64,000 nucleotides of DNA, taken from the NCBI GenBank assembly GCA_010015675.1, contig ML976977.1, forward strand, positions 1,625,836 to 1,689,835. The letters run 5' to 3'. The DNA is from Byssothecium circinans (taxonomy: Eukaryota; Ascomycota; Dothideomycetes; Pleosporales; Massarinaceae). The notes under the pieces were generated by a model. That model ran no database searches, was not told where the DNA came from, and worked only from the letters and a program-made list of their open reading frames with translations. Each line of letters begins with the position of its first letter. Position 1 is the first letter of the stretch. The translations under genes were made by a program, and so were the position numbers. This document shows positions 1-64,000 of the stretch, piece after piece.

Positions 1-1
1 G

Positions 2-310
2 AGCATCTGGCTAGACCGTGAAGAGGAAGAGGAGCGAGAGCAGGACAGCACTGCGGATCAGTTTTTCTTCGTCACAAGCCAGACAACGTTCCCAAAAAAA
101 TCACGGGGAAAGATACGTGGGATGTTATCGGAACCGACTGGAGGGGTAGCACACGTGTATCGCAGAGTGGGCATGTTTGACGTTTGTTGGGAGACTGGTG
201 CAGGTCTCCAATCACAAGATCGCAAATTTGCGGGTCCGGTTTTTTGTCAGCCAGAGTTCGCTGGTTTTGATTCGGAGCGTATCGAAGCGACTACCGTGAC
301 GATCATTTAA
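2..310 (+). CDS. C-terminal fragment of a probable HET-type protein (5' end outside window)
   Basis: The plus frame is open from base 2 to the stop at 308-310, so this is probably the 3' end of a gene that starts outside the window. The first ~20 residues are acidic (a run of Glu/Arg), followed by a stretch with YRRVGMFDV, and the end reads ATTVTII. This resembles the C-terminus of the HET-domain protein at 13.6-14.1 kb, which contains RRVGSF and ends NTVTITIV. An Arg-Arg-Val-Gly segment followed by a beta-like TVTI ending is common at the ends of fungal HET proteins. The HET domain itself is not in the window, so the family call is an inference from a short C-terminal likeness. It could also be an unrelated hypothetical protein. 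Confidence 0.4.
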   Translation, partial: SIWLDREEEEEREQDSTADQFFFVTSQTTFPKKSRGKIRGMLSEPTGGVAHVYRRVGMFDVCWETGAGLQSQDRKFAGPVFCQPEFAGFDSERIEATTVTII

Positions 311-1667
311 TGGAAGCGAGGCACGGAGTTAGGGTTGCCTAGGTATTCCAATGATCATAATCAGTAGCATCACATCTATAGCTATTGAACCTCCATACGG
401 GTTTGAGTTTCTTCATGTGATCTGTAATGTTTTTTGCATAGGGGACTCGGATTCTGGGCGCCCATGCTATTAGTGTAGAAAGTAGGTATAACAAATAGTC
501 GTTTTTAAAACATTCCAAAAGCTTTAAAGTTCTAAACACTTCTATAGTATAGTCGAAATCTTATTAGCTTGCTTACTGTTAGACTGACAGTACTAAACTA
601 TTCCGTATAGTTCTACCTCCCCATCGAGTCTAGAGTTGTTGGACTAAACAGCACTTGACTGCTCCAGACGGTTCAGTACCGTTCCGGCCTAGCGTCGGCT
701 CCTGCCTATATAGTCGCTTCTCCTGAGCTTCACCACTCCACACACAATTCATCACTTTCTCACCACTTACTCTCGTGTCTCTACTGTCCGACAAGAGTTG
801 GCTGGTCCCTACATAGCTGCTTCTCCTAAGCACCTCAGCTTAAGACAAGACATCACTTTCTTACACTTGCTCTTGGGTCTCCACTGTCCAACACTTACCT
901 ATATGACATTAATACAATATAGCCTAAAGCAGATATCGCGCGTCTAGTTGAAGTTGTAGCTATGCGCGTATCCTCTCGAGCTTAGGAATACAAGGCAAAA
1001 AGTGATACGCTATCCTCTAGCCTATAAAATCAATATGTATGAAGGAAGGCAACGCCCCCTTAGATATGCGTTATGGGGTATGTTCTAACAGTTGCGCGAC
1101 TCCTTCTCGTGCCAGACATCTTTATAGGCTGAGTGGGTGTCCTTATGAGGGCTTTGGCGGGATTTTGGGAGGGGATTACTTCTCAACTACCTACCATAGG
1201 AGGTTGGCAGACGTGTATAAATAAAGAAAAGAATACGAGTATCTCACACTACAATTAGCGATACTTTATGGAAAACATGCATACTTCTAGTTAATAAGCT
1301 GCCGAGTTTACCTCATACTTACGTGTTGTACATATTTACGCCTGAGAATATATAATATGATTGGTCCAAGAAGGCGAACATACCAAGGGTGCAGAAGGGG
1401 GGTGAGGGTGAAGGAAGATACTACTTACCCAACTCAGAGAGGAGAAAAAGCACGCTTACCGTCAGATGGCATAGCCATATCTACAGGCTTACACGATACA
1501 CGGCTGATAGCACAGTAATACGCAAAGTACAAGGTAGGCGGACTGAATTTGAAAGAGTTTGACATTAACACTCGTATTTGCCGCGATTATGGGCTGAGTA
1601 AACTTACAAAGGGTATGTACAGTTGGGCATAAAACAAACCATACGCCCACGAAAAATCCTCCCCTGA
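311..1667. other. AT-rich intergenic stretch
   Basis: I see no convincing gene here. Composition is TA-rich, with short open frames on both strands lacking recognisable domains. It contains the degenerate tandem duplication at 701-892. The AT richness fits old RIP-type decay, but no full repeat element could be delimited. Confidence 0.6.
701..892. repeat. Degenerate two-copy tandem duplication (~100 bp period)
   Basis: Two successive blocks share the same order of short words. Block 1 (about 701-793) has CGCTTCTCCTGAGC, then CATCACTTTCT, then TCTCTACTGTCCGAC. Block 2 (about 808-892) has TGCTTCTCCTAAGC, then CATCACTTTCT, then TCTCCACTGTCCAAC. Most differences are transitions. No coding role is apparent. 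Confidence 0.6.
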
Positions 1668-3203
1668 TCACTCCAAGCTCTGCGCAAGAGCCCAAAGACT
1701 GTCAATCTTGTTCCGTGAAAGGAAGTGTTTGGCCTCGCCGTCCGTCTCGCACGTCTTGGACCCCCATTTGCGGAAAGCACGCTCCTTGACCTCACCCTCA
1801 AACACTAACTTACATTTATTATAGGAAAGATCCTTTAGGTTGCCCTCCTCGTCAAACGACTTCATCCACTGAGGATCCGAGGCTTGCTTCTCCATTTGGA
1901 TATCGGTCGGCGGTGCGTTATCGGACCATTTGATGCGCTGCAGCATTAGCTTCTTGTATTTGTTGACGGAATGAATACCTCCTTCCACGATGACCAGGTT
2001 CATGTTGGGGTTGAAGAGGGTGATGCCGGTGAGAGCCATTTGCTTGGCGTTGTTATCGATCTTGTAGCGGTGCTGTCCAAAAGCTAGGGTGTCGATCTTG
2101 AACACGCACATGTACAGAGCCTTTGCGGCGTCCTTTTGCTGCTGTTCCTCGATTTTCGCATGCCTTTGCTCTTTGGTCAGTTTGCGCTCCTCGTTGGCTG
2201 CAAGGTGGTTATCGTGGCGCTCTTGGATCTGCGACTCGACCATCATCTCGACGGCGGTGGGATCGGCAATGGCTTGCTCGCCCATGACGCGCATCATGTT
2301 CCCACGTTTGACCTTGGGCGGAGGCGGAGGCTCCAAGCCCAGACGAATCTTGGCCTGCTGTTCTTTGATTTCCTCCGCACGGCGCATCCTCCGCAGCTTC
2401 GCTTGCTCTTTCGGCGTGAGGTACATGGGCTTCGTGACGATGAGCCGTTGATCTTGTGGGGCCTTGAGGTACGAGGGATGTTGGACGTAGAGAGTGATGA
2501 CGGTGTCGTCGCCATGAAGCTTCAGCTTGGCTGGGTCGTCGAGACAGTCGTACGTCTTCTCCTCGAGGAGGCCCTCGTCCCACCACTCCACATCCGGTGG
2601 CGTCTGCACGAGGAAGCCGCGCTCGCTGTTTTCATCGAGACCGGCGCGACGGGCCTGCATAGCGAGCGTCTTTTTGATCTGCTCTAGGCGTTGCTGGGCG
2701 CGCAACTTGGATCCCTGCTCCGTGTACTTGCCCACCTCGTTGAACTGCAGTTGACGCGTCGCTCTAACCCGGCCTGTGCTGACTGCCTTCGGATCGAAGT
2801 AGGGATTCGGTTTCTCGTCCTCGCGCTTGGGCGAGGGTGCTCGTGCTTTGGCGTCGGTGCGGCGAATGTCCAAGGTAGCAGATGGGCGCGGAGGTTCTAC
2901 GGGAGTGACAGGGCCGCCAGATACAATGCTTCCACTGGAGCTGGCATTCTGTGCAGCAATTCTCGCCCTTATGGCATCGAGTCTTGACAGACCGCCTGCC
3001 GGTGCGGCGGATGGCGGAGCAGGCGATGCCCCTTGGCTCTGTCGCACTGGAGCCGGCTCTGGGGCTTTGGAAGCTGCTGCTCTGGCTCTTGCTTTTGCAG
3101 CAATCTCGGCCGCCTTTGCCTTTGCAGCTGCGAATGCATCTGACTTTGGTCGCTTGTTTGGGTCGCCTTGGTCGCTGGGGTGGGGGCGTTTTTCGGCAGC
3201 CAT
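1668..3203 (-). CDS. PRP3: U4/U6 snRNP protein Prp3
   Basis: Single-exon gene for a 511-residue homologue of Prp3 (PRPF3), a core U4/U6 and U4/U6.U5 tri-snRNP protein acting in nuclear pre-mRNA splicing. The N-terminal third is low complexity and rich in Ala, Lys, Pro and Ser. The conserved Prp3 region begins around NPYFDPKAVSTGRVRATRQL and runs through a basic helical part with QQRLEQIKKTLAMQARRAG. The C-terminal domain of the Prp3/DUF1115 type includes HRYKIDNNAKQMALTG and the KYKKLMLQRIKW segment. I chose the ATG at 3,201-3,203 because it gives MAAEKRPHPSDQ, a normal Prp3 N-terminus. The in-frame ATG at 3,374 would add 57 unrelated residues and lies in the divergent promoter. The gene is head-to-head with the RNA polymerase I subunit gene. 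Confidence 0.95.
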   Translation of the reverse strand: MAAEKRPHPSDQGDPNKRPKSDAFAAAKAKAAEIAAKARARAAASKAPEPAPVRQSQGASPAPPSAAPAGGLSRLDAIRARIAAQNASSSGSIVSGGPVTPVEPPRPSATLDIRRTDAKARAPSPKREDEKPNPYFDPKAVSTGRVRATRQLQFNEVGKYTEQGSKLRAQQRLEQIKKTLAMQARRAGLDENSERGFLVQTPPDVEWWDEGLLEEKTYDCLDDPAKLKLHGDDTVITLYVQHPSYLKAPQDQRLIVTKPMYLTPKEQAKLRRMRRAEEIKEQQAKIRLGLEPPPPPKVKRGNMMRVMGEQAIADPTAVEMMVESQIQERHDNHLAANEERKLTKEQRHAKIEEQQQKDAAKALYMCVFKIDTLAFGQHRYKIDNNAKQMALTGITLFNPNMNLVIVEGGIHSVNKYKKLMLQRIKWSDNAPPTDIQMEKQASDPQWMKSFDEEGNLKDLSYNKCKLVFEGEVKERAFRKWGSKTCETDGEAKHFLSRNKIDSLWALAQSLE

Positions 3204-3526
3204 GGCGGCGGCGGAGTTGTCGAGAAGGCGTCGATGGAGGATTAGGATGCGCTTTTCCAATCCCAAGTTCCTGTCGTGCGCTGGGAATGGGGGTGTGTGT
3301 TGTTGACGAGAGGTGACGAGTGATGTACATTCAAATGTTAGGGCTATGGAGGCAATTCGCCTAGCACGTGACACGTGTTTTAGCGCGTCGGGTAATCCTC
3401 GGCGTTAACTTTTCCATCTCGAAAAATTGTCCCCGCAACCCTCACCTTTACTTTCGGCCGTTTCCCGCAAAGCTCCTAGTCAAAGTAAACCGAGGGCGCG
3501 GGTGCAGCGGGTGTCAAGTCGCCAAC
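3204..3526. promoter_or_regulatory. Divergent promoter region between PRP3 and the Pol I subunit gene
   Basis: These 323 bases separate the two divergent start codons and must hold both 5' leaders and promoters. They include a CACGTG E-box-like palindrome embedded in GCACGTGACACGTG near 3,363-3,377. No TATA box is evident. The motif is seen directly; its use is an inference. Confidence 0.5.
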
Positions 3527-6500
3527 ATGAACATCTCTCAACCTGTCGCTTCTGCCATTGACGGTGTAGAATTTGGCCTTTTCACTGCCGAAGACACCAG
3601 AACTATTTCTGTGAAGCGCATAACGAACCCGACGACCTTCGACAGTCTGCTGCATCCGGTTGCTGGCGGTCTACATGATTCAGCGCTTGGAGCTTTTCTA
3701 GACAATGCGTAAGCTCAACATGCCAAAAACCAAACCTTCCAGCGAACGGAACTGATGAGAACAGTTGCTCGACATGCGGATTGACAACCTTGAACGGCTG
3801 CCCAGGCCATTGCGGCCATATCGAACTTCCTGTGCCCGTGTACCACCTCAGTTTCATCGACCAGCTCCTCCGTCTTCTCCGAGGCAAGTGCGCCTACTGT
3901 CACCACTTCAAGATTGCCCGCAAGCAGACCAACGAGATTGCCTCGAAGCTACGGTTAATACGATGCGGGCTCGTGCAAGATGCGAATAACATGCACGAGT
4001 ATGTAAACGAGTCGAAGGGAAAGACCAAAAAGGGTGAAGACTCGTCGGACGAGGACAACGACGAGGACGATATCATCAGCCAGCGCAGCAGCTATGTGAA
4101 GAAGTGCATGAAGCGGGCTGGCATCTCCAAGAGCGATGCGCATGCCGTGAGGCAAAAGACAGAGGCTGTTGCGGATGCGCGGCGGCTAGTCGTCAAGGAG
4201 TTCTATGCGGCAATAACGGGCGGCAAGAAATGCAAAAATTGCGGTGGCATCAATCCCCTCTTCCGGAAAGACCGCGGAGTCAAGATATTCCGAAGGAATC
4301 TTAGCCCGAAAGAACAGGCCACCATGTCTGCATCGGAGAAGCGAATGGAGAATCCGCTAGATATACTTCGGAGACGGGAGGCCAAGGCGAAGAAGCAGCC
4401 TGTCCATGCCGATGAGGGAGTGGCGGACCTGGACCCACCATCAGAGGAGGACTCGGACGTGGACATGATGGATGCCGATGGCTCTTTGGTTGTTTCTGAG
4501 TCTATGACAGCCTCGCGACAGCAAACTAAGACGACGTTAGATTCTCGAGACATCGCACAGGAGTACGTAAATCCTGCAGAAGTCCGGGCTGCCATGATCT
4601 TGCTGTTTGAGAAAGAGGAGGATGTTCTTCGCCTACTCTACAGCCCGTATGCGCGCTCAAAATCGGCACTTGTAGATGTAACGGCCGACATGTTCTTCTT
4701 ACACAACATTGTCGTATCGCCCAGCAGGTACAGGATGGAAGACAGGACCGGCAACTCGATTGCTGAAAACCCGCGGAATTCGCTGTACAAGAACATCTTG
4801 AACGCTTGCGAGTCGATGCGACAGATTCGGAACGAGATGCAAGGTCAAGAGAACGAGCTTGGGTACCGACAGCGCGATTTCCGAGACCTCCAGACCGTCT
4901 GGGTGGATCTTCAGGGTTCGGTAAACGCTCTGATTGACCGTGAAGCCAATCCGGCGCGAGGCGCCGCGGCGAAAGCCAATGCTGACGGTATCAAACAAAA
5001 GCTGGAGAAGAAAGAAGGGCTGTTTCGCAAGAATATGATGGGCAAGCGTGTCAATTTTGCTGCGCGAAGTGTCATATCCCCAGATCCCAACATCGAAACC
5101 AACCAGATCGGTGTGCCTCCTGTTTTTGCGAAGAAGCTTACCTACCCGGAGCCCGTTACAAATCACAACTTCTACGATCTAAAGGAAGCAGTGCTCAATG
5201 GCCCTGACAAATGGCCTGGTGCCGTTGCCATCGAGAACGAGTTCGGCCAAGTCATTTCTTTGAGGAAGAAGAATTACGAGGAGCGACAAGCTCTTGCAAA
5301 CCAGCTGCTGGCCCCTTCGAGCACACATGTCAATGGCTCAAAGAACAAGAAGGTCCATCGACATCTCAACAACGGCGATGTCGTCATGATGAACCGCCAG
5401 CCAACACTACACAAGCCATCCATGATGGCACATCGTGCTCGAGTGTTACCTGGCGAGAAGACGATCCGTATGCACTACGCCAACTGTAATACATACAATG
5501 CTGATTTTGACGGTGACGAAATGAACATGCACTTCCCACAAAACGAGTTGGCTAGAGCAGAAGCTATGCTTGTTGCGAACACTGACAGCCAATATTTGTC
5601 CGCAACAGCGGGTAAGCCTCTGCGAGGCCTCATTCAGGACCACATCTCTATGAGTGTCTGGCTGACAAGCAAGGACATGTTCTTCACTCGCGAAGAGTAC
5701 TACGAGCTGCTATACTGTTCATTACGTCCCGAGGACGGTCATACTACATCTGGTACCGTTCTTACGGTGGAGCCTACCATCTGGAAGCCTCAACCCATGT
5801 GGACCGGCAAGCAAGTCATTACGACCATTCTGAAAAACATCAAGCCTCAGGAATACGTAGAGCTTACACTCACATCGAAGTCACAGACGAATAGCAAGCT
5901 CTGGGGATCTGGTTCTGAAGAGGGCGAGGTCATCATCCAGGATGGTGAATTGCTCTGTGGTATTCTAGACAAGAGTCAGATTGGGCCTGCAGCTGGCGGC
6001 TTGGTTAATGGCGTGTACGAGGTGTATGGGCCCAAATCGGCTGGCCAAATCCTCAGTGTTCTCGGTCGACTACTCACGAGACTGCTCAACATGCGCGCAT
6101 TCTCTTGCGGTGTTGAAGACTTGATCCTTACCAAGGAAGGTGATGAAGCACGGTTAGAGGAACTGAAGAAGGCGGAACAGGCTGGCTTCAAGGTTGCCGC
6201 GAAGTACGTTACCCTGGATTCGGACAAGATCAAATACAATGATCCGGAACTACGACGACGGCTAGAGCAGATAGTTCGCGACGACTCAAAACAACACGCC
6301 CTTGATATTTTGACCAACACGGCCAACGGAGACATCTCATCTGCCGTGACCAAGGCGTGTCTTCCGAACAAGCTCATCAAGCTATTCCCGAAAAATCAGA
6401 TGCAGACCATGACTGGGTCGGGAGCCAAGGGTACTCAGGTTAATGCCAACCAGATCTCCTGTAACCTGGGACAGCAGGTTCTTGAAGGTCGGCGTGTGCC

Positions 6501-8849
6501 TGTCATGGTGAGTGGCAAAACACTACCGTGCTTCAAGCCCTTTGAGACCAGCGTGCGAGCTGGTGGCTACGTCGTTAACCGCTTCTTGACTGGCATTCGT
6601 CCCCAAGAGTACTATTTCCACACCATGGCTGGTCGAGAAGGTCTCATTGATACTGCTGTAAAGACGTCGCGTTCTGGCTACCTCCAACGTTGTATCATTA
6701 AGGGTATGGAAGGCCTCAATGTCGCATACGATACGTCAGTCCGTGACTCCGATGGATCTTTGATACAGTTCCTGTATGGCGAGGATGGACTGGATACCAC
6801 AAAACAAAAGTATTTGAATGACTTCAAGTTCCAAGCTGAGAATTTCCTCTCCTTGGGTCAATCCCTCAACGCTGTGGACGCCTATCAGTACGTTTTCAGT
6901 AAAGAAGCTACCGAATACAACAAGGCCGCCTTCAAGAAAGTCCGCAAGACCCGGAATCCTGCAGCGATGGATCCAGCCCTTGCGGTGTACGAGCCCGGTC
7001 GCTACAGTGGAAGCACTTCGGAGAAGTTCCTGGCCGCTAAGCGAAACGTGAGTTTGCCATGTTGCTCTCTACGCCATATGCTAATCGATTACAGTACTGT
7101 GAAACCAATCCTGACAAGCTGCTCAAGAACAAGAAGCGCGATTCTGACGGCGAGGTCTTGAAGAAGAACTTCGAGATGATGCTCGACATGAAGTACCTCC
7201 GTTCCCTAGTCGAGCCGGGAGAAGCTGTGGGTGTCGTTGCTGGACAGTCCGTTGGTGAACCTTCTACGCAGATGACGCTAAACACTTTCCATTTGGCCGG
7301 TCACGCTGCCAAGAACGTCACACTCGGTATTCCTCGTCTACGAGAAATTGTCATGACAGCTAGTGCCAAGATCTCCACACCTGGCATGACACTGTATCCT
7401 CATCCAGAGATGCCAAAGGAGGACATGGAGAAGTTTGCAAAGAGCATCAGTCGTCTCCCATTGTCATCCGTGCTTGACAAAGTCACGGTCACTGAAACCC
7501 TGGGTGCCGGTACTCAATATTCTCAAGCACGCCAGTTCAAGATCCGACTCGACCTGTATCCGGCCAAGGAGTATACCCAAGAGTATGCCATCAAGGTTCG
7601 AGATGTCGTAGAGTCAATTGAAAAGAAGTTCTGCCCACGTCTACAAAAGACAGTCAACGCAGATCTCAAGAAGAAGGGCCAGAGCAAGTCATTGTCAACC
7701 GCCCGATCCGCAGCTATACCAACCATCGGCGAATCGACCGGGACCATTGAACAGCAAACCGAATCTCAAGCTGCTGCGGACGATGAAGGTGGTATAGACG
7801 ACGCCGAAAGCGACGATGGCGCAGACGAGGGCGACGCGACAAACACCAAGCAGCGTGATCGTCGCGACGACAGTGTTGAATTCGAAGCCCCTGAAGAAGA
7901 AGAGCAAGCCGAAGTTGACAAGCTCGACCACGAAGAAAGCGAGGACGAGACCTACGGCGGTTCTCCTAAACCCTCACGCACCACCTCACCGGACCCCTCC
8001 GCCTCCGACTCAGGGTCGGAGGACGACGACGAGGAACTCCTTATTGCCCTAGACGAATCCTCTGAAATCCGCCAAAGCCGCATCTGCGAGGCCTACACAG
8101 ACATTACCGGCTTCAAATTCGACGACAAGGCCGGTGCGTACTGTGAAATCACCATGGAATTTCCAGCCGCATCCGCCAAGTTCCTGATGCTTCATCACGT
8201 CGAAGCCGCCGCCGACTTCGCCACCATCCACGTGATCCCTGGCATCACCTCTGCCATGGTCTCGATCGAGAGAGTCACCGACCCAATTTCAGGCAAGGAA
8301 ACCGAAATTCCTATCATCCTAACAGAAGGCTCAAACCTCCCCGCCATGCGCGAATTCCCCACTATAATAAACACGTCGCGCATCTTCACCAACGACATCG
8401 TTTCTATGCTCACCCTCTACGGCGTAGAAGCATGTCGCGCCTCCATCGTACGCGAAATCGACGCCGTCTTCAAAGGTCACAGTATCACGGTCGATAACCG
8501 CCATCTCAACCTCATCGCTGACACGATGACGAAAACTGGAGGTTTCGTCCCTTTCAACCGTATCGGTATGAAGAGTAACCCTTCCCCATTCATGAAGATG
8601 AGCTTCGAGACAACGGTTGGGTTCTTGAAAGATGCGGTGCTGGAGAGGGATTGGGACGATTTGTCAAATCCGAGTGCGAGGATTGTAGTTGGTCGGTTGG
8701 GGAGAGCGGGCACGGGCGCGTTCGATGTGTTGGCGCCTGTTAGGTGTTGGGATCCGCTTCTGGGAGAGAATGATGTTGTTGATGGTGTGGAGGGAGATGG
8801 TGGGGTTGAAGGGGAGGGGGAGGGAGATGTTGAGATGGCTGATGTGTAG
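3527..8849 (+). CDS. RPA190: DNA-directed RNA polymerase I largest subunit (A190)
   Basis: Model: join(3527..3708, 3765..7047, 7095..8849), 1,739 residues, close to the family length. The product is the catalytic subunit that transcribes rDNA in the nucleolus. Intron 1 (3709-3764) starts GTAAGC and ends ACAG; splicing restores the N-terminal zinc site C62-x2-C65-x7-C73-x2-H76. Intron 2 (7048-7094) starts GTGAGT, has CTAAT and ends ACAG. The active-site loop NADFDGD is at residues 639-645 (5,497-5,517). Further zinc ligands appear in [10 protein letters not shown] and GKKCKNCGG. The funnel and bridge-helix region ([17 protein letters not shown]) and the C-terminal [11 protein letters not shown] segment are present. 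Two acidic low-complexity insertions (around 4,020-4,080 and 7,770-8,040) are usual for A190 clamp and jaw loops. Excluding intron 1 would leave the N-terminal zinc motif without a start codon. Confidence 0.96.
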
Positions 8850-10139
8850 GCATGGGAACGGGGCGTGAGGGGTGTAATGTAGCGTTTGCTTCTTCCATTT
8901 GAAGGCGTTCTTTAAGGGTAATGTTGGAGGTATCAGGGCGTTTACATAACCTTATGTGCGTAGTTCTGTGGAATGGAAAAGTAGTTTTCATACTTTTATA
9001 TCCCGCCTCGTGGGTCACGGCGAGGTTAACGTTCACGTAAAGTTGCATCCATAGAGTGCATTTTGTTTGCAGCGTACTTCTCTTCGATATTACCTTTAAA
9101 TCTACTCCACACTGAAAGTTAACAGATTTTAGGGAGACGTATGATGTCTCGAGCAAAAAATATGCGCAGTCAACAGCCATCAATCGTCGACCGTCGATTG
9201 GGTTAGTAAAAAAAAGTCCTCGCTTATCGCTGCACGACGACAGGGGTGAGTCTAAATATATCTTTCTCTCTTTTCGCGCGAAAGCGATCAAGATTCAACT
9301 CCGGTCGTGGATAAATTGCGAGCAGCGTCTGCGCCACCCAACAACAAGAAGTTTCACAAGCTCCCGATCGTGCACGAAAGCAAGACCATCTTTCCCAGCG
9401 ATCGTGTTCTCAGTCATATCTGACGATTCCAACGCAGAAAGTCGGTTACGAGGTGAATAAATCCTCATCACGTCAGCTTTTGGCCCCATCCCAAGTACAA
9501 ATCGATCTTCTGAAAGAGTGTGAGGTCGTGGTACAGTATCCCCATGGAGAAAGCCGGAGGGAGTCAGAAACGAACCAGTCAGCCTTACAACGGATGAAAT
9601 GCGCCTTGGCTTTTGGCACTGATGTCACCTCGCCAATCAATTCGAACAGATACCTAGCTATTGCTATAGCGAGAACGGTGCTAGTCGATGGGAATCCCGG
9701 CCCTGAAGCCCCCAACTAAACTTTCTCGCTTCAGCGGATATTATAAGACTCTGGGCTTTTCGGAGATGCGATACGGAAAGGACCGACAAAACACGAAGTC
9801 CATAACTCCCACACCACGATTTTATTATTTGGCTTTTATGTTTTGTATCGCGCATTTGTGCTGTTCCAACTTACGCCCCGAGGCTTATTTCTTTGGCTGT
9901 TGGACTATTTCACTATTTTCGTTTCTAGGTTCTGAGTGCTGGTCGTCGTCGATCGGAGTGTTTCTGACGCGAGTCATTCGTTGGAACACCATCGCGCGGG
10001 CCGCCTTCCTTCAGTTCAATTCATCCTGTGCACCCACCGTCGACTAAAAAAGAGAGAAAGAAAGGAAAGAGTGGGCGTCAAAGACGGGACGGACCGCGAA
10101 AACGTTGTATGAATCGCACGTACCAACGCCACAATCACA
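8850..10139. other. Intergenic region between the Pol I subunit and rhodopsin-domain genes
   Basis: No gene is supported. The first few hundred bases are the 3' flank of the Pol I gene. Short open frames on both strands lack family signatures or consistent codon bias. The last ~150 bases, with A-rich and pyrimidine-rich tracts, are the likely promoter and leader of the gene starting at 10,140. Confidence 0.6.
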
Positions 10140-11451
10140 ATGTCGAAACCACGACCAATGCTCGAGTACTTCCAAGACGACGCCGGAGGCCCTCTTATGC
10201 GAACATGTATCGCTTTCATCGTATTAGAAACAGTCGCCATGGTCGCGTACTTTACGTCGCGATGGATTAAACCGAGCACTGGGCCACGGATTACGCCGTA
10301 TTTGATGGTAGCCGGATATGTGTTTTGCATGGGGCTTTGTGTGCAGAGTTATCGTAAGTGCCCTCCATTGCCCTTTTCTCGCGAGACTCTCACTAGCAAG
10401 AAAGACATGGTTCTGGATCGAAAGGATGTTTTGAGGCTGATGAGAAAAAACCACAGGAATCTGCAAAGTCGGTGGCCTTAAACACGTCGACACCATGCCC
10501 CTCTCCATCCTAACCGGCCACCTTAAGAAGAACAAAGTAATCGAATGGCTGTACCTTCCCTCAGTAACCTTCCCCAAACTCGCCATCCTCATCCTCTACA
10601 CCCGTGTCTTCGCCCAGCAATCGCGTGCCTTACGCTATATCGCCTACGCCACGGGTGCTTCTATGGTCCTCCTCCTGCTGCTGGGCACATGGGCGCCGTA
10701 CTTCCTCTGCCAACCCTTTGCATATAACTGGGATAAGACGATCGAGGGGGGCAAGTGTGTGGATGTCTTGAAGGTGTATCGTTGGATCAGTTTTCCGAAT
10801 ATCATTACGGATTTGGTGTTATTGGGGTTGTGTCTGCCGAAGATTTGGGGGATGAAGTTGAAGCCTGCGTTGAGGGTTAGTTTGCTGGTTACTTTTGTGA
10901 TTGGGAATTTGTACGTCCTCTCCACTTCTCCTTTCCCCTTCACCTCCTCCTTTTCCTTGTCCTCCTCACCTTTTCCAAAGCATTTTTAAATCAATGGCTA
11001 ATACAAATACAGCGGCATTGTAACGTCCATAATCCGCTTTGCCACATTCTTCCAATTCGACCTCTTCAAAGATTACACCTACAATGGCGCGAAATTCCTA
11101 ACCTGGACTGTCATCGAGCCCGGCGTTTACTTCATCACCGCCTGTCTCATCACCATGCGCCCCTTACTCCGCTGGGCATTCAAGGACTTGCCAATACTTA
11201 TCACGCGGCCCGGGAAGTCCGCTTGGAGGTCGGGATGGAGCAAGAGTAAGACGGGGAGGAGCAATAAGGGGTTTGGCGATGCAGTGATGGCGCAGAAGGA
11301 GGGAAGTGGAGGGAGGGCGGCTCAATGGAGCAGTGAGAGGAGGGGCGCTGGGGATAGGGAGGGGTTTGAGAAGTTGGATGATGGGATTGAGGTGGATGTT
11401 GGGGGAAGAGGGGGGAGGGGTCGGGATATTGAGTTAGGGTTACCAAAATAA
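10140..11451 (+). CDS. Fungal rhodopsin-domain integral membrane protein
   Basis: Model: join(10140..10353, 10457..10910, 11013..11451), 368 residues. Intron 1 starts GTAAGT and ends CCACAG; intron 2 starts GTACGT, has GGCTAAT and ends ACAG. Both joins restore frame and continuous helices. About seven hydrophobic segments are visible, for example VLETVAMVAYFTSRW, WLYLPSVTFPKLAILILYTR and WISFPNIITDLVLLGLCLPK. The order and the WAPYFLCQPFAYNWD and YNGAKFLTWTVIEPG-type stretches match the large fungal 'rhodopsin domain' family of PTH11-like plasma-membrane proteins. The C-terminal tail of ~80 residues is polar, Gly- and Lys-rich and presumably cytoplasmic. No CFEM domain is present at the N-terminus. 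The ligand is unknown; a sensing role is family-level inference. It is not a retinal-binding opsin by any motif I can see. Confidence 0.88.
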
Positions 11452-11636
11452 GATTTCTTTCATGTAGTTATATTTAGTTGATTAATGACTTGATGCTCCC
11501 AAGGTAGTGCCGTGAACTCTTTTCACAGAGAACGAATCTTTTAGATCACTGTTGCTGGACTTTCAAACACATGGCGCTGAAAGAGAGAGGTTCGAAGCAC
11601 AGAGTTAGTCCTTGTAGGGAGCTAGAGCCAGAGTAC

Positions 11637-11768
11637 TAGCTGGAGTTTCGGCCATCACGAGTTGAAGAACTCGGATAAAGGGCCACGATGGCCAAGTTTG
11701 TAGCGGTTATTACTAATATCCAACTTCACACAAGTTTGGTCGCATGATGGGTTAAGGTCGTACACTGG
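11637..11768 (+). repeat. Dispersed repeat, solo copy 1
   Basis: About 132 bp beginning CTAGCTGGAGTTTCGGCC and ending AAGGTCGTACACTG. The same sequence recurs at 21,179-21,310 (direct) and, inverted and decayed, at about 21,821-21,914. The shared core AAGTTTGTAGCGGTTATTA is identical in copies 1 and 2. Nothing in it codes. It lies between the rhodopsin-domain gene and the HET gene. Confidence 0.8.
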
Positions 11769-11927
11769 CCAGAGGACTAACCAAACTAAGAATCTTCTAT
11801 ATGTGCCATGTTAGGTAACGCAGACCATTACACTAACGCGGGGTCAAAACCGTGCAAACATTTGCGACATTTTCTTATCCTTTCCAACTCACGAAGATTT
11901 TCTACATTCTCGAATTGGGGCATAATC

Positions 11928-14098
11928 ATGGGAGAACGTGAAGATAGTGGGCTCTGTTTATTATGCCATGATTTTCTTATCCAACCAACACTGTCCATCA
12001 AACCACGATCCACGACGTCACGAACTCTGAATACCTTCGCCAGCTATGAAACAACAGGATGCTCTGTGTGCTTCGTCATTATGAGGATGCTATCTCGGAA
12101 GAGCACACAGTTCCCCAAAGAAACGCTTATTACCATTACTCTCTGCCTTGGAAGCGACGACTTTGAGGAGCGTGTCTCCGACTCCACCGACGTCCTCCGC
12201 CTGGAGGTCATGGTCGAGGACCGCATTTCTACTTCGACACCCACTGAGCTTGAAATTATGCTTCGGTCGCAAGAAGACGGTCCAAGCTCTTCGTTGATGT
12301 ATATGGAACCCGCTACCGACCTTTACGAACGTTCTACTATTCCTGTATGTGCCGAACCGACAGCTTCTACTACTCGGGACGAGTTATGTATTGATAGATT
12401 ACGTTCTTGGCTGAAAAAATGCTGTGAAGGGCATTCCCTATGTAGAGGAATGAGTAGCCAGCAAGATCATCCAAGGACACCGACACGCTTGATCAATCTC
12501 GAAATTCCTGGACGTCCTAGGCTGGTCTCACCCCCAGCTGGTCATCTGGTGCGTTACATAACTGTCAGCCACAGATGGGATACGAAGGTCATGCCACGGT
12601 TACTGAGCACCAACTTGGAGGCAATGAAGCAACACATCCACATCGATGGATTCCCATCGTCTTTCATCGACGCGTTTGAGGTAGCAGTACTTCTTGGTAT
12701 CGAATACGTCTGGATAGATGCTCTATGCATTATTCAAAACGACAGCGAGGATTGGAAAAGAGAGGCCGAGAAGATGGGTGACGTTTATCGTTTTGGCTAC
12801 TGCAACCTTGCTGCACATGCTGCTGCAGATAGAGCCGATGTTGGACTATTTCTTGAAAGGAATCCCCGCGATATCATGGTACACACTGGCACTGTTGCAC
12901 GGAAGGAATTCATAAGGAAGTTCTTTATTTCCATGGAAAGACGGACCGATGGCATTTCTTCCTCTAGCTTGATGCGGCGTGGTTGGGTGAGTCATTGGGG
13001 ATGAACGAGACCGCAATTTGGAAGCTCAGTTTCTGATTTAAGGCAGGTCCTTCAAGAACGACTTCTTAGTCCTCGCACTGTTTTCTTCGCAGAAAGGCTC
13101 CAGTGGGGATGTTCTGAACTTCAAGCCTGTGAAAAATATCCAGAAGGGCCGCCTGCCATACCCAGTTACTCTCCTTGGGGTGCCGACGGTACACCACTTC
13201 GCATCAACAATCTCCTCTTTGATGAACACAGATATCAAGGACGGCTTAAAATATTGCACGTCAATCAACATACGAAGAGAAGGAAGCCCCGCCCCCTACA
13301 AGAGATGTACAGAAAGTGGCTTGTTTTGGCACGGTGGTACTCAGCCTGTCAATTGACTTACCAACAAGATTTCTTCCCCGCTCTTTCAAGGCTTGCAAAG
13401 TATTTCCAAGCTGCACTAAAAGACATATACGTTGCTGGACTCTGGAAAGGAGACCTTATGCATGGTCTGTTGTGGATTCATGTTGGTGATGGAGAGCCTG
13501 AAAATCCGCTCGTCGAATATATTGGTACGTTCCGCCTCAGATTGAAACGAGTCCCTCTCACACAAACCTAGCTCCAAGTTGGTCTTGGGCATCTGTCAAA
13601 GGAAAAGTGCTGTTTTTCATTGCGGAAGATCCAGACAGCTCGAAGTACGACGAAGTGTGGGTGGCGGAGGTAATAGAGATCGTTCTCAATACCTTGAGCT
13701 CTGATCCAATGTGCCGAATCGAAAACGGCAAACTGACAGTTTCCGGCCACGTCAGAAAAAGCAGGCCGTTCTTTGAAACCTTTGAGCTTTATAGCAGCTC
13801 CTGTTGCCGAAACTGGGCCGACAGAAGACCACCATTCGACTTCATCGGCTTGACTGGTGAACTATTTTATTTCCTCCTTGGATATAAATATATCTTCCAC
13901 AAAAATGGCGCCCGAGAGGTCAAAGAGTTGTATGGCCTGCTCTTAGAGGCAACTGGACAGGCCGAGAATGAGTATCGAAGAGTTGGGTCTTTCCAACACG
14001 AGTGGGTACATGAACTCCAACCTGAGACAGGAGAGTACCCAATTTTTGTCGATCTGGATCTTATGAAACTTAACACTGTAACTATAACAATTGTATAA
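11928..14098 (+). CDS. HET (heterokaryon incompatibility) domain protein
   Basis: Model: join(11928..12986, 13047..13524, 13572..14098), 687 residues; an in-frame ATG at 11,808 would add 40. I prefer 11,928 because LCLLCHDF then falls near the start, as in many HET proteins. Intron 1 starts GTGAGT and ends GGCAG; splicing makes RRGWVLQERLLSPRTV, the classical HET C-terminal motif. Intron 2 starts GTACGT and ends CCTAG, giving YIAPSWSWAS, another family hallmark. The other HET blocks are YITVSHRWD and YVWIDALCIIQND-EDW. The family mediates non-self recognition and cell death after hyphal fusion, or related immunity-like signalling. The C-terminal ~300 residues carry no domain I recognise. It sits beside the dispersed repeat at 11,637 and AT-rich DNA, typical of variable accessory loci. 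Confidence 0.9.
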
Positions 14099-14329
14099 TC
14101 TTAGTAGCAACGCCAGGTTAGAGAGGGCGCAGTGCTAGGTTTCAACAATAAACGCAGAAAACTGAAATATTTGCAAGTAGAATAAAAACAATATGGCCTT
14201 AAACGCTTAGCTTAATAAAAATTTATAATAAAGGGACTATTAGAGAGACTATAAAGACTATACATACTTAATACAAAGCACTATTAAGCGTAATTACGCC
14301 TAATTCTACCATAATAAGTTATGCATTTA

Positions 14330-14908
14330 TTAGTTAAGGCATTTTATAATTAGTGTAGTGTTAGCGTTGCTAAGGAAAACTGGCGCGCTCGATAGTGTGG
14401 CTTGACGGGCCTCTCTTGAATTGTAGCCTTTGCTAGCAACTGGGGGTCCTGAAGTGGGTGCAGGCAAAGCGGACGGCACGGCCAAAGGTTTCGAAGAGCG
14501 CGGTGTGGAATTCTCCACCAGGTGCTTCGATGAAGTTAAGTCTGGGTCTGGGTTCTGCACTAGCCCATCTGGTACTGATCCACCGAACGACAGTGGAGGG
14601 ACCGCTTGCTGGGTGCATGTGAGTTCAGGAGGTCGTTGTGTCAAGGTATTCGCTGAAGCCTTCGAACCAGAGTAAGCGACATATCTAAGTCGAGAGACTT
14701 GCGGTATCGTAAGACGCCCTATACACTTCTCGTCTATACACTTTTTCCTCCTTGCGACATATCTCCCGCTCTTAGCGCACCAAAGCGGTAGGTAGTCTTT
14801 GTTTGGTAGATCACAGGCTTTACATCTAACGTTAATCACTGATGGTTTAGTAGGATCCATTATATACTTCTGGGATACCTTTGTCTTGTTGAAGCGTGCA
14901 ATTTCCAT
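14330..14908 (-). CDS. Hypothetical Ser/Pro-rich ORF, possibly the 3' exon of the neighbouring gene
   Basis: A 192-residue open frame, not recognised. The N-terminal part has a cysteine pattern (C-x2-C, then WC and two more Cys in KKCIDEKCIG) that could bind zinc. The rest is Pro/Ser/Thr-rich and probably disordered. It starts 6 bases after the stop of the upstream ORF on the same strand, in another frame. Splicing from a GTAACA donor within the end of the upstream ORF to an AAG or CAG acceptor near 14,880 would fuse the two without a stop, but that donor is weak. It may therefore be a 3' exon, a separate gene or a decayed remnant. Confidence 0.35.
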   Translation of the reverse strand: MEIARFNKTKVSQKYIMDPTKPSVINVRCKACDLPNKDYLPLWCAKSGRYVARRKKCIDEKCIGRLTIPQVSRLRYVAYSGSKASANTLTQRPPELTCTQQAVPPLSFGGSVPDGLVQNPDPDLTSSKHLVENSTPRSSKPLAVPSALPAPTSGPPVASKGYNSREARQATLSSAPVFLSNANTTLIIKCLN

Positions 14909-14913
14909 AACAT

Positions 14914-15768
14914 CTAGTAAGCATTACCAGTCCCTAAATACAATGATGTTACTGTACCTTTTTCATTCGGAAGCAGCCGTACCCGGCTTATCGGCCTTAG
15001 CTTCCTAGACTTGATCATTTCCGCGATGTTTTTGTTAAGTTCCTCTTCAGCAACGATGGCAAGCTTGCTCGATGTGATGTAATGATGTGGTCGAACACCG
15101 CTTTTATTGATCATCGTCGTGTTGAAATTCTTGTAGAAGCCGTCCTTATATGCTAGCCCGGCCAACTCATGCGCAACGCGTAAGATTGTGTCCTGTCGAG
15201 CGCTATAGCGCGCGCCCCCAGGTGACAAAAAGGTTTGCGGATGATAGGCGGGCACTACCAAACGTGCGAGAGACTTTCCGAACACTGTGCCAATCGATAA
15301 CCATTCCAGGTATAGAACAATGCCTTCGTACTCGCCCCAAAGTTGTAATGGCTCGAGATCGTAGATTTGTGACATCCTGTCGCGGACCTTATTACCATAC
15401 ACGACCTCCACCTTCGCCGCCATATTGGACCGAATCTTGGACAGCCATGTTTCGTGGAGATCAAGGATGGTCTGCGGATATATCTGCAAGCCATCGACAC
15501 TCTCGCGCCGGGAGAGATGATCGAAAATGAATGTCTTTCCTGGCACGAAATTGTTCGCAATTATCATCCAGACACAAGAACTCGTTGCATCTTCCGTTTC
15601 TCCTTCATGTGGTGTGAGAGTTTGGAAGGAAGGATTGTGCAAATGATGAGCGATGGGCCACGTAAGGCTACCTGAGGGAGCTACTAATTCATCTTTGCGC
15701 CTGGGACTGGCCCATGACACTGATTCAAACTCCTGGAACTCGCGAAATGCTTCTGGAAGATTGAACAC
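14914..15768 (-). CDS. Hypothetical fungal protein (start uncertain)
   Basis: A 284-residue open frame with the look of a genuine globular protein: IYPQTILDLHETWLSKIR, YGNKVRDRM, LWGEYEGIVLYLEWL and a PAYHPQTF segment. I have no name for the family. The first codon of the frame is GTG, and reading stays open upstream through FNLPEAFREF to about 15,830, so the true start probably lies in an upstream exon; a GTCAG/TTACAG signal is visible near there. The frame ends immediately before the ORF at 14,330-14,908. It lies next to a transposon and AT-rich sequence, so the gene may be decaying. Confidence 0.5.
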   Translation of the reverse strand: MFNLPEAFREFQEFESVSWASPRRKDELVAPSGSLTWPIAHHLHNPSFQTLTPHEGETEDATSSCVWMIIANNFVPGKTFIFDHLSRRESVDGLQIYPQTILDLHETWLSKIRSNMAAKVEVVYGNKVRDRMSQIYDLEPLQLWGEYEGIVLYLEWLSIGTVFGKSLARLVVPAYHPQTFLSPGGARYSARQDTILRVAHELAGLAYKDGFYKNFNTTMINKSGVRPHHYITSSKLAIVAEEELNKNIAEMIKSRKLRPISRVRLLPNEKGTVTSLYLGTGNAY

Positions 15769-15849
15769 ACGTTCTTGCTGTGTTTGACATCCTATACTCG
15801 CATTACTATGGAGCAGAATCAGACATACTGTAATGAACTGACCTGGAGT

Positions 15850-16240
15850 TGCTGGAAATTCTAGCTGCCGGAGACGTGGTTCAAGCTGCCTTAACCGGTG
15901 GAGGGCGTGCGGGTGGAGGTGACGCTCAGGCGAAGAGAGCCAAAGATCACCAAAAAGGCGATATCTACTCCCGCCATGCGCTGCAAGGAGAGACGCACAC
16001 TCGTGTGTCAGAACTATATGAAGGGCGTTACCAAACGTTTTCGGTCAGTTGTTTAATTATTGGCGCAACATACCAAGCCTTGTTGAGAATGTAGGTGGTT
16101 GCGCAGTAAGGTACAAGCGCGGGAAGAGGGCAGCTATGCCTGCCAAGACTAATAAGCTCGGCTACATGGAACCCGCGCACCCCACCAAAATGCGCACCCA
16201 TCAATCATCCGCGTTGCATTTCTAATTGGGTAACCCTAAA
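15850..16240. other. Gene-free flank of the transposon
   Basis: No gene is supported. It has mixed composition and one unconvincing plus-strand frame. It separates the hypothetical gene from the left inverted repeat at 16,241. Confidence 0.5.
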
Positions 16241-16297
16241 GCACTAAGCTAGTCGCCCCCGATACGAATCACCCGGGGTTCCGAATCACCCACCAAA
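16241..16297 (+). repeat. Left terminal inverted repeat
   Basis: 57 bases identical to the reverse complement of 17,916-17,972. The CGAATCACCC word occurs twice, separated by GGGGTTC. Confidence 0.95.
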
Positions 16298-16347
16298 AAT
16301 CGGCCACCCTTCAGAAAATCAATGTAATTGCCTCAACCTAGTTACAA

Positions 16348-17864
16348 TTACCACTCTGTACACATAGATTGAAGAGTTTTAGCTGCTGCTTCAGTTGCTG
16401 CTCTCTCTACTTCTTTTTCTGCTACTTTGTCGTTATTTTGTAACGCTAAAAGATCTGCTGCCTGTTTTGCTACCATGATTATATCTATATCTGCAAAGCG
16501 TTGATTTAGGTCTATTCGAATTCTCTTCCATGGCTACTGAGGCTTAAGAGCTTCAAGTTAACTGTGAAGTCTCTTGTTCTCTGCTTCTAGCTCTGCTGCT
16601 CGTGTATTTGCAGTTGTAATTGCCTTGCCTGCTTTCTCAAAGAGCTGGTAAACCTTGCGGCCGATACTCTACTCTCTATAAAGCGCTCGCTGAGCTATAA
16701 AAAGATTACGAGGGCTGTGGGGGGTAGAGAGATAACTCTTAGCAGTTTAAGCTTTATTCTAACGGGGTAGCGTAACAGGCCTTTGAGCGACCTGAGATGA
16801 GTTAACTACCCGCTCAATATTCAATGGGCAGATGCCTGTAGTAGCCCATCCAGCGCGAATTACTCTCTTAGTAATCGCAGTCTCCCTAGCAGCGTGGTAG
16901 GCAGTAATAAAGCGTTCCTTTTTAACTAGGGCAGCATNNNNNNNNNNNNNNNNNNNNNNNNNNNNNNNNNNNNNNNNNNNNNNNNNNNNNNNNNNNNNNN
17001 NNNNNNNNNNNNNNNNNNNNNNNNNNNNNNNNNNNNNNNNNNNNNNNNNNNNNNNNNNNNNNNNNNNNNNNNNNNNNNNNNNNNNNNNNNNNNNNNNNNN
17101 NNNNNNNNNNNNNNNNNNNNNNNNNNNNNNNNNNNNNNNNNNNNNNNNNNNNNNNNNNNNNNNNNNNNNNNNNNNNNNNNNNNNNNNNNNNNNNNNNNNN
17201 NNNNNNNNNNNNNNNNNNNNNNNNNNNNNNNNNNNNNNNNNNNNNNNNNNNNNNNNNAAACGCACTTGATTATCGACGCCCACTCGCGATTCTCTAGAGA
17301 CTGATAGTAAGCCTTCTTTTTCTAACTACTAGCGAGTACTTTAGTGTTTGCACATACGCCTAGCGCCTTCCTAGTCTCATCTATATTCCACGTATCCTCA
17401 GCCTGTATACCCAGCTCGACGCGAAGCTACTCATAGAGCTCAAGAAACTCGCGTATCTGCCTTTGTGTTGCTCCCTCAGCTCTCGCAGCCTCTATCTTCC
17501 TACCTACAACAGATGCGACGCGTGGGTTGCGCTTTAGAAAGCAGGATATCCAATGCTTGCCTATAGGATTGTTGTCCCTATTCATCCTTAGGATTCGATT
17601 CGCCATTTCTCGCGCGCGCGCGTGGGAGGGAGGAAAAGCGCGTGCGTCTTCTTTAAGGATCTATTGTACGAGAAACTCCTCTTGTTGTGGAGTTAATCGC
17701 TGTTAGTATACGTGGCTGGTTTAGCTGCTCTGTCTGCCTCGTAGTCGCGCAGAGAGTGTGGGTTGCGGGATATTGTACGCCTTTGCAGTAGCTCGTTAGC
17801 TAGGAAAAATACTAGTATCAAAGTCACGGATGGCTACTTGTATAGCTTCTTCGCGTTTGTCCAT
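16348..17864 (-). pseudogene. Decayed pogo/Fot1-type DDE transposase (interrupted by assembly gap)
   Basis: Reading the minus strand from ATG at 17,864: DKREEAIQVAIRDF and ATAKAYNIPQPTL form the N-terminal helix-turn-helix. GKHWISCFLKRNP and a basic RKIEAARAEG form the CENP-B-like part. EDTWNIDET.ALGVCAN contains the first catalytic Asp region, and LENREWASIIK follows. After the N gap come KKERFITAYHAARE and RAGWATTGICPLN, the usual end of the DDE region, then a coiled segment (LEAEN, NQRFADI, ending LQSMCTEW at 16,348). Several in-frame stops (mostly TAG, consistent with CAG to TAG) and frame changes break it, so it cannot encode a working enzyme as read. The rest of the DDE triad lies in the gap and cannot be judged. 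Confidence 0.85.
16938..17257. other. Assembly gap (320 N)
   Basis: An unbroken run of N inside the transposon; its true length and content are unknown. It falls in the middle of the transposase reading frame. Confidence 0.99.
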
Positions 17865-17915
17865 TTTAGGTAGCTGGGTGTTGAGAAATCGCGTGTGTTG
17901 AGAGAGGTGTTGAGA

Positions 17916-17972
17916 TTTGGTGGGTGATTCGGAACCCCGGGTGATTCGTATCGGGGGCGACTAGCTTAGTGC
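17916..17972 (-). repeat. Right terminal inverted repeat
   Basis: 57 bases, the exact reverse complement of 16,241-16,297. It ends 114 bases before the tRNA-Ile gene. Confidence 0.95.
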
Positions 17973-18086
17973 AGAAAAAATGTGGGAAAACTTAAATAGC
18001 GCGCCCCTGTTATACTTGGCATATTATCATTCATATCATAAGTTTATATATTATAATACCCCAGTTTTATACATCAAGTCGTATCA

Positions 18087-18210
18087 GGTCGCTTAGCTCA
18101 GTTGGTTAGAGCGTAAGTTAACCGATATTACCTCTCTTTACCTCGACTAATTATGTCATCAGGTGGTGCTAATAACGCCAAGGTCGCGAGTTCGACCCTC
18201 GTAGTGACCA
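18087..18210 (+). tRNA. tRNA-Ile(AAU) with a 50-nt insertion between positions 25 and 26
   Basis: Removing 18,113-18,162 leaves 74 nt that fold as a complete tRNA. The acceptor GGTCGCT pairs with AGTGACC (one G-U), with discriminator A at 18,210. The D stem is GCTC/GAGC, the anticodon stem TGGTG/CGCCA with loop CTAATAA (anticodon AAU, Ile), and the T stem GCGAG/CTCGT with loop TTCGACC. The A box (TTAGCTCAGTTGG) and B box (GAGTTCGACCC) are intact. A T6 Pol III terminator follows at 18,221. The insertion is not at the canonical 37/38 site. It begins GTAAGT, contains GACTAAT and ends CAG, like the spliceosomal introns of neighbouring genes. Whether it is removed from the transcript, or instead kills the gene, cannot be told from sequence. 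Confidence 0.85.
18113..18162 (+). other. Spliceosomal-intron-like insertion inside the tRNA
   Basis: 50 nt with donor GTAAGTT, branch-like CGACTAATT 20 nt before the end, and acceptor ATCAG. The length matches protein-coding introns in this window (43-60 nt typical). The boundary could be shifted by one base because G flanks both ends. I see no bulge-helix-bulge pairing of the kind tRNA endonuclease recognises. Confidence 0.75.
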
Positions 18211-18220
18211 TTCATCCGTC

Positions 18221-18226
18221 TTTTTT
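18221..18226 (+). terminator. RNA polymerase III terminator of tRNA-Ile
   Basis: A run of six T residues 10 bases after the discriminator base, as expected for Pol III termination. Confidence 0.85.
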
Positions 18227-19559
18227 GCTTCCCTTTAGGCCAGCGTACTCCGTACTCGTTGCTGGCGTTGTGGACGTTTTTGATTTTTGATCTATGGAAA
18301 TTTTCTCGATAATGCTGTGGGAGAGGTGGATAGCAAAAGCCGGAAGATGCCGCCTTTAATAATAATATATGGGCTTAGAAATCTATGTTTCGTCTGAATA
18401 ATTATTCCGAATAATGCTGCCATTCGTGCATTCATAATTCAGTTATTCATAAGACCCCTGCTTGGCACTTGGGGTGCGAGTGACTCTTAAAAGCGGCGAT
18501 AGAAAACCTCCAAAAAAGGAGTCAAAAGTCCCCGGACATAGAGTTACTGTAGTAAAGTACGCTGGGTTCGTGCTTGAATAAGCCACCTTGGGACACAATT
18601 CTCCACAACGCTGCGCAGAGTTTGCGGAGTTGACTACCTCCTGCTGCGAATACCTGTGAACCAAGCTTTGTGTTCCCAACCTCGTAAATTTTCGCCGTAG
18701 CCGCAACCCATTGGCTGTCAAATGTTACTGTTTGAGATGAACTGGAGTTTCGCGGTGTAGGACACCTTTTATGTTTGCTGTTAGGATATTGCCCGTTTTA
18801 AGACACTACATAACTTGTACATTGTGGACTCTTTTATACCTGCATCTGTACGATACTATTCTACATTACCTGCTATTATTAGTTTATTTACTAAGTAACC
18901 GTGATTCTCAGAGCACTCACAAGTCGGCCTGCACCAATAGGCCCAAGACAACACAAAGAGCTAACTTGTGAGTCACATCAGACGTCGTTCCAAGGTGGCC
19001 ACCAGCAGAAGTTGGCACTTTTTCGGGGCGGAGTCAAGCACGTAGAGGTAGTGTATTAATGTCTGAAGATCTATTACTGAAGGTCGTATTCTCATTATAG
19101 CTGCGAACTATGCTAAGAGCCTTGACGATGCCCTTATTCGTCCTAGACCAATTAATAAGCGCTACGGGCGCACCTTATGCAACTATTTCTCATTTTAAAA
19201 GGATAATAACATTTGGGAAATAGCTTACTAGAGAAAGTAGCAGACAGTACTCAAGGAGGCATGTCGATTAACGAAATACTGTTGTGCTTTAATGTCCGCC
19301 TGTAAGGAAATTACGTTTGTGTTTGCTTAATTTTCTACGAATGCGAGCTAGTCAACTCAAAAACCCATAGGGCGTTGAAATAAATTTTGTAATCGCCATA
19401 TGGGCTTCTGCTGACACATTGACGCTAGCCTGAAAAAAACAATTATTTGGCTGCACGCTGCACGTGCTAGGCACCAATCGCTAGCCGCGCGGGAGACCTG
19501 GAACCTGGTGAGCCTATCTAATCGGCCATTCCTCCTCTCACGATATATCTAATTCCACC
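18227..19559. other. AT-rich intergenic region
   Basis: No gene is supported. TA-rich sequence with only short frames, consistent with RIP-decayed DNA. The last ~60 bases before 19,560 (pyrimidine-rich, ending CACC before the ATG) are the probable kinase leader. Confidence 0.55.
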
Positions 19560-20831
19560 ATGTCTGATTCAGAACCAGAATTCCTGTACCGCCAGCCACG
19601 CATGGACGACGTTGAGAATGTTGAGGCGTACAAACCTGGCGGTTACCACCCGATCGATATTGGCGATAAAATTGGCACCGGCAACCAGCAATATCAAGTG
19701 GTCCATAAGCTTGGCTACGGGGGCTTTTCGACGGTCTGGCTAGTTCACCCGCTTGGAGAAACGTCTTCCTACTTCGCTCTAAAAGTCCTCCGTGCAGACG
19801 TCGTCCACGTCAATGAATTGGAAGTGCTCCAGCATCTCAAGGCGGCCGCAGGACCTGGACACCCGAATGTGGTCGTACTACACGACCCGTTCAAAGTCTC
19901 CGGCCCTAACGGCGAGCATCACTGCCTTGTCTTCCCTGTTCTAGGGCCAAGCCTCTACAGAACAGCGGTTCTTAAAGCATTGCCCAGTCCAGTACGACAT
20001 CGTATATGCGAACAGCTCTCCAGCGCTCTTGCATTCTTACATAGCCATGGAATCTGCCACGGCGGTAAGCTTTACTTTCCCATTCGATACCTTAGGCTTA
20101 CAAGATATCTAGACCTTACTCCGTCCAATGTAGTATTCGAGCTTCCTGCTGCTCGTCTAGATCAATTTCTTACTCCGATCAACGCTGAGAATCTCAAACT
20201 GGGCAATGGGTCGCGTTCGCGACACGCCCCAATGCAAGTCATCCAAGCACCCGAGTTTTTAGGATTCGACTATTCTTCGCTTTGGAAAGTTCGGATCATT
20301 GATTTCGGAGAGGCATTTTTTACCTCCCTTCCGCCATCGTCATTAGGGAGCCCTATCGAATTCTTCCCTCCCGAGCTTTGTTTTGGCTACAGTCCTTCTG
20401 CCAAAGCAGATATTTGGCAGCTCGCCTGTGTCTTTTACATGGTTCACTCAGGACGGTTCCTATTTCCCGTCTTTTTTGAGATATATGAAATTCTTATTGG
20501 GACTATTGTGAACTGCGTCGGTCCTTTGCCTCAGCACTGGAGGGGGCGTTTCAAATTCGAGAGTTTCGGCTATCGGGAGCGCGGACGTGAGCAGAACAAG
20601 ACAGACCCGGAGTGGTGGTTCGACGACAAGGCTCCCAAGAATTCAGTCGACAGCCAGCTCACCGAACATGCCCCTCATCTCTCTACTCATCAGCGGGAGC
20701 ATTACGTCCGCCTGCTTTGCAAAATGCTGGACCTTGAGCCCAACGCCCGTCTCTCGGCAGCAGATGTGGGTTCTATTTTAGGCCAGCATCCGGAGGATGT
20801 CGTGGAGCTGAAGACCAAGGGGGACGAATGA
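19560..20831 (+). CDS. SRPK-like serine/threonine protein kinase
   Basis: Model: join(19560..20064, 20113..20831), 407 residues. Kinase features in order: YKPGGYHPIDIGD lead-in typical of SRPK-type kinases, glycine loop LGYGGFSTVW (51-60), catalytic Lys in YFALKVL (K75), catalytic loop HGDLTPSN (H167-N174), DFG in RIIDFGEAF (D232), then FFPPEL. The 48-nt intron (GTAAGC...ATCTAG) lies exactly inside the catalytic-loop Asp codon. Its length is a multiple of three with no stop, so the unspliced frame stays open but loses the loop. SRPKs phosphorylate SR splicing factors, but this short copy lacks the long spacer of canonical SRPKs. It resembles the expanded accessory SRPK-like kinases of filamentous fungi, whose substrates are unknown. 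It is flanked by AT-rich repeats. Confidence 0.9.
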   Translation: MSDSEPEFLYRQPRMDDVENVEAYKPGGYHPIDIGDKIGTGNQQYQVVHKLGYGGFSTVWLVHPLGETSSYFALKVLRADVVHVNELEVLQHLKAAAGPGHPNVVVLHDPFKVSGPNGEHHCLVFPVLGPSLYRTAVLKALPSPVRHRICEQLSSALAFLHSHGICHGGKLYFPIRYLRLTRYLDLTPSNVVFELPAARLDQFLTPINAENLKLGNGSRSRHAPMQVIQAPEFLGFDYSSLWKVRIIDFGEAFFTSLPPSSLGSPIEFFPPELCFGYSPSAKADIWQLACVFYMVHSGRFLFPVFFEIYEILIGTIVNCVGPLPQHWRGRFKFESFGYRERGREQNKTDPEWWFDDKAPKNSVDSQLTEHAPHLSTHQREHYVRLLCKMLDLEPNARLSAADVGSILGQHPEDVVELKTKGDE

Positions 20832-21178
20832 CACGCTGAGACAAGGTATACCTGCAAAACGGAGAACTGCAACGCCCAGGTGAAGGAGCTCCATTGGATA
20901 TTCCCCCCTCCGACTCCAGCGGTTGTGGGGCTTTTTGATTATTCGTTCCTGGAGATATGGGTTTTATGGTGTTCGTAGTTCTAGGTCTTGAATGCTATGG
21001 GCTCGTTTCTTAAGCTGCTGTAAGTTCTCATGTTGGCTAATCGGTTGTGGCAAAGAGTCATTTGCGGACTGACTTTGACAAGCTGGAAAGAGAGTTCGTC
21101 CGCGAAGTGAAGGGATACTGGCAGTCTCTATCTATCTAGCTCACGATCCTTATGGTCCAAGGTGGTTAGGATCATAAC

Positions 21179-21310
21179 TTAGCTGGAGTTGCGGCCATCG
21201 CGAGTTGGAGAACTCGGATAGAGGGCCACAAGGGCCAAGTTTGTAGCGGTTATTACTAATACCTAGCTTCACATGAGTTCAGTCATATGATTAGTTAAGG
21301 TCGTACACTG
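21179..21310 (+). repeat. Dispersed repeat copy 2 (left arm)
   Basis: Begins TTAGCTGGAGTTGCGGCC and ends AAGGTCGTACACTG. It is the best-preserved copy and keeps the same orientation as copy 1. Confidence 0.8.
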
Positions 21311-21820
21311 CGTATATATTTATTTCTCTTACGCATCTTCCTTATTCATCTACACCCTCGCATACCATGGCTTCCCCTTTTAATGAGAGCGAGAATCGTT
21401 CAGCTATCATTATCCTTATCCTCAGGATAGCCCATAACTCAGCAAAATAATGGAGAGGCTGGAGACGTGATCACGCGACGTACTAATAAAAGCTCCTTAA
21501 AATGCGCTCACAGCTTATTAAAGAAAAGCAGGAATCTAGTTCAGTATAACGCCGAGGCCTATATCCTAGTTTAGCGAAATAGAAAGATCTGGGAATAACG
21601 TTATAAGTCTGTTAATTGTAAAGGCTAGCCGCTTACGTCTAGCGCAATCGTGAGTAACTTATTGATGGGAACTAGTAGAACCTTTCCGCGCTAAGAATCT
21701 TTAAGGAGAGACACGTAGATTCTCTATGCGTTTAGGCTGTTGAAACGCTTGCTATTCTAATATCCTTAGCGTATCCATTTAAAACATTAGGAGGGCTGCT
21801 TAAAGTACGCTCTATAGCCC

Positions 21821-21914
21821 GTGTGAAGATGGTAGATATTTGTAATAACCGCTACAAACTTAGCCCTTGTGGCCCTCTATCTAAGTTCTTTAACTCGTAA
21901 TAGCCGTAACTCTA
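21821..21914 (-). repeat. Dispersed repeat copy 3 (inverted right arm, decayed)
   Basis: Its reverse complement aligns to copy 2 from CTAGAGTTACGGC through GTAGCGGTTATTAC and on to the CTTCACA-like segment; divergence is mostly G-to-A and C-to-T. Confidence 0.75.
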
Positions 21915-24900
21915 GAATGCTTATATAACTAGTAAGGTATATTAGTAATTAAAGTCTAATAACTTTAGTATTGTAAAAATATATAACTACACCCTATTAT
22001 ATTTTTACTTCTTTAGTAACTAGAAAGAGTGAAAGCGTCATTTCGCGTTAAAATAGGCCTCCGCGAAAGCTAAAGAGTGTCCTCTAAAGTGAGAGTTATA
22101 ATAGTTCGGGACTGCCGTAATAGTCGTTCGCTACCTTATTAGGCAAATGCAACTGCTCCTCTCTTTGAAATGGGTTTATAGCTTCTATACAAATATAAGT
22201 AAAGCGAAACTTCGGAAATTGCTTATCAAGCTAGTTAAGTAGGAAAAAGCTACTCAAGAATGGTCTTTTCAACGAATAGTCTAAGGTAGTTGCGACGGTA
22301 GCTGATCAACACCGAAAAAACCATTCGAATAACTTAATACAAGAGACGAAGCTATTTTAGAACAGTTCCCTTTTTCTTTTTGAAAATAATTTAGCAAAAT
22401 ACGATCTGTTACCATAACGGTTCCGTGTATACTTGCGCAGTGTTGGCCTCACACCTTGCGTTGACGGATTTATAAGGAAACACCTTCCACACTTACTTTA
22501 TATCGTAATCCCACTTCCAATATCTAGTAATACAGATAAACAGAAGAAGTCTAACTAACTACACATCCTATTCTCTACTCTTAATCCCACCCTCTCACTC
22601 AACTCACTCACCTACACATACAGCATCTCGATCAGCGTTTCAGACCAGCCTCGCACCTAAGCCCTTAATCCACTGCCTGCACACAGACGCATACACGAAC
22701 GCTACAGCCCCACACACTATACGCCGATGCTAAAACAGACTAACCTATGCACAATACCACGTGCATGCATGCACGCGTACAGCGCAATCCCTCACCCGAG
22801 TTCTCAGCCACGAGGTCTCCATGCAGGCCTCGCTCACAACTTCGCCCCGGCGAACAACAACCGATAAACTCTAACCCATACATTTCGCCACCAACTAAGG
22901 CAGCTTGAGAAACAAACGCACGCCGTTCATACCCCATTCAGAACATGTTCAAGCTTTATGGCCCCCAGCCGCAAGCCAGCGCCGCAGCGGCGCAGCCTCG
23001 TGGAAAGCAAGGAAGGAAGTGAAACAAGCCGCCTGAAAGAATTGCAAATACGGCATCGCCATCGTAGAGATATCTCGCGCTGTCAGGGAGTAGATGCATA
23101 TAGACTCCACGCGCTTGACGCATTGGTTTTCCGAGACCTAGCACGTGTCTGGGTATTACATAGGTGGTACGGGCTAGCGTGAACGTTATATGTATACTTG
23201 AGCGAGTAATAGAGCTATGTTGAAGCTAGGATGTTGAATTCGGTATAGTGTGCACCGTGATGGAACATAGCTTAAGGCAAGGCGTCTGCTTAGGTAAAGT
23301 CCGAAGGTCCCTTTAGAATTGGCTACCATGGTAGAAAGAACGTTGTCCTAGATATTGTAGAAGGGGGTCATGGATTGTATACTTCAGATACTTAGCCGGT
23401 ATTACTCCCGACTGAGAGCATGCAAGAAACGTGGTATACAGTGCAGCACTTTCCGGCTGAGACTTCCTTGGCGCATGCACCCGTTCGTGTAGGGAAACTA
23501 TTCTTGGAGGCCTGAGAAAGCCATATGTTGGGGTTGAGCGAGTGGCTTTCCCGACTTAGGAAAGGGAAACGCTCTCTCGCTTGTTTGCCCGCCGAAGCCC
23601 GAAGCGGCTTAGGTAGTCTTCTCTGACTCCGAAGGCCGGTACTGGTGGCATTGCTTGCTTTCTTGGTTCTCGTTAGTTCTCTTGTGTTGTGCAAAACGTT
23701 TAGGCCGAAGAATCGGTTTCGATCATCTCATACTAGCGGTGAAGAAAGCAATCTACCATAGGAAAAATCGATATGCGATCTTCAGTACATCTGCATGTGC
23801 ATGCGCATGTGTACGTGCGAGGCTGCAGGCGATATGTGTGGGTTAAACGAGTGGTTTGCCTCGCAGCTGGGTTGAAGTCCGAACGTATGCGGGGTGGGTG
23901 TGGGAAATTTATGCTTAAGCAAAAGGAATCTAGTTAAGGTAATGAGGTATAGATACACCGTTGGGATAGCTAGCAGTATTATGCACTCATGACTCTCTTG
24001 GGGTACTCATAAAGGCCGTTTCGGACTTACGCACTTCTTCAGTTTTTTGCGAGTGGCGTTGAGATGACTTCATGATCTTTGTGAAACCGCGGCAAACCCA
24101 GGGCGCCGTTGGGAGTTTAGCGAAATCGAATAGGATGATCGGTGAGGAGGGGTTCGGGATGGAAGGAAGGTGTCGCGTGAGACACCCATGCGTAGAATGC
24201 AACGAAGCGGCGCGGTACGCTTAACGAGATGTATGCTCCATTTCAATCCCCAGCCAGTGCGGATGGGGTAAACAATGAACCTCTAGCGTACGTTATTCCT
24301 CTTCGTACTCCCTCTACGAACCTATACGCTATCGACTACGTGATCAGCAAGCCACATTCAAGGTTTCACTTCACAAAAACGTGCAGCCGAAGACCGTACT
24401 CAAAGATGAGGTAGTCTCTGCCGTCTGCTTACGTATGTACCGCTCGTGCTGCATACATACCACTGCTGATTATGTATGTGCGGGCATGCTGGCACCTCAT
24501 CATTGGCTCACGCCTCATGCGGGGCGTGGTCGCCCTGTTGGGTGACACAGGGACAGGGACTGGCGTATCCAACGTTGTCAGCAACGGGAGGATAATAATT
24601 CGAGGATCAGACTCTACCACTAGAGCAGATGAAGAGGAATAACGTACGACCTCGGCGGTTCTTTCATTTGCCGTATTCTTAGGTAGCTTCCCTGCCTTGC
24701 TGGCGATCATGAGATATCGATATCGATGAAACATGTGGGGAACTATTGGTAGAACGGGAGCTACGACGGACGCGCGCCCCTAACTCCTAATGCCGTTACA
24801 CAGATCCCTACCATGTCTGACAGCTGAATATGCGGCTTAAAATTAGGGTTCAAAGTGTAGGCAAGCATGGAGGTCAGTAAGTGGTGAGATGTGCATTTGC

Positions 24901-26581
24901 CGCTTCTAGCGGGGGAGAACGTGGAAGTCCGTTATTTGAAACCGCATATGCACGGCGCGTGATCTATCACGATCGGGCCGGCGTGAGAGTGAGCGTGAGC
25001 GCGTGGTCGCCATGGATCGTTGTGAAACGTCTGGGTGGGTGGAGAGAGTGAGGTTGTTGGTCAGTGGTGGTGGTTTGGTCTTGGAAGGGGAAAAGGGTAT
25101 GCGTTTGGGTGGTGGACCTGAGTTGTGTTAGGGTTGAAGGGTACTTGGACGGGAAAATGAGAGATAGTATGACCGAGCCACTGGTGTGAACTCATTAAGT
25201 TTAAAGCTCAAGATTGGGGCTGGGAACGACACCGTCCAAGTGCCTGTTTAGTATTTGCTCTGGAACCATCTAATTGGTATCTGTAAACCTGAACGAAGTG
25301 TAGATTCAGACTTAAGGAGAGGAAATAACTAAGTAATGCAAGGCAGCATTAGATAGAATGTATATTAGAAAGTTCGAATAGTAAGCTAGAAAGATAGTGA
25401 TGCGGAGATATCTAAAACATATTTGACAGGAAGGTGGGGGCGAAAATGATAGTAGTCATGCTGTAATGGTGGCCCCTTTGGACGTCCACTTAGTGCTGCG
25501 GTAGCTAGGAAGGTGTCATAGACTTGATATAAGCGAACTGTTGAAGTACTTTATAGGAAAAGGAGCCGTTGTTTCTGGGTTCGTGCGCGTTGAGGGTTTC
25601 AGACTGCAGTTATGCAGTCGGCTGCCTCTCGTTCAGATGGGCCTAGGTTTTGGTGCAGAAATCTCAGTTCGAAATTGAAAATGGCTCTCATAGAGAGAAC
25701 CTCTAGGAGAAAATAGAAGCTAGCATACTTGTAGATCTCGAAATTGTCATTCTGTAGTTTGTCGAGGTCAGCGGATGGAGCTCATCGCACATGCGATGTA
25801 GTCGCCCACGCACCTTCCGCCAAAAGCCTCCAGCAAATACCCACTGCATCCATCCCAAACGTCTAGAAAACGTTAAAAGTAAACCATAATCCCCGACCTT
25901 TCGGTGTCCGGCTCGTCACACGCCGCCGTTGTCGGCGATCAATATCCAAGGTACCGTACCGTCGGAGGAATATTGCGCGCAGATTACCTCCTAGCCAAGT
26001 CAAGTCTCGGACTTCGGATGTCCAACGTCGTCATTGAACCAGAAACCAGGTAGCACCTTCCCCAAACAGGCGAGGCAAATTGCCAAATTCAACATCAGAC
26101 CAACGTTCGACCTCGACGGTTCTCAACCGCGAGCCGCGAAGCTGCTTTTAAGATGGGCCGACTGGTGCTCTGTGTCCTCTTTATTGATTACGCTTTTTCC
26201 TGCCCGCACACCCGCCTTCTTGTTCGAACTTTGTGCGATGTTGATGCTTTTGTTCAACCCACCCGGTAGTGAGTAGCACTCGGGGCTCCCGAGGCGGCCG
26301 TCGATGTGTGTGTATGAGGGGGGCTCGCATGATGCATCTCGCGGTCCGACGGGGCCAGGACGCTGTTCTTTGAGTTATTATCCTTGTTTAGTGGAACTGG
26401 TGAGACCATCTCGGAGTACGACCATACGCCGTTCAATGCGCCGGAACGAGTCTGCATAGCCAGTGAGTAAGGAAACTAGACACACACGCGTACCAGGAAA
26501 ACACTGACGGTATCCCCCTATCAAGGCAATCACCGGTAAGTGTAACAAAATGTCTTTCCCATTCGTACTACATGTCATGCT
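21915..26581. other. 4.7-kb gene-free, AT-rich to mixed region
   Basis: No open frame with recognisable domains or splice-consistent structure was found on either strand. 21.9-22.6 kb is strongly TA-rich; the remainder is mixed, with many short frames. Simple CAC-rich runs occur near 22,580-22,700. It could be decayed repeat DNA or contain non-coding transcripts that cannot be recognised by eye. Confidence 0.5.
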
Positions 26582-27749
26582 TTAGCTCTGTATGACCCGT
26601 TTCCACTCTTTCCTGCGATGCAATTCGAGAATCTGTTGCGCGAGGTCGGTAAGCGTATCTTCAACCTTGCGGTAGTGCACCAAGCCCAGGACGGTAGCAG
26701 CAAGATGCGTGTCGACGAAGTCGAGCGGCGAATTCTCTTCTCTGGACTGAGTGCGACGGGGAGGTGATCCCTCGGGACGAACGCGGCTCGCCAATTCGGG
26801 GAATCGATGGATGAGCAGATCCGCTATCACGGAGCCCGACGGCATTGTCCCAGCCGATATGACGAAGCGCTTGTTCCCTGCCTGAGCCACGAATGCGGAT
26901 TCTACACTGGCAAATGCGAGATCCTGTGTGTGTAACGTTATATCAGCATGCAAGATCTGGAAAGTCGAATTGGACACAATTGCGAAGCTGACTCACCCTC
27001 ACATCGGCAAAGTAGTCAATCCCATATGGCGGTGAAGTCATCCGCTCGCTTGAGTCGTTGCTGCAGATGTTCCAAATCCTTCGGTTGGCTTCTTGAAGGT
27101 CGGAAGAGTTCTGGAGCGGTCGTATTGAGGGCCCGTAGACTGACGGCGCTGTGAGGTAGACGAGGTCAAAGTGCGCGCGGACGTCCCGCATCCATTTTCG
27201 AAGGGCATCGTGCACGATATTGTCGCTTGCTTGACATGTGGCGAGGACGTACTCTGAGTCTATGCTCGCTGCTCGAGAGTGCGAAGGAGTTCCTCCACTG
27301 GGACTTCGTTCCACCTGAGGATCGACTAACCAGCGCGCAAACGGCGACAGTGAGGTGGCGAAAACGACTCTTTGGACTTGCGGACCGGCCAGTTTAACAG
27401 TCCTGAGGAAGTTGGTAAGAGACTCAGTCTCTAAATTGACGAATCGGGCGAGGCAGTCGGCTTCGTCGGCTGGATCTGCGGTAACAGTGTGGACGATGGT
27501 GTCGAACGGTTCTTGTCGGTCGGCTATTGATTGCTCAAAGGCGTTTGGACTGAGCAGTTCTTGGTGAGATACGACGGCAAAGTCAAGTCGTGGATGGCTC
27601 CAAGCAGGGTATTGCTGCCTCAGACTCTGCACTTGTTCCGATGATTCCACTACGGCTCGGACCGACACATCGTAAGTTAACAACCGACGCAGAATATGGG
27701 AACCGACGAGATTGTTTGCGCCGGTGACAAGAATCCGTCTTCTTGTCAT
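26582..27749 (-). CDS. Extended SDR reductase (NAD(P)-binding, GRE2/CCR-like) lacking the usual catalytic Lys
   Basis: Model: complement(join(26582..26923, 26997..27749)), 364 residues. The 73-nt intron starts GTGAGT, has GCTGAT and ends ACACAG; the join gives FADVRDLAFASV, matching the 'DVRD-A-A' block of methylglyoxal/cinnamoyl-CoA-reductase-like SDRs. The Rossmann motif TGANNLVG is at residues 9-16, and the Ser of the active site is in FATSLSP (S133). Where the family has Y-x3-K, this protein has Y167-V-L-A-T171, so the lysine appears replaced. The C-terminal third has the FPELASR segment seen in GRE2-like proteins. I start at 27,749 (MTRRRILVTG); the open frame continues upstream to 27,974 but that part is Pro/Thr-rich and unlike the family. 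The substrate is unknown, and activity is in doubt because of the substitution. Confidence 0.85.
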
Positions 27750-30075
27750 GGTTCGAGGAGCAGGGAAGATGGTGCCGGAGGTTTGTGGAAAGGGGGGTAA
27801 GGTGTGATGGCGGTTGACCTTGCGTATTGGTGGGCGGAAGAGCGTGTGTGGAGGAGGGGTCGGGACTGGACTTGTGTGTTGGTCACCTTTCCAAGCACGA
27901 GGGATAGAGCTTGATAGGTACGTATTCCAGACGGATTCACCAGGAGCGTTATAGGGCAGGTTGATCGTCAGCACTTTTTTGCAACTGGCACAGACGCCAG
28001 CACAAGCCTACGCGTGGGTCGTGAGAAGCAGACCGCACCGCAATGTTGTCATCAATGTGTATTAGATTGTAGTGTCTCGCGAAGCTGTTACCCTAAAATA
28101 AGACGGACAGGCGGGTAAGGCACAGCTACTGCGCCAGGCATGATACTTCCGCTCTTGCGCTTGCGCTTTGTGGAGCGGCTACCATTGGCCACGCTATCGA
28201 AGATGGTATTGTTCGTATCGAGTGAAAAATGCCGCCATGGTGGAGGTATGCAGGGCTGCCATACTGACGAAGTGGGCCTACCCTTTAGGGTAGGTTGGCT
28301 GACGCTGATGTGCGCATGAAGCGGGTTAGACCTGCTGCTTGTTGCACTTGACAACTGCATTAATCCTACAAGCGCGAAATGGTAGGGAGGTCTTGGGTTA
28401 GAAGCCCTCAGCATCCAGGTTGCGATTGGCAAAGAAATGCCGAGCGGTCTAGTAGTGCTCGTAGTGCGCGCCACGGTCAAGCAAGTGTACCAAACATGGC
28501 TACTTTGTGCTCAACTCCCACGTGGTAAGACGAAACCTTGTCGTCCCAGAGCAGAGGAACGGCGTATGTGCCTGGTATTACCGACATCTTCATGCGGGAC
28601 TGGGGCACCGCACTATTTACCCACGGACAGCTGGTGGGCTTTGCATCAAAGGATTCGTTGAGCCTCAGAGCCGCCTCGAAGGACCAACCGAATACGGAGC
28701 AGCTGTGGGCGCCAGCTGATCTGATGTGTTGAAGAGGAATACGGACTTGGTTGCCGATGGTCCAAGTACTTGTGTCACCAAGCGGGGTGGCTTTCGGGCT
28801 TTGGTTGAGCAGTCCCTTGAAATGAAAGCTGATGTCGGACTCAATACTCGGCCAGCACTGAGCAGTACAGCAATCAATTACGCGCTCCCGCATGCATCGT
28901 TCTACCACATGGCTGGGCATTTGGCCTCAGAATGGGGCGGGAATGCGTCGTCTGAGCAGGCCGGGCCGAGTCCGTCTGGAGCAGAAGAAATGAAATGGTA
29001 TGCATTGTCGCTACAGCACGCCGACGGGAGGATGGAGCGATGAGAAGTGTATACCCAGGTGGACTTGGCGGCCGAACGCAGTCCGAATGGAGGACTGTTC
29101 AAAGGGTTGCATGAAGGGAAGGCGGATAAGCTCCGTTTCAGTTAGAGTCTATTCGTCTCTCGGGGGCCGAAACATAGGTTAGCTGCTTTGGACGTACAGA
29201 GCGTCCTAGTAGCGGTCGGCCATAGAGTGGTGCTGACAGCAATGAGATCTATAGGTGTGGAGAACTCGTCAAGCCTCGTCGCAAGCGTTTAGCCGGATTC
29301 GTGCTGACTTTTGGGTTTCCCGAATCTTGACCAAGTGCTTATTTTATCTTGTAAATGCCCGATGGTCGCAATATGCTCATGGTGTTGTACTACTAGTGAT
29401 GGCGCCCCGTGGCGAGCGACTCTAAACGGGATTTGGGTAAACTTAAACTTGAACAATCCGGCAACGACTCGTGTGGGGCACGGAGTACGACGAGGCCCAC
29501 ATGCGGCGTCCACAGGGTGGACTTGAGCGCGGGGAACAAGCATCCGCCGTTAGTTTGGTGTTGGAGGTGAGGGCAAAGCTGAAAGCTTGTAGAAGGGATG
29601 CGAAGAGGCTGCATGCGCTAGCGGAGTTAGACCGAGAGATTCTAAAGACCCGACGCCAACAGGCGCAAGGTCAGCTTCAATGTTGTTGTTGTTGTATCTA
29701 TTGCTGGCCCCTACATACTCGAAACACCCAGGACCAGGCAGGGAGACAGACGAGCGAATGGGAGATGGTCGGTACGACATGGGTAGGTAAGCTGCGTGTA
29801 TGCTTACGGCTCTGCTTATTCTCCTTCTTCATACATGTGAGATGCACTTGCCCCACTGACTGCACTGTGAGAATGTGAACACTGCAACTGAGTATGCGAA
29901 CTGTGAGTGAAGCATATGCCAATGCGGTAAAACTGAAGTATGCAGTGTTGTTATGGTCATGCTCGCAGTGGTATGCCTGACATCTATGCTAGTATTACAC
30001 ATAGCTCCGAACTGGTGGTTAGGGTATGAGCTGTGCTCTCGATCCCCCCAATCTTCCTCCTCCGTGACGCATTGC
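27750..30075. other. Intergenic region without a convincing gene
   Basis: Two minus-strand frames (28,088-28,480 and 28,477-28,920) overlap by 4 bases and could be exons of a small gene. They show no domain, and plus-strand frames over the same bases are equally open. 29.0-30.0 kb has only short frames. I do not call a gene here. Confidence 0.45.
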
Positions 30076-31403
30076 CTACTCTAACAACGATGCCTGATTC
30101 GAGTAGAGGACATCGACGACATTGCTCAACTTCTCAATCGTTTCTAGAGCCGCGTCATATGACTGATCCCTCTCGGACTCGTCGTAGACGATCAAACAGC
30201 CAGCGCCTTGGTCCAGGACTCCGATGATGACCTTGTCCAGGATCATTTGCGAGAGCTTGCGCTCCACCTGCACCGTGTCAAGGCCAACCATCTTGGCTAC
30301 GTGATTGATCTCTACCCTGCTGAACGGTTCAATGACCTTGATCAGGTTCTGTTCCAACATGTTATCGTACAAACGCCGCAGGTGGCTCGTGATGAAGCGG
30401 TCACTGCCCAGCTCCTGACGATAGTCTGTCAAAGCCGCCTCATACTCCTCCAGACTGCGGTTTGTATGTGCGCGCGCCACGGCCTTCATGGCATCCAAGC
30501 TCTTTCCTGCATACTTGATCGCATGCTTCGACGCCATAAGCGAAGTCACGTCGTCGCCCAGGTTCAGCATGATCTTGCATAGCAGCATGTACTGCAGCGC
30601 CGAGGTCGCCTTTTGCGTCTCGTCTTGCGAATGGTAGCCCTCCATGGCCTCGATGAAGTACGAGAAGGATGTGTTGAAATCAGCATCCTCGGCGTGCAGC
30701 ATGCCACTCTGCATGTCGAGGCCGGCCTGGAGCAGCGGTGGTGTGTATACGGAGGCGGCCGAGGTCCGCGCGGATGTGAGGGCGGCTCTGCCTTTGGGTA
30801 TGTTGCCCAGCGCATGGTAGACTTTTGACTCAAGCAGCTGCACCTCGACCAGCACCAATTTGTCATCCAATCGTTTGAGTTCCTTGAGCAGGCTGTTGAT
30901 GAGGGTGAGGGCTTCGTAGTAGGATTGCTTTTGCATGTGCAGAGACACGAGCCGGGTCTCCAGGTTCTGCCGTAGGAAGCCCCGCCGCTCGGATACGGCC
31001 CACTCTATGCATGATCTGGTGACGGCGATCTGGACGTCGGTGGTGTTGGGAATGTCGGTGAACAGCTCGAGCAGCTGCCGCACTGCAAATCAATCAGCCA
31101 GGCGTCCCTGCAGCATCTCCATCTCATCCATCACTCACCAAGCTTCGCCGTCTTTGCTTTGGCGAACGACGACAGCACCGACCGAGTCTGCCTCACCAGC
31201 TCGGCGAGGGCGTCCACCCGCCGCTGGTCCCGGAACAGCTGTCCCAGCCCCACCAGCGCATTCTCGTAGTTCTTGATAGCCGCCTCGTTCGACCCTGGAT
31301 TTGTCGACAGCACCTCTTTGTACAGCTGCTCTGCCTTGGCGGGCTCCGTCTTTGCGAGCTTCTGCGCCTCTGCTATCCGCTTGCTCGTCTCGGGGGCGGC
31401 CAT
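30076..31403 (-). CDS. RPN6: 26S proteasome lid subunit Rpn6 (PSMD11)
   Basis: Model: complement(join(30076..31082, 31139..31403)), 423 residues, the normal Rpn6 length. The 56-nt intron starts GTGAGTG, has CTGATT and ends TTGCAG; splicing gives KLVRQLLELF. Rpn6 stabilises the lid against the 20S-ATPase core. The N-terminal solenoid has TPR-like helices (AEQLYKEVLST, YYEALTLINSLLKELKRLDDK, ALGNIPKGRAALTSART). The C-terminal PCI domain includes HLRRLYDNMLEQNLIKVIEPFS and VAKMVGLDTVQVERKLSQMILD, then a final helix with LYSNQASLLE. All hallmark parts are present and no oddity is seen. The gene is divergent from the coiled-coil gene at 32.2 kb. Confidence 0.96.
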
Positions 31404-32173
31404 GGCGCAATGTGGGCGGGGGGGTCGGCGTGGATATACGTATGGGAAAGCGTCAAGAAAGGTGAGTCGGGTTGGAAATTATCGGAGAGATGGTGAGATG
31501 GCGGGGTGGGGGTGGAGGTGGAGATGGAGGCGTGATAATTGTCGATGCTATCGGCTGCGAAAGCTACCTCCGGAACAACCTTTCGCCGCGCCTGCTGCGT
31601 TTGGTAGGCACGGCAACCGCGACGAGCTTGTCTCATCAGCAGGAAGGCACGCCCGGCCAAATGGACAATATTGGTTTTCCTGCGCGCAAAGAACATTCTA
31701 ACGGAAAATCGAATGCGTCCATTGCTTCACTTCGCTGTGCTCCCCTATCAAACATCGTGTTCAGGCTACCCATCGCGCATCGCTACGTCGCGCTGCTGGG
31801 GCGACGGCTGCGTGTGTTGGCGTTCGCGCATCCAATGACTCAATGAGCTCATCTCACGGTCCGTGCGCGTAAACATGTCAACACACCGTACCCTCGCCTT
31901 CTCCCCACCAACCTCCCCATCCACATTCCGAATTCACGATATTACGAACATATTATACCCGTGTAGGACCGCAGTGCTCGACGTCTGACGATTTCTGCTG
32001 CAATTGACCTCACAACCAGCCCATTCATCCATTCCGCCGCCCATTTCGGCGATACCGCTTTGAGCTGAATATCACCAACTTCATACACGATGCCCTCCTC
32101 GGACAGGGATGGCTCGCGGGACCGGGAGCTAGTACGGCACTCACATTCTTTCTCATCGGATGGGAGGCCAATT
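31404..32173. promoter_or_regulatory. Divergent promoter region between RPN6 and the coiled-coil gene
   Basis: The 770 bases between start codons contain G-rich runs near 31,500-31,530 and no TATA box that I can recognise. I looked for a proteasome control element (GGTGGCAAA) and did not find an exact match. A 270-base minus frame at 31,942-32,211 is judged to be chance. Confidence 0.4.
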
Positions 32174-35100
32174 ATGCCAACTATTCCAATGTACGTGCAA
32201 CTCTGCTTCACTCACAGTATGGCCTTGAAGACATGGCGCTGACGTCGAAACTTCACTCCTCTAGGTGGGATAGCTCAGACCCAGATCGCGCACCGCCACC
32301 ACTGCCTCTAAACCCAGGCTCGCCCGTGCTCACAGTGCGGCCGAACACGTCGTCGGCGATTGCGAATGCAGCCAAGGCACTGGAAGAGAAGGCGCGAGAG
32401 AGTTCCTCTATGAGCTCATACACTACTAACCCCCCACCGCAGAGGTCTTCTGAACGGTCGCTGATCAAGGGAGCCGCCCACAAGCGCATGCAGTCGCTGC
32501 AGCCGGCCGGTTTGCGAGACCTGCGCAGCTATCTAGACACAAACCGATCGCCAGAGCGATCTCCCGAGCGACCGCCGACGAGATCGCGTGATGCAGAGAA
32601 GGACTACTTTGGCGGAGAGCTTGGGTCTTCGCGAACGGGCACACCGACACACGAGATGTTCAAGGACATACCGCCCCTACGACCGTCAGCACGATCACCA
32701 CCCAAGGCCATCCTAGGCGAGAACACCCCACCCTCGGCGACTATGATGGCACTGCAGAACATGACCATTCCGGCGCACATGCTTGACCCCCCGCCGCTCT
32801 CAAATATTACCAACACCCCATCAAAGACGCCACAGTCACCCCCAGAGAGCTCTGACCCCATCTCAAGCCAGCTACAGAGCATCACCGCCATCGTTTCCAG
32901 CCTACAGAAGGATATGTCACAGCTGAGCCGCCGCAGCAAGGACAACGCGATGGATTTGCACGGTCTCAAAGAAGCCACGAACCAGCGAGATGAGGACATA
33001 CGAAAATCACTCAAGGATTTGGTATCTTCTATGGCCCTGGGACCACAAGCCGTAGCGCCCGGTGATTTCTCCCGATCGGCCAGCAGTTTCAGCGGAAAGG
33101 ATCCCTTCATGACCCCCACAAAGCCTTTCGCTATGCCACAGCGAGCAGGATCCCCCGGCTTTATGATAGAAGATCGGATGGGAAGTCCGAATCCATACTC
33201 GGTGGAAGGCGCGGCAAGTGTTGCTATGCTGGAGAAGATCATTCGCGAAATGGTCACCAAGGATGGCCAAGAGCGCCTTGTTAACGCGCTTGAGAAGATT
33301 GTGGATCGCGCGACAGGCGAGACGGCGAAGAAGGTGGCTGAAATGGTGGAGTTTGTCAAACAGAGTTCGACGAACAAGGCCTTAGTTTCTTCCAATACCT
33401 CTGCCGTATCTTTCGAACCTTCGTCTGGATCTGGCCAGCTTACGCGGACTACTTCTGAAGGCATCCCGCTCCACAAGGTCTCCGACGGCGGCAAGCCATA
33501 TGCCAGCCCCAAGGCCGCTGACTTTGTGAGCGAAGAGATGCTCAAGTTCCTCCGCAAGATCAAGGACAGCGTGGCAGAGTCAGGTGGCGTTCTGATGAAC
33601 AACAAGGCTCTGATCCAAGACTTGCGGGGCGAAGTGCTTGGGATGGGAAGGGAACTCGCGCGCAAGATCGAAGAGGCTGTCAACGACAAACCAGACCAGC
33701 GACCCGCTATTAGAGCCGGCCGACCGAACGATGAAGTTGAACGCATCATCCAGGACGGGCTTGCCGACCTCAAAGAGCACATGGACAACGTGATGCGGGA
33801 TCGTAGACGCCAATCCCAATCATCGATCACAACACACAATACTATCAATACCAATGAAGTATACGACGTGGTCAAGCATGCTCTTGCGGAGTGTGGTCTC
33901 GATAAGTACTCGCCAGACACAACTTCGATTGACAAGGAGGCCATTGTCTCAGCTGTCCGGGAAGCCTACGAACAGTACCAGCCTGACATACAGATCGAGA
34001 ATATCGGATTGAAGCCTGATGAGGTGCTTGAATGCCTTCGAGAAGGGCTTAAGGACTATCAGTCGTCCAAGGGCATTTTGCGGGAAGAGATTGATCATGC
34101 GATACGAGAGTGTCTTCAGGACATCCAACTTCCACAGCCGGTCAACGAAACCCATGAGATGCGAGATGAAGTTTTGTTTGCCGTCCGAGAATGTTTGGAG
34201 GACTTCAAACCTTCGCTTGTGCCTCAACAAGCATCATCGGGCGGCGTGTCTCGTGAGCTCATTCTCGACGCCATGAGAGAAGCTCTTGCAGATCACCAGA
34301 ACGAAGGCCAGACGCTAGAAATACCCCCAGAGGCCCTATGCGATGCTGTGAAAGCCGGTCTTGAGTCGTCTCGCGCTCTGACTGTTGCCAACGACAACCC
34401 ATCCATCGAGCACTTGCAAGGCATGGTCGAACAGATGCATTCGGACTTCAAAGCTTCGTCAGCATCTGGACTCGACTCTGAGCGAGTTCTTGACGCTCTT
34501 CACCATGGCCTAGATGATTTACGTGCTCAAATCGAGAGCTATGTCGACAAGACCCAAGACATCACGCACAAAGACGAGATCATCGGCAACATTCGAGCTG
34601 AACTTGAGCAGCTTCGCGTCGACGTGCAAGGATACGTCACTGAAGGATCCAATGAGATCCTGGTTACGTACATGAAGTCGGAATTCGAACGGCTTCTGGA
34701 AGAGATGGCCAAGCAGCGTCCTCCCGCCAACGACGACAAGGAAGAGATTATACAGGCGCTACAGGCCGGCTTTGACGGGATGAATTCTCAAGTGGTCGCT
34801 CGTGGTGCTGATTTTGAGTCCAACGAAGACATCAACCATGCGATGAAGGAAGAGTTTGAGCAGCTCAAGGATGTCCTCCTCGGTGATACCGCGAGCCATA
34901 AAGACGAGGTGATGGAGAAGTTGCAGGCTGGCTTTGATGGCATCCACGTTCTCATCAGCGAACACAATTCTGGTTCCACCGGCACGAACGATGATACGCT
35001 TGCCGCAGTGAAGGAGGAACTCGAGCACCTACGTGAGACACTCGCCGGGAGCCTCGTACGTTCGGGCGGTGCTGCCGATAAGGACGATATCATCGATGCA

Positions 35101-38100
35101 GTACGTGAACTGGTCGATGGGCTCCGCTCAGCGCAAGAGAACGCAGCCAAGGACAACATGGCGGCTTTCCAACAAGATCTCGACAATCTAAAAGAGTCGC
35201 TTGGCAGTACTCTTGTTCGGGCAGACGATCCTGCCGAGAAAGTGGAGATCTTGGAGGCCTTGAGGGCTGGTTTGGAGGACATCAAGGCGAGCTCTTCATC
35301 GGCGGACGTGAGCCCCGAACTTCTTGAAGCATTCCGTGGCGAGTTTCGCATCTCCACCGCCCAGATCCAACAGCGCACCCACGACGAATCCGTGGAGATC
35401 ATTGATGCAGTTCGGCTCAATGTTGATGACCTCCGCTCACACTTGGAGAAGAAGCTCGACAACCCCGACCGCCAGATGTCCGCTACCAATGAGATCTTGG
35501 ATGCGCTCAATGATGGACTCGAGGGCCTCCGATCTGATGTCGACAAGGCTGTCAATAAGCCAGTGGATATGACCGTGTCATACGAGATTTTGGATACATT
35601 AAAAGAGGGGATCGCCGGACTTCGCGAGGACATCGATAAGTTGAAGGGTACCACCAAGGCCGACGAATCTGAGGAGATGACTCCGACTGGGAACGAAGTT
35701 GTTCTCGCTGATGATCCAGAGCAGGCTCAAGCGGATACGGCGAGCCGAGAGATTGTACCAGACTCCCTGCGACGGGACGATTTGGAAAAAATGGAGGTTA
35801 TGTTGTCTCAGCTACAGATCAAGGTTGAGGCTATGGACGCCAATATTCAGAATCCAACACCGACTGAACCAACCACTGCCCCAGGTACTGCGATGAAGGA
35901 CGATCTCACCTCAATCGAAGAGCTGCTCAAGGACGTCCAAGCCGCTGTCATTGTGCTACAAGACCGCGAACAGCCCCCGGCGCCAACCACAGGGCTAGCG
36001 TCTAAGGAGGATACAGATGCCATCGAGACACTGCTTGGCAATATGAAGGCCAAGATTGAGGAAATTCCGCTGCCTGATCCATCAACGACTGTAACGAAGG
36101 AGCATTTCGAGGAGGTCGAGCTTGTCGTTCGGTCGACCTCCGAAGCTATCGAAGCCCTATCCAAGAAAATCGAAGAGGATGGCGCCTCCAAGGCTGACGT
36201 CACGGTCGTCCAAGTCATCGCCGACGATATCAAGCTCGCCTTGGACGAGATGAAAGCAAAGTCGGAGGAAGAAACCGAACCACAGGCAACCAAGGTCGAC
36301 ATGGACGCTCTCTCCCTCCTCGTTGATGATATGAAGGTCAAGCTAGATGAGTTGAAGATCCCTGATCCAGAATTGCTCCCTACCAAGACCGACGTAGATC
36401 AGCTTGTCGACTTCATCCACGAGTTCAGAGAGAAGTACGAGGACGACATCGGGGTCACCGCCAAGACATTCGACGATCGCCGAGAGGAAGCCAAAGGCCT
36501 AGCCAGCGACTTGACCGATGTCAAGGTATCGCTTGATGAGATGAAAGAGCAGATCAAGACATCCCTCGCCGAAGGTGGACTAATGGACGGTTTGAAAGAC
36601 TCCTTCAGGAGCCTGGAGGAAAATGTCAGCACGAACTTCAATATCACCGCTGATGTTAAGGAGTTGATGGAGACGGTCTCTCGGGAATTTGAACGTGCCC
36701 ACGGCTCCATTACCGACCTGCAAGTCAATCACGCAGAGACTTCGACCGAGGCTAAAGAAGCTATCCTTGCTGGATTTGGCGTCAAGATTGACGAACGCTT
36801 TGACACACTGATGGCCAAGTACGATGATGCTCAACTTCTTGCCGATGAGCAGGCCAAGGTGATGAAAGAGAAGGCTGAAGAGCAGGAGAAGATCCTGGAG
36901 GGCACCAAAACCATGGCCGAAGAGCTCCGCCTCACTATTGACACGCTCGGAACGTCCATCACCACCATGAACGATCGTTTTGAGGAGTCCACTCAGAAAT
37001 GGGCAACTGATTCTTCTACTGTGTTTGGTAAGATTAATGAAGCGCTGGTTAAGCTTGAGGATCAGAAGCTCGAGGACAAAACCGAACACTCGCACACTCG
37101 TGATGAGATCAAAAACATCGAAAACCTGTTCATTGGCTTCCAAGATAACGTCACGGAATACCATCCCAAGTTCATGGTTGCGCTTCGCGAAATTGAAGCT
37201 TTGGTCAAGGCACATTATGACCAAGCGCAGAAAGCCAAGGAAGAGGCCGAGGAGCACTCCCGCGCAATGAACGAGGAGGCCAAGTCCCGTGCCGAAGAGC
37301 TTCAGAAACACTTCGCTTCTTTACCGGCGCTTCTTCCACCACCCCCTCCGGCGATCGAAATGCCCGAGAAATACGACGATGCTCCGGTGCAAGAAAAACT
37401 TGATAAACTCTTGGTCCATGTTGATGAGGCTGGCAAGGCTTCGAACCAGCTGGATCGTCTTGACGACATCCATGCTCAAGTGAAGGCCACTGCTGCTGAG
37501 ATCAGTGAGTTCGTCGCCAAGCAAACTCAACTCATTACGGACGGCAGTGAAGCCAAAGAGCGTGAGGCAGAAGAGCTCGCCCTTCTTATCGAGCGTAGGA
37601 CCGCCCAGAAAGACCACCTCGAGATCGATATCGAAGGCCTCAAAGCCGAGAAGGAGCGCATAATGCAGGAACTGAAGGAAGAGAAGGAAGGGAGGGAACG
37701 CGCCATGGCTGAGTTTAGAGAAGAGAAGGAGCGCGCCAACCATGAGCTCAAGGAAGAGAAGGATTCTCTTTTAGCGATTGTTGCTTCTTTGCAAGCCGAG
37801 CGCGGGAACCTAGCCGACCAGAAGATTCGACTTACCGGACAAGTCTCCTCGCTGCATACTGCTCTAGAGATTCGTCGCGAAGAGCTACATATGATGGACA
37901 CCAAGGCAGACGCTCTCGAGCGCCGCATCATCAATGGCATGATGGATCATTCCCGAGCGCTGATGATTGCCAACGGCGGGAAGAAGAGCCCTACGAAAGC
38001 GAAGAAGCGAATGAGTGTGGACGTACCGGCAGATGCTGGCAAGTTGATGTCTCCAAGCCCGGCGGCTAATAGCCTCTCTATGGCCCTCAAGCCTCGTCCT

Positions 38101-38976
38101 GCCATCCGTCGCAACGGCCTTCCGCAGAACCCTGGAGATCGTCGTATTCACTCTCTCAGCCAGATCAGCGGCAACACACCCACCGGAGCTCAAGCGTACC
38201 CTATTACTAGCATCGGCGTGTCCAACACTGGTCTCAAGCGTAGCCAATCTGTGAGGACCAACAACCTGCGCAAGGGCTCATGGGGCGGTCGCCCAAGTGC
38301 GGCGATTGCGAACAAGGAGAACGAAGTTTTGAGCGAAGAGGACGAGGATGTTACGGAACAGGCTCACCTTGGCGATACTCATTCCATCATCGAAGAGGGC
38401 CACGACGACACCACCAGCCAGACGGGTACCGAACGCCGTCACAGCTTTGGCACTGCTTCTTACGCAGAGAGCTATGCCGATGGCGAGACCCCTGGAGCTG
38501 ACGGACGTTCAGACTTTGGCGGTACTGAGAGCATGTACTCCGGCTCTTCGTATTTCACCAATAGCGAAGCCGACCGTCGCACTTCCTACGGCTCTACGGC
38601 TCGCTCAGCAGTCAACGGCGGCACTGAGACCATTATCGAGGATAGCGAAGACGACATGTCGGGATCTGAACACTCCGATAACGAAGCCACGGCCACCATC
38701 GCCAACACCGACGTTGGAACTGCCGCGCCCTCTGAAGTAGATGGCTCTGAAGTCACCACCGTCACCGAGAGCGATGTGCCCCTGCACACAGAGTCGGAGA
38801 TTAACCGTGCCGTCGAAGAAGTCGTCGCTGAGGAGCTAGAAAAGGCTCGTTTTGCACCACACAGTGACTCCGGCGTTGGATCTGATCTTCCTACCACGGC
38901 CTTGGACAACGCGAGTGCAGTTGATGCGGATTACTTCCGGCGCGCGGCAGAGGAGGAAGCGAGTACCGTCGGATGA
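32174..38976 (+). CDS. Very large coiled-coil protein with tandem amphipathic helical repeats
   Basis: Preferred model: join(32174..32190, 32265..38976), 2,242 residues. The tiny first exon encodes MPTIPM. A 74-nt intron with donor GTACGT, branch GCTGACG and acceptor CTCTAG leads into WDSSDPDRAPPPLPLNPGSP. A single-exon alternative starts at 32,233 (2,247 residues). Regions: N-terminal disordered Pro/Ser-rich ~330 residues; a central part (~33.7-35.7 kb) of repeated units of the form EIIDAVRxxVDDLRxxxE, spaced about 35-50 residues; then long coiled coils, densest at ~36.8-37.95 kb with repeated KEEKEGRERAMAEFREEKE-like heptads; then a basic Ser-rich segment (KKSPTKAKKRMS) and an acidic Ser/Thr-rich tail. 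Databases may label such proteins 'chromosome segregation ATPase', but I see no ATP-binding motif. A scaffold or tether role (cortex, septum or organelle) is inference only. Confidence 0.85.
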
Positions 38977-41229
38977 TGTGAAGGACATTAGTGGGCGTCG
39001 AGTATGTGAGCGACGGATAAGAGAGGCTTGTGGAACGCCATGGTTTGCGGATGAAGACTTTCATTTGTTCATGTACATGCTGGGCATGCGGGTAGGGGAA
39101 TTTTGTTTGGTGGATTACGATGGTGAATGCTTCCCTTTTCTTTTTCGGCTTGTATACGAATTCAGGATGAGGGTTTTGTGTGATGAATAGAAAGGTTTGG
39201 ATAACGTTGGGTTTTTTTTGGATGGTTATGGGAGGCGTTATGCAAATTTCAGAGGAGCCGGAGGGAGAGTTGGGTAAATTGTTAGGGGTAGTTTGCAACG
39301 TGTCTACAGATCAGATTAGTTTGACGAGTGTAATGAATTGTTTTCCCATATATAAAGTCAGTGCATGTGGTCTTGGTGATGTTTGGAGTAACGTACGTCA
39401 AGATCAACAAGGTTGATATCTTCCACGACACGACTCCATCTTCTCAGGGAAACTCCTTTGCAGCCTCTCCCATAGTCAGTCTCTTCCATGACTGACCGAC
39501 CCCGTTGAACTCATTCCATCCCTACACATCCCTACACATCTATACACATCCCTCCTACATACCCCTCCCTCCTTCCCAACCCCTTCAGCCTACCTCACCG
39601 CCTTCTCCCTATCCCCAAAGCAGGCCGATTCCCCACAGGTCTCGAGCCTCCCCCAATCCCGGGCACCGCATGTGCCATCGGCGGACACCGACCCCTGCGG
39701 CGGCCGCTGTGGCTGTGGCAGTGGCTGTGGTGGTCGTGGTAGACGACGTGCTTGACAGGAGCGTTGGGGCGACCGTAGTGGTAGGTGTATTTGGAGCTGT
39801 AGTGGTGACGGTGGTGGTAGGGGGGGAGGAGGGGAGGGGGCGCAGCCTATTGTTGTGTGGGTGTGGATGTGGGCGAGGCAGGGGAGGTTTAGGGAGGATA
39901 AATAGTAGGTTTGTTTGTTTATTTGTGATAGGTAGTATAAGGATCCGAAGCCGGGGGATTTATTTGGGGGTGTTGAGTGTTTTTGTGGAGGTAGTGACGA
40001 TGATAGTAATGATGCTTCTCGGTAGGTATAGGGTATAAGGTAGCAGTCTCGTCTCGTTTCGTTTCGCGCTCGTAGAGTCCTCCGCCGCAAGCTCTGTCTG
40101 TCGCCAAAAGGATAAAATCAAAACACTTATGGTAACGGCCCTTCTTATTTATATACTTCCACCATTCCGTCTTCCACCATCGTCACTCTCTCCCCAGCCC
40201 CAACACAACCCAATCCAACACAATCCAACCCAACCTACTTCCCGGATTCTTACCTCCACCCCATGCTTCACTGGAGGGATCAATGATGTACGCCCTGGAC
40301 CCGTAGAGTCTTATGACATAAGCTATGGAGCTGTATAGCTTTACTAACCTGGCGAGCTGTATTGACTAGGTAGTTGCCGACTCTTCAAGATACACTTGGC
40401 TCCGCTATATTAGCGCTGGTTGCTGGGAAAGCCGGTGGACCCGGCAACCCAAACGCTTGGGATGAGTTGTATGTATAACGTGGCGCAGTATATTTCCGTT
40501 CGGCAGTATCTGTGGCGCTATGAAGATGGGTAGACGCTTAGTAGGATAGGATGGCGATTGCCGCGTTGCTTGGGTCACGAGATGAGGGCATGATCGGGGT
40601 GCATGGAAGAGCCTTGGAGCACTTGGATGGCGCTTCCAATACGCCTGAAGGTGACGAGCGATGGTTTATGCAAGTTTCCGCTCTGAACAGGGTTCTTGGG
40701 CAGAGTAGCTCGAGTCTTGGATTATTCATGTTGACGAGTGATATCGCAACCCAAAATTGTGTAATCGAAGTTGAGTCTGTGTCAGGAACGGCAATACCAC
40801 CTAGAACTTTTCTGCATGTCTGGAGCGATGACGCGTAATACAGCCAACTTTAACTTTTGACAGCATGCCCCCCGTGAGCGCCGAACCTTCAGCTCCTAAT
40901 CTACTAGATTGTTCCTTGACACTAGCGGAGCGGAGGGTTGGTCATCGGAGGCATTTTCATTAGGCAGGACGGTACTAGCGGAAAGCAAAAATGGTGGGAC
41001 GTAGATTGAGATTTGAAGGGATGCAAATGACCTCGTCGTCTACTCTATGTTACCCTCTATACTTCCCAAGCCGTCATAGCCGCGAGGCTGCGTAGAACGG
41101 GATCTAAAGCACGAAGGGTGTTGCTCTTCGCCATCCGAGTGGAATCCGTCATTCATGGAGAGCGGAATGATAGCCCAAAGAAGATGGCGTGAAGTCGCAT
41201 CGATCTGGTGTGCCATAAATGAATGGTTT
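38977..41229. other. Intergenic region without a convincing gene
   Basis: 39.0-39.4 kb is the 3' flank of the coiled-coil gene. 39.7-39.9 kb contains GTG/GGT-rich simple sequence giving Val/Gly-rich frames. 40.13-40.27 kb is C-rich. A 95-residue plus frame at 40,551-40,838 has no recognised domain. None is called. Confidence 0.5.
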
Positions 41230-41691
41230 TCAGACCTTGACGAACTTTGTGTGCGAGCCAGTTGCGACGATAGGCCCAGGCTTTCCTTCGACGAGCTTCC
41301 ATATCGTCGCGGTCGTGAAGGCGAGGCTGCCCCCGACCTTTTGCGCGACGCCTTCAATCTCTATGACATCGCCGTCCTTCGCTGAGCTCACATACGAAAT
41401 GTGGATATCGGTGCTCACTCCGGTCTTGGCTCTGTTGTCCCAAGCCGCGATAGCCAGTCCGCCAACCCAATCGACCAGGGTGGCGGTAACAGAGCCGTGA
41501 ATACCTCCATGCGCGTTTATGTGGTTAGTCGTGAGCGGCAATTGGGCGCGCACTACCCCTTTCGAGGCGTAGGTCAGCTTGATGTCGTCGAGCAGGAACT
41601 GGTAGATGGGGCTGTTCGGCTTGCGGCTCTGCCAGAACTGCTCGACGTGCGCAAGCGTCTCGGGATTGTTCTCGGCGGAGGGGGAGGACAT
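41230..41691 (-). CDS. Hotdog-fold thioesterase (PaaI / ACOT13-like)
   Basis: Single exon, 153 residues from ATG at 41,691, the usual size for ACOT13-type acyl-CoA thioesterases, which hydrolyse acyl-CoA. The signature NAHGGIHGSVTATLVDWVGG is present, with HGG at 61-63 and D74 in place of the family's catalytic acidic residue. The beta strands GVSTDIHISYVSSAKDGD and KVGGSLAFTTATIWK complete the fold. The frame stays open upstream to an ATG at 41,844. That would add 51 residues rich in Ser, Arg and Ala, which could act as a mitochondrial presequence, so an alternative mitochondrial form is possible. The gene is head-to-head with the sorting nexin gene, start codons 277 bases apart; the upstream ATG would overlap the shared promoter. 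Confidence 0.88.
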   Translation of the reverse strand: MSSPSAENNPETLAHVEQFWQSRKPNSPIYQFLLDDIKLTYASKGVVRAQLPLTTNHINAHGGIHGSVTATLVDWVGGLAIAAWDNRAKTGVSTDIHISYVSSAKDGDVIEIEGVAQKVGGSLAFTTATIWKLVEGKPGPIVATGSHTKFVKV

Positions 41692-41967
41692 GCTGACTGC
41701 ACTGGAATAGGAGGCGTAGAGTGAGCGTGAGCGTGAGAATGGTGGGATGGGATGCGTCGGCGATGAACGGAAGATCACGACTCGCTCGGCGGCCGGGCAA
41801 ACGTATCCCCGAGCGTCGCAACTCAGGGCGACAGCGTGAAACAAACTCTACCCCGGAATACTGGTCTTCGAGTGGCCACATTGCTTACCGCTGGCAAAAG
41901 GTCCATTCTTACGCCTCTAGGACTGTTGACCTCTTCACACAAACTCCATGTCGGCATCCGCGTCACC
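41692..41967. promoter_or_regulatory. Short divergent promoter between the thioesterase and sorting nexin genes
   Basis: 276 bases between the two preferred start codons. It contains a GTGAGCGTGAGCGTGAG direct repeat near 41,720-41,736. No TATA box is seen. Part could be coding if the longer thioesterase N-terminus is used. Confidence 0.4.
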
Positions 41968-44900
41968 ATGAGCGACCCTATTCAGCTTCCGGCCGAACAT
42001 GAGGCTCGGAATACCGCCATGTCCGAACCCGAATTATCTGGAGAAATGCCAACCGCAGGGAGCCATGTCGATGCGCAAAAAGACTCTCCGAATGCGCTCC
42101 CGCTAGACGTGAAAGCCCTCACCAACCGAGCCCTCCATTTCCTCGCGACGGCCAGTAACGAGACGCTCGGCGCGTGTCTGGTTGGACTCGGGGCCGCGAC
42201 ATATTTGATACTAGGAAGAGTCGGGCTCCTCCTTATAGGCGTTGTGGGCGGTGTGGTGCTTCACGCAACATGGGAAGGCCATGCGCATGTCGCCGAGGGT
42301 GAGGATAAACAACCAGGGGCTGAAAGCAGGAGACGAGAGTTGGGTGTGGATGTTGCACACAGAGTCCTCGACTGGCGGGATAGAGCGGGGAGAGGCAGGG
42401 AAAAGAGCGACGCCGACGAGTCTGATCTGGACGTGAAGCTGTACTCGGGCAAGGAACTGGACTATTCAGATTTCCGGCCTGAGACGGCAGCTGCCCTCAC
42501 TGAGCTGACGGATGCCGTGATTCGGGACTACGTCAAGTATGTTGAAGCGCCGCAATCCCTACATAGTTCTAATACAATGCAGGTGGTGGTATTCGCCCAT
42601 TCTACCCACCGAAGAGCTGTTCCCCAGAGCGAGTCGCCAAACCTTGACTGCCTTCCTAATTGCAATATCTACCCACCTCTCCCGAAAGCGACCTTCCGAT
42701 ATCTTCCTCGACTTCACCACCCGCTCGTCCTCGTTTATGATTATAATACTGCAAGAACTGTCGAACGCAATACTTGCATCGCCTGGTGAAAGTGCGGCAG
42801 AGGCCATTGACGTCTACCTGAAGATGAAGCGCGATAGCACATTAGCGAACATCTTGGACATGGACTATCAGTCGACGCAATTTGCAGTAGCAGCGGACGA
42901 TATCCTACAGAACTACCTGGAATCCAAGACATACAACTGCATGCCCGCGAGGGTATTTCTACACCAGATCCTGGCGAAGACGATCCTGGAGATGATTATC
43001 GTCAGCTGTTCGAAGCCAGAATGGATCAACGGCTGGATTGTATATCTACTCGAAGAAGGGGAGCCAGAGCTGATCAACGCCATCGATGCCGGCGTTGAGG
43101 GTTCATCGATGGTGGCAAGCACCTCGCAAGCGGAGAACACAAGTCCCTCAGATGAATCCGCAGAAGTGAGGAAGCACAAGAGAGCCGTCAGCAAGGCACA
43201 ACAGGCAATGGATGACGCCATGCTCGAAGCCCAGCGCCTAAGTCAGATGATTGCCGAGGACGACGCAAAGCGGCTGAAATCGCAGTTGAATCCGTCAACC
43301 TCGTCGTTGACAGACGATCAATCTGAAAGCACGACCCATGGTATCATCACGCCCACTTCTTCGCAGAGCGAAACGTTGGTCGACAACGACTCCATGTCCG
43401 CTTTCGGCATCTCCAACATACCCACAAACACAAAAAATTCGTCAGAAGTCAGCACCCCATCGCCGACTACAGTCCCAGAATCGCCGCCAAAGCAAGAAAT
43501 AAAGAGATCGTTCACGAGCTTCGACCAGATTCTCCCGCCAGCTAATGCGCCCACGGCCCTTATGGATGACCCGCCACCTGCGCCTCCACCACTGACTCTC
43601 CACAACTGCAGGCTCACTATCTTCGATGACTCGCAGCCCGTGGAAAAGAGCAATATCAGAAGCAAGCCGACTGTTGAGTACTTGATCCAGATCGAGCCGT
43701 CTCTAGATTATTACAAGGGGTGGATGTCAGCCAAAAAGTATACCGACTTCGAGACCTTGCATGAGGTGCTTCGACGAATTGCCCCCATTACAGGGACAAC
43801 AGGCTTCACAGATTCACACAAGGATCTACCAACTTGGAAAAACAAAACGAAGATTACACTAAGAGAAGATCTAGAACGATACTTGAACGATGCTGTGCGA
43901 TACAAGCCCCTAGCTGAGAGTGAGGGCATGAAACGCTTTCTTGACAAGGACATCGGATCCGGCAAATCGCCTAGTGGAAGTGGTATATGGCCTGGCCAAG
44001 CTTTCGAGACCATGGGCAAAGGCATGATCAACGCCTTGACACAAGCACCCAAGGAAGTCGCTGGCGGCGGCAAGGCCCTGTTCGGCGGTGTGACGGGTGT
44101 GCTAGGCAGCGTTGCAACTCCCTTTGGAGCGAAGAAGAACCGCGAGTCCGTCTCGAATGGCAGCCCGGCTGCTGTATCACAAACATCAACATCGTCAACA
44201 ACAAATACGCCTATCCAGAACCGCCACGGCCGAGCAGAAAGCACAGTCTCAGAACTTCCAACACACATCCGCACAGAAAGCACGCTCTCCCTCGTCCCGA
44301 GACGTACCTCATCCGAATCCCTCCGCAACCCCAACTCTCCCATCGTCGATCAACAACCCCAGCGTGAAGCACCAATGGAGCGCCGGCCCAGCTACAACCC
44401 TGATGGCGACGGCAAACGCTCAGGTCGGTCATCCATCTACGGCGCATCGCGCAGCAACAGTCGAGCGCCTTCCGTGCGCGAGAGCATGGACCTCTCACCG
44501 ACAATGGGCGGTGACCAGATCCTCAACCTCCCACCCATACCATCCGAGATTTCAGATGACTACACAGCATCTCCCGCCCGCGCATCCACAGCCTCACTTT
44601 CCCTCACCAACGACGCCATCCCACCCCTCCCACGCCGCCCATCCGCCGTCTCCCTCACCTCCTCAAAGGGTCCCTCAATCCAACCCCTCACCACCACCGC
44701 CACCACACCCACACCCATACCACAGCAACAAAAACCCACCACCTCCACCACTAGCACCAGCACCCCTCCCAAACAGCCCCCCAAACCCCGCACCTACGCC
44801 CCCCTCACCGAACAAGAAACCACAGTCCTAATCGAACTATTCTTCGCCGTAATAAACGAACTCTACACCCTCTCCTCCGCCTGGTCCCTCCGCCGCACCC

Positions 44901-45295
44901 TCCTCAACGCCGCGAAAACCTTCCTCCTACGCCCGGGGAACCCGCAACTCACGTCCATCCAGCAACTCATGCAGACCACGGTGCTCGACGCGAATACCTC
45001 CGACGAAGGCGTTGCATACCACATCCGGAAAATCTGCGCCAACGGCTTACCCACGGAGGACGAATTAAAGACATGGCCGAAGGAGATGAGCGAGGAGGAG
45101 AAGGAGAGGTTGAGGGTGAAGGCGAGGAGGTTGCTGGTGGAGAGGGGGATGCCGCAGGCGCTTACCAGTGTGATGGGGAATGCGGCGAGCGGGGAGGCGT
45201 TGGGGAGGGTGTTCGATGCGTTGCAGGTCGAGACTGTGGCGAGGGGCGTTATGTTTGGGTTGGTTTTGCAGGGGTTGAGGGGTGTTACGCAGTAA
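41968..45295 (+). CDS. Membrane-anchored sorting nexin (PXA - PX - nexin-C; Mdm1/SNX13-14-25-like)
   Basis: Model: join(41968..42536, 42583..45295), 1,093 residues. The 46-nt intron starts GTATGT, has TCTAAT and ends TGCAG, restoring RDYVKWWYSPILP. Domain order: hydrophobic hairpin LGACLVGLGAATYLILGRVG plus the next ~18 residues (about 66-105), an ER-type anchor; PXA domain from ELDYSDFRP through FLHQILAKTILEMIIV; Ser/Pro-rich linker; PX domain with IEPSLDYYKGWMSAKKYTDF and WKNKTKITLREDLERYLN; long disordered Pro/Ser/Thr region; C-terminal nexin-C domain (LFFAVINELYTLSSAWSLRR to the end). I see no RGS domain between PXA and PX. Family members tether ER to vacuole or endosome and lipid droplets; that role here is by homology. 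The ATG at 41,968 follows CACC; an upstream in-frame ATG at 41,836 is less likely. Confidence 0.92.
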
Positions 45296-45865
45296 TGGTT
45301 TAGCGGGGGCGGGAGGGGCAGCAAAGACTCTTAGAAAAGGGAAGGAGGGAGGAGTTGTGGTTAATGTTTAGACGGCGTTTTTGGTTTGCGTTTGTGGGGG
45401 CGGGGTGAGGTAGGTATATATCGCATGAGGGGTTTGGGGGTTGGTTGGACGGAATCAGACGGGACGGGATGGGATGGGGCTGGAAAGTACGGGAACTGTA
45501 CACATGATATGAACTGTTTGTTTGGATGACACTTGGTACTAATTGTACGATAACGACTATTTCTCTTCGTAAGCTGGCGTGGAATGGGATAGGGGAGTTC
45601 GAAATTTACATGTTATCCATATCGTGTTCACATTGGTTGACACCGACGTAACAAATCTTTCCTTTCTCCACTACTCTAACACCACCACTTGGGAAACAAT
45701 CCCTCCCTCCTTCCCTCAAGGAAGAAAGACTTATTCTTCTCCAAGACCATCTTTCTTTCCTTCTCAAACTCCGACTCCGACTCCTTCTCCATGCCCCATC
45801 CCCCATCCCCTCAAAACACCCTCTCCCTCCTTCAACAACGCCTTTTTCAATATCATCCCTGCCCA
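45296..45865. other. 3' flank of the sorting nexin gene
   Basis: No gene is supported. It contains G-rich then C/T-rich low-complexity sequence and short frames only. Confidence 0.5.
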
Positions 45866-46186
45866 TCATTCTCCAATTCCTTCTCCACATCGCCCGCCCC
45901 ATCCCCGCACAACACCACCCCTCGCGCCCCTTCCACCCCTTCCTCCTCGCCAAACCAACGGAATCGTACACACAACACGCACACTTCCAGTACAACGATC
46001 ACGTTGATAGTCATCGTAGGACATGGACGGAAGATCGATAAAGCAGTCCCTGCTCCACTCGCCAGCCAGTGCTTCAGTCTCAGGGGGGTCGAAAGAACAC
46101 AAGGTATCTCCGCTTGGGTGGACGGTGAGGATCTCGTCGGTTGCATCGTAGTGGAGGCTTTGCAGCACGGAGAGAGAGAAGGGCAT
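45866..46186 (-). CDS. Possible second member of the FDPPET family (fragment; gene structure unclear)
   Basis: A minus frame reading SLSVLQSLHYDATDEIL... then SFDPPETEALAGEW. It parallels the protein at 48,250-49,062, which has SLSALHTLDINRNNGVL... then PFDPPETAPSALEW. Spacing and word order agree, suggesting paralogy. The frame stays open upstream to about 46,250, where a stop precedes QPESDVPTTFPSTYP, so an upstream exon is likely; I could not fix a splice site. The C-terminal end becomes Gly/Arg-rich and may be out of frame. No function is known to me. Confidence 0.35.
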   Translation of the reverse strand: MPFSLSVLQSLHYDATDEILTVHPSGDTLCSFDPPETEALAGEWSRDCFIDLPSMSYDDYQRDRCTGSVRVVCTIPLVWRGGRGGRGARGGVVRGWGGRCGEGIGE

Positions 46187-47075
46187 CTGGTACCGGGGAT
46201 ACGTGGATGGGAAAGTCGTTGGGACATCGGACTCAGGTTGCTCAACACGGTGAGATCAAGGTGGTTGGTTTCGTACGCTAGATTAGGGGCGCGAGCTTGA
46301 GACTCCGTTGATGCTGATGTGGTTGGCTTGCGGTTAGTCGATGGAAGGCTTGGAGGCGTGGTGGCGTGCTGTTTCGCGATGGTGGGGGTGAGGCCTCTGG
46401 ATGTGGATGTAATGAGGTGGAAGGTCTCCGGGAGCGGGGTGGCGTGTTGCAAGCGTTGCAATTGACGTCCCTCTTTGCATGCCTGGTTTCTTCACCACGG
46501 CTCACTTGAAACTCGCCTACACTGCTCCTTGCGGTCGGAAGAGCTGGGACAATCTCGACGTGGTTGTGAAGTGTGGAAACGGGACTGAGCATACTTTGTA
46601 CGCGGTATCCAGGCGTTTGCCGACCGGCTATACGTTGCTGTTTGTCCACGAAAGTACCTCATCTCAGGTATGTATGAAGACGAAAGCGTTGAAGGCACTG
46701 CGGTGCAAGGGAACGGGTCGAGCCCACGCGGTAATGGAACGAAGCGAGTATGTTGGCGTGCTCGTAGCGATGCGGTGATAGAGCCATATCCTCGTAAGAA
46801 TACGATAACTGCTCACCCATCAGCAAAACATCCTCAAACACCAGCATCAAAACAGCCAAACTCACGAATAGATCCCTTTTGGTGAAAAGCCCGGCCCCGG
46901 ACGCCAACGGAGGGATCGGTGGCCGAGATTTATTTATATTGAAGAATGGAAAACGAATGTCGAATGGAAAAATGAAAGAATAGGCGGCAGAAGGCGTGTG
47001 ACTTGTGGTGTACAGGCGAGTGTGGACGGCGGCGTCGGGGCCCAGCATAGTCGACAGATCCAACGGCACTGCCAA
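46187..47075. other. Unresolved region between the FDPPET fragment and the small membrane protein gene
   Basis: Minus frames at 46,278-46,649 and up to 46,461 are Pro/Ser/Thr-rich and could include upstream exons of the FDPPET fragment, but frames on both strands are open and no splice model was convincing. 46,660-47,075 shows nothing further. Confidence 0.4.
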
Positions 47076-47643
47076 CTATGCTGGGCGGGTCGGAAGTTCC
47101 ATGGCAGCGGCTTCGGGTTCCGCGTCGTCGGGGACCTAGAACAATATGTTAGTGAATGCTTGAGATGGTGAAGATTTGGCAAGGGTTTTGGACTGAACAA
47201 GCGGAAGGGGGTTGAGTAAAGAAATATGAAGGGAGATTGGACTCACAGGCACGAATGTGAGGGCAACAATCTGGTCGGCCACGATCAAGACAAGACCGGC
47301 CTTTGCCCATGTCCATGTGCCCGCACATGCGCTGTCACCCAAGACGGGAACCCAAGCATACCTAGATACAAAGTGCCAAGGTCAGCGAAGAGGACTCTCA
47401 AAACAATCTCCAAAATAACTATCATCTCTTGGAAAGGAGAAAAGGATGGTAAGGAAACGAAGAAGGAATCACATACCATGAACAACCTTCCCCGAGCGAC
47501 ACCGCCGTCCAGACGAGGCTGTACACCAGCCAGGCACACACCTTTTGGCCAGCTTTACGCGACCAATGCCGCCGCAGATCATTAGACATTATTTGGGCCC
47601 TAGGGCCATAGTATGCCCAAATATTTTTAAAGAAGGTAGTCAT
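47076..47643 (-). CDS. Small two-helix membrane protein
   Basis: Model: complement(join(47076..47135, 47247..47361, 47477..47643)), 113 residues. Intron 1 (47362-47476) starts GTATGT, has GCTGACC and ends TCTAG; intron 2 (47136-47246) starts GTGAGT, has CACTAAC and ends TCTAG. Both joins keep frame, and the short last exon ends with TAG at 47,076. The protein starts MTTFFKNIWAYYGPRAQIM. It has one hydrophobic segment around VCAWLVYSLVWTAVSL and another around AGLVLIVADQIVALTFV, with three cysteines (GCSW, DSACAG and VCAW). The tail is acidic then polar. I do not recognise the family; no signal peptide is evident. Perfect splice signals and frame continuity make it a credible gene that frame-based searches would miss. 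Confidence 0.7.
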
Positions 47644-47941
47644 GTTGAAGATAATGTATGACTAGTGATGCTTGTGCGTAAGTATGTGTGAAGGAAGAGA
47701 AAACCTCACGGTACGGGAAGAGATATTCTATTGACTGTTTACTAGTGCTAAGAAGCTCTTGCTTAATTTTAAAAGATGAACTCACTATGGTTGTTAATAT
47801 AGAAAGTACATTTAAACATATGGAAAGGAAAGCGTCGTTACTTCCCCAGCTAAGATAAATTTGGCAGTAACTAACGCCATAAGTCACCGAAAATTTGGTG
47901 ACATTTTACTCAAAAGCAAACTATGTAAAGGGACGCCAGAC
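47644..47941. other. AT-rich spacer
   Basis: Nothing coding is supported. The last ~40 bases (AACTATGTAAAGGGACGCC) resemble the tail of the following tandem repeat unit. Confidence 0.5.
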
Positions 47942-48315
47942 TTTTGACACGTCCCTATGCGCCCTCTTATTTCGTCACCTCTACAGTACCCTGATATTCC
48001 TCACCTCCCTCGACCAACTTCTTCTCCGCACTCCACATCTACAGATATAGCAAATTTCAAATTACGTAAAGTATCGCTAGAGTTTTCACAAGTCCCTGTA
48101 CGCACTCTCATTTCGCCCCCTTCACAGTACCCTGATAATCCTCACCTCCCTCTGCGAACTCCTTCTACACATCACAAACCTACAGATTTGGAAGAATTTC
48201 ATATTATGGAAAACATCGCCCGAGTTTTGACAGTTCACTATGCCCCCTCTTATTTCGTCCCCTCCACTTCACCCTGATATTCCTCGCCCCACTTCCCCAC
48301 CTCCATCTCCGCATC
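47942..48315. repeat. Tandem repeat, ~141-bp units, about 2.6 copies
   Basis: Units start at 47,942, 48,083 and 48,225, each with TTTTSACA at its head. Within each come CTCTTATTTCGTC or CTCTCATTTCGCC, then a CCCTGATATTCCTC-like word, and, in units 1 and 2, a CTACAGAT word and an ATTACGTAAAG/ATTATGGAAAA tail. Because 141 is divisible by three, one plus frame (47,957-48,277) stays open through the units, but I do not regard it as a gene. Unit 3 overlaps the last codons of the minus-strand gene ending at 48,250. Confidence 0.8.
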
Positions 48316-49062
48316 CCCCTCCCTCTCAAGACATCGTTCCTTCTCTTCCTTCTCACTTTCCTCCTTCTCCCTCTCTTCCTTCTCTCTTTCCTCCCTCCCC
48401 CTCTCTTCCTTCTCTTTTCTCGCCTTCTCCTTCCTCGCTTCTCTCCGCGCCTCCACAATCCCGTCATAAATACACGCTCCAGCCGACACAGCTAAGAAAA
48501 GAACTAAATCAAGGCAGGGACTACTCAAAGACGACACGTGCCAATTGTTTCCGATCCATTCTAAAGCTGATGGCGCAGTCTCAGGGGGGTCAAACGGGTT
48601 GCGACGTTGCGCAGCAAGGACGCCGTTGTTGCGGTTGATGTCCAGCGTATGGAGTGCGGAGAGGGAAGATGGGGTTTGTCGGTGCGTGCAAGGGGGTGGC
48701 GGGGTTGAGGGGATGTTGTCGGGGGTTTTGAGGGTGGCGGGTGCGTCTTTGATGTTGGGGGTGGGGGTTTGCGATGATGCGGTTGGAAGCTGCGGAGTGG
48801 AAGGAGAGGCGCTTTGGATCTGTGTCATTTTGACTGCGTTGGCGTCGCGGCGATGTTGAGACCGTGAGAACTTGCTGCTGATACGGTCGGCTTGGAGTTG
48901 TCGCAGAGCCTCTAGAGACGAGGGCGTACGGCCTTGAGCCGGCGGGGGTGTTCGTGGGGTGTGGAGCGGCAGAAGTTCTACGTTGCCGTTTTCTGGGTGG
49001 TGTGCGAGAAGATGCTCATGAGAGGTGTCGTGGGACATGGTGGTAGCGTTGGTGTTGTTCAT
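48250..49062 (-). CDS. Hypothetical protein with FDPPET motif, one hydrophobic segment and a charged C-terminal helix
   Basis: Single exon, 270 residues, family not known to me. The N-terminal ~150 residues are Ser/Thr/Pro/Gln-rich with two SLEAL/SLSAL boxes (TPSSLEALRQLQADR and TPSSLSALHTLDINR). Then comes NPFDPPETAPSALEW, a hydrophobic stretch LDLVLFLAVSAGACIYDGIV that may be a membrane anchor, and a ~45-residue Glu/Arg/Lys-only helix (repeats of REEREKEE) likely to form a coiled coil or single alpha helix. The last ~20 residues (EMEVGKWGEEYQGEVEGTK) are encoded by the third unit of the 141-bp tandem repeat. A related fragment lies 2 kb away at 45,866-46,186. Confidence 0.6.
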   Translation of the reverse strand: MNNTNATTMSHDTSHEHLLAHHPENGNVELLPLHTPRTPPPAQGRTPSSLEALRQLQADRISSKFSRSQHRRDANAVKMTQIQSASPSTPQLPTASSQTPTPNIKDAPATLKTPDNIPSTPPPPCTHRQTPSSLSALHTLDINRNNGVLAAQRRNPFDPPETAPSALEWIGNNWHVSSLSSPCLDLVLFLAVSAGACIYDGIVEARREARKEKARKEKEERGREEREKEEREKEESEKEEKERCLEREGDAEMEVGKWGEEYQGEVEGTK

Positions 49063-50479
49063 TTTTTGTTTGGTGTTGCGGTGGGGTTGTATTGTTGAGG
49101 CGTTTTGTGTTGGAAGTGAAATGTGAGGAGAAGAGGCAGAGTATTATATAGGTAGCTGTTTTCCAACTTTAGTCATTTGGAAGTGTTGGGATTGGACTAT
49201 AGATTCGTTTTTCGAAGGTTTGAGGCGGTGCTGAACCATAGTTGACAACCTCGAACGTCCAACCAACCAACCAAACAACACTGAAAACTAAACATCCTTT
49301 CATAATACACAGAATAGCCTACTTTACATGTCTAAGCCACAACAGAGCTCTCTCAAGCTCGACCCATAAGCACATCCCCGCTAAACATTCAGTCCCGACG
49401 CTGTGATGCAGCCTATGATCAAATATCTAATCATAACAAAGAGGGAAATTATTCAACAACACATAACACAGCCACACACGCCTCAAGGCCGTAGAAACCG
49501 TCACTGCTACATCTACGACCCCAACGCTTCGATATCCCAGTATAATCCAGAACGTGTGGAAGGCTTGCGTGTAATTCCTCCAAATTACCAAGACGATGTC
49601 GGAGTTGCGCGTGTGCATGAACAGGAGAGCTCGCTCGCTCGCTAGCCCAACGTATACGACAAATCCTTTAATACGAAAAACCCAATTCCAGCTTTAAACA
49701 GGAGACCTTTTATTACCCATTCCCCTCTAAGCTCGAACTCCCAATCTCCCGAGGGTATGGTATGCTATATACACGATCGCGGGATTCAAGGACATCCAAT
49801 AATCCATAATTCCAGTACCATACACCACATCACAGGGCACGAGATACAATGCACACTTTACTCTCTCTCTCTCTCTCTCTCTACGTCATTTGCCCATACA
49901 TCTCTCTATTCACTCTGACAGAACAAAACAACACTCTTCTCTCCTCTCTACTCCGCCTCCCATCTCTCCATAAGCGCTACACCCGACCCTACCCCACCAT
50001 CCCCCCAGCTCGCACATCCCTCAACACCAACCGCAGCTACAAAATCGACACTTTCTTTATAAACGCTATAACTATAGACAATACGTATCATAGGTCAGGA
50101 ATCGTCTAAGCTGAACCGATATGCGACAGCAGGAGTTACATATTTGTCGAATGCGACGTATCATGTTGTTACCAACTATAGCTATCTAAATCTATCCATC
50201 CTCCACACTCCCCACTAAATTTAACGAAAAAAATATCCACTCGCCCAACACTAACACCGCGGAATAGGAAATAAAAAGGGGGTAAGTGTTTCATCTGAGG
50301 GAGAGTGAGGGTACAGTACAGGTATATAAAATGCGCAGCGCCCGTCTTTCATCTTAGATGCTTTCCTTTCGTTAATATAAATCATGTTAATGTTACCTTG
50401 ACCTCGCATCCACCACCCACCACTAACCTCTCCTCTCTAAACCCGCTATATCACGTTCCAACCTACCTCCCCACAGAAC
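49063..50479. other. Intergenic region with simple repeats
   Basis: It holds the 5' flank of the FDPPET gene, a short (CCAA)n run near 49,260-49,275 and a (CT)11 microsatellite at 49,861-49,882. No gene is supported. Confidence 0.55.
49861..49882 (+). repeat. (CT)11 microsatellite
   Basis: Uninterrupted CT dinucleotide run of 22 bases. Confidence 0.98.
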
Positions 50480-52349
50480 TCAAACACACCTCTTCTCAAC
50501 CCTCAAGCACACCTCCCCCGGCCTCTCAAAACTCAACGTCGGCCCCCTAGCCGCCGACTCCCTCACGAGTCCCAACACCACATCCCTCGCTCCCTCTTCC
50601 CCAACTTCATCGTCCCCCGTAACAGCAGGCGTCACCCTAACACCCCTCAACACCGTACCCAGCACCGCCACGAATTCCACCTGCGCCATCTTCATCCCGG
50701 GACAGATGCGCGGGCCGTGCGACCACGCGGCGTAGCCTTGGGAGATACCTGCGTGGATGAAGGATTCTCCCGGCGGGGAAGAATTGGGCGTTGAAGAGGA
50801 GATCCAACGTTTCGGATCCCAGACTGTGGGGTTGGCGAAGTTGGAGGATGAGGTGTGCATGGCGTGGAGTTGCAGGGTGAGTTCTGTGTTTGCGGGGATT
50901 GTGATGGAGGAAGATGAGGTTGGGGAGGAGAGGGGCAGTGTGGTGTTTGGGTGGGGGACGGCGCGGGGGATGCGCGGGACGGGGCCGTAGAGGCGGAGGG
51001 TTTCGTACTGTGGGTATCAGTCAGGACTCGGGATGGGGAGGGGAGATTGGGGTTAAAGAGGGCGGGTGAGGGAGGGATAAGGGGACGTGAAAGAGGAGAG
51101 GGTGGGGGAAAGAGCTCACCATAACAGCCAAAACCCTCTTCAACCTCGGGAAAACCTCCTCGTACACAACACCACCATCCCAATCCCCGTCCCCAACGAC
51201 GTCATCGATCTCCTCGGCAACCCAATCCTGCACCGCAGGCCAACACGCCAAAAGCGCAAATGCATACGCCAGAGTATTCGCGGTGGTATCATGCCCCGCG
51301 AGGTTGAAAATAAAGATATTCCCCTTAATCTCGGAATCCGTAAACCACACCCCCTTGACTCCAGCACCATCATCCCCCGCACCGTCCGCGTTTCCAGCGT
51401 CCTCCCTCTCCCGGTCCGCAGTCCGAATCATCGTACTAATCAGATTCGCCTTCCCCGCTCCCGCCCTCCGTTCCCCATCCACAGCCTCATCCATATAGGC
51501 CCCAAACTCCCTCAGCGCGAGGACAACACCGCCAAACCTCTCCCCCAACGGCACTCCCCATGTCCAACGCTCCAGCACCTCGGCGCGCGGCGCCAGCAGC
51601 GCCAGCACCACGGACGCGATGATATTATCCAACACGGTCATCAACGCATCGCGACGACTCAACCGATGCCCAGCCTGCGGCTCCCTCACGCCGCCGAAGA
51701 AATCGTGCTGGACGCCAAAGCCCGCTGCATCCAGAACATGCAGGGCCACGATGCGCGTATCATCCACCATCCCCGCGACTTTCCCGCGTGGCTGACTCGT
51801 CCATTTCTGCACCATGGATGCGGATTGGCGCCGCGACTCGTCCCAGACAAGACCCGATACGCGTTCGTTGAAACACGGCGCTGTGAGTTTGCGATGGCGC
51901 GCCCACTCCTCGCCATTCACCGTGTCGACATTCCGCCCGTAGAAATTTAGTCTCGAGTAGATCTCTCCCTTGATGAAGTCTTTGCGTCGCGTGAGGATGT
52001 GCTCGATTGCCGTCTTGTCGCTGGTGTAGATGGTGTTGATGGAGGGGGATACGATGATGAAGGTTTCTCCCAGTCCCCAGGCGGTGGCGGGTTTGTTGTT
52101 GTCTTGCCAGGACCAGGTCAAGTCGAGGAGGCGCGCCCAGCGGAAGTGCTGGAGGATAGAGGGCATGAGGAAGGAGAGGATTTGCCAGGGGAGGCCGTAG
52201 GGATGGACGGGGACGATGACGGTGCGGAGCCCGGTTTGGCGCGCGCTGAGGTAGTTGTTGTAGAGCGATTTGAGGGTTCGGAGGAGGTGGAAGGTGAGGG
52301 CCAGGGTGAGGAGTTTGAGGATCGTGGTGAGGGCGGTGGTGGAGTCCAT
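50480..52349 (-). CDS. Cytochrome P450 monooxygenase
   Basis: Model: complement(join(50480..51007, 51120..52349)), 585 residues. The 112-nt intron starts GTGAGC, has a CTGAT box and ends CCACAG; the join gives AVMYETLRLYGPVPRIPR with the K-helix ExxR (E412-R415). The start at 52,349 (MDSTTAL) precedes an N-terminal membrane anchor (TTILKLLTLALTFHLL), as in ER-bound P450s. The helix-I oxygen-activation motif is AGHDTTANT, and the haem-binding loop WSHGPRICPG has the axial Cys at 512, with Trp where Phe is most common. The sequence resembles fungal P450s that act on fatty acids or secondary metabolites, but no biosynthetic cluster partner is present and the substrate cannot be assigned. The in-frame ATG at 52,517 would add 56 basic residues and is less likely. 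Confidence 0.92.
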
Positions 52350-55300
52350 TGTGTTGCTGGGTTCGAGGCTGGCTTTTGAAAACTTGATGTTGTATCTGGG
52401 GATGCTGAGATTGTGGGTTATGCGATGGAAGGGGGTGTAGAGAAGCCAGTCTGTACCGAAACGAAGTCGTCGAGATTGTGCTCCGAGTTCTGTTCTCGTG
52501 GACGCCCTCTTGAACAAGAGCCTCCAAAGTCACAACACAAATTTCTACCTGTCCAAAAACAACCGCGCCTTAAAACGTTCAGGAATCTATCTCTTAAACC
52601 CAGATGAATCCTTCAAATACCAAAGCAAGAGCAAGCCATGCACAAAACCTCGGCCTCACAGCACGTTATATACTCTGCTCAAGCACAAGCAACCTCAGCG
52701 TCTCATCCCGTACGTGTACAACCGCCGCTGAACCATGCAACTCCATACCTTTCTCGGAAGAGGCGCAAATGCTGCAAAATCAAAACCTAAACGCAATTCG
52801 ACAGTTGACGTGCGGTAAAGCAGTCACACTGCAGAAAAGAAAGGCACTATGATAGAGCTAGGAGTGGTGAAATGAATCCGAAAGATGAGAGATCACTCCA
52901 AGCTCAAGCAAGCTTCCAGCACCACACCTTAGCTTAGATGATTGGATTGGCGCAGTAACCGGATGGCCTACACGTGACGCACAAAGCCCTCCGTATAAAT
53001 ACCATTCAAACGATGGGCAAAAAAAAAAAATAGAAGCCGACAAGTCATCGATCGTGCAAGTCTCAAAGAGGATTTGAGGGAGCTGGGAATGCAGCAAGCC
53101 GTACCATACCGTACCGTACCTGTTTCGGCCGCCCACAGCAGTCGTCACCAGTGCAGTGCGCCTCGCTACAGCAAGCAGCTGCAGGTAGGTGTAGTAGGCA
53201 GCATGCAAGCGCAATGTAAAACGCCATCTCACCATATATGCGTCAAGCATAATTGATATCACACTATACACCACCACATCCGCCATATCGCTTCTTGCTG
53301 CAGGTACAGTGTGGCTCATTCACTGTCCGTTTCAGCGCCGAAAGATCCCCCTTACCCCTACGCACAGTACAGCGCAGGTTTCAAAAAAATTGATTTTTTT
53401 TCGCGGGAAGAGGGAGAGTTTGGCGGGGTGCATGCAGCAAATGTTTCAAGCCCGCCTACAAGCTTCACTGACAGATGGTTAAGTGTTGAAAGGAAAGGAA
53501 AGGAACTCAAATGAGTTTTACTACCGCCATCTCCGCACCCAAAGGAACCGTATGACCGTCGATACCTCCAGGTTCCGGGTTAGAGACTTGTGTTTGATCA
53601 ACGCTGCTGGTGCTGGAAACCGAAAGTTGCGCAGCAGGGCAAGTTTCCGTCCGTTGACGCGAACGCCGGAGTACATGATGCATCAGCATCTCAGACCAAT
53701 GCATGCACGATACAGATCTCCGGCTGGGTAACGGCGGTACCTGAAAACCTTACAAAGGTTAGGACGAATTGGTGGTCGATCATCGTCAGTCATACGTGTA
53801 GGCAAGCCTTTCCCACATGAAAGACTTTATTACCACCCACAAGACTAGAAGCTCGTGCCGAGCACTCCCTTCACATGTGCTGCGTGGAGAAAAGCGCATG
53901 CAAAAGCCAAGCACGCTTGTAGAAACAAACTCCAGAGCCATCTCTGGAGTCTGCGTCTTGGTGAGCAATAATCAGAACTGTTGGGCAAAACCGAATGAAA
54001 AACAGTGGAGCGTTTCGCATAGTATCGATTCGAGCCCGATTGAGATGTGCAAATGACAGGGCCCTACCATGCCCCATCCCGACCATGACTTTTGCAGTTC
54101 GCAGCTCCAGAACATGTCGCGCGAGCCTGTGCTGAGACTGCGCCGGCTGATCTCGAGTGTGGAACGACACTCGGAAGCCAACCAGTCAAGGCGTGCACGC
54201 TCCAGTTTCAGCAATGTTTGCGTTATTTCGCAAAAAATGCATGGGAACCCCTCTTTCTCACGAGAAAGGTGTTCGGTCCGTGCGAAAATCTTGCAGACGG
54301 CTCCATGCCATGGCTGTTCCGCAGCACCATCTCAGCCCTCAGGGATTGAGGGTGTATTGCTCAGCACGCTCAGCTTGGGGCCAAGCGGTCCCTCCGGCAT
54401 GTTGGGACGACAGGCGGAGGGGTTATCTTTGCCATGAACCACGGTGGGGCTGGCTCAACCACGGTTTGAGGTGTTTGATAGACAAGTGATTGGCATGTGG
54501 TACCGTCATTATTATTGTATCGATAAGTGAAGGTTGAAATCGGAACATGAAGGCCGATGGATGGAGCTGGACTGACTCGATGCGAAGAGGTTACAAATGT
54601 TAGACCGCGGTAATAATTTGTGAAAGACTAGCCATCCTCGCAATTGCGAGATCATATGAATCCCTGATCATCGGGTGGGCGAAGCGCGGCGCATTTGCTA
54701 AAGACGATCGTCTGCGCCGCTGGACTAGGGCTGGAGGGTGTTGAGACAAGCGATGTGATAATAGTGGTTGCGAATGTGGGAGGGGCCGAGGGTGTGTTTT
54801 CGGAGGTGAGGGTAGTGTTCAATTTATCCAGGCGCTCGCTCCCGAATTGTAATGTTGAGACTGCAATAATGCAAAGACGAAAAAAAGGCAATTTCCTAGG
54901 AGAAGGAGTTCGGAGAAGTGGTTGATTAGTCCCATAGTGCAATAGCGCTTAGGGCAGCCGAGTCCTCACGTCCGGTAGTCAATACATACTCGGTCAAAGC
55001 TTGATAGCGGCAAGGTTGTTGGCTTTTGTTGAACGGCAAGCACCATCTGGCATGCGAGCGCCTTCCGCAGGTGCATACCGGGTCGCAAAGACCCGCAGGC
55101 TTGGGCTACATAGTGCGAATGTTTTTCCAGGCAAAAGAGAGTTTGCCCGGCAGAATGTAGACATGGGATATCCCAAACAGGATTCAATAATCCGCGAGGA
55201 CATTTCATAGAACGTGTGTTCCATGGGAGCGAAAGACCTGCCTAGATTAGACGATGGCGATAGTAGATTTCGTTGGACATCCGGCGATGCGATCACGTTC

Positions 55301-58300
55301 ACAGGCTATGTAGCAATTTGTGTGGTGGTACTGCGGTGGCCTTCCACGTTCACGTTCGATGGGATCCTCCGCAAGAGGTTCCGTGGGACGTAGAATACAC
55401 ATGTGCAGCGGTACCCAGCAGCAACGGCGACAGGCGCATGTGATGCAGGTAGCGATGTCGTGCTTAGGCCTTAGGCAGCTTACTGTAGCATGCGGGAAGC
55501 GGAAGCGACAAGCGATGCCGCTGCTGGCTGCGAGATGGCAGGTCGCTGAAACGCGAGAGTCGCGATGCCGCATGGTGCGGATGTCGATAAGCGTTAGTTG
55601 AGCCGGCCTCGCCTGTAGTGAGAAGAGATTATTGTATTGCCTTTGAGAGGCGGGCGTCGGAAAGACTGCCATCGCCGGTGGTGAGGGCGATGCGAGTTTG
55701 CGGCGGGGTAATACTGGATAGTGTAGGCTGCATGGCCACCCATGCTCACTGGGACCGACCTGTGTACTGTATTGCTCCATCCCTGTCTTTCCAGCGGGCC
55801 GGCGACTTCAGCAACAAGAATAGACTGGCGGTGAAGGCTCTGGAAAATGACTTGCTCTCTGTAGTGCCGACCATCCTACGGGAAAAACGGAGCAAACGTT
55901 TCAGGACTGTCGGGCGGCGAAGAGCGTGATTCCTCCTCACTTGAGAGAGGGGAGGTTGACTAGCGAAACGAGGCGCTAGAGAATGGAGAGTGAGCGGGTC
56001 GGTTGCACAGGGCATGAGGTGAGAGAACAATGACCGCAATGACCCCAAGGCCAATCATGGGACGGTCTTGGGTGCCTCCTGTCTCCCGTTTCGGGCTGTA
56101 AGGAGTGGTCCGTGTCGCAAACACGGTCAGGACTCAGGACCCCGATAACGGCTCCGCCTGGCTCTTTGACGTGGCCCGCGCTGATTGGCAGACGGGGGCA
56201 TCTGATCGATTCTGCGCGTACCTACCACCGCCCCATTGCGATAGTGTTGAGGGAGGAGATGGGGATGAGGGCGAGGCAGTGTCGAGCAGCGCTGTAGAGG
56301 AGCTGCTGCGGCTGCGTGTGTAGCGGCAGAGGGCGGTAGTGTGCTACTGCGTGCCCTACCCTTTCTTCCTGTACTGTACAGGTGCCCGGTGCTCTGATGA
56401 TGCTCGAAGCCAGACAGGGTGGGACGGGTGCGCGGTCTTGGCATTCGTGGAGAGGGATCCGCTCCATCACACGCATATGCAGCAGCGGGAGCGTGCAGCT
56501 GGAACATGTCCAATCACCATCCATGCGCCGTCCAAGCGTGCGCCCGTGTTGCGGGATGGCCTCACATCTGCAAGGAACGCTGGACATATGCCAGCTGATT
56601 GCATCTGGAGTCTCCACGTTGAGCACTGCAGCTCGAACGTTGACATCTAGCCATGAAGCGACTCTCATCACGACCGCGGCAGCCATGGGAGGAAATCGTC
56701 AGCCATGCCAGCTGTCTGTAGCTGTCGCAGGACTCGAGGCCAGACTCCTCCCAGAGCATCCGTCCGTCCCGTGTCCGGCACGGCGAGGCCAGCCATGACG
56801 GATTCCGATTACAGATTGCCTGTCCTATTCCGTTGGACAAGAGAGACACAATCCCCACAGCGTGGTTGCCTCACGAGAACATCCATGGAGTTAATAAGAA
56901 CAAAGGTCAGAGTCCAACTCAGTCCCCCGTATCTGAATATAGATCCGGAGAGGCCAGCTCGCGCATCGCCACATACTGCTAACGTACATGTCGATCGGTC
57001 TGAACGGGTCGATGCCGTACTATCGACTTGCCTTTCCTGCCACGAGGGGTGGTCAGCAAGTATCATGTAGAGCGGGCGGCATCCCACGATCCGCGGCCAC
57101 CTCGCGCCGGATGCGCTGCACGTTTATTTTCGCCTTTGCATTCGACCTGCTGGGACTTGAACCCACCCACGCGACCGCGGTACGACTACCTGACTCAAGT
57201 GTAGGGTATACCTAATGGTAGTGCATATCACGAAGAAGAGGGCGTGGTGGCTCTGTATCACGGCTGTGGTGAGAAGCTTGTCTCGCCATCTGATGCGGGT
57301 AGAGGTGCTATGGGTGTACGAGTATTGCCTCGCCACGTCTCACTGTCTGTATCGTCCAAGGTGGAGGGTTCGACGGGAGAGAAAGAGGCTGCGCGGCTAT
57401 CTGGGGTGCACGCGAAGCTTCACACATGCACACATACTGGGGAGAGGCGGCCTGAGGCGCCCTATGTGGCGGGCAGTGATGTTCATGGTTCGCACGCTGG
57501 AGACGGAGCAGTCATGTGATGACCTCGATCCAGACCTTCTATCAATTGACCTTCGGTCCCATTGTCGACGGAATGCGGCCCTGATTCGCGCGATAACGGC
57601 GCCTGCCCTCGACATGGATATCGGGGCGGACATGGCCACAGTGTGAGGCCTGGATCATCCGCAGCATCGGGACGTGTTCGTCTTGTCATGGCCAGCGAGA
57701 CACGAATCTGGAGATTGGACTGTGTGGACGAGGACGTGGTGGTGTTGTGTGCGGTGGCCGGTGGGGAGGGAAGGCGCGAGCAGCGAGGCGTGACTTTGGT
57801 GGCCTTGCCGGTTCGGGCTAGCGCCGCCAGCACATCACTTACACCGACAAGCGCCGCGGGCCTATCAGCGCGCACGGCGCCCCACGTCCAACGCGCAGCC
57901 TTTCCACCTCTCGACGAGCGGAGCCGGCGAGCGGCGATGTGAGTGGACGGGTGCGCCTCGCGCCGTTGATTGGCGCTGGCGGGCCTGTCACGCCCCGTCG
58001 CCATCGCCGTCGCACTCGCACACGGTCGAGTCTCCACGTAGCACCGGCGTCTTCGTTGCGCGTTGAGGGCGCTCGCTTGGCCGTCTGTCCAACAGTCGAG
58101 CGCTGAAGGCTGGGCGCTGGAGGAGCTGCGCGCATTCGGTTCGGTTCTGTTCTGTTCGGATACAGTACAGCGAGAGTGGGGGAGCTTGCGCCTTGCATGT
58201 GTACGGTACTGAATGGCCAGCGAGGGAATCCCTGCACGGGCAGCCGTCCGTCCATCCCGTTCGCTTGGACATCCCTGCGCTGGGGGGAGTAGCGTGCATT

Positions 58301-58820
58301 TAGCCTGAGGTGGACACTGGACAGCAGACATGGCCTTTCACTCCTCGGCGGTCCGGTCCTGGGTCTGCCCGAAGCATCAGCACCAGGCCCGTCGTCAAAG
58401 AGGAAAGACGTGCGACGGTCCTGGCGAGGGCAGCAACGGCAGTTCGCAGCACGTTTCAGAGCGAGAACGTGGCTGTCCCGCGTTGCAAAGCGCAAAGCGT
58501 TAACACCATGAAGCTTCAAGAAGTGGAATAGGTAATCCAGCCTGGAGTTTGCGTTGGATTTGACTTGCAGAAGCGCCGCAAATCATCGCATCCACCACAT
58601 CCGCACTGTGCAGTGTGCATTATTGCTGCATTCTGGCCCGCTGGCAAACGTTTCGGACAGGGGTTCTCTCCGATCGTCTGCGCGCTTAGGTAAGCCCGGC
58701 CATCTTTAGAGTGTCGGTGGTGTAGTGTAGGTAGGTGTAGGCCTCAGGCAGAGACTTCCGGGGAGACTTCTCGACTCTAGTCTCTAGTCCCTAGTCCCCA
58801 GTCTTTTAGTCTCTAGTCTC
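52350..58820. other. Long gene-free region upstream of stuA
   Basis: I find no convincing gene in these ~6.5 kb. Open frames up to 282 codons occur (for example 57,483-58,331 minus) in GC-rich DNA, but frames on both strands are equally long and none shows a domain or splice-consistent structure. Features seen: an A-run near 53,019-53,030, a TACCGTACCGTACC run near 53,102-53,119, and a B-box-like word on the minus strand near 57,151-57,164 without a foldable tRNA. Confidence 0.5.
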
Positions 58821-61535
58821 TCGGGCACGATATCTGCGCTGGCGTTGAATATCTCCGGCCGCTATGACTGGCCACGTCTATTCAGCCGTCTTCCCACTTC
58901 TGTCCTCCCCATCGGGCCCCCGGCCGGCGACTGGATGCCATTGTTAGAAAGAAAGTGAGAAAGAAAAAAGTGTAGACGCCCGCTAAGCCTGGCTCCACCC
59001 CTGCTGTGCGTTGAGTTGACGGTGGTGGAAGCAAGTCCGGTAGATGGCAGATGCTCATGTCTCGCCGCCTGCTTCGCTCGCAACGGGCTCGCATCGGATC
59101 TGCTGTGGAGGTGTTGTCATCTGGTGGAGTGCTGCTCGCTTGCGTGCATAGCACATGGTTAGCTGTGTCTGTATAGGTAGGCGTCGGCATGGGCGTGTCC
59201 CTGCTCCTCTCCCTGTCCTTGTCCCTTTCCCTGTCCCTGTCGTCTCGTCCCCTCTTCTGCGGCCCTTGTCTGGAGATCAGCCCAGTCAGCACGGGTGTTG
59301 TCTGTGCCTCCAGCGCGAAACGGCCTCTGCCTTTTCCACGGGACTCACCTCTCGGTCCAGCCATGGGCGCAGGCCGGTCCATCCAGCATCCAGCATCCAT
59401 TCCCAAATCCAATCATCAATCCATCCGCTGCTCAGTGCTCATCTCCCCACCAAGCCCGAAGCGAATTTATAGTAGAGTAGAGACGGACGTGGAGGAATCC
59501 GAACTGTGAAGCGACGGCAACCTCTGCATTCATCTACAGCATCCATCTACAGCATCCATCTACAGCATCCATCTACAGTACAGCGCCGTGTTGGTGTCAT
59601 GTACGTCTCTCAGATCCGTCCCATCTGCCCACTGCCGGCCAGCACCAGCACCAGCACCAGCATCAGCACGCCTGCAATTCGCGCCGTCCCGTCCTCGCGC
59701 AGACACTGACAACATCCATCCAATTCCAGCCTCCCCCTCCCACCCTCCGTGCACTGACTCTCTGCGCTGGAGCCCTGGCACCCTGGCACTCCTGGCCACG
59801 CCGTCGCGAAAAGCACCTCTCCCGGACGGACTGCGCTGCGGGCTGTGCGCCTTTCGTCTGTCTCGGTCAGCCCTCTTAGCCTGCGGCCTGCCTGCTTTCG
59901 AGCCTGCAGAGAATCCTGCACTGCAGCACCATAACGAGACCGACGTCTCTTCTCCACACCCGTCAAACATTGCGATACCAAACACCGACCCTCCTCCCCT
60001 CCCTCTCTCCACGCACACTCCCCAGGTGCTCTCGCCGTCGTTGCGTCCAAGCCCACGGTGAGTCCCATCTCTACTCTTGTCCCTACCCCCATTGCGCGGG
60101 CGCCATCCATCAGTGATAGATAGCACTCGGGTCTCGCCAGCGAATGCCCGCCCTCGCCTATGCTTTTGGCTTGACACCGCTCGGCGCTAGTGACAATCCC
60201 AACCACCCTCGCCTCTAACCCTCCGCCCTCCCCACCACAACCCGGGAAGGAACACCACCACCCGCGAAAAGCCTCCCATCAAAAGTCTGCATCGGTCCTC
60301 GCTGACAGTGACGGTCGCTGCCTGCCACCCCTCATCAATGCCTTTGTTATCAGCGTTTGCCCATTCTTCCACTTGCTGACGCCTTTGCTCGTCCAGTGTC
60401 TTTCCCGTGTCACAGCCATCTGATCGTCATCTCGAGAGCTCGGTCCGCGACGACGAGCGCGACGACGTTACGACCGGTTACGCTTTTGCTCTGCGCGACT
60501 GCTCCAGCAGATGCTCCCCGTCAACCCACGCCTGGATCGCTATTCTTTCTGGCCGCTTGTCTTTAATTAGTCGATTTTCCGTGTTTCGAAACGATCCCCA
60601 AAAGCATCTCAGTTCGCCCGTTAACGACCGCGACGACCTCACGACGTGCTTTTTGTCCGTTTAGCATTGTTTGCAGCGTTCTGTATTGTCAGGTGGTCAA
60701 CCAACGTCAATTCTCTGTTAGTGCCCCCAAAACCAAAAGCCCATCGCTATTCTAGTCTGCTTCTTTCCGGTCTGCTACAACCAAGGCCCTGCGCTTCGGT
60801 CTTCCTCTTCAGAGTTTCGGCCTGGTTCCGCGCCTTCGGGTTGTTTGCCCACGTGTTTGATCGCTTTTCGTTGGTCCGCGCTGCAGTCGACCGAACTGAA
60901 CATCTGAGAGCAAACACTGACTTGCGGTGTAGAACCTCGCGCATCACGCCTTTCGGAAACCTATATCAGCCACCAGCTATCGTCTCTCCGGCTACGTGCA
61001 CAGATTCTGCAACCTACTGCTGTAGAGCATCGACTGCTTGTTTCCGCACCTCACCCCTCTCGGCTATCCGGTGACTGACTCGAGGATTCCTCCGCGAATT
61101 GCTCTGCTTCCCACGGCACCACACACTTGAAGCTTCAATACCGCGAAACTGGAGCTGCCGTCGATCTCGTCGGTTCACGCCCGAGGCCCCGTCGATACCT
61201 GGTACAGCTCCCACTACGCGCCCAAGCCCGCAGTGTCGAGTGAGCGGCTACCAGCTCTTCCGCAAATCCAACCACACGCGAGCGGCTCTTCTGCCTCTTC
61301 GTCGCCTCGGGGTGGGTCATTTAGCGCGTCTTCGCTTGACCACGGAAGCGCTGGCTCCCACACGTCCTACTCGGCATCCGTAAACGGACACACAACAGGC
61401 CTCAAGACCCCTTCGCCAGAACAAGCCCCGCAGTCACTTGCTCGTAACGGTCAGTCTTTGCATGTGCAATCGCAGCAGAGCTCTCCTTACGGCACCCAAC
61501 AAGGCTACGGCTACTCTTCCGAGGGCTACAGCAGC
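58821..61535 (+). promoter_or_regulatory. Probable stuA promoter and long 5' leader with uORFs
   Basis: From ~59.2 kb the plus strand becomes pyrimidine-rich, as in many fungal promoters and leaders. Short upstream ORFs occur, for example ATG at 60,338 (13 codons) and ATG at 60,511 (19 codons, MLPVNPRLDRYSFWPLVFN). stuA genes are known for long leaders with uORFs. The last 405 bases (61,131-61,535) are open in the StuA frame without an ATG. The transcription start cannot be located from sequence. Confidence 0.5.
59531..59579 (+). repeat. 13-bp tandem repeat (CATCTACAGCATC)
   Basis: Three perfect units and a partial fourth, ending CATCTACAGTA. A short GCACCA-type run follows at about 59,641-59,668. 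Confidence 0.95.
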
Positions 61536-63579
61536 ATGAACCAGATGCAATCGTACTCTGAGGTACACCCTGCGCATATGTCTGCTGCCACTGCCCACGC
61601 TCCAGCTTCGGCTGCTCCGGGAAGCTTGTCACACTACTCGGCGTATCCTCCGCAACCGGCGCTGCTTCCTCCTGCGCAATATGGATCTGGTCCCGGTGGC
61701 TACCCGCCTTACGGTTACCCCAATGGTGTTCCATCACAGCTTCCAGCATCATCTTCGATGAGCAACACCATGGTTGGACAGTCCATTCAACTTCCAGGTA
61801 TGCTGAACAAGTATCAATATTGGTGTGCATTCACTAACAGGATCAGCAATGGCTCCTGCTGCGCCGCCTTCTGCCCTCGCCGGCTCACAGAGCTATCAGC
61901 CCCATACTTTTGACCAGACAGGGCAAATAGCACCTCCAGGGATGAAACCCCGAGTGACTGCAACCCTTTGGGAAGACGAGGGCAGTCTCTGCTTCCAGGT
62001 AGAGGCCAAGAGCGTATGTGTTGCTCGCCGTGAAGGTATGCGACAACAGATCAATATTCCTCTGTACCAGGCTAACGTCTCCAGACAACCACATGATCAA
62101 CGGCACGAAGCTTCTTAATGTAGCCGGCATGACCCGAGGTCGTCGAGACGGTATCCTCAAGAGCGAGAAGACGAGGCACGTGGTAAAGATTGGCCCAATG
62201 CATCTGAAGGGTGTCTGGTATGTTTCAAAGTACTCCAATTTTCATTCATGTCACTAATATTGGGTAGGATCCCCTTTGAACGTGCGCTGGAATTCGCCAA
62301 CAAGGAGAAGATAACAGAGCAGCTGTATCCCCTCTTTGTGCACGATATTGGAGCGCTTCTCTACCATCCCTCCAACCAGACAAGGGCGAGTGTCGGCGGT
62401 GCTGCAATGGCTGCCGTGGATCGAAACCGGAGACCGGATCCCATGCAGACGAATCGCTATCTCACGGGACCGACAACCTCGCAGCCTCCTTCCCTTCACC
62501 ACCATCACTCGATGACTAACCCGGTAGGCGCTGCCATGTCTCAGCCTCCACATGCAATCCAACCGCACCCTTCCTCTGGTCGACCCGGCCTTGATCGCGC
62601 TCATACGTTTCCCACCCCTCCTACGAGTGCATCGAGCATAATGGGTATGGGCAACCAAAACAGCTCTTATGAATGGAACGGTGGCAATGTCCAGAATGTA
62701 CCGGGATCTCAGCCTCTGTCTATCGACACTGGTCTGAGCAGCAACCGCTCTGTCCCTACTACGCCTGCCAGCACGCCGCCAGGATCTGTTCAGCAGGGCA
62801 TGGGCTATCAAACAGCTCAAGGATACGACAGCTCGCGGCCGATGTACTCTGCACCGCCTTCCCAGCCGTCACAATACAACACGCACTCGCAGCAGATGAT
62901 GGGCTACCCCAAGTCTGAAATGGCTCCACCTTCTCGAGCTGGTGACCATGGTGACGTAAAGCCCGCAGAGGGACTAATTTCCCAAGGCGATGAACAGTCT
63001 CACGGACCCGCTGGCGATGAAGCCGAAAACGAGCATGAATACACTCACAGCAACGCGCCGTACAATGGTGGTCGGGCCCCATATGCTTACGGGTCCAACC
63101 CCGCTCCCGGATCCATCACAGGCGAGCACCCCCACTTATCGCCGGAGATGACTGGCTCTCCTCACCAAAACGGTTCCGGACGTGCCACCCCTCGCACGGC
63201 CGCGACCGGTCAAACCCAGTGGAACGCGGGCTACCCAACTCCACAGCGCCAATCTGCGCCCTCAAGTAATCTGTACAGTGTCATGAGTGACAACCGTAGC
63301 ACAAACGGTAACGGTGCCTCCGATGGCTATTCCCAACCTCCTAGTCAATACTCCAGTCAAGGATATGCGCCCCCCAACGGTGTTGCCGCATCCGGAAAGC
63401 GCGGACGTGACGACGATGAACAAGATCCTTACGGCCGCCCAGGTAGCGTGCAAGGTGACGATATCGACGGCCTGAAGCGACGAAAGACCATGGACAGCGG
63501 GGCTGTTGCACCCTATGGTCAAGACCCCAACGCCGGTCTACAACGCTCTCGCACCATGGCGACGCAGCGCAGGAGGTAA
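61536..63579 (+). CDS. stuA: APSES transcription factor StuA
   Basis: Model: join(61536..61797, 61841..62035, 62085..62217, 62268..63579), 633 residues. Introns of 43, 49 and 50 nt (donors GTATG, acceptors ACAG, CCAG, GTAG) each restore family sequence; the middle join gives [20 protein letters not shown]. The APSES DNA-binding domain (about 122-235) is near-canonical: [48 protein letters not shown]. Downstream come [37 protein letters not shown] and [20 protein letters not shown], conserved in StuA, then a bipartite nuclear signal (GKRGR...LKRRK). StuA directs conidiophore and hyphal development and, in pathogens, effector and toxin expression. The start [11 protein letters not shown] agrees with the family N-terminus, but the frame is open for 405 bases upstream, so a longer isoform is possible. 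Confidence 0.95.
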
Positions 63580-64000
63580 TATCTAGATTTGTTGCTTTCT
63601 TGGGTGGTCCTAATTTTTGCCTCTTCCAAAGTTTGCAGTAGACGGTGGCCCTCTCGGGACCACAAAAACGCAGGCATCTGGCAAGCGTTCTAGGAGTCCT
63701 CTACCACATTACTCGACCTTCTTAAACCTCACGACCAGACCACCCATCACATGCGGATTCTTTTTCCTTGTGTCTATCTTCCTTCTATTTCCTGTGTTCT
63801 ACCTCGGTTCTCTCCAACCCGGGGCATTGACGACTTTTACGACCTTTTTTTCCATTAGAAACCAACGTGTTTCGAGCCACCCTACCTTGGGCCCTTTTCC
63901 TTTCGTCTAACGATATACGAATCCCTGCATGCATGCCGCATAAGCATTGCACACATTTGCTGTTGGCGCTAGTGCTTAATGTTGGTTGCGGGTGACGATT
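63580..64000. other. 3' flank of stuA
   Basis: Probable 3' untranslated and downstream sequence, pyrimidine-rich. A 97-codon plus frame at 63,617-63,910 with a hydrophobic stretch has no domain and is not called. Confidence 0.5.

Follow-up and report, generated by a model that had tools for sequence, protein, structure and literature searches.

The window analysed here is a stretch of 64,000 nucleotides on contig C1 (1625836-1689835) of the 48.4-Mb, 109-contig assembly of Byssothecium circinans (Massarinaceae, Pleosporales, Dothideomycetes), a dothideomycete host as had been presupposed in the first-pass annotation of this DNA. In the window cmscan gives a single Rfam match, a tRNA at 18087-18210 on the forward strand with a long insert inside it (RF00005; 39.9 bits, gathering score 29); ARAGORN, run with its bacterial setting, called no tRNA for this gene. 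The borders of the insert were placed by a deletion scan, in which every stretch of 30-90 nt was cut out and the remainder was scored for tRNA structure alone, splice motifs being ignored. Three equal top cuts were obtained, which are one 50-nt removal shifted by 0-2 nt, and the removal proposed in the first-pass annotation, 18113-18162 (GTAAGT...CATCAG), is one of the three. The product is a 74-nt tRNA-Ile(AAU) in whose sequence all four cloverleaf stems are pairable, G-U pairs included. The structure parse agrees with the non-canonical placement of the insert at 25/26, and the GTAAGT, GACTAAT, CAG, promoter boxes and T6 run that had been reported are all present. The features of the locus, together with two introns of a protein gene used for comparison, are as follows.

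18045-18057, forward strand: TATA-like stretch 5' of the tRNA gene, from the sequence; weak evidence
18087-18112, forward strand: tRNA-Ile(AAU) exon 1, mature nucleotides 1-26 (Sprinzl 1-25), from cmscan (RF00005) and the structure parse
18094-18105, forward strand: A box (TAGCTCAGTTGG), unbroken, a pattern match to the A-box consensus
18113-18162, forward strand: 50-nt spliceosomal-type intron at positions 25/26, from the structure-only deletion scan and splice anatomy
18113-18118, forward strand: 5' splice site GTAAGT, from the sequence and splice anatomy
18146-18151, forward strand: branch-site-like ACTAAT (within GACTAAT), putative branch A at 18150, at a distance of 12 nt from the intron end
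18160-18162, forward strand: 3' splice site CAG, from the sequence and splice anatomy
18163-18210, forward strand: tRNA-Ile(AAU) exon 2, without a 37/38 intron, unlike the copy on contig C7, from cmscan and the deletion scan
18189-18199, forward strand: B box (AGTTCGACCCT), unbroken, a pattern-search match at C1:1644024
18221-18226, forward strand: T6 run, Pol III terminator, from the sequence
3709-3764, forward strand: RPA1 mRNA intron (comparator), GTAAGC..ACTGAT..ACAG, 56 nt, from mapping of public protein P0001
7048-7094, forward strand: RPA1 mRNA intron (comparator), GTGAGT..GCTAAT..ACAG, 47 nt, from mapping of public protein P0001

The RPA1 gene in the window encodes a protein of 1739 aa. 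Two open frames on the minus strand were also seen: that at 1668-3374 presumably resembles splicing factor PRP3, and that at 16759-17283 contains 320 N bases (16938-17257), its readable end resembling what we take to be a DDE transposase. Two known kinds of intron do not fit the insert of the tRNA gene. A group I or group II intron was rejected, as the insert has 50 nt against a core of a few hundred nt and the tRNA is the sole Rfam match of the window; a canonical tRNA-endonuclease intron was rejected by the position, 25/26 and not 37/38. The RNAfold minimum of the spliced tRNA has four arms, with the T-side hairpin shifted (GGUCG/CGACC) relative to the canonical T stem. When the unspliced transcript is folded, the acceptor stem, four pairs of the anticodon stem and the shifted GGUCG/CGACC hairpin persist, and the D-arm sequence is paired with the intron.

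The search for other tRNA-Ile(AAU) copies that the first-pass annotation had suggested was made by searching the genome with the spliced tRNA. One intact copy was located, at C7:1054724-1054828; it carries an ordinary intron of 31 nt at 37/38, is uninterrupted at 25/26 and differs from the window gene in 4 of 74 mature positions, which make up two compensated base pairs (6-68 and 53-63 in mature-RNA numbering). From this comparison the window gene would have lost the 37/38 intron, or never had it, while it carries the 25/26 intron and keeps its stems. Three further copies (C1:965651, C57:68229 and C5:1548026) are damaged or partial, with changes or losses in the T arm.

The genome was then surveyed for tRNA genes of similar organization. 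A search with the RF00005 profile gave 44 matches, with 63 of 1497 candidates scored and the window's own gene not among the matches, and four patterns combining a B box (GGTTCRANNCC or AGTTCGANNCT) with a T run added further sites; the first of these patterns matched 94 times, against 15 for its reversed control. The sites taken comprised the 44 tRNA matches (36 of them re-extracted with short flanks), 57 pattern sites picked by eye and 3 Ile copies, and the deletion scan was run on 100 sites with a recognisable B box, the window gene included. With genes called intact at a structure score of at least 31, 37 genes needed no extra removal, 32 of them carrying a 37/38 intron, and 17 genes needed one extra removal outside 37/38. 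Five more genes, with seven introns, were resolved when cuts were restricted to GT/GC..AG with CTRAY, namely Arg(UCU) and the Met gene L097, with two introns each, and a Lys gene on C24, a Lys gene on C2 and a Thr gene on C63, the last three having been located by searches with spliced sequences. These seven introns were placed by motif and are therefore not independent of it. In total there are at least 24 introns in at least 22 genes, at sites from the acceptor stem to the T-loop, none of them at 37/38, and 16 of the 22 genes additionally carry a 37/38 intron. The window case, which had been described on its own, is thus real and not a lone one, as 24 such introns occur in 22 of the 59 well-scoring tRNA genes. 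The interrupted genes are listed below, with locus numbers.

Ile AAU, window gene: intron at 25/26
Ser GCU (L018): intron in the variable arm
Lys CUU (L019): intron at 52/53
Lys CUU (L060): intron at 52/53
Lys CUU (L122, C24): intron at 57/58
Lys UUU (L144, C2): intron at 57/58
His GUG (L020): intron at 52/53
Thr UGU (L021): intron at 50/51
Thr CGU (L039): intron at 3/4
Thr AGU (L142): intron in the D-loop
Arg ACG (L045): intron at 4/5
Arg CCU (L047): intron in the D-loop, GC-AG
Arg CCG (L059): intron in the D-loop
Arg UCU (L066): two introns, in the D-loop (GC-AG) and at 26/27
Val CAC (L056): intron at the D-loop/D-stem border
Val UAC (L099): intron in the D-loop
Asn GUU (L057): intron at 52/53
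Asn GUU (L078): intron at 52/53
Pro CGG (L067): intron at 3/4
Ala CGC (L088): intron in the D-loop
Elongator Met CAU (L097): two introns, in the D-loop and at 53/54
Elongator Met CAU (L098): intron in the D-loop

The tRNA inventory is incomplete, with Phe, Trp, Tyr, initiator Met and Val(AAC) absent from it, so "sole copy" here means sole copy found. A single query composed of fungal tRNAs for Phe, Trp, Tyr, initiator Met, Val(AAC) and Met gave no match, a null that reflects the long exact words required by the search, since the Met genes L097 and L098 were missed as well. Leu(UAA) (L036), scoring 30.7, fell under the cut-off of 31 and was left out. Left out of the counts, too, are two paralogous tRNA-like genes, L055 (C4:184026 region) and L068 (around C18:252286), whose acceptor, D and T arms are good but whose long middle resisted parsing and fits neither a 37/38 nor a spliceosomal intron. 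Five similar AT-rich tRNA-like sequences (L037, L038, L041, L042 and L046, on C22, C18, C13, C2 and C20) resemble organellar tRNA or a tRNA-derived repeat.

The 24 introns are alike in anatomy. Their length is 48-64 nt (median 52); they begin with GT in 22 cases and GC in two, have G at position 5 in 23 and end with AG in all 24. A CTRAY motif occurs within the last 35 nt of 23 introns, compared with a mean of 3.8 and a maximum of 12 in 2000 shuffles, and in the same number the putative branch A is situated 9-12 nt from the 3' end; the exception is the Arg(ACG) intron, with CTAAA 5 nt from the end. In the genes where the search had no CTRAY requirement, the motif is found in 16 of 17 introns. 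The agreement between structure and splice signals was measured in the 17 single-insert genes: in 14 of them the exact best cuts by structure alone include a G[TC]..CTRA..AG cut, against 0.5 expected from shifted cuts. The listed intron is an exact structure-only tie in 13 of these genes and lies within one point of the best in three (Val CAC, Ala and Val UAC). In the remaining one, Ser(GCU), it falls outside the 40 best structure-only cuts, with a score of 33.1 against 33.9 for the best, since the variable arm allows many alternative cuts. The comparison with host mRNA introns covers three of them, two in RPA1 and one in a predicted P450 gene model. The branch A of the RPA1 introns is 9 nt (56-nt intron) and 10 nt (47-nt intron) from the end, and the window's 50-nt insert is close to both in length, as the first-pass annotation had remarked for nearby protein genes; for the whole set, 48-64 nt compares with 47 and 56 nt in RPA1 and 112 nt in the P450 model (n = 3).

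We favour, at a probability of roughly 85%, the interpretation that the tRNA-Ile gene of the window is a working nuclear gene whose 50-nt insert belongs to the U2-type spliceosomal introns, as do the other inserts of the set, which numbers at least 24 in at least 22 genes. Inserts, borders, splice signals, the fit of the spliced products and the conservation of exons against introns were all computed. From these we infer the transcription by Pol III, the spliceosomal removal and the order of the steps: RNA polymerase III would make a pre-tRNA from the A and B boxes, the major spliceosome would recognise the 5' splice site, branch site and AG and take the insert out, the tRNA endonuclease would, in 16 of the 22 genes, also take out the ordinary 37/38 intron, and the spliced tRNA would then fold and mature. 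In the Pro, Thr(CGU) and Arg(ACG) genes the intron begins after only 3-4 nt of tRNA, so that the 5' leader would be needed for its recognition.

The assembly of spliceosomes is as a rule coupled to Pol II, and it might be supposed that the introns are removed by the spliceosome from RNA polymerase II transcripts, either their own or read-through ones, with the Pol III copies unused. The state of the Pol III signals makes this very unlikely. In 20 of the 22 genes the DNA has an unbroken A-box pattern, which spans the 5' border of the intron in 3 of them, and the two genes in which an intron breaks it, Arg(CCU) and Val(UAC), are a point in favour of Pol II; the Val(UAC) intron holds TGGTCTAG, to which little weight is given. 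The B-box pattern is likewise unbroken in 20 of 22, a count that is partly by construction, and is exonic in 14 and runs across the 3' border of the intron in six, where the AG of the intron stands in for the missing base, an effect to be expected of every AG-ending intron at 52/53. The pattern is missing from the two Lys genes with introns at 57/58, inside the B box, and both of these B-box-splitting introns carry GTTCGAATC. A third GTTCGANNC sits in the intron of Thr(UGU), a gene which also retains its exonic B box. The occurrence of GTTCGANNC in 3 of 24 introns compares with a shuffle mean of 0.03 and was never reached in 5000 shuffles; the three cases are not three independent events, because the two Lys introns share their position and may share descent. 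A run of at least four T lies within 60 nt of all 22 interrupted and all 37 uninterrupted genes, and this count, like that of the B boxes, is partly by construction, because many of the genes were found by patterns requiring these elements. A TATA-like word upstream occurs in 16 of 22 interrupted genes (shuffled mean 10.9, maximum 18) and in 27 of 37 uninterrupted ones (shuffled mean 18.2, maximum 27), which is weak evidence in both sets.

The tRNA endonuclease is the next enzyme to be considered, as it could cut ectopic introns of the kind known from Cyanidioschyzon, nucleomorphs and Thermoproteales, with a ligase joining the exons and GT..AG being incidental. There is precedent for the positions: archaeal ectopic introns occur at 25/26 and 53/54, among others, and nucleomorph introns of the D and T arms are described as excised, many of those in Guillardia without a defined bulge-helix-bulge (PMC4090602 and PMC3978253). 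Nevertheless, this explanation is very improbable, as it leaves GT/GC..CTRAY..AG with a fixed branch distance (23 of 24 introns) unexplained, and the ordinary 37/38 introns of the same genome do not have these signals. Among 32 such introns, GT..AG was found in none, even when a shift of two was allowed, CTRAY was found in four, and the length was 6-33 nt. A four-pair bulge-helix-bulge centre in register is present in 0 of the 24 introns, yet only 2 of the 32 canonical introns pass, which makes this a weak test; moreover, many Guillardia ectopic introns are without a defined one (PMC3978253), so that its lack says little about the endonuclease route. The splice signals are the stronger argument against this route.

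A further question is whether the interrupted genes are functional at all. The first-pass annotation had considered that the insertion made a pseudogene, and the set could accordingly be seen as dead or dying tRNA genes hit by spliceosomal-like or random DNA. For this speak the three damaged Ile copies and the fact that four of the 18 anticodons (Ile AAU, His GUG, Thr AGU and Arg ACG) also have an uninterrupted gene; nevertheless, it is very unlikely. The spliced bodies of the interrupted genes score 31.0-33.9, against 31.6-33.7 in the 37 uninterrupted genes (the set being cut at 31), and stems and T runs are fine in all 22 genes, the A box being broken in two and the B box in two. The Lys(CUU) genes L019 and L060 do not differ in their spliced bodies, while their introns match in 38 of 54 columns (shuffles with the ends kept: mean 33.6, maximum 39), the first 12 nt being identical; the Asn genes L057 and L078 again have identical bodies, with introns matching in 36 of 59 columns (shuffles: mean 33.1, maximum 40). 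The eight differences between the Met genes L097 and L098 are three compensated pairs and two unpaired sites, and Arg(ACG) L045 equals the uninterrupted L053 over 72 nt. For 14 of the 18 anticodons, including Asn and both Lys, no uninterrupted gene was found in the incomplete inventory, and an intron of this type sits in both Asn(GUU) genes and in each of the four Lys genes found. For Asn there is one anticodon family, and a search with the 16-mer from its anticodon arm, tolerating two mismatches at most, gave 14 places, of which the two exact ones are the interrupted Asn genes; the other twelve carry two mismatches, and a reversed-pattern control gave 23. Decay appears unlikely because the Lys and Asn exons are identical with introns near chance, the stems of Ile and Met are compensated, and all Asn and Lys genes found are interrupted. 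For the window gene, the compensation of both base pairs differing from the C7 copy, the intact promoter boxes and T run and the 21 further genes with the same anatomy all speak against a pseudogene, and the reading as a lone one was dropped after the genome-wide survey.

Introners occur in dothideomycetes, but a family of introner-like mobile elements inserting into tRNA genes, as the first-pass annotation had suggested, is highly improbable, since the 124-nt window gene matches itself alone in a genome search (one that depends on long exact words, so that short diverged copies would escape it), the best intron pairs among the 24 are paralogs (identity 0.77 for Met and 0.70 for Lys, followed by 0.67 for an unrelated pair), so that the tRNA introns form no single family, and the sole traceable intron matches its own 5' flank. 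This intron was recognized when the 24 introns were compared with up to 1.5 kb on each side, on both strands and with 60 shuffles each, flanks for Arg(ACG) and Met L097 being short only. It belongs to Arg(CCG) (L059; around C8:948747-948868, L134) and is similar to sequence just upstream of its gene, with 41 of 48 positions identical and a score of 34 against a shuffled maximum of 15; for the other 23 introns no source stood out in the flanks compared. Because of the match to the gene's own 5' flank, it is probable that at least one intron was gained through local templated insertion, without a mobile family as its source. The Arg(CCG) intron may thus represent a traceable intron birth, which copying from the flank into the gene, for example by template switching at replication, would explain. 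Taken together, of the original interpretation the spliceosomal-type intron stands, its signals being common to 24 introns in 22 tRNA genes, as do its position and, by inference, a transcript spliced by an unexpected route; the pseudogene and the introner find no support.

With U2-type introns of fungal protein genes the introns described here share GT/GC-AG ends, CTRAY 9-12 nt from the end and a length of about 50 nt, as in RPA1. They differ from fungal mRNA introns in sitting among Pol III boxes and T runs and interrupting a folded RNA, three of them after merely 3-4 nt of tRNA. Introns of mRNA type occur in the U6 snRNA genes of Schizosaccharomyces and other fungi, which is likewise a spliceosomal-type intron in a Pol III transcript; however, that case concerns one RNA of the spliceosome, and here at least 22 tRNA genes are involved. 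In the present genome the one full-length U6 match (C14:277621-277720) covers the model with no large insert, and about 150 bases away a second, shorter match (C14:277874-277936) lies on the opposite strand. The rRNA genes of ascomycetes, too, carry spliceosomal introns, and these resemble the present ones as mRNA-type introns in a stable non-coding RNA, although rRNA is a Pol I transcript and not a tRNA. An mRNA intron in the 18S rDNA of deuteromycetes is named in a title cited in PMC11782384. Canonical 37/38 introns are also found in tRNA genes, co-occurring with the present introns in 16 of 22, and are different in position, length and signals. The ectopic introns of Cyanidioschyzon, the Guillardia nucleomorph and Thermoproteales are similar in lying in the D arm, in the T arm or at 25/26, sometimes several per gene, and are ascribed to the tRNA endonuclease (PMC3978253, PMC4090602 and PMC4033280). 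The Guillardia ones are 3-24 nt long and in many cases, like the tRNA introns here, without a defined bulge-helix-bulge (PMC3978253). The string "spliceosom" is absent from PMC4090602 and PMC4033280. The introns of B. circinans are 48-64 nt long and have spliceosomal signals. No precedent for spliceosomal removal of nuclear tRNA introns was seen among the open PubMed Central matches listed, a scope that leaves subscription journals and preprints outside. The novelty of spliceosomal introns in nuclear tRNA genes on such a scale is therefore likely but not proven; the intron type is already known, and the new aspect is likely to be its place in nuclear tRNA genes, on such a scale.

According to the textbook, introns of nuclear tRNA genes lie at 37/38 and are removed by the tRNA endonuclease, and the spliceosome acts on Pol II transcripts. 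If the favoured reading is true, more than 20 spliceosome-type introns in tRNA genes break both rules. Other genomes may hold such genes unseen, because standard tRNA finders may miss or mis-score them, as ARAGORN in its bacterial setting missed the window gene. The fungus would offer a natural system in which to examine whether the spliceosome can act on folded RNA and on transcripts of Pol III. Intron gain, too, would be measurable in it, because the empty site can be located from the tRNA body with nearly single-base precision. Since many of its tRNA genes, including every Asn and Lys gene found, are interrupted, B. circinans probably needs the mRNA-splicing machine to make working tRNAs. 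As far as can be judged from the DNA, it is quite probable that all Asn, Lys and elongator Met genes found, and those of many Arg, Thr and Val isoacceptors, are transcribed by Pol III and then freed of spliceosomal introns, many of them also of an endonuclease intron, with intron-borne replacement B boxes; translation in this organism would then depend on the spliceosome through its tRNAs.
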